Below are positions 1 through 35,127 of a stretch of 35,127 nucleotides of DNA, piece by piece. The stretch is from Gammaproteobacteria bacterium (GTDB lineage: Bacteria; Pseudomonadota; Gammaproteobacteria; GRL18), in the NCBI GenBank assembly GCA_016744395.1, contig JADGEK010000042.1, positions 1 to 35,127 of the forward strand, in the 5' to 3' direction. The first letter of the stretch is position 1, and every line of letters starts with the position of its first letter. Under the pieces are notes generated by a model. The model was not told the DNA's origin and did not search any database. It was given only the letters and a program-made list of their open reading frames with translations. The translations under genes were made by a program, and so were the position numbers.

Positions 1-58
1 AACGTCAATAGAATTTTAACGATCTGTCCCTAAATATTCAACCATCAGTATTGTAATG

Positions 59-88
59 ATGATAAAAATTGTTATCATATAAATTCTT
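59..88. promoter_or_regulatory. Zur-like operator upstream of the zinc operon
   Basis: Two overlapping symmetries are visible. ATGATAA and TTATCAT form a perfect 7-bp inverted repeat (59-65 and 72-78) with a 6-bp spacer. The stretch from 66 also follows the gammaproteobacterial Zur consensus (TGTTAT..TATAA core): TTGTTATCATATAA at 69-82 keeps both half-site cores, with about 15 of 22 positions agreeing by hand alignment. It lies about 70 bp before the first gene of an operon with zinc-type transport genes, which supports Zur over Fur. The exact protein bound is inferred. Confidence 0.6.
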
Positions 89-153
89 TGAATAAAATCC
101 AATGAAAGCAACAACCTTGGAGTTAATATAGCTAAAGTGTATAGCAATTAAGA

Positions 154-438
154 ATGAAACTTCATAAAAATAATTTAATATACATTTCGTTAATCAGTAT
201 CCTATTGCTTTTTGGACAATGGGGCATGCTTATTCATGCCGAAGAACACCCTTTTCATGAACCCCATGAGTCTTGTAACGTTTTTGTTGCAGCAGAGCAA
301 TCAGATAGTACGCTCGCTATTAACCATATTAACTTACCTGTCATAGCAAATGATGTTCTCTGCATTTGTTTCATTATTCCTAAATTATCTGCTTCACTAA
401 GTGTTTATCAGGCCCGAGCTCCTCCTTTCATTTCGTAA
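154..438 (+). CDS. DUF2946-like small exported protein, first gene of zinc operon
   Basis: A 94-residue protein with an N-terminal hydrophobic signal segment (about residues 8-28) followed by a short His/Cys-rich region (HAEEHPFHEPHESC) and a C-terminal ARAPP motif. This layout, with a signal, HExxHE-like histidines, two later cysteines (CIC) and RAPP near the end, resembles DUF2946-type periplasmic proteins that often precede metal-related outer membrane proteins. The histidines suggest weak zinc binding, but function is unknown. It follows the Zur-like box and precedes the porin gene, so it is probably the first cistron of the operon. The Shine-Dalgarno signal is poor (AAGA just before ATG). 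Confidence 0.6.
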   Translation: MKLHKNNLIYISLISILLLFGQWGMLIHAEEHPFHEPHESCNVFVAAEQSDSTLAINHINLPVIANDVLCICFIIPKLSASLSVYQARAPPFIS

Positions 439-516
439 TCCTTTAAAAACTATTTTCATTGTTACAAATATTAGGTATTTGTAACCCATTTATTTTTGAT
501 TACGGAAGAACTTCCC

Positions 517-1902
517 ATGCGTAAAAAATTTATCGTGGCTGCAACAATTGCAGCTATATCAAACGTCAACCCTGTGTGGGCCAATAGTGATATCGAGGCC
601 CTTAAAGAACAGGTTGAAATTTTAAAAAAAGACTATGAACAACGTATTAATGCATTAGAAAACAGATTGAAACAATCAGAAGAAAATGCACTGCTGGCAC
701 AGCAACAGATAGATCAAGTTGCAGATAACGTTGACAGCAAAAAGTCCATTTCAAATGCAGGACAAAATAATTTTAATCCTGCTATCAGTGTTATTCTTGA
801 CGGTCGTTATGCTGATTTTGATAATGATCCTGATGACTATGAATTACCTGGTTTTATGCTTGGTAATGAAGCAGGTTTAGGCGACAAAGGTTTCTCAATC
901 GGCCATACCGAAATAGCCATCAGTGCCAATGTTGATGATCAGTTTTATGGTAAAGCCACACTGGCCATCCATGAGCATGACGGCGAAACGGAAACTGAGC
1001 TGGAAGAGGCTTATATCCAGACTCTGGGACTGGGCAATGGATTGACTGTAAAAGCGGGTCGCTTTTTTTCTGCCATTGGTTATCTGAATGAACAGCATGA
1101 ACATACCTGGGATTTTGCAGATGCCCCTTTAATTTATCGAGGTTTATTTGGCAATCAACTTCGTGATGATGGTTTGCAGGTTACTTATGTTGCACCCACT
1201 GATTTGTTTATGCAAGTGGGTACTGAACTCTTTCGCGGTGATCGTTTTCCAGGCGGCGGCAGTCATGATGCTGTGGGGGCCTGGACTGCTTTTGCAAATA
1301 TTGGCGGTGACATTGGTATAGAACATAGTTGGCAGCTTGGCTTTAGTCACTGGCGTCAAAACGATGTCGATGGTCGTACCAGTGGTGGTCACAGTCATGA
1401 GGGAGGAGCAACGGAAACCCCATCATTTTCAGGAGATAGCAAGATTAACTCTCTGGATCTGGTTTATAAATGGGCTCCCAATGGTAATCCCACTAATCAA
1501 AATTTTAAATTCCAGTTCGAATACTTTGACCGTCGTGAAGATGGCAATATCACTATGCTCAATAGTGGCCCTCCAGAAGAAGTTTCCACTTATGATGGTC
1601 AACAGGATGGTTGGTATGCTCAGGCGGTCTATCAATTTCAACCGCATTGGCGCACGGGTCTTCGTTATGATCAACTCGGTAGTAATAATAAAGGTTCAGA
1701 TGCAGATGTCCTTGCTGAAGCAGGTCTGGATGATGAAGGACATACACCAGAACGTTATAGTGCAATGGTGGAATGGTTACCCAGTGAATACAGTCGGATA
1801 AGATTGCAATTTAATCATGATGATTCTTATGAAGAGGCTGATAACCAGATCTTTTTACAATATACCTTTAGCCTGGGCAGTCATGGCGCTCACCAATTCT
1901 AG
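517..1902 (+). CDS. Zinc-regulated outer membrane porin-like beta-barrel protein
   Basis: I place the start at the ATG at 517 (461 residues), because it follows GGAAGAA by about 7 bases and begins a signal peptide (MRKKFIVAATIAAISNVNPVWA). An upstream in-frame TTG at 496 would give seven extra residues without a better signal. After cleavage there is a heptad-rich coiled coil (about residues 25-75), then alternating beta-strand sequence to a terminal Phe (SHGAHQF), as expected of a BAM-inserted trimeric porin. His/acid-rich loops (HEHDGETETE, GGHSHEGG) would suit a zinc-concentrating channel. Position between a Zur-like box and a zinc-binding protein gene supports outer-membrane zinc entry; substrate is inferred. 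The next gene starts 12 bases after the stop. Confidence 0.75.
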   Translation: MRKKFIVAATIAAISNVNPVWANSDIEALKEQVEILKKDYEQRINALENRLKQSEENALLAQQQIDQVADNVDSKKSISNAGQNNFNPAISVILDGRYADFDNDPDDYELPGFMLGNEAGLGDKGFSIGHTEIAISANVDDQFYGKATLAIHEHDGETETELEEAYIQTLGLGNGLTVKAGRFFSAIGYLNEQHEHTWDFADAPLIYRGLFGNQLRDDGLQVTYVAPTDLFMQVGTELFRGDRFPGGGSHDAVGAWTAFANIGGDIGIEHSWQLGFSHWRQNDVDGRTSGGHSHEGGATETPSFSGDSKINSLDLVYKWAPNGNPTNQNFKFQFEYFDRREDGNITMLNSGPPEEVSTYDGQQDGWYAQAVYQFQPHWRTGLRYDQLGSNNKGSDADVLAEAGLDDEGHTPERYSAMVEWLPSEYSRIRLQFNHDDSYEEADNQIFLQYTFSLGSHGAHQF

Positions 1903-1914
1903 GAGGATTAAAGA

Positions 1915-2814
1915 ATGTACAAGCTAAAAAAAAGGCACTTATTAGTGATGCTGTTGTTCACACTTTGGGCATCCAATAGCCACTCGGCAATCAATGTTTT
2001 TGCCTGTGAGCCCGAATGGGCATCACTGGTGCAAATTTTAGGCGGTGAAAAAGTCAGTGTTTCCAGTGCAACAACTGCACTACAAGATCCACACCATATA
2101 CAGGCTCGGCCAAGTTTAATCGCGAAAGCACGTCGTGCTGATCTTTTGGTCTGTACTGGCGCTGAATTAGAAGTCGGTTGGCTACCGCTATTATTGAGAA
2201 AGTCGGGTAATGGCAGGATCCAAACAGGTCAAGCAGGCTATTTTATGGCTGCCGATCATGTCACTTTATTGGAAAAACCTAAAATTCTGGACCGCAGTCA
2301 GGGAGATGTTCATGCTGATGGTAATCCGCATGTTCATCTTGATCCGCACAGAATCATGCTGATTGCTGAAGCTTTGGCTAAGACTTTAAGCCATGTTGAT
2401 CCTGATAACCAAAGCCACTATCAAAACAACTGGAATAATTTTAAAGATAAATGGTCCAGAGCCATTACAAAATGGCAACAACAAAGCCAATCATTGCAGG
2501 GTAAAAAAATTGTTGTTAATCACAATAGCTGGGTCTATCTGGAAGATTGGTTAAAGCTGGAGCGTGTTGCAACACTGGAGCCTAAACCTGGAATTGCCCC
2601 CAGCAGCACACATTTAGCTCAAGTTTTGACTCAATTAAAGCAGCAACAGGCGGATATGATCCTTTATGCAAGCTATCAAAATGATAAAGCCGTTCGCTGG
2701 CTGGCACAAAAAACTCATATCCCAGTGGTTGCACTGGCCTTTACTGTCAGTCATGACGAGGACTTGTTTCAGTGGTATGAAGGGATTTTAAATCAACTTC
2801 TGGACGTTAAATAA
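1915..2814 (+). CDS. Metal (zinc) ABC transporter solute-binding protein, ZnuA-like
   Basis: A 299-residue cluster A-I (ZnuA/TroA) periplasmic binding protein. The signal peptide spans about residues 1-24. Metal-ligand candidates sit where the family has them: DPHH (residues 58-61), the NPHVHLDPHR segment (137-146), the His in NHNSW, and LEPKPGIAPSS near residue 222. The long acidic/His loop of typical ZnuA is short here (DVHADGNPHVH). The family captures Zn(II) or Mn(II) in the periplasm and hands it to an ABC-3 permease, which is encoded next with a one-base overlap of stop and start. A strong Shine-Dalgarno sequence (AGGAGG) lies 8 bases before the ATG. Zinc rather than manganese is inferred from the Zur-like box. 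Confidence 0.88.
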   Translation: MYKLKKRHLLVMLLFTLWASNSHSAINVFACEPEWASLVQILGGEKVSVSSATTALQDPHHIQARPSLIAKARRADLLVCTGAELEVGWLPLLLRKSGNGRIQTGQAGYFMAADHVTLLEKPKILDRSQGDVHADGNPHVHLDPHRIMLIAEALAKTLSHVDPDNQSHYQNNWNNFKDKWSRAITKWQQQSQSLQGKKIVVNHNSWVYLEDWLKLERVATLEPKPGIAPSSTHLAQVLTQLKQQQADMILYASYQNDKAVRWLAQKTHIPVVALAFTVSHDEDLFQWYEGILNQLLDVK

Positions 2815-3593
2815 TGAATATTGATGGAATGACTTTAAGCATTCTCGGGCCAGCGTTTATCGCTGGCCTGTTAGTCCTGGCAACCCATGTACCACTGGGA
2901 CAGGAGGTGCTTAAACGAGGCATTATTTTTATTGATCTCGCCATTGCACAGATCACTGGACTGGGTGTTATTCTGGCCAACCAGTTTGGCTGGCAAGCCC
3001 ATGGATGGGAAGTGCAGTTAGCCGCTTTGAGCAGTGCCTTGATCGGAGCCTGGATATTAAGTTTGATGGAAAAATTTGGAGGGACCATTCATGAAGCACT
3101 AATAGGCGTGACATTTATTTTATCAGCAACAGCCAGTATTTTATTACTGGCCAATAATCCTCAGGGAGGTGAGCATCTGAAAGAAATATTAGTGGGTCAA
3201 ATCCTTTGGGTGACCTGGGATCAACTCATACCAATTTCATTAATGACAATCGTTATTTTAACTGCATGGTTTCAATTCAGACACTATTTTAGTCGTTTGG
3301 GGTTTTATCTGCTTTTTGCTATGGCTGTCACCAGTTCAGTTCAATTAGTCGGTGTTTATCTGGTTTTTGCCAGCCTTATTATTCCAGCTTTGGCGAGTAA
3401 TAATTATAAACTAAAACCAGCCTTAATCATCGGCTACAGCGTCGGTATTTCAGGATATGGATTGGGGTTAATTTTTTCTTCAATAATTGATTTACCCAGT
3501 GGTGCAGTGATAGTCTGGAGCATTACAATCATCGCTTTAATAATTCAGACGACAGTATTCAAGAAAAAATTGAAACAGTATCAGAAGGATTAA
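2814..3593 (+). CDS. Metal ABC transporter permease, ABC-3 (ZnuB) family
   Basis: A 259-residue polytopic protein with about seven or eight hydrophobic segments and the ABC-3 hallmarks: an early FxDLAIAQxTGLG segment (about residues 39-51), HEALIGVTF, and a late LVGVYLVFASLIIPALA motif. It would form the membrane channel for the upstream solute-binding protein. Its ATG shares its A with the TAA of that gene (TAATG), so translation is coupled. The usual third partner, a ZnuC-type ATPase, is absent; the next plus-strand element is a terminator. An ATPase elsewhere in the genome must be supplied if this works as an ABC importer. Confidence 0.87.
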   Translation: MNIDGMTLSILGPAFIAGLLVLATHVPLGQEVLKRGIIFIDLAIAQITGLGVILANQFGWQAHGWEVQLAALSSALIGAWILSLMEKFGGTIHEALIGVTFILSATASILLLANNPQGGEHLKEILVGQILWVTWDQLIPISLMTIVILTAWFQFRHYFSRLGFYLLFAMAVTSSVQLVGVYLVFASLIIPALASNNYKLKPALIIGYSVGISGYGLGLIFSSIIDLPSGAVIVWSITIIALIIQTTVFKKKLKQYQKD

Positions 3594-3654
3594 GATAGTT
3601 GTTTGTTCTATGGGTTCAATATAGGTAAAACTAACTTCCTACTGCTACTGTAAC

Positions 3655-3672
3655 CACCTCATTAATAAGGTG
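3655..3672. repeat. Near-perfect 18-bp palindrome
   Basis: CACCT and AGGTG flank ATTAAT, giving an 18-bp palindrome with a single mismatched pair. It lies between the zinc permease stop and the terminator, and its right arm includes the Shine-Dalgarno-like AGGTGA of the micro-ORF at 3681. It may be an RNA hairpin or a protein-binding site. Confidence 0.4.
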
Positions 3673-3680
3673 ATGTTAAA

Positions 3681-3719
3681 ATGAGCAATAGCGAGTTAAG
3701 CCCACACTTTTGTGGGTAA
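3681..3719 (+). other. Possible 12-codon micro-ORF overlapping a terminator hairpin
   Basis: ATG at 3681 is preceded by AGGTGA 7 bases upstream and reads 12 codons (MSNSELSPHFCG) to TAA at 3717. The last codons form the stem of the terminator hairpin. The Shine-Dalgarno sequence is inside a palindrome. The layout resembles a leader peptide, but no plus-strand gene follows, so it may be chance. Confidence 0.2.
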
Positions 3720-3727
3720 TTTTTTAT
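3701..3727 (+). terminator. Intrinsic terminator of the zinc operon
   Basis: CCCACA (3701-3706), a 4-base loop and TGTGGG (3711-3716) make a 6-bp GC-rich stem followed by TAATTTTTTAT. It is placed after the zinc permease and before the convergent beta-lactamase gene. The T-tract is only on the plus-strand side, so it acts on the zinc operon. Confidence 0.65.
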
Positions 3728-3735
3728 ATCTTTTA

Positions 3736-4500
3736 TTATTGGACAATATCTAAAGCTTTAAGTGTGTCCATTGTCAGTTTTTTTCGAAACTCCAAATCCG
3801 ATTTTTTGTTTATCTCTATATGATTGGCAAAAAACCATGTTTTATTATCAATGACCAGATAGCCCACATACCAACCATCTTTTCCTGACCACCCTGTCTT
3901 TGACCAAATTTTGTAGTTATTACGCTCTTCTGACAACATTATGCTTTTGAGCGTTTTAATATGAGCCTTTTGTACAGGGAGATCTTCGGTATACACTTTA
4001 CGCAAAAATTTTATTTGATCTTTAACAGAGAGCCTTAATTTCCCATCTAACCAAAAACGAGCAACATCATTACCTGTTAAAAGATTTCCATAATCAAATT
4101 GGTGTAAATACGCATGATATTTTTTATCACCAATTATTCTTGCAAAACGCTGATAGCACCAGACACATGAGTATTGAAAAGCACTTCTAAGCGTTTGATC
4201 TTTATTCCAAAGTGCATATTCTCGTTCTTTACCATCCCACTTAATAATCTCCCTTTGATCCTGGAGCAAGCCTTCTTCTAATATGATAAGCGTATTGGGA
4301 ATTTTAAAAGTAGATGCAGGTATAAAACTTTCTTTATCATTAACGTTATATTGGTATTTATTTTTACCATCTTCTGATTCAATAAGTATTGAACCTTTAA
4401 TATTGTTTAGTTTGTAAAGTTCTTCAATTTTACCTGCTTCTGCATGTACATTGATAGAAATCACTAATAGTAAAAATATCCTTAAGATATAGTAGCTCAT
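3736..4500 (-). CDS. Class D (OXA-type) serine beta-lactamase
   Basis: A 254-residue exported penicillin-hydrolysing enzyme of the OXA superfamily. The signal peptide ends at about Ala20 (INVHA). All class D landmarks are present and in order: STFK at residues 63-66 (nucleophile Ser63 and carbamylated Lys66), SCV at 111-113, YGN at 137-139, the conserved Trp150 in the FWLDGKL omega segment, and KTG at 201-203 followed by WSGKDGWYVGY. Length is typical (about 250-275). It hydrolyses beta-lactams in the periplasm through an acyl-Ser intermediate. No integron, insertion sequence or cassette site flanks it, so it looks like an intrinsic chromosomal gene. Resistance spectrum cannot be read from sequence. 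The neighbour across the terminator is convergent. Confidence 0.93.
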   Translation of the reverse strand: MSYYILRIFLLLVISINVHAEAGKIEELYKLNNIKGSILIESEDGKNKYQYNVNDKESFIPASTFKIPNTLIILEEGLLQDQREIIKWDGKEREYALWNKDQTLRSAFQYSCVWCYQRFARIIGDKKYHAYLHQFDYGNLLTGNDVARFWLDGKLRLSVKDQIKFLRKVYTEDLPVQKAHIKTLKSIMLSEERNNYKIWSKTGWSGKDGWYVGYLVIDNKTWFFANHIEINKKSDLEFRKKLTMDTLKALDIVQ

Positions 4501-4700
4501 TTATTTCTCGAAGTTGGTTTATTGTAAAAAAACTACAGAATACTATTTGGTTCTGGTAATCATTACGTGAATGTTATGTTACTTTATTGAAAATTTTATG
4601 ACATCAAGTCTGGGTTTAACACAATTTCAAGTGTCCTAATTACTCATTCGACTGCATGCATTTCATATAACATTCTTTAAATAAATAACGAAGTAAAGGG

Positions 4701-6554
4701 TTAAAATATTGATTCGATTCCTATATTGCATTGAGAGACACCCAACATCTTTAAATGCTCCTTGATGTGCTTGCTCTTTTTGGGAGAAAAAACATTAGTG
4801 AAGCAAATATCTAAAGCTAAAAATAATAATCCTTCATAAGAAGGTTTTTCAGATATTGTTTCATATTTTTTTTCTAATGTAGATAACACTCTCAGCAGTT
4901 CTTTATCGGCTCCCCAACAAGCTAACATAAGCATGCTTATACCAAATAATGAAATATTAAATTCTTTTTTTAAACGCCGCAATGCATCTTTTAAACCTGA
5001 GGAATTGTAGAGTAGTGTAGTAATTATAATATGATCTCTATTTTGTGTGTGTAGTAATAAGAGTAATCCAAGTAATGATAAGTGTAATAATTCTTCTATA
5101 AAATCAGATTTATTGTCTATTTTTACGTCTGAATTATTTATTAATTGTTGAAATATTTCTGGAGCTAAAGTTAATATAGAAAATAATTTTTTAACATTAA
5201 AGTCTGATATATGATCAGATAAACATCCTCTGGATGCCGCTAAGATAGAAACACTTATAATTTTTTTTATACCTACCTTATTAGTAATTACTTCATGAAG
5301 ATTTTTTGCTCTTCGACCATAAATAATATGATTGGAAATTTCCATTATTTGTGCCGTAAAAACAGGATCACTTTTGATTATTTTTACCACTTCATTCAGA
5401 TCAATACGCTCATCTTCAGTGCTGATAAGTAATTTATTGCATGTGTCTAATAACGGAGGGATATTACTCATCAGCATTTCAAGATTCGTATGCTTTTTCT
5501 GACTTTTTTTATTTTCAAAGTTGAGACTTTTTGCAAACGCTCTGAATTGTGTAGGAGGGCAACCAAATTTATTTCGAAAAGCGCGGTCAAATGATGAACG
5601 TTCAGAGTAACCTAGATTTTGCGCCACTTCTTCAATTTTATAATCCGATGAGAATAATGCTGAAAAGCTCAACTTGTCTAATACTTGATTTTGTAGCTGC
5701 TTATAGCTCGTTTTTTCACTGCTCAAATTACGTCGAAGTGTGGAAGTGCTTTTGTTGAGGTGAGCAGCCATTTTATTGATCGAAAACGTGACAGGATGTT
5801 TTTGTTTTTTGAGAAAACTGATAATTTTCTGGCTAAGTATGACTCTTGGTTTATGATCAGTTAATAATGCGGAGACTCGGGAAGAATAGTGTTGTTGTAT
5901 TTCTAGATTATAAAAATCATTTTTATAATCTAGAAATGATTTGGAAAAAATAGCTTGTGCTGGACCATCATGAATAATAATTTCTGCACATGAAACTCTT
6001 TTAATAACTTTTGGATTCAAATTTTTCCGGTTTACAGGTACTAATATGTTTGAAAAATCAAATGAAGGTCCAATAAAATCTTTTAATAGTAGAAATAAAT
6101 AACCGACTGCCAGATCTTCTTTTATATGTGGGAGCGTTGATTTATGCCCCTTTTCAGTGATTTCAAATACAATCTCAGTTTTAGTCTCATTGATATTAAA
6201 TGAATAACTGGGAGGAAAAATAAAGTGCCTTAATTTAATAAAATCCATAAAACAAGTTTTTGCATCAGGAGATGATAATAAATAAAGTGTAATAGGGTTT
6301 CCAGCTAATATTTGGCTAAATCTAATCTGATCAATGATTTTCCATACTACCATGGGCTCATTTATTTCGTCCAATACCTCCTGGACAAGCAACTCAAAAG
6401 AAACTTCTTCCAGAATCCCATCATAAAGTTCCTGAGGCAAGTGTGCTATTTTTTTTCTAAGACTGGCTGAAAACGTGATATCCGGGGATTTGATACTTAA
6501 TACGAATTTCAAAAAGTGCAGAAATGAGGCCTGGGTTTCAAAAGGCAGTGACAT
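4701..6554 (-). CDS. AraC-family regulator with C-terminal HDOD domain
   Basis: A 617-residue protein with an unusual architecture. Residues about 20-205 resemble the N-terminal sensing domain of OruR/ArgR-type AraC regulators (Arabinose_bd type). Residues about 238-340 form the AraC DNA-binding domain, with two helix-turn-helix units: FSINKMAAHLNKSTSTLRR (257-275), then IEEVAQNLGYSERSSFDRAF with GCPPTQFR (307-338). From about 362 to 560 the sequence changes to an HDOD-like helical domain (IPPLL.., SDPVFTAQIMEISN, YGRR..LHEVI, GIKKIISVSIL), a family linked to signalling and c-di-GMP networks. AraC normally ends with its helix-turn-helix, so the tail is an addition. It starts 54 bases after the phosphodiesterase gene. 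Residues about 209-221 are encoded by a perfect palindrome. Confidence 0.8.
   Translation of the reverse strand: MSLPFETQASFLHFLKFVLSIKSPDITFSASLRKKIAHLPQELYDGILEEVSFELLVQEVLDEINEPMVVWKIIDQIRFSQILAGNPITLYLLSSPDAKTCFMDFIKLRHFIFPPSYSFNINETKTEIVFEITEKGHKSTLPHIKEDLAVGYLFLLLKDFIGPSFDFSNILVPVNRKNLNPKVIKRVSCAEIIIHDGPAQAIFSKSFLDYKNDFYNLEIQQHYSSRVSALLTDHKPRVILSQKIISFLKKQKHPVTFSINKMAAHLNKSTSTLRRNLSSEKTSYKQLQNQVLDKLSFSALFSSDYKIEEVAQNLGYSERSSFDRAFRNKFGCPPTQFRAFAKSLNFENKKSQKKHTNLEMLMSNIPPLLDTCNKLLISTEDERIDLNEVVKIIKSDPVFTAQIMEISNHIIYGRRAKNLHEVITNKVGIKKIISVSILAASRGCLSDHISDFNVKKLFSILTLAPEIFQQLINNSDVKIDNKSDFIEELLHLSLLGLLLLLHTQNRDHIIITTLLYNSSGLKDALRRLKKEFNISLFGISMLMLACWGADKELLRVLSTLEKKYETISEKPSYEGLLFLALDICFTNVFSPKKSKHIKEHLKMLGVSQCNIGIESIF
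5899..5937. repeat. Perfect 39-bp palindrome inside the AraC-HDOD gene
   Basis: The left arm 5899-5917 (starting ATTTCTAGATTATAAAAA) is the exact reverse complement of the right arm 5919-5937, around a single central base C5918. Nineteen perfect base pairs inside a coding sequence are far beyond what codon use needs. On the minus strand it encodes FLDYKN-D-FYNLEI, between the sensing and DNA-binding domains. Confidence 0.9.
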
Positions 6555-6608
6555 TTGTATACCATAAACTTATAATATACTTGAGTATAAAAAAAAATAA
6601 TTTAATTA

Positions 6609-8591
6609 TCAATATGACTTAAAAGAATTACCTCTTTGGTTGATGATATTACTCACTTGTTCAAACTTCTGTGCTTGAAGTGGCTTTGAATAAAAATAGC
6701 CCTGTACTAATTCACAGCCCATCGATGTTAATAGATCCTGCTCCTGCCGTGTCTCAACACCTTCAGCCACAACATTTACCCCCAGTTGTCTGGCCATATT
6801 AATAGAGTGATTGATAATGATTCTGTGTTTTTCAGTTAAAAGAGCTTTGCTGACGAAGCTTTGGTCAATTTTAATGGTGTCACAAGGGAGTTCAGATAGC
6901 CATGAAAGACCAGAATACCCTGTACCAAAATCATCCAAAGCCAGTGTAAACCCCATCATTTTCAACTCTCCTAGAAATTTACCGACTTTATTAGGATTTT
7001 CTAGCATTGAAGTTTCTGTCAACTCTAATTCAAGTAAATGAGGATGAATGATTTTATGTTCTACCTGGTATTTTAAAGTGCTCATAAATTCTTTTGAGGC
7101 TATCTGCACTCCTGATATATTAACAGCAATGCGTCCATTTAATATTCCTGAACGATGCCATTCTATTGCCTGTTCTGATGCCGTTCGCAATATCCATTCT
7201 CCAAGGGGCAAAATGAAACGAGTTTCTTCAGCAACTGAAATAAATTCATTAGGAAATATCATGCCTTTTTCTGGGTGCTGCCACCGCACCAAAGCCTCAA
7301 GACCAGCAATTTTATTTTTTTTCAGATCGATTTTGGGTTGATAATATAATACAAATTCTTTATTTCTCAATGAGAACACCATACCCATTTCAAGTGCTAG
7401 ACGACGTTCAATACGCTGGTTTAATTCACTACTAAAAAATTGAAAATCCCCTCCACCTTTAGACTTAACATCATTCATGGTCGTATTTGCATGCTTGAGT
7501 AACTCATCAGGTTGACAGCTATCATCATTAACAATACAAACGCCAATGCTTATAGAAATATGCAGTTCTTGCTCATTGATAATAAGAGTTTTTTTATTTT
7601 CTTTTAATAATTTGTCAAACAACAGACTTATATTGTTGATATGAGTTAATGAGGCAAGCAAAACAAATTCATCACTTTCATAATGCACAAAAGTGTCGGT
7701 CTTACCTAACGCAGATTTTATTCTATTTGCCGCTGCAATGATTAATTGATCTCCAGCGCCCTGTCCCAGGCTATTACAGATCACTTTAAAGCGATCAATC
7801 CCTATAAAAATAACTGCAAACTGTTGGCTGCTTTTTTGTGCCTGAATAAGACCTTGATGAATTCGATCATAAAGTACTGCACGACTGGGTAAGCCTGTGA
7901 GGGTATCATGCATGGCTTGATATGAAATTATGTCTTCATAGGCTTTATGTGAACTGAGATCACGGAATAAAATTGAAATAAAATACTGATCACCAATACA
8001 CATTGGTCTGAGTCTGATTTCAACAGGAAAAGTACTAACGTCTTTTAATTCACCACTCAATTTACACCCTTCACCCCTTCCTTGTGTTGCTGGGTTTTGT
8101 GAATATTTCTTGCGATGTGTAACGTGTTTACACCTAAAACTTTTAGGAATAGCTTGTTTATTAATGGTTTTAATCTGGTGACGTTGATGATAGAAATTTA
8201 TATAAAGTTCAATGCATTGTATGAGAATTGTCTTATTAATGGGCTCAATAAGGTAATCACTAATGTCTACTGAAAAATCACGTGTTATATACTCATCTAA
8301 AGAGTGGACTGCACTAATGAATAAAATAGGCACATGTATCGCATAGTTTTGACGTATGAGTTTTGCCAACTCGAATCTATTTTTATCCTGCATCTGTGCA
8401 TGCAGTATTATCAGAGAAATATTAGGCAGAGTTAATAGCCACGTCAGAACATTCTCACCAGAATCAGCAGTTATGACATTCCAACCAGGAAGGTTAAGTG
8501 TTGTCTTCATTGATTCAAGTCTGAATTGAGAATCATCCACCACTAATATTGTTTCAGCGATGGATGTTTTTTTTAATGTTGTATTTTTCAT
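6609..8591 (-). CDS. REC-PAS-GGDEF-EAL protein, probable c-di-GMP phosphodiesterase
   Basis: A 660-residue signalling protein. Residues about 13-130 are a receiver domain with the acidic pair (VVDD, 17-20), but the phospho-acceptor position in LIILH has His64 instead of Asp, and the late Lys is replaced (LIEP). Residues about 150-215 look like only the C-terminal half of a PAS domain (FPVEIRL..ILFRDLSSHK). The GGDEF domain (about 225-385) has ESDEF at 305-309 in place of GGDEF, so cyclase activity is doubtful. The EAL domain (about 395-645) keeps EAL (432-434), NxSG, ELTET, DDFGTGYS (553-560), the KID Lys, AEGVET and QGYFYSKP, so it should degrade c-di-GMP. It lies 33 bases after DUF1501 and before AraC-HDOD, probably in one transcript. 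Confidence 0.88.
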   Translation of the reverse strand: MKNTTLKKTSIAETILVVDDSQFRLESMKTTLNLPGWNVITADSGENVLTWLLTLPNISLIILHAQMQDKNRFELAKLIRQNYAIHVPILFISAVHSLDEYITRDFSVDISDYLIEPINKTILIQCIELYINFYHQRHQIKTINKQAIPKSFRCKHVTHRKKYSQNPATQGRGEGCKLSGELKDVSTFPVEIRLRPMCIGDQYFISILFRDLSSHKAYEDIISYQAMHDTLTGLPSRAVLYDRIHQGLIQAQKSSQQFAVIFIGIDRFKVICNSLGQGAGDQLIIAAANRIKSALGKTDTFVHYESDEFVLLASLTHINNISLLFDKLLKENKKTLIINEQELHISISIGVCIVNDDSCQPDELLKHANTTMNDVKSKGGGDFQFFSSELNQRIERRLALEMGMVFSLRNKEFVLYYQPKIDLKKNKIAGLEALVRWQHPEKGMIFPNEFISVAEETRFILPLGEWILRTASEQAIEWHRSGILNGRIAVNISGVQIASKEFMSTLKYQVEHKIIHPHLLELELTETSMLENPNKVGKFLGELKMMGFTLALDDFGTGYSGLSWLSELPCDTIKIDQSFVSKALLTEKHRIIINHSINMARQLGVNVVAEGVETRQEQDLLTSMGCELVQGYFYSKPLQAQKFEQVSNIINQRGNSFKSY

Positions 8592-8624
8592 CTGTTGAAC
8601 AATTGGGTATTATGAACCAATGTC

Positions 8625-9812
8625 TTAAGTTGGCATAAAACCTAAATCCCACTCATCAAAGTTGCTTAAATCCGGGAACAGCTGATTGAGCTGTTCGTCA
8701 TTTAAACCAAACCATTTTCCAAGTGTTGCATAAGTCTGAATATCGGCTAGTTTTGGGATCAGGCGTTTCGATTTTGTCCAATAGTCTGGGTTATCATAGT
8801 CAATAAATTCACCAATCGCTTGATTTCCCAGAACTGGTTTACCAAACACCAGCTGGTTATTCCCCCAACCATGATCAGTGCCAACGCTATTTGGCTTTAA
8901 GCTGCGGCCAAAGTCAGATGCAGTCACACAAACCACATTATCTGCAACGCCATATTGTTCAAGTTCTAAGATAAAGTCAGCAAATAAATGATCAATAGTA
9001 ATATATTGATCATTCAGCCTTTGCATTTGATCTCGATGAGTATCCCAATTGCCTGGTAGTGCGACATGAATAATTTGTCGCTCATGCCCTAATTGTCCAG
9101 CAGCAGCAATTAATTTACTGGCAATCGTTGCTGATGTATTTAATTTACCGCTTTCTTCAAACTGGGAAAATAATACTTGTAGATATTCCTGACCTTCAAT
9201 TGAATTTGATATGTTCTTTTGTGCGACTTGTTCGATGATATGACTGTAATCACTGTTTTTACTCAGGTTGTAAACAATATCACGTAGCTCAGGTTGTAGT
9301 GCATACCAGCTTTCCCCTTCACTTCGAATTTGAGAAACACCAAGCGTTGCCGATGAAACCAGATCCAAATCCTGAGCCATTGTTAGTGCAGGGCTAATAG
9401 ATTGAGGGATATAATCATCTTCATACCACAGGTCAAGCATACGCCCTGCCCAACCAGTTGTTTTATCATATGCTCCTTTATTGAAGCTTTGTTGGTGTGA
9501 GTGACTATGTAAAAAAGGAGGTGTAGTAGCTAGTTTTTGATTTAATGTATTATAAGTCACAGGTTCAACTAAATTTCCTGTGCCCAGTATCGGGGCTGCA
9601 ATTCCAGACTGAATCATTTCAGCAGTACGACTAAAGTGGCCATGAATCGCCAGATTATTTTGTCCTATTCCCAGAGGGATCAAGCTGCCTTCCTGATGGG
9701 CTAAGTTACCACGATAGTCAGCATAACGCTGATAATTATCAAGAGGCACGAACATATTATAGCCATCATGACCACCATGCATATAGAATACTACGATTGC
9801 TTTATGACTCAT
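8625..9812 (-). CDS. DUF1501 family protein
   Basis: A 395-residue DUF1501 protein (alkaline-phosphatase-like fold family of unknown function). Visible hallmarks are the opening FYMHGGHDGYNMFVPLDN, WDTHRDQ near residue 256, the TASDFGRSLKPN segment and TDHGWGNN. I start it at the ATG at 9812 because AGGAGG lies 6 bases upstream and the DUF1800 stop is only one base away; an upstream in-frame start at 9842 would overlap DUF1800. Unlike many DUF1501 proteins it has no Tat signal of its own, whereas the partner DUF1800 does, so the pair may be exported together or this one stays inside. DUF1800/DUF1501 pairs are common in bacteria, but their biochemical role is not established. Confidence 0.88.
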   Translation of the reverse strand: MSHKAIVVFYMHGGHDGYNMFVPLDNYQRYADYRGNLAHQEGSLIPLGIGQNNLAIHGHFSRTAEMIQSGIAAPILGTGNLVEPVTYNTLNQKLATTPPFLHSHSHQQSFNKGAYDKTTGWAGRMLDLWYEDDYIPQSISPALTMAQDLDLVSSATLGVSQIRSEGESWYALQPELRDIVYNLSKNSDYSHIIEQVAQKNISNSIEGQEYLQVLFSQFEESGKLNTSATIASKLIAAAGQLGHERQIIHVALPGNWDTHRDQMQRLNDQYITIDHLFADFILELEQYGVADNVVCVTASDFGRSLKPNSVGTDHGWGNNQLVFGKPVLGNQAIGEFIDYDNPDYWTKSKRLIPKLADIQTYATLGKWFGLNDEQLNQLFPDLSNFDEWDLGFMPT

Positions 9813-9813
9813 T

Positions 9814-11472
9814 TTAAGCCTCCTGCGGCATATTAATGACAAGAAAATCAGGGGATACTGTTGCTATCAACAATGCACCTCTTACTTTATAAGTATAATA
9901 TTTCGGATCCTCATTCCTTGTATTCAGTAACTCTATCATTTCTGTTTTCAGTGTTTGGCGATAATTTCCAAACAGGATTTGATCCAGCACATAATCAGCA
10001 AATTCTTCATTTGTGGCGCCTTGTTCCAGTTTTTCATAAAAGCGAGTGAGATCTTCTGTTTTTATCAACATACTGCTGCGTAATTTATTGGAGATTAGTA
10101 CAATACTATTTAAATCATAAAGATAGGCTTCTGGAGCCACATAATCTATATAAGAAGTGCCTTGTCCATGAAGTATTGACGGCTGAAATTCTCTTGGGAA
10201 AAACCCAAAGACACTAGGTGCCCCAAGCGGTGTTTGATTAAAAGTTGATATCGTACGTATTTCTCCATCTCTTAATAATGGTCCTGTAGTAGAATTCAAT
10301 AGTTGATCTCGTGGTGGCGCAATAGCACGACGAGCACTGCTATACCAGAGCAGTGGCTCTTTTAGACGCCCTGTCTCTCCTTTTTCACTACTGTTTCCAT
10401 CAATAGCATCTGGATGTAACATTATCGCCCGGACAATTTGTTTAATATTTCCATCAGTCTCTTTAAATACTTTTGCTACATGATCCACATAAGCAGCCCT
10501 TGGGTTTGACACAGTAAGACGTTGGATCATAAACCGGGAAAAATTACCCGCAGTGGTTGCCTTACGTCTGCCTACGATAAGGGCCAGAGCTTGACGAATA
10601 TCGTCATAAAGACTCAATCCTTCAGGTATTGTTCGTCCAAATAATTTTTTACTGCCAAAATCGTGATGTTCAGAAAATTCAATGACCGGTGACTCAAAAT
10701 CGCCTCTCAATATTCCCCAGCGTGATCCATCCTTCAATCCCATTCCAGTAAATACTCTGGCCAGTTCCTGAACATCTTGTTCGCTATAATTGGGAATTTT
10801 TTGACCAGTTGTATCTTTTCTGAATGTTCCATTCCAGTAACGTTTTTCTGCACCGCAGGTAAATAATTGTAAAAGTTCTCGTGCATAATTTTCGTCAGGA
10901 ATTGTACCGAGTTCAGGATCAGCTTTTTGATTAAAGATAGATGATAAATAAATACTCATTGCAGGATGAGTTGATACACTAAATAATAACTCTTTAAATG
11001 AACCATCAATGCCCTTGAGCAACATATCATAGTAGTGTGCCTGCATAGGTTTTCGTCCTGTTATAGCAGGATGCTCTGTGGAAATAACAAACCATTGAGA
11101 AAGCGCAAAGCCAACTCGCTGAAGCAGTTGATCAGGTGCATTGATTGTATTTGTCCACCAGGGTGAATAAAAATAATTCCCTCTTTTCTCATCTGTTATT
11201 ATATCAAAACTATCAGAGAGTGATGTAAAAGGCATATTAAGCTGTGTATCCAGCCAGTTTTCCCAGCCGATATCCATAATTAAATTAACAGTTTCCTCAT
11301 TTGCACCAAATGTTGCATAATCAGCCAAACGGGCGGATCGAGTTCTGAGGTAACTTAATACAGGATCATCAACTACTGATGCTGCATTTACTCCTGAGAC
11401 AAGACCTGGCATTACAGATGCACCACTCATTGCCACTAAACCTTTTAAAAGTAATCGGCGATTATTGTTCAT
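9814..11472 (-). CDS. DUF1800 family protein with Tat-like signal
   Basis: A 552-residue DUF1800 protein. The N-terminus NNNRRLLLKGLVAMSGAS carries twin arginines followed by a hydrophobic stretch and an Ala-rich cleavage region (VNAAS), consistent with Tat export. The family signatures include DYATFGANEETVN, RVGFALSQWFVIS, ENYARELLQLFTCG (about residue 190), EVQELARVFTGMG-like QDVQELARVFTGMG, HHDFGSKKLFG and PSVFGFFPREF. AGGA sits 8 bases before the ATG. It is the first gene of a four-gene minus-strand run and abuts DUF1501. Function is unknown; nothing in the sequence identifies a substrate. Downstream c-di-GMP and AraC-HDOD genes hint at a surface or lifestyle role, but that is only context. 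Confidence 0.87.
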   Translation of the reverse strand: MNNNRRLLLKGLVAMSGASVMPGLVSGVNAASVVDDPVLSYLRTRSARLADYATFGANEETVNLIMDIGWENWLDTQLNMPFTSLSDSFDIITDEKRGNYFYSPWWTNTINAPDQLLQRVGFALSQWFVISTEHPAITGRKPMQAHYYDMLLKGIDGSFKELLFSVSTHPAMSIYLSSIFNQKADPELGTIPDENYARELLQLFTCGAEKRYWNGTFRKDTTGQKIPNYSEQDVQELARVFTGMGLKDGSRWGILRGDFESPVIEFSEHHDFGSKKLFGRTIPEGLSLYDDIRQALALIVGRRKATTAGNFSRFMIQRLTVSNPRAAYVDHVAKVFKETDGNIKQIVRAIMLHPDAIDGNSSEKGETGRLKEPLLWYSSARRAIAPPRDQLLNSTTGPLLRDGEIRTISTFNQTPLGAPSVFGFFPREFQPSILHGQGTSYIDYVAPEAYLYDLNSIVLISNKLRSSMLIKTEDLTRFYEKLEQGATNEEFADYVLDQILFGNYRQTLKTEMIELLNTRNEDPKYYTYKVRGALLIATVSPDFLVINMPQEA

Positions 11473-11719
11473 AGATTGATTCCTGAGATCAGTTTCGTTA
11501 TAAATAATTATATTGAAGCTTTAGGAATTGAGTATGACATTTCTGTTCATTGACAGGACAATTCCACCCAAGTTGAAAAAAATGGGCACGCGGTCTCAAA
11601 TGGACTTTGAAAAAAACTGAGAGGGATATGAAAAATCTTGATTCTGTTAAAAAAGGGGACTACTGCTTTATTCACACTCTAACGGCAGCAGGCAATTAAG
11701 AAGCAATGTTAATGAGTTA

Positions 11720-12295
11720 TTATGCACTTTTATACGCAACAAATTCACCTTTACCAACTGGAACAAGGCTTGTGACAAAATTATTACAACCCTTAATAAA
11801 TCTCATGAATTCGGCCATTTCTGACTTATGTGAAATAGCGTTGTCGCAAACCAACCCCCCGCCAGCACGAAGTGTGGAAATAATATCTTTTGAGTAACTC
11901 ATATATTCAATGCGCTCTGCATCAAGAAAAATAAGATCATACTGATCACCTGCTTGTTTAAAAAACTCGGCTGCATCCAAACCGAGTACTTCAATTTTCT
12001 CCGATAAGCCAGCTCGCTCAAAATTCACTTTTGCCTGGTCAATTTTATGCTGCTGTATTTCTAAGGTGGTTACCCTGCCCGTATCCGCTGTGGCTGCTGC
12101 TAGCCACAATGTTGAGTATCCATTTGAAGTACCAACCTCAAGTATTGTTTTGGTATTTGAGACTTTTACAAGAAAAGTAAGAAACTCTCCCGTATCTTTG
12201 GTAATATTTAATTGCTTATAACTTCTATCAGAAATCTCCAAGTCATTCTTTAGCCCTTGTTCTTCAAGTTCAGAGAATAAACATCCCAATTTCAT
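11720..12295 (-). CDS. Class I SAM-dependent O-methyltransferase
   Basis: A 191-residue soluble enzyme of the catechol/caffeoyl-CoA O-methyltransferase-like family. Motif I is EVGTSNG at residues 53-59, the acidic ribose-binding residue is Glu79 (TLEI), and a metal-coordinating type Asp occurs in LIFLDAER (Asp125). A second acidic/Asn pair appears in GLVCDNAISH (about 149-158), as in divalent-metal-dependent members. It transfers methyl from SAM to a hydroxyl of an unidentified acceptor in the cytoplasm. A good Shine-Dalgarno sequence (AAGGAG) lies 6 bases before the ATG. It appears monocistronic: about 250 bases separate it from the DUF1800 operon. A 10-bp hairpin lies about 40 bases upstream. 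Confidence 0.85.
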   Translation of the reverse strand: MKLGCLFSELEEQGLKNDLEISDRSYKQLNITKDTGEFLTFLVKVSNTKTILEVGTSNGYSTLWLAAATADTGRVTTLEIQQHKIDQAKVNFERAGLSEKIEVLGLDAAEFFKQAGDQYDLIFLDAERIEYMSYSKDIISTLRAGGGLVCDNAISHKSEMAEFMRFIKGCNNFVTSLVPVGKGEFVAYKSA

Positions 12296-12630
12296 TTGAT
12301 ACTCCTTAGTGCATGCACCTTAATAACGAGCACATCTTTACAGCGTCTGGCTGTAAAGACGCGTAGTTGATTGATTTGCCAGGCAAGCACATTACAGGAC
12401 AGCCACAACTTCATTCCAGTATAGAGCAGACAAAAACCTAAAATAAATTGACTGGTTTAAAAAATATTGCGGGCTCTTCCCATCTGGTGTTCTCAATTTA
12501 ACCTCCCTCTGAATACATTCTCTCATTTATCAAGATACGTTTATTTTTAGGTAATCTCATTTTTTTAAGCCAAATTTATAGAATTAATCAAAATTCAATA
12601 AGTTACAATCTTAGTTTTAGAGATGGCTTG
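12296..12630. other. Intergenic stretch, 335 bp
   Basis: Upstream region of the methyltransferase gene and downstream of the broken two-TM gene. Apart from the hairpin at 12335-12359 I see no open reading frame with a credible start, no transposon end and no clear terminator. Confidence 0.5.
12335..12359. repeat. 10-bp inverted repeat upstream of methyltransferase
   Basis: TCTTTACAGC (12335-12344) and GCTGTAAAGA (12350-12359) are perfect reverse complements around GTCTG. On the minus strand it sits about 40 bases before the methyltransferase start, so it could be an operator or a leader hairpin. No T-run follows on either side. Confidence 0.55.
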
Positions 12631-12870
12631 TTAATAGTGTTTGTTATGCTTTATTTTCACCATTGCCCAAAATAGAATAATGCTAGCCAGTGTTGCTACC
12701 ATCATTGCTGGCAATACATAACCAAAGATATATGGCGCATTTTCTACACATTATTTTTCAAGTAGACATGGGAAGATTAAATACTTGTAGGATGCCAGGA
12801 ATACACCAAAATTTAAAGCGGTACCAACGAGCCAAGCAAGAGACCATCGAATTGAATTTTTAATGCCCAC
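12631..12870 (-). pseudogene. Two-TM membrane protein gene broken by an in-frame TAA
   Basis: A GTG at 12870, with GAGG 6 bases upstream, opens an 80-codon frame that ends at TAA (12631-12633) but contains one TAA at codon 40 (12751-12753). Both halves are protein-like: the first has a TM segment (WSLAWLVGTALNFGVFLASY), the second another (IFGYVLPAMMVATLASIILF) with a basic tail (KIKHNK). The frame is kept across the stop, so this looks like a recent nonsense mutation, a sequencing error, or two fragments. It begins 3 bases after the small ORF at 12874-13035, implying a bicistronic unit. Family not recognised. Confidence 0.5.
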
Positions 12871-12873
12871 GGA

Positions 12874-13035
12874 CTACCTCGCCTCCCAAAACCAAACTTC
12901 TCTACTTTTGTTTAGATCAGAAACCGTACCAAAGAATTCATATATTGATCTCAAAATCATTCCTTGACCAGTAATTTCATCTTTATTCCACAATTTATCA
13001 GAAAAATTATCCCATAGCATGTTAAACAATGGCAT
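12874..13035 (-). CDS. Small protein of unknown function, 53 aa
   Basis: An ATG at 13035 opens 53 codons: MPLFNMLWDNFSDKL at the start, WNKDEITGQG in the middle and a C-terminus EVWFWEAR. The protein is rich in aromatic residues, with no signal peptide or obvious TM. The Shine-Dalgarno sequence is weak (AGAAGAG about 9 bases upstream). Its TAG is followed after 3 bases by the GTG of the broken membrane-protein gene, whose Shine-Dalgarno sequence lies inside this ORF, which argues that both are real and co-translated. No family recognised. Confidence 0.4.
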   Translation of the reverse strand: MPLFNMLWDNFSDKLWNKDEITGQGMILRSIYEFFGTVSDLNKSREVWFWEAR

Positions 13036-13121
13036 ATTATTTACTCTTCTGTATTTTCAAAGCATAAGGTCGAGATTATGGAAGCGCCTTTTTTTGCCTC
13101 CGATGCATTTCCTTCTTATGC

Positions 13122-13532
13122 TTATTTTGTAAATTTTTTCACCACTATTGTTGATGCTAGAAAATCACCCAATCTACGATTAGGACCAAATAATATAAAT
13201 ATCCAATCCAATATCCCCAATGGAAAAGTAATATTTCTGAAGAATGATTGAATCAATGAACAAGGTTGTTTTGATTTCTGACTAATTACCTGGATGTTTA
13301 ATAAGCGTTTACCAATGCTCTGCCCGTCTGGTAAAGAATCTGATAACAGAAAATACAATAGACCAATTGCAATAGCAGTATAACCTGCTATATCTTTTTC
13401 GGCAAAAAAGCCTAAAATATAAAATGATAGATATCCTAGAAAATAGGTAACGATACCATCTATAAATTGCCCTTGAAACCGCTTACCTGGATGAGCTGTA
13501 ATTACTGTTAATTCAACGTCTTTAGATTCCAC
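13122..13532 (-). CDS. RDD family membrane protein
   Basis: A 136-residue integral inner-membrane protein of the RDD family. It has the family's early Arg and Asp (KRFQGQFIDGIV, about residues 17-28), a first and second TM segment (about 29-63), the SDSLPDGQSIGKRLLNIQV motif (64-82) and the final RRLGDFLASTIVV with Arg-Asp (119-131). Start is GTG at 13532 with GGAG 5 bases upstream. RDD proteins are variably linked to ion or small-molecule transport; substrate is unknown. It follows the Sel1-repeat gene by 54 bases on the same strand. Confidence 0.88.
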   Translation of the reverse strand: MESKDVELTVITAHPGKRFQGQFIDGIVTYFLGYLSFYILGFFAEKDIAGYTAIAIGLLYFLLSDSLPDGQSIGKRLLNIQVISQKSKQPCSLIQSFFRNITFPLGILDWIFILFGPNRRLGDFLASTIVVKKFTK

Positions 13533-13586
13533 ATATTCTCCAATATTTTTTCTGCCAATGACAATTTAATCTGCCTCTGGTTAGCT

Positions 13587-14138
13587 CTACTTAGATTTGT
13601 TATTTGGGGGCAACTGTTGAACTGACTCAGAATACAGTTGATTTATGTAATCTTTGTTCTCCATTTTTTTATCCTCAGATTCCCAGTATTTTCGTTCATC
13701 CGCATTTTTTTGTTGAATTTCTCCCATTCGGTACAAAGCAATTAATCCCGAGATGCTGATTTTAAAACCTTTAGAAATAGATTTTCGATATAACTGCTCA
13801 GCTTTCTTATAATCTTTACTTACACCTAAACCCTGAACATATAAACCCGCCATATTATACATCGACTGAAGCTCACCATTATTTGATGCTTTTCCTATCC
13901 ATTTAGCTGATTCTTCATCATTTTGTTCAACACCTAAACCTTTTGCATATAGAAACCCAAGTGTGCTTTGTGCATGTATATAATTATCATTTGCAAGTTT
14001 AAGCCACAATTTATAGGCTAATTTGTAATCCTTTTCAGAAAAGGCCTTCTGTCCTTCTTGAAATTTATTATCTGAAACATCAGCCAATGCAAAATTAAAT
14101 ATTGTAAAACTAAAATAAATTATAAGAAAAAACTTCAT
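13587..14138 (-). CDS. Exported Sel1-repeat protein
   Basis: A 183-residue protein with a signal peptide (residues 1-19, ending FALA) and at least two Sel1-like repeats of about 36 residues: HAQSTLGFLYAKGLGVEQND (about 55-74) and SMYNMAGLYVQGLGVSKDYK (about 92-111). An N-terminal TPR-like unit (EGQKAFSEKDYKLAYKLW) precedes them, and a charged C-terminus without repeats follows. Sel1 repeats make alpha-solenoids for protein-protein contact, probably in the periplasm here. GGAG lies 5-6 bases before the ATG. It sits between the patatin and RDD genes on one strand and may be co-transcribed with them; partners are unknown. Confidence 0.85.
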   Translation of the reverse strand: MKFFLIIYFSFTIFNFALADVSDNKFQEGQKAFSEKDYKLAYKLWLKLANDNYIHAQSTLGFLYAKGLGVEQNDEESAKWIGKASNNGELQSMYNMAGLYVQGLGVSKDYKKAEQLYRKSISKGFKISISGLIALYRMGEIQQKNADERKYWESEDKKMENKDYINQLYSESVQQLPPNNKSK

Positions 14139-14244
14139 TTTAACTCCGCTAATGACTGTGTAACCAGTTACTTTTGGTTGCTTTCAAGCCCAACATTACA
14201 GACAGATAATGAAATGCAAATCATATTATTATAGATCCAGAGAT

Positions 14245-16401
14245 TTATAAGAGCGGCTTGATCTTTTCATCATTCATCATATCATGGGCTATCTGCCAAC
14301 CAAGCTCTCTATAAGCTTCTAGCTGCACTTCATCGAAAAATTGATCTGCAGTTGTCTGATCTGGAAAAGTCGGATTAACACGTTTATACCCATGAATATC
14401 GGCGCCGACGTTCTTAGTCAATGTGGTTTTAATATAAATTAGCCAGGCTGGTTCGGCCTCAGCTTCGTCATCATTATAGTGGACTCTTGAAAGCAGAAAA
14501 CTTTGATCAGCCACTGGATAATCCATTTCCTGTTGACCAGGAGTTGTTTCAGGTGTCAGTTTTTTGAGATCATTCCTACTGATATCTACTGTCACACCAA
14601 AGTCAACACGGGCCTTTTCGATAGCATTCGCCAAATCACCAAATTCATAATTCTTATCAGCACCTGCATCACAAACAATAATTAAACGTGCTTTGCGTCG
14701 AAACAGTTCATACAAGGCCAGATTTTCGAAATGCCCTCCATCGGATAGTTGCACAAATTCAGCAGTTTCATTCATTTTATTACGACGCAGCATTTCCCAG
14801 AAACCAGGGATCAGGTAGCTGGGTATTTTACCTTGTTCACTCTGACTTCCAGGATCAGGATTGCTGGTCCAGTAACCCAGTCGTAAATTAAAAATGGACA
14901 TCAACACCGAGACAATCACATTAGTGGTCAGACCACGGCCAGCAACGCCTGCATCGGGATTGGCTGCCGCACCAGAAACTGCTACTGCTGTGGGTAAAGT
15001 AATATGACCATCACAAAACTCTTCGGTTTTCCTCCAGCCAGTCGCATTACTGCCAGAGTATTGAGAGCTAAGAATGAAATTATCACCTCCCCTTCCTCGG
15101 AATTTCGCTATTTCGGATTCAACCAGAATAATATTAGTGTTTATCAAATGATATGGAACAGGGTTTTCTTTATTCAGTTTAATTTCATGCATCGGCACGC
15201 TGTTTGCCACTTCCGCCTCGAACGCCTTCTTTCCATGGATTACTTTTTCAACGTCCGGCATAAAAGTTTCCATTAACCGATCACGATAATAGCGATGAAT
15301 TGAAATATTGTTAATAGGCAACACATAAGCCAGCAAGATTACAAATAATGCCGCTAATCCCGTTGAATAAAGATAAGTGTAATCTTCGGTCGCTATCATC
15401 TGAGCAACACCATAATCAGCTAAAACAAGCATACCGAAGATCATTAAAGCAGCTGCCAGAATCAACTGTAAAGAATAAGGGATCAGCGATAAATATTTTC
15501 TCCATGAGGACTGTTTGCCTATTGCTCCAAACAGTGCTCCTATCAGGGCCGAACCACTGCCAACCTGTAAAGCAGAAGCAGAATCATACTCACTTAAACT
15601 CACCTGAACCCAGTGAATCGAGGCAAACAGATAACATAACAACGCTATAATTAAGGGCCAGGGAAGTATTGTTTCAAACAGCCGTCGTAATTGATAACCG
15701 CGTTTACTGTTAGAGGTGTGTTTTAAGCGGGCAAGGACTATCATGTATAAGAAATGTAATCCGAGGTAACCCAGTAGAATGGATACGCCGGCAATACCCC
15801 AGAAAAATTCAGCTTCGGGTTTCTTTGGTATAAATATTCCACTTGCGTAAAACAACGCAAAGATAAAACTGGCAATGGCCATCAATGTTACAAACCCCAT
15901 TACAATACTGCGTAATACAATCGATACTAAGGATAAGACTGATATACCATGACCAGGTGTCAGATATTTACCATTCTGACGTAAATGACGCAATAATGAA
16001 GCCTGATTACGATTCGCCTGCGGATCAATAGCATTAAAGTTGCGGCCTTCGGTTCCATAAGGAAAATCACCAGGGCCAACACCGAAACTTTTACTTTGAG
16101 AATCCTTTTCTTTCCACAAATCACTCCACAACCAGGATAGGGCTCCGCCAATATATCCTCCACCTGATACTGTAGACAGGTAATCGAACTTTTTCAGTTT
16201 ATCTTTCGCTGCCAAACCCTGCACAACACCTAGACAAAAACTGGCTGAACGAATTCCTCCACCAGAAAGTGCCACAGCCTTAATATTTGTTCGGTCAAAA
16301 TCTGGCCTGTTTTGCTGTAGATAATCCCACTCTTTCTCAATTAAATCTTCAGCACCCGCATAATCAGCCCCTGACTTATAACCGATATAATTTTCACTCA
16401 T
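14245..16401 (-). CDS. Large membrane-embedded patatin-like phospholipase
   Basis: A 718-residue protein with a patatin catalytic domain interrupted by membrane segments. The oxyanion loop is SGGGIR (residues 46-51), and the nucleophile is Ser79 in STVSGGGYIGG; the position before it is Val-Ser with Thr where classical patatins have Gly, as in long TM patatins. The catalytic Asp is Asp554 in SDGGHFENL. Between the halves (about residues 155-365) are six or so hydrophobic segments. It probably deacylates lipids at the inner membrane. The ATG is preceded by AGGAGA. A 12-bp-arm palindrome lies about 175 bp upstream of its start. Sel1 and RDD genes follow on the same strand. Confidence 0.88.
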   Translation of the reverse strand: MSENYIGYKSGADYAGAEDLIEKEWDYLQQNRPDFDRTNIKAVALSGGGIRSASFCLGVVQGLAAKDKLKKFDYLSTVSGGGYIGGALSWLWSDLWKEKDSQSKSFGVGPGDFPYGTEGRNFNAIDPQANRNQASLLRHLRQNGKYLTPGHGISVLSLVSIVLRSIVMGFVTLMAIASFIFALFYASGIFIPKKPEAEFFWGIAGVSILLGYLGLHFLYMIVLARLKHTSNSKRGYQLRRLFETILPWPLIIALLCYLFASIHWVQVSLSEYDSASALQVGSGSALIGALFGAIGKQSSWRKYLSLIPYSLQLILAAALMIFGMLVLADYGVAQMIATEDYTYLYSTGLAALFVILLAYVLPINNISIHRYYRDRLMETFMPDVEKVIHGKKAFEAEVANSVPMHEIKLNKENPVPYHLINTNIILVESEIAKFRGRGGDNFILSSQYSGSNATGWRKTEEFCDGHITLPTAVAVSGAAANPDAGVAGRGLTTNVIVSVLMSIFNLRLGYWTSNPDPGSQSEQGKIPSYLIPGFWEMLRRNKMNETAEFVQLSDGGHFENLALYELFRRKARLIIVCDAGADKNYEFGDLANAIEKARVDFGVTVDISRNDLKKLTPETTPGQQEMDYPVADQSFLLSRVHYNDDEAEAEPAWLIYIKTTLTKNVGADIHGYKRVNPTFPDQTTADQFFDEVQLEAYRELGWQIAHDMMNDEKIKPLL

Positions 16402-16939
16402 TATTATCTCTCCTGAATTCCTTTTTACTATAAATGGTAGGTCAACTTAAATTCAATAACCTCTAAATAAGTTCAGCTCACAGTTATTAATATCTTGTTT
16501 TTAAATAATAAATAGATTTGACGATCATTGCATGAACTATAAATAAAATACTTTGATAATATAATTAAGAATTCTGTATACATTCACTTGAATGTATACA
16601 ATTTATCTAGAGATAACTACAGAAATGGAGACAGGATTTTCCTTTATTGACAAAATTAAGGAAATAGTCATGCAGGTACAAAGAAGGATTCCTAGCAAGA
16701 TTTTGAGTCCATACAACTTCTAACCTAGTCTTAAATTAAGAATAACGCACAGTGTAAAGAAATGTCAAAAAAATTTAACTTGTAGGAATAGTATTACTTT
16801 TCTTCAGGATCTACTTCAGGGCACCCATTAATTGAAGTAACAAACCAATCCATTTGATGGGTATCTTGTTACTACCCTCAGTGTTAATTATATTGTCAGG
16901 GGATATCATGATGTACGAGGTAATAATTAACAAATTGTT
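16402..16939. other. Intergenic stretch, 538 bp, with palindrome and possible pseudoknot
   Basis: No convincing gene. It holds the 26-bp palindrome at 16575-16600. It also holds two interleaved complementary pairs: ACCCAT (16823-16828) with ATGGGT (16857-16862), and AGTAACAA (16836-16843) with TTGTTACT (16866-16873). Their order is that of an H-type pseudoknot. The stretch separates the 64-aa ORF from the patatin gene and should include the patatin promoter, which I could not pin down. Confidence 0.5.
16575..16600. promoter_or_regulatory. Perfect 26-bp palindrome, candidate operator
   Basis: TGTATACATTCA (16575-16586) and TGAATGTATACA (16589-16600) are perfect 12-bp inverted arms around CT. 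The TGTATACA-type half sites resemble dimeric repressor operators, including some GntR-type sites. It lies about 175 bp upstream of the patatin gene start, in a gene-free stretch. No regulator gene is adjacent. Confidence 0.6.
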
Positions 16940-17134
16940 TTAACTTCCCAATTCTTTGTGCATCCTGATATTCCATTGTTTCAAAACGACCATGGTAGTC
17001 GGTACGCAGTTTTTTTGAGTGTGCATTTCTCCATACGTTTTGAAAAAATACTGCCCTTTTTCACATATGAGGTAGTTGCCATGATATAGCGACCACCAAC
17101 TCTTTTGACCCAATTTCTCCAGGAGATTACCCAA
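16940..17134 (-). CDS. Small protein of unknown function with TTG start
   Basis: A 64-residue frame starting at TTG 17134, with GGAGG 7 bases upstream; no in-frame ATG precedes it because a TAA closes the frame shortly before. The sequence is protein-like: GQKSWWSLYHGNYLICEKGQ (about residues 9-28), then FFKTYGEMHTQKNCVPTTMVV, with two cysteines and no TM. It begins 28 bases after the stop of the exported 141-aa protein, suggesting one transcript. No family recognised. An overlapping minus-strand frame (16981-17211) has ATGs but a less protein-like sequence and is treated as a shadow. Confidence 0.45.
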   Translation of the reverse strand: MGNLLEKLGQKSWWSLYHGNYLICEKGQYFFKTYGEMHTQKNCVPTTMVVLKQWNIRMHKELGS

Positions 17135-17162
17135 GAAATCCCCTCCATACTTTTAAGTGAAT

Positions 17163-17588
17163 TTAATCGCAACTCTTGATAGTCATTCCACCTGCTGATA
17201 CGTATGAGCAACCATTGGGATCAATAAGCGCACTACCAGTCCCTGTGTCATTACTGATATAGGGTCGACTGGAACCACTATTTTGCTGAGCAGGTTTTTG
17301 CAACTGAGATCCAGCCATACCGCGCGGATCATTTTCGCCGTAGATGGAACCCAGGACTTCATCATTGCCCTCATAACCCCAACCACCCGTATTGGCATCT
17401 AGCCAGAAAAATCCGTTGGGAACCTCATAACCCAGAGCCTGATCTAATTCCAGTATTTGCGCATCACTCAGATGATTTCCATTAATGTGGATGTGGCGGA
17501 AATCCTGGTAACCCAGTTCTGCCTGAGCACTCCATGAAAACAGCCCTAACAGAACAATAAATGATAATTTTATAATTAATTTTTTCAT
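17163..17588 (-). CDS. Small exported protein of unknown function
   Basis: A 141-residue protein with a clear signal peptide (residues 1-23, LGLFSWSAQA). The mature part has HIHINGNHLSDAQILELDQ, then a motif VPNGFFWLDANTGGWGYEG (about 55-73) that recurs in uncharacterised exported proteins, and a Ser/Gly/Asn-rich C-terminus with two Cys (GCSYVSAGG..IKSCD). The two late cysteines could form a disulfide. The HIH segment is His-rich but too short to call a metal site. Followed by the TTG-start 64-aa ORF on the same strand. Function unknown. Confidence 0.75.
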   Translation of the reverse strand: MKKLIIKLSFIVLLGLFSWSAQAELGYQDFRHIHINGNHLSDAQILELDQALGYEVPNGFFWLDANTGGWGYEGNDEVLGSIYGENDPRGMAGSQLQKPAQQNSGSSRPYISNDTGTGSALIDPNGCSYVSAGGMTIKSCD

Positions 17589-17749
17589 TGGTTTTACTCT
17601 CTATTTGATTGCTTAATAATTCTTGTGCATAACGATAATTTCAGTGTGCACTGTGACCTGGGAAAGATTTTGTAAAAAAAGCACTCCCATGAAACTCATT
17701 CGGTGTATTTTTAACAATCGTTACATCCCTGAACCATTGTAAAATTTTG

Positions 17750-18283
17750 TTAAGCCTCACTGTTTAATGTGTTTAGAGTATTGCTTGTTTTAATTTCTGA
17801 TGCTTTGAAAATTATAAATGCAAATATAATAATTACAACTTCAAATAAAAATGTCCAATGAAAAATAAAGTTTAATACCCACCAATTATATTGTGGCAAT
17901 ACTGAAAAAAAAGAGAAATATTGAGTATTTATTGGGTAACTCCACATAATACCACCGGCAACAGTATCTAAAATAATATGCAACATGACATCAATAAAAA
18001 TAAATGTTGTTATAAATAACATGTGTTTATTCTTTTTTAGAATAAACACACTGGCAAAAAAAGTATAAAGGAAAACCCAATATATAGGGATATGCGTCCA
18101 ATATGAGTGATGTTGATGTTGGTGGCCATCTATCAGATAAAAATATAATAAGTCTAAATCAGGTAAAATACTCCCTATTAATCCAAAAGTAAGAAAAAGT
18201 CTCCAAGATATCTTTTTTCTTTTAGATTTACTTTCAAAATATTTTGAAAGCAAATATCCTGCTGGTAAATGTGCTACAAACAT
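17750..18283 (-). CDS. YdjM/DUF457-like inner membrane metal-dependent hydrolase
   Basis: A 177-residue integral membrane protein. The N-terminus MFVAHLPAGYLLSKY and the His/Asp cluster LPDLDLLYFYLIDGHQHQHH followed by SYWTHIPIYW (about residues 40-70) match the YdjM/DUF457 (LexA-regulated membrane hydrolase-like) family, with a later DVMLHIILDT site (about 99-108). Five or so TM segments follow this pattern. The histidines and aspartates likely bind a metal in or near the membrane; substrate is unknown. An 8-bp inverted repeat sits directly before the ATG with the Shine-Dalgarno GGAG in its loop. Confidence 0.82.
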   Translation of the reverse strand: MFVAHLPAGYLLSKYFESKSKRKKISWRLFLTFGLIGSILPDLDLLYFYLIDGHQHQHHSYWTHIPIYWVFLYTFFASVFILKKNKHMLFITTFIFIDVMLHIILDTVAGGIMWSYPINTQYFSFFSVLPQYNWWVLNFIFHWTFLFEVVIIIFAFIIFKASEIKTSNTLNTLNSEA

Positions 18284-18309
18284 AATGGTTTACTCCATAT
18301 AAAACCATT
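18284..18309 (-). promoter_or_regulatory. Start-adjacent hairpin with Shine-Dalgarno in loop
   Basis: AATGGTTT and AAACCATT are perfect 8-bp arms (18284-18291 and 18302-18309) immediately before the ATG of the YdjM-like gene. On the mRNA the 10-base loop contains GGAG. This could tune translation initiation; no ligand or thermosensor evidence beyond the fold. Confidence 0.4.
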
Positions 18310-18347
18310 ATTAAATCAGCTCATTCTGTCAATTTAGTAAGTGAATT

Positions 18348-18452
18348 ATGACAAATTATGAACACTCTATTATTCTTTTCCATCAACACGCACTGGTTGG
18401 AATATTGTTATTATTCTACTTAAACATATTTTTAGGATTCTTATATCAATGA
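18348..18452 (+). CDS. Possible 34-aa single-TM peptide
   Basis: An ATG at 18348, with AAGTGA just upstream, opens 34 codons: a polar head (MTNYEHSIILFHQH) and a hydrophobic helix (ALVGILLLFYLNIFLGFLY). It is divergent from the YdjM-like gene, in an otherwise empty gap. Small size makes it uncertain; AT-rich DNA often yields hydrophobic frames by chance. Confidence 0.22.
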   Translation: MTNYEHSIILFHQHALVGILLLFYLNIFLGFLYQ

Positions 18453-18556
18453 CTTACTGTTACCACAAGATTTTGTGATATATAGCATTTCATTATATTT
18501 TTCTTCAGGAAATGTAAAAGTTGTCTTGTTTTTATTTCTTTTTATTGCAAATTTTT

Positions 18557-19033
18557 TTAGCGCTTAGCTTCGAAATAGCCCTCTAACAGCGCTTTCCATT
18601 CTGCAATAAAAGCCTCGTAGTTTATCAATGAAAAGCCAGCAATAAAATCGTTACCTGTGTCTGATAAACCGATGTATTCATAGGTTACTTGTACCTTCGT
18701 AATTGACTCATTCAGTTCGAAGCATTGAACTTCTATAACTCCAAGTTTTTCGCCTGGCTCAACTTTGTAAAACTGAACAAAGTATTCTTCTGAACTGTAC
18801 CGTTTAACCACCCATATTGCATCAGACGATGCGTGATCATGGCATTTGGTAACGAAAACATAATCTTCATGAAGATCAGTAGTACCCATAATATTTTCAT
18901 AATTCCAGCCAGGAACCCACAGTTTTTCACCCTCAGCACTGAATAGTGGGAAAAGTTCTTTGATTCGTTCCTGAATCTCAAATGAAGCTGTGTGTTTTAT
19001 TGTACTCATTGTAAATGATGCTTGTTCTGTCAC
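18557..19033 (-). CDS. SRPBCC/START-like domain protein
   Basis: A 158-residue soluble protein with the helix-grip pattern of SRPBCC (Bet v1/START-like) proteins: an N-terminal strand (HTASFEIQERIKELFPLF), WVPGWNYE (about residues 39-46), strands DYVFVTKCHD and DAIWVVKRY, FVQFYKVEPGEKLGVIEV, TKVQVTYEYIGLS, and a long C-terminal helix (FIAEWKALLEGYFEAKR). The cavity would bind a small hydrophobic ligand. The start is GTG at 19033; an alternative ATG at 19009 gives eight fewer residues, and neither has a strong Shine-Dalgarno sequence. No enzymatic residues assignable and no operon partner seen. Confidence 0.72.
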   Translation of the reverse strand: MTEQASFTMSTIKHTASFEIQERIKELFPLFSAEGEKLWVPGWNYENIMGTTDLHEDYVFVTKCHDHASSDAIWVVKRYSSEEYFVQFYKVEPGEKLGVIEVQCFELNESITKVQVTYEYIGLSDTGNDFIAGFSLINYEAFIAEWKALLEGYFEAKR

Positions 19034-19141
19034 TAACGTCCAATTAATTTTTCAAAGTAGCTTCCAGAGACATAATTGAAAAAGGAAACCCTCTCGTAAA
19101 ACTTCAAAATCTGATTAGTCGCTAAGTCACCATGATATAAT

Positions 19142-19507
19142 TCAATTGCTTGTTAGCAGACTCTCAAGTAGAAAATCGCCTTTTTTTCCAATCATGCGAT
19201 CTCCATTTTTATTTGTGATTGAATAATCAAAAAGAATAACTTTATTCTCTTCTCTATAATAAAATGCTTTTGCTGCATCTCCAAACATGGTTATATTTTT
19301 TGATTTATCAAATTGTTTAAATTTAACTGGATTACCATAAGCTTCAGATTTTATGGTAATACCATTTTTCTTATACTCTATTACTTTGTCAGCTTTTAAT
19401 TCAAATTCATCTGTTGTTATAACAACATTTTTTTTATAAGTATTAATTCCTTTTTTGAAGTCAATTACTGATTCTCTTGAATTAAAAATAAAACTAAAAT
19501 AGCACAC
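19142..19507 (-). CDS. LptA/OstA-like domain protein, short, orphan
   Basis: A 121-residue protein matching the LptA/OstA periplasmic beta-jellyroll used to shuttle LPS: YKKNVVITTDEFELKADKVIEY (about residues 24-45), EAYGNPVKFKQ (55-65, the conserved AxGNPxxF turn), and NITMFGDAAKAFYYREENKVI (70-90). LptA usually has about 180 residues after an obvious signal; here only a weak hydrophobic start exists (GTG at 19507, with the frame open back to a TAA at 19526), so the 5' end may be damaged. It is not next to lptB, lptC or kdsC. It may be a decayed or specialised paralogue. Confidence 0.6.
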   Translation of the reverse strand: MCYFSFIFNSRESVIDFKKGINTYKKNVVITTDEFELKADKVIEYKKNGITIKSEAYGNPVKFKQFDKSKNITMFGDAAKAFYYREENKVILFDYSITNKNGDRMIGKKGDFLLESLLTSN

Positions 19508-19687
19508 AGTAAAAACCAGAAATCTTTACATTAAGATATTACCGCTTTGGAGAATTTAACTCAAAAGATAAATTATTATTAATGGCTGGTTTAATAGTAA
19601 TTCCTGATAAATGCTATTAGTAAAACAATCTGCTTTTATATGCTACAGTATTCTCAAGTAATACCTGCATTATTTTAAGAGCAGAGT

Positions 19688-19894
19688 ATGTCTACATTAA
19701 TAAAAATTGATACTGATACCCAGCAGCATATTCAGATCATTGCTGATAAAAAGCATCATTCCCCATACGGGATTATGCTTGAGGCTATTTGAGGTTACAT
19801 TAAACGAGATGAATTGAAGGAGCAATTTGCACAGGAAGCACTTGCTTCCTGGTAACAGTTACTGAACAGGCAGGAGCACTGTCGTCAATTTTAA
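19688..19894 (+). pseudogene. Broken ribbon-helix-helix (CopG/ParD-like) antitoxin
   Basis: From ATG 19688 the frame reads STLIKIDTDTQQHIQIIADK, HSPYGIMLEAI, then TGA (19790-19792), GYIKRDELKEQFAQEALASW, and TAA (19853-19855). This is the order of CopG/ParD-type antitoxins (KID strand, AxxxxxSPxxIMxEAI helix, Q/GYIxRxE, QEALASW). Two in-frame nonsense codons and no toxin gene beside it mark it as dead. It sits downstream of the P-type ATPase gene, convergent with it. Confidence 0.7.
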
Positions 19895-19991
19895 ACACTT
19901 AAAAATACATTGGCATTCAAAAGGAAATTGAATATTGATGATAAGTCACGTCAGATGCGTAGACTGTTTCTGCTTCTGGCTTCGAGCCGAT

Positions 19992-22043
19992 TCATTTCTC
20001 AGGTAATTTTTTCTTTGCCTTAAGTGCGGGAAATATTCCATTAAGAACACCACCTGCCAGGCCAATGCTGTAAATACCCAGAGCGCCATAAACGCCAAGG
20101 TGAAAGAAATAGGCGCCACCAATATTAATCATATTTGGAATGATGTCCCAGAGCAGGCTTTTCTTATAATTACTTTCCAGGCTTTCAGACAGTTCAAAGA
20201 GTTTGGGGAATTGTTGCAGGTTATCATCCATTAATACGATCTGTGCGGTATCGGCGGCAATTGAAGACGCGCTGTTCAATGAAATGGAAACATCTGCTTG
20301 TTTCAATGCGATGGTGTCATTGATGCCATCACCAACAAAACAAACCGATTTCCCCTGCTGCTGTAATTGCTTGACGATATCCGCCTTGTCTTGCGGCATG
20401 GTTTCAGCAAAATAGTGGTCAATACCTAATTCACTGGCCAGGGCTTGAGTGGGGTTTTCATGGTCTCCCGAAATGATAGCCAGTGACAAACCACGGAGTT
20501 TTAACTGTTTGATAATATCCTTTGCTTCTGGACGAATAGTGGGGTGGAGTTCAATGATCCCGGCCAGTTGCTGGTCTACTGCAATATAAACTAATGAATA
20601 GCCCTGTTGATTGGCATCATCTTGCAGAATATTATAATCACTTGAAACCGATATATTTTCCAATGCCATAAATCGGCCGCTGCCGACCCGAATGGTCTGG
20701 TTGTTGACGGTCACTTTTATTCCATAACCTATTTCATACTGAGTATCATCAATAATGGGCAGTGTTAATAGCTGTTCTTCAACCGCTTTTAAAATGGCTT
20801 TGGCAATCGGGTGCTTTTGTTTATATTCAGCTGTGGCAGCATAGATGAGCACCTCTTCTTCAGTGAAAGAGTGATTGGCGTAAATTTTTCCTATATGGGG
20901 GATCTCTTGAGTGAGTGTTCCTGTTTTATCAAAAACAATCGTGTCGATGTTCTTCAAGTGCTCCAAAGCACGTCCATCTTTAATCAGTAGCCTATGCTGT
21001 GTTGCATTGGACAGGTGACTTAATACGTTAAGGTTGCCTGTGATATTAAGATGATCAATCAACGCTGAATCCAGTACCACTAAAGCACTGGTATAACCAG
21101 CAACAGGTAGTGCAAGTGCACCTAAAAAGAGCGAAGGGAACGCCAGCTGGTCTGATAGTTTTTCAACGCGTAGCTCCACAGAAGCAGTATAATCGGTGGT
21201 ATCGTTTAAGAGTAACTGAATTTGAGAAGCAACAGTTTCATCACCTGCTTTTTCAACTTTTACCCAGATTTTTCCAGTGAGCATCAGGGTGAATGCAAAA
21301 ACAGATTCGCCTGTTTCTTTTTCTGAGGGCTGAGCCTCCCCTGTCATGGCTCGTTGATCAATACTGGCAAAGCCCTTGATGATTGTGCCATCAACAGGAA
21401 TGGTTTCACCTCCCTGAATCACTGCAATATCACCCACCTGTAAATCTTCAAAATTTATTTCTATTTCAATACCATCCTTTACTATCCAAACGGTACTCAT
21501 ACACTCCTGAAAGATATGCGTTAACTGATTATGTGAGCTGTTTTTAGCCTTGGCCATCACCTTGAGGCCCATATAATAGAGCCAATAACCAAAGGCTGCG
21601 ACAGGAAGATAGCCTGAGCCTATTAGCAAGGGCAGGGTCACCAGGTTAACCATATCAACTTTGAGTTTACGCTGATGAACAATACCATGATAAGAACGCT
21701 GCACCATAGGAATGGTCAGATAAGCGAGAGTGGCGATACTAATCAGTGAAAAGGGTGGCAGCCAGATGCCAACAAGAGTCGTGCCCATGGCAATACTGGA
21801 GAGTGTTAAATGCCCGTCAATCCATTCTTCAACACTCGCTATATCCGTATCCTGAAGTGCTTCCTTATCAGGAATCAGCTCCTTCTTGCTCACCTTCTTA
21901 TCAGATAAAGAGTTATCAAGTGTAGGAAGTGAGATGATATATTTTTTGTAATTGACTTTTTTTGGATATTTTTTATGCACAAGTGCAGAGGCAAGAAAGC
22001 TGCTCCCCATACCACTTATCAACAATATTCCATTGACTAGCAT
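19992..22043 (-). CDS. P-type ATPase, P1B-like but lacking the CPC motif
   Basis: A 683-residue P-type ATPase. Visible are the actuator loop TGEA (residues 234-237), phosphorylation motif DKTGTLT (Asp372), nucleotide-domain HP (411-412), GDHENP-like hinge and GDGIND (571-576). Overall shape is P1B: no N-terminal HMA domain, an odd Lys-rich linker (about 24-65), membrane pairs before TGEA and two at the end. The membrane helix before DKTG, where P1B pumps have CPC, reads VVLDSALIDHLNITG (322-336) with neither Cys nor the usual Pro, so classical Cu/Zn/Cd transport is unlikely. Its ATG overlaps the stop of the upstream carboxynorspermidine dehydrogenase by 7 bases. A polyamine or other organic cation substrate is inferred from this coupling only. 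Confidence 0.85.
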   Translation of the reverse strand: MLVNGILLISGMGSSFLASALVHKKYPKKVNYKKYIISLPTLDNSLSDKKVSKKELIPDKEALQDTDIASVEEWIDGHLTLSSIAMGTTLVGIWLPPFSLISIATLAYLTIPMVQRSYHGIVHQRKLKVDMVNLVTLPLLIGSGYLPVAAFGYWLYYMGLKVMAKAKNSSHNQLTHIFQECMSTVWIVKDGIEIEINFEDLQVGDIAVIQGGETIPVDGTIIKGFASIDQRAMTGEAQPSEKETGESVFAFTLMLTGKIWVKVEKAGDETVASQIQLLLNDTTDYTASVELRVEKLSDQLAFPSLFLGALALPVAGYTSALVVLDSALIDHLNITGNLNVLSHLSNATQHRLLIKDGRALEHLKNIDTIVFDKTGTLTQEIPHIGKIYANHSFTEEEVLIYAATAEYKQKHPIAKAILKAVEEQLLTLPIIDDTQYEIGYGIKVTVNNQTIRVGSGRFMALENISVSSDYNILQDDANQQGYSLVYIAVDQQLAGIIELHPTIRPEAKDIIKQLKLRGLSLAIISGDHENPTQALASELGIDHYFAETMPQDKADIVKQLQQQGKSVCFVGDGINDTIALKQADVSISLNSASSIAADTAQIVLMDDNLQQFPKLFELSESLESNYKKSLLWDIIPNMINIGGAYFFHLGVYGALGIYSIGLAGGVLNGIFPALKAKKKLPEK

Positions 22044-23257
22044 TCCTCAATCCTTATTGAAGTAGGCAAGCCCATTGTTTTTAGTAAGTCTAGAAAAGGA
22101 TCAGCATCAAGCTCTTCCACATTGACCATTTTTTTGACATCCCATGTCCCTTTGGCAATTAATATGGCTGCTGCAACAGGTGGCACGCCTGCTGTGTAGG
22201 AGATAGCTTGTGATTCAACTTCCTTATAGCATTCCTGATGGTCGCAAATATTGTAGATAAAAATCGTTTTTTCTTTCCCGTCTTTTTCACCTTTAATCAG
22301 ATTGCCAATACAGGTTTTTCCTGTATATCCTGCAGCTAAAGAGGAAGGATCAGGCAGGCAGGCTTTGACTACTTTTAAAGGTATCACCTGTTGCCCTTCC
22401 GCTGTGGTAACGGGTTCGTGACTGAGCAGACCAATATTTTCCAGCACCTGAAAACAGTTTAGATAATGATCACCAAAACCCATCCAGAAACGCACTGTGT
22501 CAACATCCATATTGATGGACAGAGAATGTACTTCATCATGCCCCATTAAATACACTTTTTGTTCGCCAGCCGCAGGAAATGGGTAAGACATGGATATTTC
22601 ATGGTGTTCACATTCTTTCCATTGTCGATCTTCCCAGTAACCCACGTCTTCAAGAATTTCCCGCAGATTGATTTCCGGGTCAAAATTGGTAGAGAAGTAT
22701 TTGCCGTGATCCCCCGCGTTAACATCCATAATATCGATCACATTGATCTTATCGAATTCATGTTTTAAGGCATAGGCACAATAGGCATTGACGACACCAG
22801 GATCAAAACCTGCGCCCAGAATAGCCGTTAATCCTTTTTCGGCAAACTGTGGTTTACGTTTCCAGTCAAATTCAGCATACCAGGGGTATGGTGCATTAAT
22901 GACATTAATATCTTCCGTGACTGCCGTATCAATATAGGCTGCTCCCGCTTCCAGGCAAGCATCCATAATGACTTCATTGATAAATGCTGTACCAACGTTA
23001 ATCACGATGTCAGAGCTTGTTTCCTGTATGGCCATGACAACATTATCACGTTTGCTGGCATCAAGCTGTATGCCATAGAGCTGTTTATTTTTGTCTTTCA
23101 GATTATCTTTTCTATGCACACTTTCAATAATAGCTTCACACTTCTCAAAGGTTCTTGAGGCAATGCAGATATCACCCAGGATATCATTATTTTGAGCACA
23201 TTTATGTACAACGACTGAACCAACCCCGCCTGCACCGATAATGAGCACATTTTTCAT
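22037..23257 (-). CDS. Carboxynorspermidine (carboxyspermidine) dehydrogenase, second copy
   Basis: A 406-residue saccharopine-dehydrogenase-family enzyme. A Rossmann motif opens the protein (IIGAGGVGSVV, residues 6-16), followed by ILGAGFDPGVVNAYCAYA, DIMDVNAGDHGKYFSTNF, YLMGHDEVHSL and RFWMGFGDHY. The family reductively condenses aspartate beta-semialdehyde with 1,3-diaminopropane or putrescine to carboxynorspermidine or carboxyspermidine using NADPH. It starts one base after the stop of its paralogue, with which it shares most motif residues, and overlaps the P-type ATPase start. Which diamine each copy prefers cannot be told by eye. Confidence 0.88.
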   Translation of the reverse strand: MKNVLIIGAGGVGSVVVHKCAQNNDILGDICIASRTFEKCEAIIESVHRKDNLKDKNKQLYGIQLDASKRDNVVMAIQETSSDIVINVGTAFINEVIMDACLEAGAAYIDTAVTEDINVINAPYPWYAEFDWKRKPQFAEKGLTAILGAGFDPGVVNAYCAYALKHEFDKINVIDIMDVNAGDHGKYFSTNFDPEINLREILEDVGYWEDRQWKECEHHEISMSYPFPAAGEQKVYLMGHDEVHSLSINMDVDTVRFWMGFGDHYLNCFQVLENIGLLSHEPVTTAEGQQVIPLKVVKACLPDPSSLAAGYTGKTCIGNLIKGEKDGKEKTIFIYNICDHQECYKEVESQAISYTAGVPPVAAAILIAKGTWDVKKMVNVEELDADPFLDLLKTMGLPTSIRIEEC

Positions 23258-23258
23258 A

Positions 23259-24497
23259 TCAGTATCCCTCTTTCTCAGAGCATGATTGAGTTATCTCAGT
23301 ACTGAGTCCCATCTTATCCAGTAACTCAATAAAGGGATCGGGATTAAGCTCTTCCACATTAACCATGTGTTTGACATCCCAGCTGTCATTGGCAATCAGG
23401 ATAGCTGTTGCCGCTGCGGGCACACCTGCAGTAAAGGAAATCGCCTGGGATTCCACCTCTTCATAGCAGGCTTCATGATCGCAGGTATTATAGATAAAGA
23501 TTTCTTTTTCTTTGCCGTTCTTTTTGCCCTTAACCAGATTACCAATACAAGTTTTACCCGTGTAGTTTTCAGCAAGAGATGCTGGGTCAGGCAGACAGGC
23601 TTTAACCACTTTTAGTGGTACGACTTCCTGACCTTCTGCGGTTGTCACGGGTTGTTCAGAGAGTAAACCAATATTATTTAATACATTAAAGCAGTTAATA
23701 TAATGATCGCCAAACCCCATCCAGAAACGAATGGTATCCGCCTTAATATTTTTGGATAGAGAATGCAGTTCATCGTGTCCGGTTAAATAAATGGTTTGCT
23801 CGCCAACGACAGGGAATGTGTAGTTTTGTTTTTCTGAATGCACGGCTTTACTCACCCATTCACCCCCTATCCATGTCCAGACCTGTCCAGTAAATTCCCT
23901 GAAATTGATTTCAGGATCAAAATTAGTTGCGAAGTATTTTCCATGATCACCAGCATTAACATCCATAATGTCGATGCTGTCGATTGTGTCAAAACAATGT
24001 TTCGCTGCATAAGCACAATAGGCATTGACAACACCAGGATCAAATCCAGCACCAAGAATAGCCGTTAGTCCTTTTTCCTTGCAGGCATCCAGATATTTCC
24101 ATTCATAGTTGGCATACCAGGGTGGATTTTCACAGATCTTGTCGGGATCTTCATGAATGGCCGTGTCTATATAGGCCGCTCCAGTTTTCAGGCAAGCCTG
24201 CAACACTGACATATTAATAAACGGACTGCCAACATTGATAACAATCTCTGAATGGGTGTCTTCAATCAATTGTGCGGTGGCCTCAATATCCATTGCATCA
24301 ATCTGCCGGGAATACAGTGCTTTACCACTGTCTTTCAAGTTGTCTTTACGCTCTACACTGTCAATGATTGCATCACATTTGCTCAGAGTTCGGGATGCAA
24401 TACAAATATTACCAAGAACATCATTGTGTTGGGCGCATTTATGTGCGACTACATTAGCAACGCCACCCGCACCAAGAATAAGTATATTGTTTTTCAT
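23259..24497 (-). CDS. Carboxynorspermidine (carboxyspermidine) dehydrogenase, first copy
   Basis: A 412-residue paralogue of the next gene with the same blocks: nucleotide-binding ILGAGGVANVV (residues 7-17, Ala where the copy has Gly), ILGAGFDPGVVNAYCAYA, DIMDVNAGDHGKYFATNF, YLTGHDELHSL, RFWMGFGDHYINCF and VVKACLPDP. It lies between the decarboxylase gene and the second copy, so carbon flow would be dehydrogenase to decarboxylase. Tandem duplication with divergence at the substrate-side loop (VWTWIGGEWVSK here, VGYWEDRQWKEC in the copy, about residues 205-220) suggests different diamine acceptors or a heteromer; this is inference. Confidence 0.88.
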   Translation of the reverse strand: MKNNILILGAGGVANVVAHKCAQHNDVLGNICIASRTLSKCDAIIDSVERKDNLKDSGKALYSRQIDAMDIEATAQLIEDTHSEIVINVGSPFINMSVLQACLKTGAAYIDTAIHEDPDKICENPPWYANYEWKYLDACKEKGLTAILGAGFDPGVVNAYCAYAAKHCFDTIDSIDIMDVNAGDHGKYFATNFDPEINFREFTGQVWTWIGGEWVSKAVHSEKQNYTFPVVGEQTIYLTGHDELHSLSKNIKADTIRFWMGFGDHYINCFNVLNNIGLLSEQPVTTAEGQEVVPLKVVKACLPDPASLAENYTGKTCIGNLVKGKKNGKEKEIFIYNTCDHEACYEEVESQAISFTAGVPAAATAILIANDSWDVKHMVNVEELNPDPFIELLDKMGLSTEITQSCSEKEGY

Positions 24498-24535
24498 TTA
24501 AGAAATTCCATATGTAAATTGCAAACAGGGAATAT

Positions 24536-25675
24536 TCATCCCAGATTTTGCTTAAAATCACTATAGTTAAACGTCTTTACTGTGTCATATTGACCATCCA
24601 GACGCTTGATAACAATAGACGGCATTTTCAAACCATTAAACCAGTTCATTTTAACCATCGTATAACCTGCTGCATCAGAAAAATGAATCTGGTCGCCTGT
24701 TTGTAATGGGGTATTAAAATCATATTCACCAAATATATCCCCGGCAAGGCAGGTCTTGCCAGCGATCATATAATGATAATTGTCATGCTGATTGCTGCTC
24801 TGTTCATTACATCGTTTACTCCGTTGCACTTTTTCAATTTCAGCGGGCTCTTGATAAATCAGCAAATCCAGCATGTGTGCTTCTGTTGAACTATCGACAA
24901 TCGCAATGTCCATTTCATTGTGAACAATATCCAGTACCGTCGTCACGAGACTGGCAGAGTCCGTTATTGCTGTTTCTCCAGGTTCGAGGTAAATCTGTAC
25001 TCCAAACTGCTCACCGAATGACTTTAATTTAGCGGCAAATTTCTCCAGAGGATAATCATCCAGTGTAAAATAGAGCCCACCGCCCAGGCTCACCCAGTCC
25101 AGTTGATGTAATAAATCATGATAGGTTTTACCGATATGATCCAGTTGCTGCGAAAAATCATCAAAATCCTTATTTTCGCAGTTGTAATGGAACATGACGC
25201 CATTGATTAAATGCGCTATTTCCATTACTGATGAGTCATCGGTGACTCCCAATCGTGAATACTGGCGGGCAGGGTCTGCCAGATCATAGTCCGAACAACT
25301 GATATGCGGATTTATTCGTAAACCGACATCCACTGTATCCAGTTCAGCATAAAAAGTTTTTAACTGCTTAACCGAGTTAAAAATCACTTTATTGGCATAT
25401 TGCTTTAAGTCGTGGATTTCATCTTGTGAAAAAGCCACACTATAAGCGTGTACTTCTTTGCCAAACTCCTCATAACCCAGTTTAGCTTCATACAATGAGC
25501 TGCTCGTAGTGCCATCCATATAGGCTTGCATGAATTTAAAAACAGGCCAGGTGGAAAAACATTTTAATGCCAGTACTGACTTGATATTTGCGTGTTGACC
25601 TAACCACTGGATTTTCTCCAGATTTTTTAATAATTTTTGTTCATCAATAACATAACATGGCGTGTTAAAATGCAT
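24536..25675 (-). CDS. nspC: Carboxynorspermidine decarboxylase
   Basis: A 379-residue PLP-dependent alanine-racemase-fold decarboxylase. From the ATG at 25675, FNTPCYVIDEQKLLKNLEKI opens the barrel, the PLP lysine is Lys38 in VLALKCF, YMDGTTSSSLYEAKLG follows, the phosphate loop is SLGGG (about 198-200) and EPGE (231-234), and the C-terminal active-site Cys-Asp is TCLAGDIFGEY (Cys309, Asp313). It removes CO2 from carboxynorspermidine or carboxyspermidine to give norspermidine or spermidine. The longer frame back to 25768 would overlap the SpeD-like gene by about 100 bases and adds no family sequence. The chosen start lies inside the SpeD-like gene, 11 bases before its end, so translation is coupled. 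Confidence 0.92.
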   Translation of the reverse strand: MHFNTPCYVIDEQKLLKNLEKIQWLGQHANIKSVLALKCFSTWPVFKFMQAYMDGTTSSSLYEAKLGYEEFGKEVHAYSVAFSQDEIHDLKQYANKVIFNSVKQLKTFYAELDTVDVGLRINPHISCSDYDLADPARQYSRLGVTDDSSVMEIAHLINGVMFHYNCENKDFDDFSQQLDHIGKTYHDLLHQLDWVSLGGGLYFTLDDYPLEKFAAKLKSFGEQFGVQIYLEPGETAITDSASLVTTVLDIVHNEMDIAIVDSSTEAHMLDLLIYQEPAEIEKVQRSKRCNEQSSNQHDNYHYMIAGKTCLAGDIFGEYDFNTPLQTGDQIHFSDAAGYTMVKMNWFNGLKMPSIVIKRLDGQYDTVKTFNYSDFKQNLG

Positions 25676-26108
25676 GTTGTGTGCTTGTAGTGAGCTTCGC
25701 TGATCTGTCGTGATCTTGAAATGGCGACTGAAGTGGCAAATCAATACCCCGATCCAGGAAAGCGGCACGAATTTGTTGTGGGGAAAAATGCTTTTCTACC
25801 ACCTGAATCGCCATATCCTTATCAATGCTTTTGCAGGAAAAAATATCCAGGTAGGCGTCACGATTGTTGTCACTAAAATGCCCCATGATAGCGGATGTTT
25901 CTATTAGCTGTACCAGCGAATAACCTGCAGCTTCGTAACTGTGTTCGGCAAAATGTACAATAACGGGCTCACCATAGGCTACCATTTTGATCGCTTTGAC
26001 CAGCTCTTTGACAAAGCGACTGATGTCTTCCTTGCGGCAAATATTTTCATTGCAGCCACCAAGATCCAATACAAGATGCTGCCCCCATGGTTTGCGGTTT
26101 TCTGACAT
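25665..26108 (-). CDS. SpeD-family pyruvoyl decarboxylase
   Basis: A 147-residue homologue of S-adenosylmethionine decarboxylase proenzyme. GQHLVLDLGGCN (residues 9-20) matches the SpeD opening. The self-cleavage region reads LIETSAIMGHFSD: aligned to the classical ESH..HTWPE block, Ser72 would become the pyruvoyl group, the residue before it is Thr71 rather than Glu, His77 is kept, and DIFSCK (Cys92) matches the FTC catalytic Cys. Such divergent SpeD homologues include pyruvoyl ornithine or arginine decarboxylases, so this may supply putrescine or agmatine rather than decarboxylated SAM. It is the first gene of the polyamine operon, with GAGGAG 6 bases before ATG. Confidence 0.78.
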   Translation of the reverse strand: MSENRKPWGQHLVLDLGGCNENICRKEDISRFVKELVKAIKMVAYGEPVIVHFAEHSYEAAGYSLVQLIETSAIMGHFSDNNRDAYLDIFSCKSIDKDMAIQVVEKHFSPQQIRAAFLDRGIDLPLQSPFQDHDRSAKLTTSTQHAF

Positions 26109-26472
26109 AATGTTCTCCTCAGCATATTTATATCTGCATGTTTTGCGTCAACACCTTATCATATATATGATTATATGTATATATTGTTCCTTTTGATGAT
26201 TATTATACTGATTGTAATACATTTCTCTTTAAAGTTTTTAATTTTATGGATAAATATTTAATTCACTGCAAGATCAGAAGGTTGTATGGATTCTACGCTG
26301 TCATTCATCACTTTTTCTGTCTCACAACAAATTATGAGCAAAGATGGTTTTAGAAGTTTTTCTTAAAAAGTGCAGGTTAATACATTACTTAATATGAATA
26401 TTATGAAGTAGAAGATAATAATTCAACTGAGAAGCCCTTAACACACCGCCTCTACCTGTCACTCATCAATTT
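26109..26472. other. Intergenic stretch, 364 bp, with polyamine-operon promoter region
   Basis: Upstream of the SpeD-like gene. On the minus strand TTGACG lies about 45 bases before the ATG, with TATAAA further down at a short 13-base spacing, so the promoter call is weak. An AT-rich near-palindrome (about 26157-26182, built of ATATATG and CATATAT) lies just upstream and could bind a regulator. Nothing gene-like in the rest. Confidence 0.35.
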
Positions 26473-27426
26473 CTAGATTTTATATTTATGGCTGGATCGC
26501 TTTAAACTGCTTTTTTCAAGCCAGGAAGCAAGCATAGAGTCAATGAATAGTTGTTGAAAATGAAAAAGAATACATGCCAGCAGCGCTAGACCAGCAGGTT
26601 GTTCCAGAGCAGTAAGCACACCCACAGCGACGGGTAAAGTTTTTTGCGAAGCGGTAAAGAGTAGCGCCAACCATTCCCCTCGTTCAGAGGGATGAAGTAA
26701 ACGAGATAACCAGCACAATAGCATCAACCCACCATGAATACTAATACTGGCCAGAATGATCCATAGCAACAATGGAAGATTGAGTTGCCCAAGTGTTTCA
26801 GTTGAAGCAGACATAGAAAGCCAGACGGTACCGATAACACAGATTGATGGAAGGTAGGCCAGAAACCGTTGATCGCCCAGTTGTTGGAATATTGATCGGA
26901 ATAGCATGCCAATAACAAATGGTAGAAGTATAATCAATAGCAGCTGTTGTAGTAGAGGCCAGGGGGAAAGTGAAATCAGGCCCGACTGATCCAGGATCAG
27001 TTTCAATATAAAAGGAATACTGAAGACCCCAATTATGTTAAGTAATATGGTTAGTATCAAAGCCTTTGGGCCACTTCCTCCAGCAATTTTAGTCATGACA
27101 ATGCCTGATGAAAGGGTTGCTGGTACTGTTGATATGACTATCAATCCCAAAGCTAATTCTGATGGCATATGGAACAGAGAGACCACAGCAAGGCCAAGAA
27201 ATGGACTGATTAGTAAATTGATCAGTATTGCCAGAATGACTGTTTTTATCAAACTGACATCCCCTGTTATCTGGTGCAGTCGAGTCTGATAACCATTGAC
27301 AAGAAAGATTATCACCACCATCCAGGGAATTAGCCCTTGCTGTTCTAAACGCTGACCGCTGTCAGGAAAAAACCAGGCGAACAGGAAAGCAAAAATTAAA
27401 CCGATGGGCAAGAAGTAGCTATGCAT
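26473..27426 (-). CDS. SBF-like (bile acid:sodium symporter-like) transporter
   Basis: A 317-residue polytopic membrane protein of the SBF-like/YfeH family, with about nine or ten hydrophobic segments. Typical blocks are FLVNGYQTRLHQI, STVPATLSSGIVMTKIAGG (about residues 99-117, the crossover motif equivalent) and LLFTASQKTLPVAVGVLTAL (about 252-271). Family members are secondary carriers of organic anions; this one's substrate is unknown. It lies about 360 bp upstream of the polyamine operon on the same strand and separate from the hexosaminidase gene by 309 bp, so it is probably its own unit. The stop is followed by no clear terminator. Confidence 0.85.
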   Translation of the reverse strand: MHSYFLPIGLIFAFLFAWFFPDSGQRLEQQGLIPWMVVIIFLVNGYQTRLHQITGDVSLIKTVILAILINLLISPFLGLAVVSLFHMPSELALGLIVISTVPATLSSGIVMTKIAGGSGPKALILTILLNIIGVFSIPFILKLILDQSGLISLSPWPLLQQLLLIILLPFVIGMLFRSIFQQLGDQRFLAYLPSICVIGTVWLSMSASTETLGQLNLPLLLWIILASISIHGGLMLLCWLSRLLHPSERGEWLALLFTASQKTLPVAVGVLTALEQPAGLALLACILFHFQQLFIDSMLASWLEKSSLKRSSHKYKI

Positions 27427-27735
27427 GACTCATGTATCTATCCTATATCTTCAACTTGAAATTGTATCATGACAATCCCCTCAAATATGAGAAAATTCTC
27501 TACGCTTTTATTTACCAACGGGTTAAATTTCTTTGTCCTGTATTTAGAGATATTGTAGAATTAATGCTTCAGGCAATGAGAGAATTGAAATAACATCATG
27601 ACTTATAGCACTTGTGTACAAAGGAATTACAGAGTAGGTGTGACTTTTCAGATTTCCTGGTTTTAGGACTATAAACATTTGAGGCTAAATTGCTCTGCTA
27701 CAGTTACCCGATAACACAGCAGGAATAGCGAAGTA
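27427..27735. other. Intergenic stretch, 309 bp
   Basis: Lies between the hexosaminidase stop and the transporter start. I see no open frame with a plausible start, no strong inverted repeat and no terminator. It should hold the transporter promoter. Confidence 0.4.
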
Positions 27736-28809
27736 TCAGCCCGTCAGGCATTCCTTGTCAAACGTATATTCACCTTCCAGCCAGGCTATTATTTCTTGGG
27801 CATAGGGGCTGTCGTATTGACTGTATTGCTGGATGAGTTGTTTACTCTGCGTTGTGTCTATGTTGTCCAGGCCTTCATTCTGAAAAAGATCTACATCTTT
27901 TGATATTTGTCGTGCAAGGTTTTCTCCACACAGCATTGATAACCCCTCTTGCAATGCTTTTTCAGGATCATAGTACTGACCCTGAGAGTAACTCAAGGGA
28001 AGAGAATACAGGGGAATACGAGAAAGCCAGGGTTGATTCATGGGATTGACGGCATGACCTGCGGTCAGTTGAGCCAAAGAGTCCGGGCGGTTTTCAAAAG
28101 CCTTGGTAAATAGAAATCTGGAAATATCAGCGCCATCATTGACAGGATAGTTATCCCATAAAAAGGGTTTGCGGCCTAACGCCTGTATTGCTTTTTCCAT
28201 GTGCGCTTCTGGATAGGCCGTCGAGCAAATTTTAGGACCTGTCCAGAAAATATCAACCTGCTTGGGTAACTCTCTACCCAGATCTTGAAAATAATTGTCT
28301 GGCATCGTACCAAACAGTTTTTCCAGTTTAGGATCAAAAGAATAATAGGTAGGACACATAATAACTTTCTTAGCTGAAGTTTGGGCCAATACATCTTTCA
28401 CTATAGCCGCTTGTGTCTGAGCCAGGTCGGGCTGATTTCCTTGCATATCATCAAATAGCACGCACAAGATATCAATTCCCATACGATTTAAGCTTTCTAC
28501 TTTATCCTGTAGCTGCTTTCGTGCAACATTATCATAGTTTTTATAAACTTCAAAAGGGCTTAATCCCATACCAAAATCGAGTCCCAGGCTCTGATAGTGT
28601 TTCACCAGAGTCTGAAGTTGTTCCGCTGTTTCAGTAGACCAGCCTTGCCGCCAGGAACGACGTAAACAGGCATCGCTTTTGGGGGCATAGATATAAAAAT
28701 GATAGCCGCTGGCCTGCAAAAATCCAGCATAATCATGACGTTCCTGCATTGACCAAGTGCGACCAAAAAAACCTTCAATGAGACCTAAATAAGGTGCTGT
28801 ATTTTGCAT
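27736..28809 (-). CDS. GH84-type beta-N-acetylhexosaminidase, cytoplasmic
   Basis: A 357-residue catalytic domain of the NAGidase/O-GlcNAcase family. The opening LGLIEGFFGRTWSMQERHDY (residues 8-27) and IYAPKSDACLRRSW are diagnostic, the catalytic Asp pair is Asp120-Asp121 in VLFDDMQGN, and WDNYPVNDG (218-226) forms the sugar-binding wall. The enzyme cleaves terminal beta-linked GlcNAc by substrate-assisted catalysis. There is no signal peptide or accessory domain: only the core is present, so it acts in the cytoplasm, perhaps on peptidoglycan- or chitin-derived sugars or GlcNAc-modified protein. AGGT precedes the ATG by 6 bases. It is not next to other sugar genes. Confidence 0.88.
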   Translation of the reverse strand: MQNTAPYLGLIEGFFGRTWSMQERHDYAGFLQASGYHFYIYAPKSDACLRRSWRQGWSTETAEQLQTLVKHYQSLGLDFGMGLSPFEVYKNYDNVARKQLQDKVESLNRMGIDILCVLFDDMQGNQPDLAQTQAAIVKDVLAQTSAKKVIMCPTYYSFDPKLEKLFGTMPDNYFQDLGRELPKQVDIFWTGPKICSTAYPEAHMEKAIQALGRKPFLWDNYPVNDGADISRFLFTKAFENRPDSLAQLTAGHAVNPMNQPWLSRIPLYSLPLSYSQGQYYDPEKALQEGLSMLCGENLARQISKDVDLFQNEGLDNIDTTQSKQLIQQYSQYDSPYAQEIIAWLEGEYTFDKECLTG

Positions 28810-29067
28810 TTTTATACCTATTGACAGTGCTTATGGGGATGATTTATCTAAAGAGTATAACGTGGTCTCAGAGAGAAAGAGTAAAGGTAATACCAGTCAC
28901 TGGATAGCTTATAAAGTACATATTGATCAGCATATATTGCATTCCCATGGCAAAACTCAGCAAGTAAAGAGTGACCAACCTGTATGACATTATTGACTCT
29001 GCTGCTGATATCCCAGAAATTCATCAGCAGAGAATAAACGGTGTCGAATAATCAACAAGTAAGGCAA

Positions 29068-29304
29068 TCAAGGTGATGCTATTTCGGAAATTGACCCACA
29101 GGTTCCACAGTCGCTACGGGATACAGCAACGCCTGTTTTTGAAGTAGCCACATTAGCAGAACCTTTTGCAGAAGTAGCGGCTTTTGTAGAGGTCGATTTT
29201 GCTGCAGTGCTGAATTTTGCCATACAAGCCTTTGCAGCAGCGCCCGCTTTTGTAGCACAAGCAGCTGCCCCTTTTGATAGTACATATTGGCTAACAGGAT
29301 CCAT
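29068..29304 (-). CDS. Small Ala/Lys/Thr-rich low-complexity protein
   Basis: I use the ATG at 29304 (78 residues), as GAGGAC lies 8 bases upstream; an in-frame start at 29334 adds ten residues. After MDPVSQYVLSKGAAACATK the protein is built of Ala, Lys, Ser and Thr (KAGAAAKAC, STAAKSTSTKAATSAKG) and ends with a CGTCG pair. The KAA pattern resembles histone H1-like or phasin-like bacterial proteins and the second Lys/Ala-rich protein at 30523. The two share an ACAT-Lys/Ala start region. It is divergent from that gene across a P-type ATPase relic. Function unknown. Confidence 0.65.
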   Translation of the reverse strand: MDPVSQYVLSKGAAACATKAGAAAKACMAKFSTAAKSTSTKAATSAKGSANVATSKTGVAVSRSDCGTCGSISEIASP

Positions 29305-29334
29305 TATCAAGTCCTCGAAAAATGTTAAAAACAT

Positions 29335-29955
29335 AAGAGGTCATTTAGATCCCTCTATGCTCTAATTATTATCCAGGAAACTGAGTGTAGATGTTTATCT
29401 GGACAGCAATATAACTTTATATACCTTAGGGGCTGTTGAACTTTCTTCTGACACTAAAGCCTCGAAACCCTATGTTCTGAATTTATCTGAAAACCTATTC
29501 TACCTTAATAGATTGCTTTTGAAGCATCGCATTCCATTTTCTTATTCATCCATCGATACTGAAAAACAATACCAAGTAAACATATAACGCTTTTAATAAT
29601 AGGTAATTCAATGACACTTTTCAACCGATCAATTGATAATTGTGCCATTTTTGATGTTTTTACTTCTACTGGTTGGTGGCATAGAATTCATAAAAAGGAA
29701 TCCTGAAATCCGAAAGTCCCTGTTTTAGTTGAACTTATCCGATGTTTGAGCAAAACTGTTCCTAGCTGTAAATCTTTAATAACAAACATATGGATGGAAA
29801 GATTAAAGAAATCTATAAAAGTTTAGACATGAACTATTAATATTGATCAACAAAGTACAATATATACGTAATGGGATACATTATGTCTGCCAGAGATTTT
29901 ACCTGCTTGTCGAAAATACTTTTCAATCCTGTTATTTCACCTCACAATTTATCAA
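29335..29955. other. Gene-poor AT-rich stretch, about 620 bp
   Basis: Contains only a 31-codon plus-strand frame from ATG 29611 (MTLFNRSIDNCAIFDVF..) with no support. No transposase remnant or long repeat was recognised. It lies between a Lys/Ala-rich gene and a decayed P-type ATPase fragment and looks like degraded coding sequence or filler. Confidence 0.4.
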
Positions 29956-30153
29956 TCCGTTTAAGCACTCCAGTCACTTTCTTGGTATCCTGGTTGCAGA
30001 GGATAAACCTGCTCAGGACATCCTTTAGCAACGTCAGTTGTTCCAGTCTGATTATGGTGAAATTCGCTGAAGAATTAGGCATAGGCCATTATTATGCTGA
30101 GACATTGCCCGATCAAAAAGCAGAATTAATTAAGGTGCTTCAACCGCTGCGAC
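29956..30153 (+). pseudogene. P-type ATPase relic (N/P-domain fragment)
   Basis: Two plus-strand frames carry fragments in the right order. The first reads FLGILVAEDKPAQDIL then TAG (30026-30028), like the LAGxIxxxDPxxPEAxDII block. After a frame change comes KFAEELGIGHYYAETLPDQKAELIKVLQ (about 30057-30140). The latter lines up with ASELGIDHYFAETMPQDKADIVKQLQ of the intact P-type ATPase in this window. Stop plus frameshift and lack of DKTG or GDGIND show it is a remnant. It sits between two Lys/Ala-rich genes. Confidence 0.65.
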
Positions 30154-30352
30154 CGATACGACGCAGATTATAATAATGAATGGTGATTTGCACAAATTTA
30201 AAACCCTGTTTGAAATTTCGCAACCCTTTGAAGCCAATATGCACACCAATTGCCAACATTAACCACTCCCAGACGACAAAATCATGGGATAGTGGCAAGG
30301 CATAGTCTTTTTTGAGTGGTTTGCCTGCTTGTGGGGACAGAAAAGCGATTCA
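30140..30352 (-). pseudogene. Start-less membrane-protein-like fragment
   Basis: An open frame of about 69 codons on the minus strand between two TGA codons reads LSPQAGKPLKKDYALPLSH, then a hydrophobic segment (VVWEWLMLAIGVHIGFKGL) and NFKQGFKFVQITIHYYNL. No ATG precedes the hydrophobic part. It overlaps the end of the P-type ATPase relic by a few bases on the opposite strand. It may be a decayed membrane protein; family not recognised. Confidence 0.25.
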
Positions 30353-30522
30353 GCTCTATTAATATATATGTATTAATATATGTATAGGTCTGATAAACTC
30401 CAAGGTAAGCATATTGACATATGCCCTACATCAGTAAAGCCTTCTAAAATTATGCATAGTATTTTCCACCTGGTGCATATTTTGTATGAAATTTATTTTT
30501 ACAATTAAAAGAGGAAAATAAC
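30174..30522. other. Upstream region of the second Lys/Ala-rich gene
   Basis: Besides the minus-strand fragment to 30352, an imperfect direct repeat (TATTAATATATATG then TATTAATATATG, about 30358-30382) and TGCATA-type motifs (around 30453 and 30474) lie before the plus-strand Lys/Ala-rich gene. No clear -35/-10 pair was identified. Confidence 0.35.
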
Positions 30523-30927
30523 ATGGCTACTACCGAATACCAGGCCGCCATGGCAAGACTTGCAGCGGACACTAAAACGGCCTGCGCAACTTCTGCTGAT
30601 ATAGTTAAAGCAGCTAAAGCTAAAGCAGCAGCTAAAGCCGCTCATGCAGCTAAAGCGGCTCAAGCTGCTGAACTGGCTAAAGCCGCTCAAGCTAAAGCTG
30701 AAGCAGCTAAAGCAGTTAAAGTCGCTGAAGTGGCTAAAACATCTAAAGCGGCTAAAATGGCTGCCAACCCTGTTACAAAAGGTTTTTCCTATCACGCCAA
30801 AGCTGCTTTTCTCACCCATCCTGTTTATTTTTCACTCGCTGGAGGTGTTATCATAGGCATTGTCGCCTATCGCCTTGTGAACAAATACTGGCTGAGCAAA
30901 GATGTTACTGCTGAACAAATTTCATAA
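30523..30927 (+). CDS. Lys/Ala-rich repeat protein with C-terminal membrane helix
   Basis: A 134-residue protein. Residues about 27-80 are a Lys/Ala repeat (KAAKAKAAAKAAHAAKAAQ and similar), likely one long basic helix, as in histone H1-like and phasin-like proteins. A C-terminal segment (PVYFSLAGGVIIGIVAYRL, about 100-118) is a membrane helix or amphipathic anchor, followed by KYWLSKD. GAGG lies 9 bases before the ATG. The DNA repeats GCTAAAGC units, which produces long antisense frames that are shadows. The basic tract could bind nucleic acid, polyphosphate or a membrane surface. Its relation to the adjacent P-type ATPase relic is suggestive only. Confidence 0.75.
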   Translation: MATTEYQAAMARLAADTKTACATSADIVKAAKAKAAAKAAHAAKAAQAAELAKAAQAKAEAAKAVKVAEVAKTSKAAKMAANPVTKGFSYHAKAAFLTHPVYFSLAGGVIIGIVAYRLVNKYWLSKDVTAEQIS

Positions 30928-30937
30928 GAAGAAGAGC

Positions 30938-30963
30938 AAGGCCAACTTCTTTAATTTGGCCTT
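30938..30963 (+). terminator. Weak hairpin after the Lys/Ala-rich gene
   Basis: AAGGCCAA (30938-30945) and TTGGCCTT (30956-30963) are perfect 8-bp arms around a 10-base loop, 10 bases after the stop codon. No run of T follows, so it is a transcript-end stabiliser or weak terminator. Confidence 0.45.
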
Positions 30964-31005
30964 ATATTCAGCTTGACTGCTTTGTGGTTATGAAAAGCAG
31001 CTATA

Positions 31006-31038
31006 AAAAAATAACTTCGATTCAGTGCTCACCGAATC
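31006..31038 (-). terminator. Weak terminator at the end of the thiohistidine operon
   Basis: On the minus strand GATTC and GAATC pair around a 10-base loop (31019-31038), overlapping the methyltransferase stop codon, and are followed by TTATTTTTTTAT. The stem is only 5 bp, so confidence is limited. Confidence 0.35.
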
Positions 31039-31778
31039 CGCCTCCAAGTCGTTAATTGTGCAATTGTATGCTGAAATTTACGCTTGGTTTCGCGGATCAC
31101 AAATGGCACATCAAGCGGTTTATTGATCATAGTAAAATGAGCATCCAATACTTTTGTAATACCCTCTAATACCGTCATATTTTTTTCATCGATACGATAC
31201 CCACCTATCCAATTTTCACGAGGGGTATATTCTGCTAACAGTGTATAAGGTGAACTCATCACTAATATGCCACCCATAGACAGGTATTGATGAACCGAAC
31301 TTAAAAATTGTTCTGGATTTTGCAAACGATCCAATAAGTTGCCAGCAAAAATCAGATCATAATCCTGATGATGCGCCCCCAGATTGCAGGCATCTTCCTG
31401 ATAAAATGACACCTTGCCTTTTATCTGCTGCAACTGACGATCGCTTAATTGAGCTGTGTGTAAAGTGCTTAACTCACCTTCATCCGTGACACTATAAGGC
31501 AGACTGCCCTTTTCTTTTAGTTGATTTGCACATTCAATAAAGCGGGCAGACAGGTCAACACCGACAACCTCATCGAATTCACGTGCCAGTTCAAAGGAGG
31601 TTCTCCCTACCGCACAGCCTAAATCCAGCGCTTTTCTTTTACTGCCTTTTGCCATTAGCTGAAGACAGAGTTCGGCGCACTTTTCAGGGTAGTTTTTTAC
31701 ATCAAAATAACTATTTCCATAGTGGAAATCCAGATATTGTGCGACCAGTTCATCAGTTTCATAGGGGTTTATATTCAT
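31029..31778 (-). CDS. OvoA C-terminal-type N-methyltransferase, stand-alone
   Basis: I start at the ATG at 31778 (249 residues) because AGGAT precedes it by about 7 bases and family members begin NPYETDELV; an upstream ATG at 31793 adds five residues. NPYETDELVAQYLDFHYG and DLGCAVGRTSFELAREF (motif I at residues 52-58) match the methyltransferase domain fused to OvoA, the putative 4-mercaptohistidine N1-methyltransferase. Here it is a separate gene. VVGVDLSARFIECA, VSFYQEDACNLG, DLIFAGNLLDRL and WIGGYR follow in the usual order. It is the last gene of a five-gene run, 49 bases after the EgtB/OvoA-like enzyme, so the two enzymes probably act in sequence. Confidence 0.85.
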   Translation of the reverse strand: MNINPYETDELVAQYLDFHYGNSYFDVKNYPEKCAELCLQLMAKGSKRKALDLGCAVGRTSFELAREFDEVVGVDLSARFIECANQLKEKGSLPYSVTDEGELSTLHTAQLSDRQLQQIKGKVSFYQEDACNLGAHHQDYDLIFAGNLLDRLQNPEQFLSSVHQYLSMGGILVMSSPYTLLAEYTPRENWIGGYRIDEKNMTVLEGITKVLDAHFTMINKPLDVPFVIRETKRKFQHTIAQLTTWRRIR

Positions 31779-31827
31779 AAATAAATCCTGCATGTCTCAT
31801 TTTAAATAAGTAAAGATTGATCTTTTA

Positions 31828-33174
31828 TCAAAGTGCGCAAGTACGAAAGCCCACAAATGCATCCGTTCTGTCAGGTAAATAAGCCTGACGGTAAGTACCG
31901 CGAATAAGGATGGAGGATGTTGCACAAGAGCCGCCCTTAGTGGTTTTATGATAGCCAAACTGTAAAGTGGACATAAACGGATACATATCAATGGTAAATC
32001 CAGCATAGGGAAGGTACTGGCTGGATGTCCATTCCCACGCAGTACCCTGCATTTGACGACAACCGAAGTCACTTTCCCCTTCTGGATAAGCCGTTACAGG
32101 CACATGTGCCATATGAATGCCATTCATATCAACTTTGTCGGGGTCCATAGTGTCTCCCCACGGATATTTCTTAAACGGCAGCCCTTTCTGGTTATTTAAT
32201 GCCGCCGCTTCCCATTCATATTCTGTGGGCAATCTACGCCCTGCCCAATTACAGAAAGCTTCAGCTTCCCAATAGGAAATATGCATGACGGGGTAATCAG
32301 GGACCAGCGGCAACCATTGGTCAAAATGACGCTCCAGCCAATGACCATTCTCCTGTTTCCAATACAGGGGATGCTTTGGAAGGGTCATGTTTATCTCAGG
32401 TGGGGTACTGGTATTTAGCTCTGTTCTCAGCCATTTTTTACCGCCCCAGCTCCAGAGTTGTTCATTGTCATAGCCACCATCCTCAACAAAGCTTAGAAAT
32501 GCCTGATTGGAAACCAGTGTTTTTGAAATACTGAAGGCATCAATATCGATTTCAAAACGGGGCTTTTCAGTGTCAAAGGCAAAATCATCCGTTGCAAAAG
32601 ACTTCGAGTCCGTAGGCATTCCAATGACATAGCATCCCGCTGGAATATCGGCATCATCAGATAACATCGCCTTATCAGCAGAAATGGAGGATTGTGTTGT
32701 ATCTGCACCCTCTTTGGAATAAGCCATTTTGGAATAGGCCACCGTCTGTCGCGCCCAGATAAGGGATTCAATGTGCATATTCTGATGATAAATAGCATAA
32801 TTATAAAGGTACAGATCACCCTGACTGAATTCTATGTTTTCAATTCTCGCGAGGATTCTCTGATGAATTTCTTCAATATAATCAAGAGTCTCTTTTTTTG
32901 AAGGCACTACGCCAGGCTTCCAGCGATCTTCATGGTCAATATTGAAAGAGTCCCAGATATTATCCATGGCAGGGTTAAAAGATTGCGCCTGATCCAGAGC
33001 TTTAAGAATAAAGACTTCAAAGAAAAATGCAGCATGACCCACCTCCCACAAGGGAGGATTAACCCCAGGATGGTATGGGATTTGCAGTTCATCATCAGAA
33101 AGTGTGTTGATTAAAGCAACAATTTTTTGCTGGGTATTGTTTAGTTCATGAATCAGGTCATCTTTATTATTCAT
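31828..33174 (-). CDS. EgtB/OvoA/SenA-type non-haem iron sulfoxide or selenoxide synthase
   Basis: A 448-residue protein with an N-terminal DinB-like four-helix domain (about 1-150) and a formylglycine-enzyme-type C-lectin domain (about 175-448). The iron-binding three-His facial set is intact: His47 in EVGHAAFFFE, and His130 and His134 in YHQNMHIE. The C-terminal half shows ISYWEAEAFCNWAGRRLPTE, GTAWEWTSSQY and RGTYRQAYLPDRTDAFVGF. Family members join a thiol or selenol donor to the imidazole of histidine using oxygen. It lacks the fused methyltransferase of OvoA, which is encoded by the next gene. No EgtD, EgtE, SenB, SenC or OvoB is in the window, so the exact donor and product are open. 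Confidence 0.85.
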   Translation of the reverse strand: MNNKDDLIHELNNTQQKIVALINTLSDDELQIPYHPGVNPPLWEVGHAAFFFEVFILKALDQAQSFNPAMDNIWDSFNIDHEDRWKPGVVPSKKETLDYIEEIHQRILARIENIEFSQGDLYLYNYAIYHQNMHIESLIWARQTVAYSKMAYSKEGADTTQSSISADKAMLSDDADIPAGCYVIGMPTDSKSFATDDFAFDTEKPRFEIDIDAFSISKTLVSNQAFLSFVEDGGYDNEQLWSWGGKKWLRTELNTSTPPEINMTLPKHPLYWKQENGHWLERHFDQWLPLVPDYPVMHISYWEAEAFCNWAGRRLPTEYEWEAAALNNQKGLPFKKYPWGDTMDPDKVDMNGIHMAHVPVTAYPEGESDFGCRQMQGTAWEWTSSQYLPYAGFTIDMYPFMSTLQFGYHKTTKGGSCATSSILIRGTYRQAYLPDRTDAFVGFRTCAL

Positions 33175-33202
33175 TTAGAAGTTCTCTTGTACTGATAACC
33201 TG

Positions 33203-33571
33203 TTACGACTCATCTTGTACTTTCATACGGTAGCCATTGGGCAAGCAGGTGACCGCCTGTTTGACCCTGACAATATCGTCCTGATATGGCTGGTGGTTCA
33301 GACACCCCAAAGATAATGCCTGTAGTGTTTTATAGGCCCAGATAGGCAGTTCAGGGTGTAAACGATAGAAAATCCATAGCCCTTCACGCCTGTCCAGCAA
33401 TATATTTTTCTTGCGCAATATACTGAGGTGACGTGACATCTTGGGCTGTAGTACATCAATGGCATCCGTCAGTTGGCAAACACATAACTCTTCTTGTTGA
33501 ATAAGTAATACCATTATTCTCAACCGGGTTGGATCAGAAATAGCATGTGTGAAATCATCAGGAACTAGCAT
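33203..33571 (-). CDS. ArsR-family metalloregulator
   Basis: A 122-residue winged-helix repressor, started at the ATG at 33571 because AAGGA lies 7 bases upstream (a GTG at 33589 adds six residues). The ArsR opening HAISDPTRLRIMVLL is followed by ELCVCQL, whose Cys30 and Cys32 form the ELCVC arsenic/antimony-type sensing site in the DNA-recognition region. The helix LQPKMSRHLSILRKKNIL and wing DRREGLWIFYRL follow. It should leave its operator when it binds trivalent arsenic or a similar soft metalloid. It lies in the middle of the operon and probably controls the promoter before the permease gene. Confidence 0.9.
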   Translation of the reverse strand: MLVPDDFTHAISDPTRLRIMVLLIQQEELCVCQLTDAIDVLQPKMSRHLSILRKKNILLDRREGLWIFYRLHPELPIWAYKTLQALSLGCLNHQPYQDDIVRVKQAVTCLPNGYRMKVQDES

Positions 33572-33619
33572 AGATAAATCCTTGTGCACCGTATAACATT
33601 GATGATATTAGAAAGACTG

Positions 33620-33886
33620 TTAGCAGCATTCGTCATCAGCTGGACAACAGCTTAATTTAAACCAGGACAGGATAGTCTTCTTGTCTGGAATACCTCCAGC
33701 ATGGGCAATTTTTCCGTCAACAATAACCCCAGGTGTAGACATGATGCCATAAGACATAATCTCTGCCATATCCTCTACTTTCTCAAGGTTTATTTCTATG
33801 CCGTTTTCACTGGTGACATCTGCTATCAACTTATGGGTTGTTTGACAATTTTTACAACCCGGACCTAATACTTTTACTTCAATCAT
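33620..33886 (-). CDS. Small thioredoxin-fold redox protein, CxxC
   Basis: An 88-residue mini-thioredoxin of the redox-active disulfide protein 2 type. MIEVKVLGPGCKNCQTTHKL carries the CKNC centre (Cys11, Cys14), STPGVIVDGKIAHAGGIPD has the cis-Pro loop, and the C-terminus adds four cysteines (CCPADDECC, residues 80-88) that could bind a soft metal or metalloid. GAGGT lies 4 bases before the ATG. Such proteins are commonly encoded next to DUF318 permeases and ArsR. It starts 8 bases after the permease stop, so co-translation is likely. Confidence 0.88.
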   Translation of the reverse strand: MIEVKVLGPGCKNCQTTHKLIADVTSENGIEINLEKVEDMAEIMSYGIMSTPGVIVDGKIAHAGGIPDKKTILSWFKLSCCPADDECC

Positions 33887-33893
33887 AATGACC

Positions 33894-34856
33894 TCACAAA
33901 ATGCTATTTAAAAACCAGCCAACGAGAATAATGGACAGGGTTACAATGCTTGTAAACAGGGCTAAAGCCTGCCATTTGATAACCTTTCTCAAAATAACCA
34001 GTTCTGGAACTGAAATGGCTGCAATACTCATCATAAATGCCAGTGTTGTGCCTATGGCGACACCTTTTAGTAACATGGCTTCTGCCAGCGGAATAACGCC
34101 AACAGCATTTGAGTAAAGCGGTACGCCCATAATAACCGCCATGGGAACGGCCAGAAAATTATTGGCATCCCCAAGATTTGATGCCCATTCCTGCGGAAAA
34201 TATCCATGAAACAAGGCACCTGCGCCAACACCAAGAATCACCCACTTCCAAATACGACCAACAATGGTTTTTACTTCTGTCAGGGCATATCGATGCCTTG
34301 CTTGTAATGAATTATCTTGCTCCAGAGTCTGAGCTTCTCCCATGCGGATCTTCCAGACATAATCTTCAACCCAGCGTTCGGGCTTAAACTTCTGGATAAT
34401 GATACCACCAACAAAAGCGACAACCATGCCTGAAAAAATATAGAGTGCCGTTATTTTCCAGCCAACAATACCGAAAAGCATGACGACAGCGATTTCATTG
34501 ATCATTGGACTGGCAATCAAAAAAGAAAATGTGACGCCCAGCGGGATGCCCGCTTCAACAAAGCCTATAAAAAGTGGGACTGACGAGCAGGAACAGAAAG
34601 GCGTTACAGCACCCAGCAAAATCGCCAGACTACGCGCGACCCATTCTTTCCTTCCCTGTACATAGTTTCTGACCTTTTCAGCTGAAACAAATGAACGAAA
34701 GAGTCCCATTAAATAAATCACCAATATCAGCATAAAAAAAATCTTGGTGATATCCATGACAAAGAAATGAAGGCTTTGTGCAACAGATGTATCTGCCTGC
34801 AAACCTGCAACTTCAAAAACGATAAAGTCCGCAAGTCTATTAAACATAAGATCCAC
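33894..34856 (-). CDS. DUF318 (UPF0718) permease, ArsP/YraQ-like
   Basis: A 320-residue polytopic permease. The signature TPFCSCSSVPLFIGF (Cys88 and Cys90 in this numbering) and LIASPMINEIAVVMLFG are typical of DUF318, which includes the ArsP organoarsenical permeases. About eight TM segments flank a cytoplasmic loop (about 165-200), and PLYSNAVGVIPLAEAML closes the second repeat. The track start is GTG at 34856; an ATG three codons later (34847) is an alternative, with weak ribosome-binding support for either. First gene of the operon with thioredoxin, ArsR, the iron enzyme and a methyltransferase. It could export methylated trivalent arsenicals or a pathway product; inference. Confidence 0.87.
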   Translation of the reverse strand: MDLMFNRLADFIVFEVAGLQADTSVAQSLHFFVMDITKIFFMLILVIYLMGLFRSFVSAEKVRNYVQGRKEWVARSLAILLGAVTPFCSCSSVPLFIGFVEAGIPLGVTFSFLIASPMINEIAVVMLFGIVGWKITALYIFSGMVVAFVGGIIIQKFKPERWVEDYVWKIRMGEAQTLEQDNSLQARHRYALTEVKTIVGRIWKWVILGVGAGALFHGYFPQEWASNLGDANNFLAVPMAVIMGVPLYSNAVGVIPLAEAMLLKGVAIGTTLAFMMSIAAISVPELVILRKVIKWQALALFTSIVTLSIILVGWFLNSIL

Positions 34857-34901
34857 TTATGTCATCATTCTGAAAATATTTAATCACTCTGAAACAGTTC
34901 A

Positions 34902-35043
34902 ATTGGACAAGGTATAGTGGATAACAGTGGTGGTATAAGACTATTTTGATTGGACTTCCTTAAAGTTCATGCTCAAAGCATATATGCTGACACGAATATG
35001 ATACCTCAATAATAATAAAAGTCAATAGAGAGCCTTGTCCAAT
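34902..35043. repeat. 11-bp inverted repeats bracketing the operon promoter
   Basis: ATTGGACAAGG (34902-34912) and CCTTGTCCAAT (35033-35043) are exact reverse complements 120 bp apart, one downstream of the start of transcription and one upstream of the -35. They could be ArsR operators or ends of a small element. Confidence 0.5.
34998..35025 (-). promoter_or_regulatory. Sigma-70-type promoter of the permease operon
   Basis: On the minus strand TTGACT (35020-35025) and TATCAT (34998-35003) are separated by 16 bp. The leader to the permease start would be about 135-145 nt. ATTGGAC motifs flank it: 34902-34912 and 35033-35043 form an exact 11-bp inverted pair, with another ATTGGAC at 34949-34955. 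Confidence 0.5.
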
Positions 35044-35045
35044 GC

Positions 35046-35094
35046 GAAATGAGCCTGAACAAAAGAGGTGATTCTAACGGGAAATGAGCCTGAA
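35046..35094. repeat. Pair of 14-bp direct repeats at the right edge
   Basis: GAAATGAGCCTGAA occurs at 35046-35059 and 35081-35094, with a period of 35 bp. Repeated identical blocks of this size near a gene boundary resemble multiple transposase-binding repeats at an insertion-sequence end, but the window stops at 35127 before any transposase. Confidence 0.45.
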
Positions 35095-35127
35095 ATAGGT
35101 CGATTTGGTTAAAAATCGTTCATGATC

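Follow-up and report, generated by a model that had tools for sequence, protein, structure and literature searches.

Why should genes of a metalloid-handling kind run directly into enzymes that make an N-methylated chalcogeno-histidine? The question is raised by a 35,127-nucleotide stretch of gammaproteobacterial DNA (hereafter the window), which is the entire contig C10 of a genome of 4.87 Mb in 212 contigs. Five genes, all on the minus strand, span positions 31029-34856, with gaps of 7, 30, 28 and 49 bases if the likely start of the last gene, 31778, is used. The first encodes an ArsP_1 (DUF318) permease (33894-34856; Pfam PF03773, E = 4e-65), for which a start at ATG 34847 (MFNRLAD) is favoured by alignment of homologues and by a ribosome-binding-like site. 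It is followed by a mini-thioredoxin of the MTH895/ArsE family with a CKNC motif (33620-33886; TIGR00412, 91.5 bits against a cut-off of 62) and by an ArsR/SmtB-family regulator with the Cys-x-Cys motif ELCVC (33203-33589). The last two genes encode an iron-dependent enzyme of the EgtB superfamily (31828-33174) and a SAM-dependent methyltransferase (31029-31793). A sigma-70-like promoter, TTGACT-16 nt-TATCAT (34998-35025, minus strand), was placed upstream of arsP by a consensus scan and by its recurrence in relatives. The scan alone did not exceed shuffled sequence (10 found, 10.4 expected), but a TTGACA/T-16-TATCAT-like promoter with similar hexamers and spacing lies 5′ of arsP in 6/6 related genomes compared, and about 40 largely conserved bases follow it in the window and five relatives. 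A terminator-like hairpin at the end of the methyltransferase gene (31019-31038, minus strand) comes from a pattern scan whose count was not above the shuffled expectation. Co-transcription of the five genes is thus well supported by anatomy and comparison, in agreement with the original prediction of a closely spaced run of five genes with one visible promoter.

The same prediction took the two enzymes for a split ovothiol-type (OvoA-type) pair while noting their likeness to the two-enzyme arrangement of ovoselenol. In OvoA, which works with cysteine and OvoB, both domains are fused. The iron enzyme of the window scored 121 bits against the OvoA N-terminal model (cut-off 400), and it matched the solved OvsA structure (PDB 8u41) along its whole length with 57% identity (603 bits, 4e-180), compared with 172 bits for EgtB, 160 bits for SenA (PDB 8k5i; 7e-46) and 79 bits for OvoA. 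Its motif YPFMS...YRQAY carries the Met and the Gln-Ala found in all other OvsA compared. This active-site motif is absent from all SenA compared, which have Tyr and Asn-Phe/Tyr at those places; in the solved variant 8ux5 it is precisely the Met, Gln and Ala that are replaced, by Tyr, Asn and Phe, the residues of most of the SenA compared. In a maximum-likelihood tree the enzyme fell with OvsA and away from SenA with full support. By match, motif and tree, the enzyme is OvsA, the selenoxide synthase of ovoselenol (copy OvsA1 hereafter). An OvoA-type identity was rejected on the model score, the solved-structure matches and the motif, and a SenA identity on the motif, which is that of OvsA, and on a score of 410 bits, just under the SenA cut-off of 420. 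The predicted substrates are likely a selenosugar and histidine, a choice that rests on homology at 57% identity.

The methyltransferase gave a corresponding picture. Its best match was the solved OvsM (PDB 9bxh; 275 bits), against 248 bits for the OvoA C-terminal domain and 231 for OvoM, and it grouped with OvsM in a tree that set the OvoM and OvoA C-terminal domains apart (support 98/95), some long branches leaving its finer placement uncertain. Judged from these comparisons, it is OvsM, the 5-selenohistidine N-methyltransferase, and not OvoM or OvoA. It also scored 330 bits with TIGR04345 (cut-off 170), a model that carries the name of the OvoA C-terminal domain. Thus the likeness to the ovoselenol arrangement was borne out, and the ovothiol assignment was overturned by the OvoA model score, the solved matches, the motif and the trees.

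An ovoselenol pathway needs a selenium donor, and the donor genes had been noted as missing from the window. A search of the whole genome found SenB, a SenC candidate and SelD on other contigs, which rules out the absence of donor genes. On contig C185, SenB (421 bits, cut-off 300) has as its neighbours a fusion protein of 753 residues, which joins a pyridine-nucleotide-disulfide oxidoreductase to SelD and is a SenC candidate, and a selenate-type ABC transporter (TIGR04553 above cut-off); EgtD is found on the same contig. On contig C40, SelD and a sigma factor of the ECF type are encoded, as are a further OvsA (OvsA2, with 69% identity) and a true SenA, which scored 479 bits (cut-off 420). Two SelD-type genes in the genome were above cut-off, one of them being the fusion beside SenB. 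It is known that selenophosphate is supplied by SenC or SelD, that SenB makes the selenosugar and that SenA joins it to hercynine (PMC10891094). With SenB, a SenC candidate, SelD and a selenate-type transporter in the genome, the selenium route is therefore the parsimonious one, and the genome holds parts for both selenoneine (SenA, EgtD) and ovoselenol (OvsA, OvsM).

The gene neighbourhood leaves a sulfur route to be weighed, in which OvsA1 and OvsM would make 5-thiohistidine or ovothiol, a nearby PatB-type C-S lyase would act like OvoB, and the thiol would protect against arsenic. A PatB-family C-S lyase (TIGR04350 above cut-off) does lie upstream of the permease in 6/6 genomes, and OvoB is a broad-specificity beta-lyase (PMC12631010). 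However, OvsA1 matches selenoxide synthases and falls well short of the OvoA cut-off, OvsM branches apart from OvoM, and co-occurrence with SenB is perfect, all of which make a sulfur product highly improbable.

That co-occurrence was seen among 24 genomes of the family. SenB and OvsA were found in the same six genomes and neither was found in the other 18; each of the six also has OvsM, together with an ArsP that shares at least 94% identity with the ArsP of the window, so that SenB, OvsA, OvsM and the window-type ArsP occur together in exactly 6/24. The chance of the exact SenB/OvsA match would be about 1 in 134,596 if the genomes were independent, but they are related and the figure is only a rough guide.

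In relatives the selenium genes and the operon are parts of one cluster. The gene order in G005 and G007 is SenC, SenB, ABC transporter, PatB-type C-S lyase, (TauE), methyltransferase, ArsP, thioredoxin, (ArsR, OvsA) and OvsM. In G012 and G021 a single contig bears SenB and the operon, 7-9 kb apart. In the window genome, C185 ends with PatB, TauE and the cluster methyltransferase, while C10 begins just before ArsP. The end of C10 upstream of the promoter (35041-35127) is a repeat, probably the end of an insertion sequence; its 20-mer GAAATGAGCCTGAAATAGGT (35081-35100) has seven exact copies across the genome, of which most, if not all, lie near the end of a contig, and the ends of C185 and C10 carry the same repeat. 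From this shared repeat and the synteny of the relatives, C185 and C10 are therefore most likely neighbours, an adjacency that rests on synteny across a repeat-caused break and not on direct reads. C185 is the contig that bears the expected upstream neighbour gene of the operon.

The six operons differ in content. All five genes are present in G000 and G005. The operon lacks ArsR in G021, both ArsR and OvsA in G007, and OvsA1 in G012 and G019, where a short frame left between arsR and ovsM starts like ovsA, the scar of a deleted gene; in G012 this frame also has the ending of ovsA. The genomes without OvsA1 carry OvsA2 elsewhere, and in the tree the OvsA duplication predates the split of the two genera to which the six genomes belong. 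Therefore, the simplest account takes the five-gene operon as the ancestral state from which the shorter forms arose, with probable losses of ArsR from two genomes and of ovsA from three. The absence of ArsR from the operon in G007 and G021 shows that it is not essential to it.

Had the enzyme genes stood apart from ArsR and the permease in close relatives, the proposed coupling would have been in doubt. Such separation was found in part: ArsR is absent in 2/6 operons and OvsA1 in 3/6 (with scars in two), but the permease, thioredoxin and methyltransferase genes never separate, being together in 6/6 pathway-bearing genomes of two genera. Because ArsP-thioredoxin-OvsM has been kept in this way, the linkage is not due to chance. 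The prediction held in that one five-gene unit joins ArsR, permease and thioredoxin to a pathway for an N-methylated chalcogeno-histidine, a linkage that is kept in relatives.

The origin of the metalloid-type genes can be traced in family members that lack OvsA and SenB. In these, ArsP and the thioredoxin adjoin a divergent ArsR (G008, G015) or stand behind ArsR (G016), or ArsP lies within an ArsR-ACR3-thioredoxin-GAPDH-MFS-ArsP set (G017, G023), which is typical of arsenic operons. The ACR3 of G017 was above its model cut-off; GAPDH and ArsJ were named by inspecting the sequences rather than by a family search. The mini-thioredoxin, which in the window has a C-terminal CCPADDECC, also partners ArsP in the ars-type loci of relatives. 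In a tree, the six selenium-linked ArsP formed one clade (100/97) among ArsP from arsenic-type contexts, and the arsP-thioredoxin pair was probably recruited once, in an ancestor of the two genera, from an arsenic-type module. A CSC motif is invariant in the 14 ArsP compared, no solved homologue of ArsP was found by sequence, and the window protein scored below the cut-offs of both NCBIfam functional models, SaoE and SO_0444. It is best described as an ArsP_1-domain protein with a conserved CSC, for which export of trivalent organoarsenicals is only a prediction. The regulator has the winged-helix family and Cys-x-Cys metal-site features of ArsR (NF033788, 86.7 bits, cut-off 55), and the LCVC motif is conserved in the ars-type ArsR proteins of relatives, to which it is only about 37-51% identical. 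Where E. coli ArsR has the third Cys of its metal site, the window ArsR has Thr. No ArsR operator is claimed, as a near-palindrome after the promoter was intact in only two genomes of the six-genome comparison.

This ancestry also suits a looser reading, that ovsA-ovsM simply came to lie behind an ordinary arsenic module of ArsR, ArsP and thioredoxin, with one promoter serving both units and coupling them in expression and not in function. It draws on the relatives that have ArsP and the thioredoxin next to ArsR or within ArsR/ACR3/GAPDH/ArsJ-type loci, on the two losses of ArsR with the rest retained, and on OvsA2 being encoded at another locus of the same genomes. However, ArsP-thioredoxin-OvsM has stayed intact in all six genomes despite deletions of the genes between, and none of the six has a second ArsP of the window type. 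We regard an association in expression alone as somewhat unlikely.

We instead favour, as the probable reading, an ovoselenol operon within a larger selenium-metabolite cluster, into which the ArsP-thioredoxin pair was recruited once and in which ArsR most likely represses the shared promoter. Selenium would enter through the selenate-type ABC transporter and be activated by SelD or by its fusion protein (the SenC candidate), after which SenB would form a selenosugar. OvsA would couple this oxidatively to histidine, and OvsM would N-methylate the resulting 5-selenohistidine to ovoselenol, which we infer to be the product. Binding of As(III) or a like soft electrophile to its Cys-x-Cys would make ArsR release the promoter, and the selenol and the permease would thus be made together under metalloid or thiol stress. 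In a more specific form, this would be a metalloid-inducible system for a selenium small molecule: on sensing arsenic or another soft electrophile, ArsR would switch on both ovoselenol synthesis and a permease-thioredoxin pair dedicated to the export of the selenol itself, of its adduct with the metalloid, or of surplus reactive selenium. This form, which specifies the inducer of ArsR, the cargo of the permease and the role of the thioredoxin, is unlikely as a whole; if true, it would parallel thiol-dependent arsenic efflux on a selenium basis.

Beyond the family, OvsA at 53-59% identity was found in 25 Marinobacter loci and one Halomonadaceae locus (L031), the latter a compact SenB-OvsA-OvsM-SenC version of the ovoselenol cluster. 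None of these 26 OvsA/OvsM loci had a relative of ArsP, thioredoxin or ArsR within the fetched flanks (up to 10 kb). Therefore, the ArsR/ArsP link appears to be a feature of this lineage, not general to ovoselenol synthesis, and restricted to the window's family within what was searched. No OvsA match was found in viral contigs and plasmids, and in a draw of 369 genomes of the class OvsA occurred only in the genus of the window.

The ovoselenol pathway of OvsA and OvsM with SenB and SenC (Kayrouz et al. 2024, Nat Chem, doi 10.1038/s41557-024-01600-2, as cited in PMC13188914; PDB 8u41, 8ux5, 9bxh) resembles the window genome in its separate OvsA and OvsM genes, in the active-site residues of OvsA and in having SenB and a SelD-type donor. 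Unlike it, the window pair shares its operon with ArsP, an ArsE-type thioredoxin and ArsR, and a second OvsA and a SenA are encoded in the genome as well. The selenoneine pathway SenA-SenB-SenC (PMC10891094) shares the selenium donors and the enzyme superfamily, and a true SenA and EgtD are present elsewhere in the genome, but the window enzyme has the motif of OvsA, not SenA, and is paired with OvsM. The OvoA/ovothiol pathway draws on the same superfamilies, whereas in the window the iron enzyme is separate from the methyltransferase and far below the OvoA model cut-off. The ArsR-ArsP-thioredoxin and ArsR-ACR3-GAPDH-ArsJ-ArsP operons of relatives have a homologous permease (62-78% identity), thioredoxin and Cys-x-Cys ArsR; in contrast to the window, no selenium enzymes follow and their ArsR is divergent or upstream. 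The enzyme chemistry is therefore already known, being that of the published pathway, and the new element is the operon of the ovoselenol genes with ArsP, thioredoxin and ArsR. No report of this linkage was found in the literature searched, which covered OvsA, OvsM and ArsP-thioredoxin sets, the neighbourhood survey of the primary ovoselenol paper being outside that scope.

Ovoselenol came to light through genome mining, and little is settled about its physiological role. The operon described here places its synthesis alongside a sensor of the ArsR type and a permease of the metalloid type, suggesting a definite signal and a definite transport step that experiments can address directly. The family further provides a genome in which two OvsA copies occur with SenA, and operons whose parts natural deletions have separated.

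In two related genomes, the deletion of ovsA from between arsR and ovsM has left a short relic frame that starts with ATGAATAATAAA (G012, L093:4991-5122; G019, L095:7859-7985). In G012, this start runs into codons of the ovsA C-terminus. In the genome of the window, a second OvsA gene forms a tandem with a true SenA gene on another contig (C40; L018:4204-7573), with an ECF-type (SigZ-like) sigma factor gene located 5′ of the tandem and selD divergent from the tandem.

Beyond ovsM, the window encodes small Ala/Lys-rich repeat proteins (AAKAAKA; 30523-30927 and 29068-29334) without any match in Pfam, and similar repeat proteins adjoin ovsM in the relatives. A gene for a beta-N-acetylglucosaminidase domain protein (PF07555; 27736-28809) is kept in synteny, adjoining the operon in G005 and G021. 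The window also contains, at 22037-25768, a tandem pair of genes of the saccharopine-dehydrogenase type together with a gene for a PLP decarboxylase; this set possibly represents a carboxyspermidine-type polyamine route.

Upstream of arsP, the selenium cluster contains genes for a PatB C-S lyase, a TauE-type permease and an unassigned methyltransferase (L106:6980-9762; L064:5259-8041); TauE was not found in G007. The middle of arsP was 99-100% identical at the DNA level between the window (33894-34847) and the G012 locus L093, whereas the remaining operon DNA was about 90% identical. This difference in sequence identity suggests recent recombination or strong conservation.
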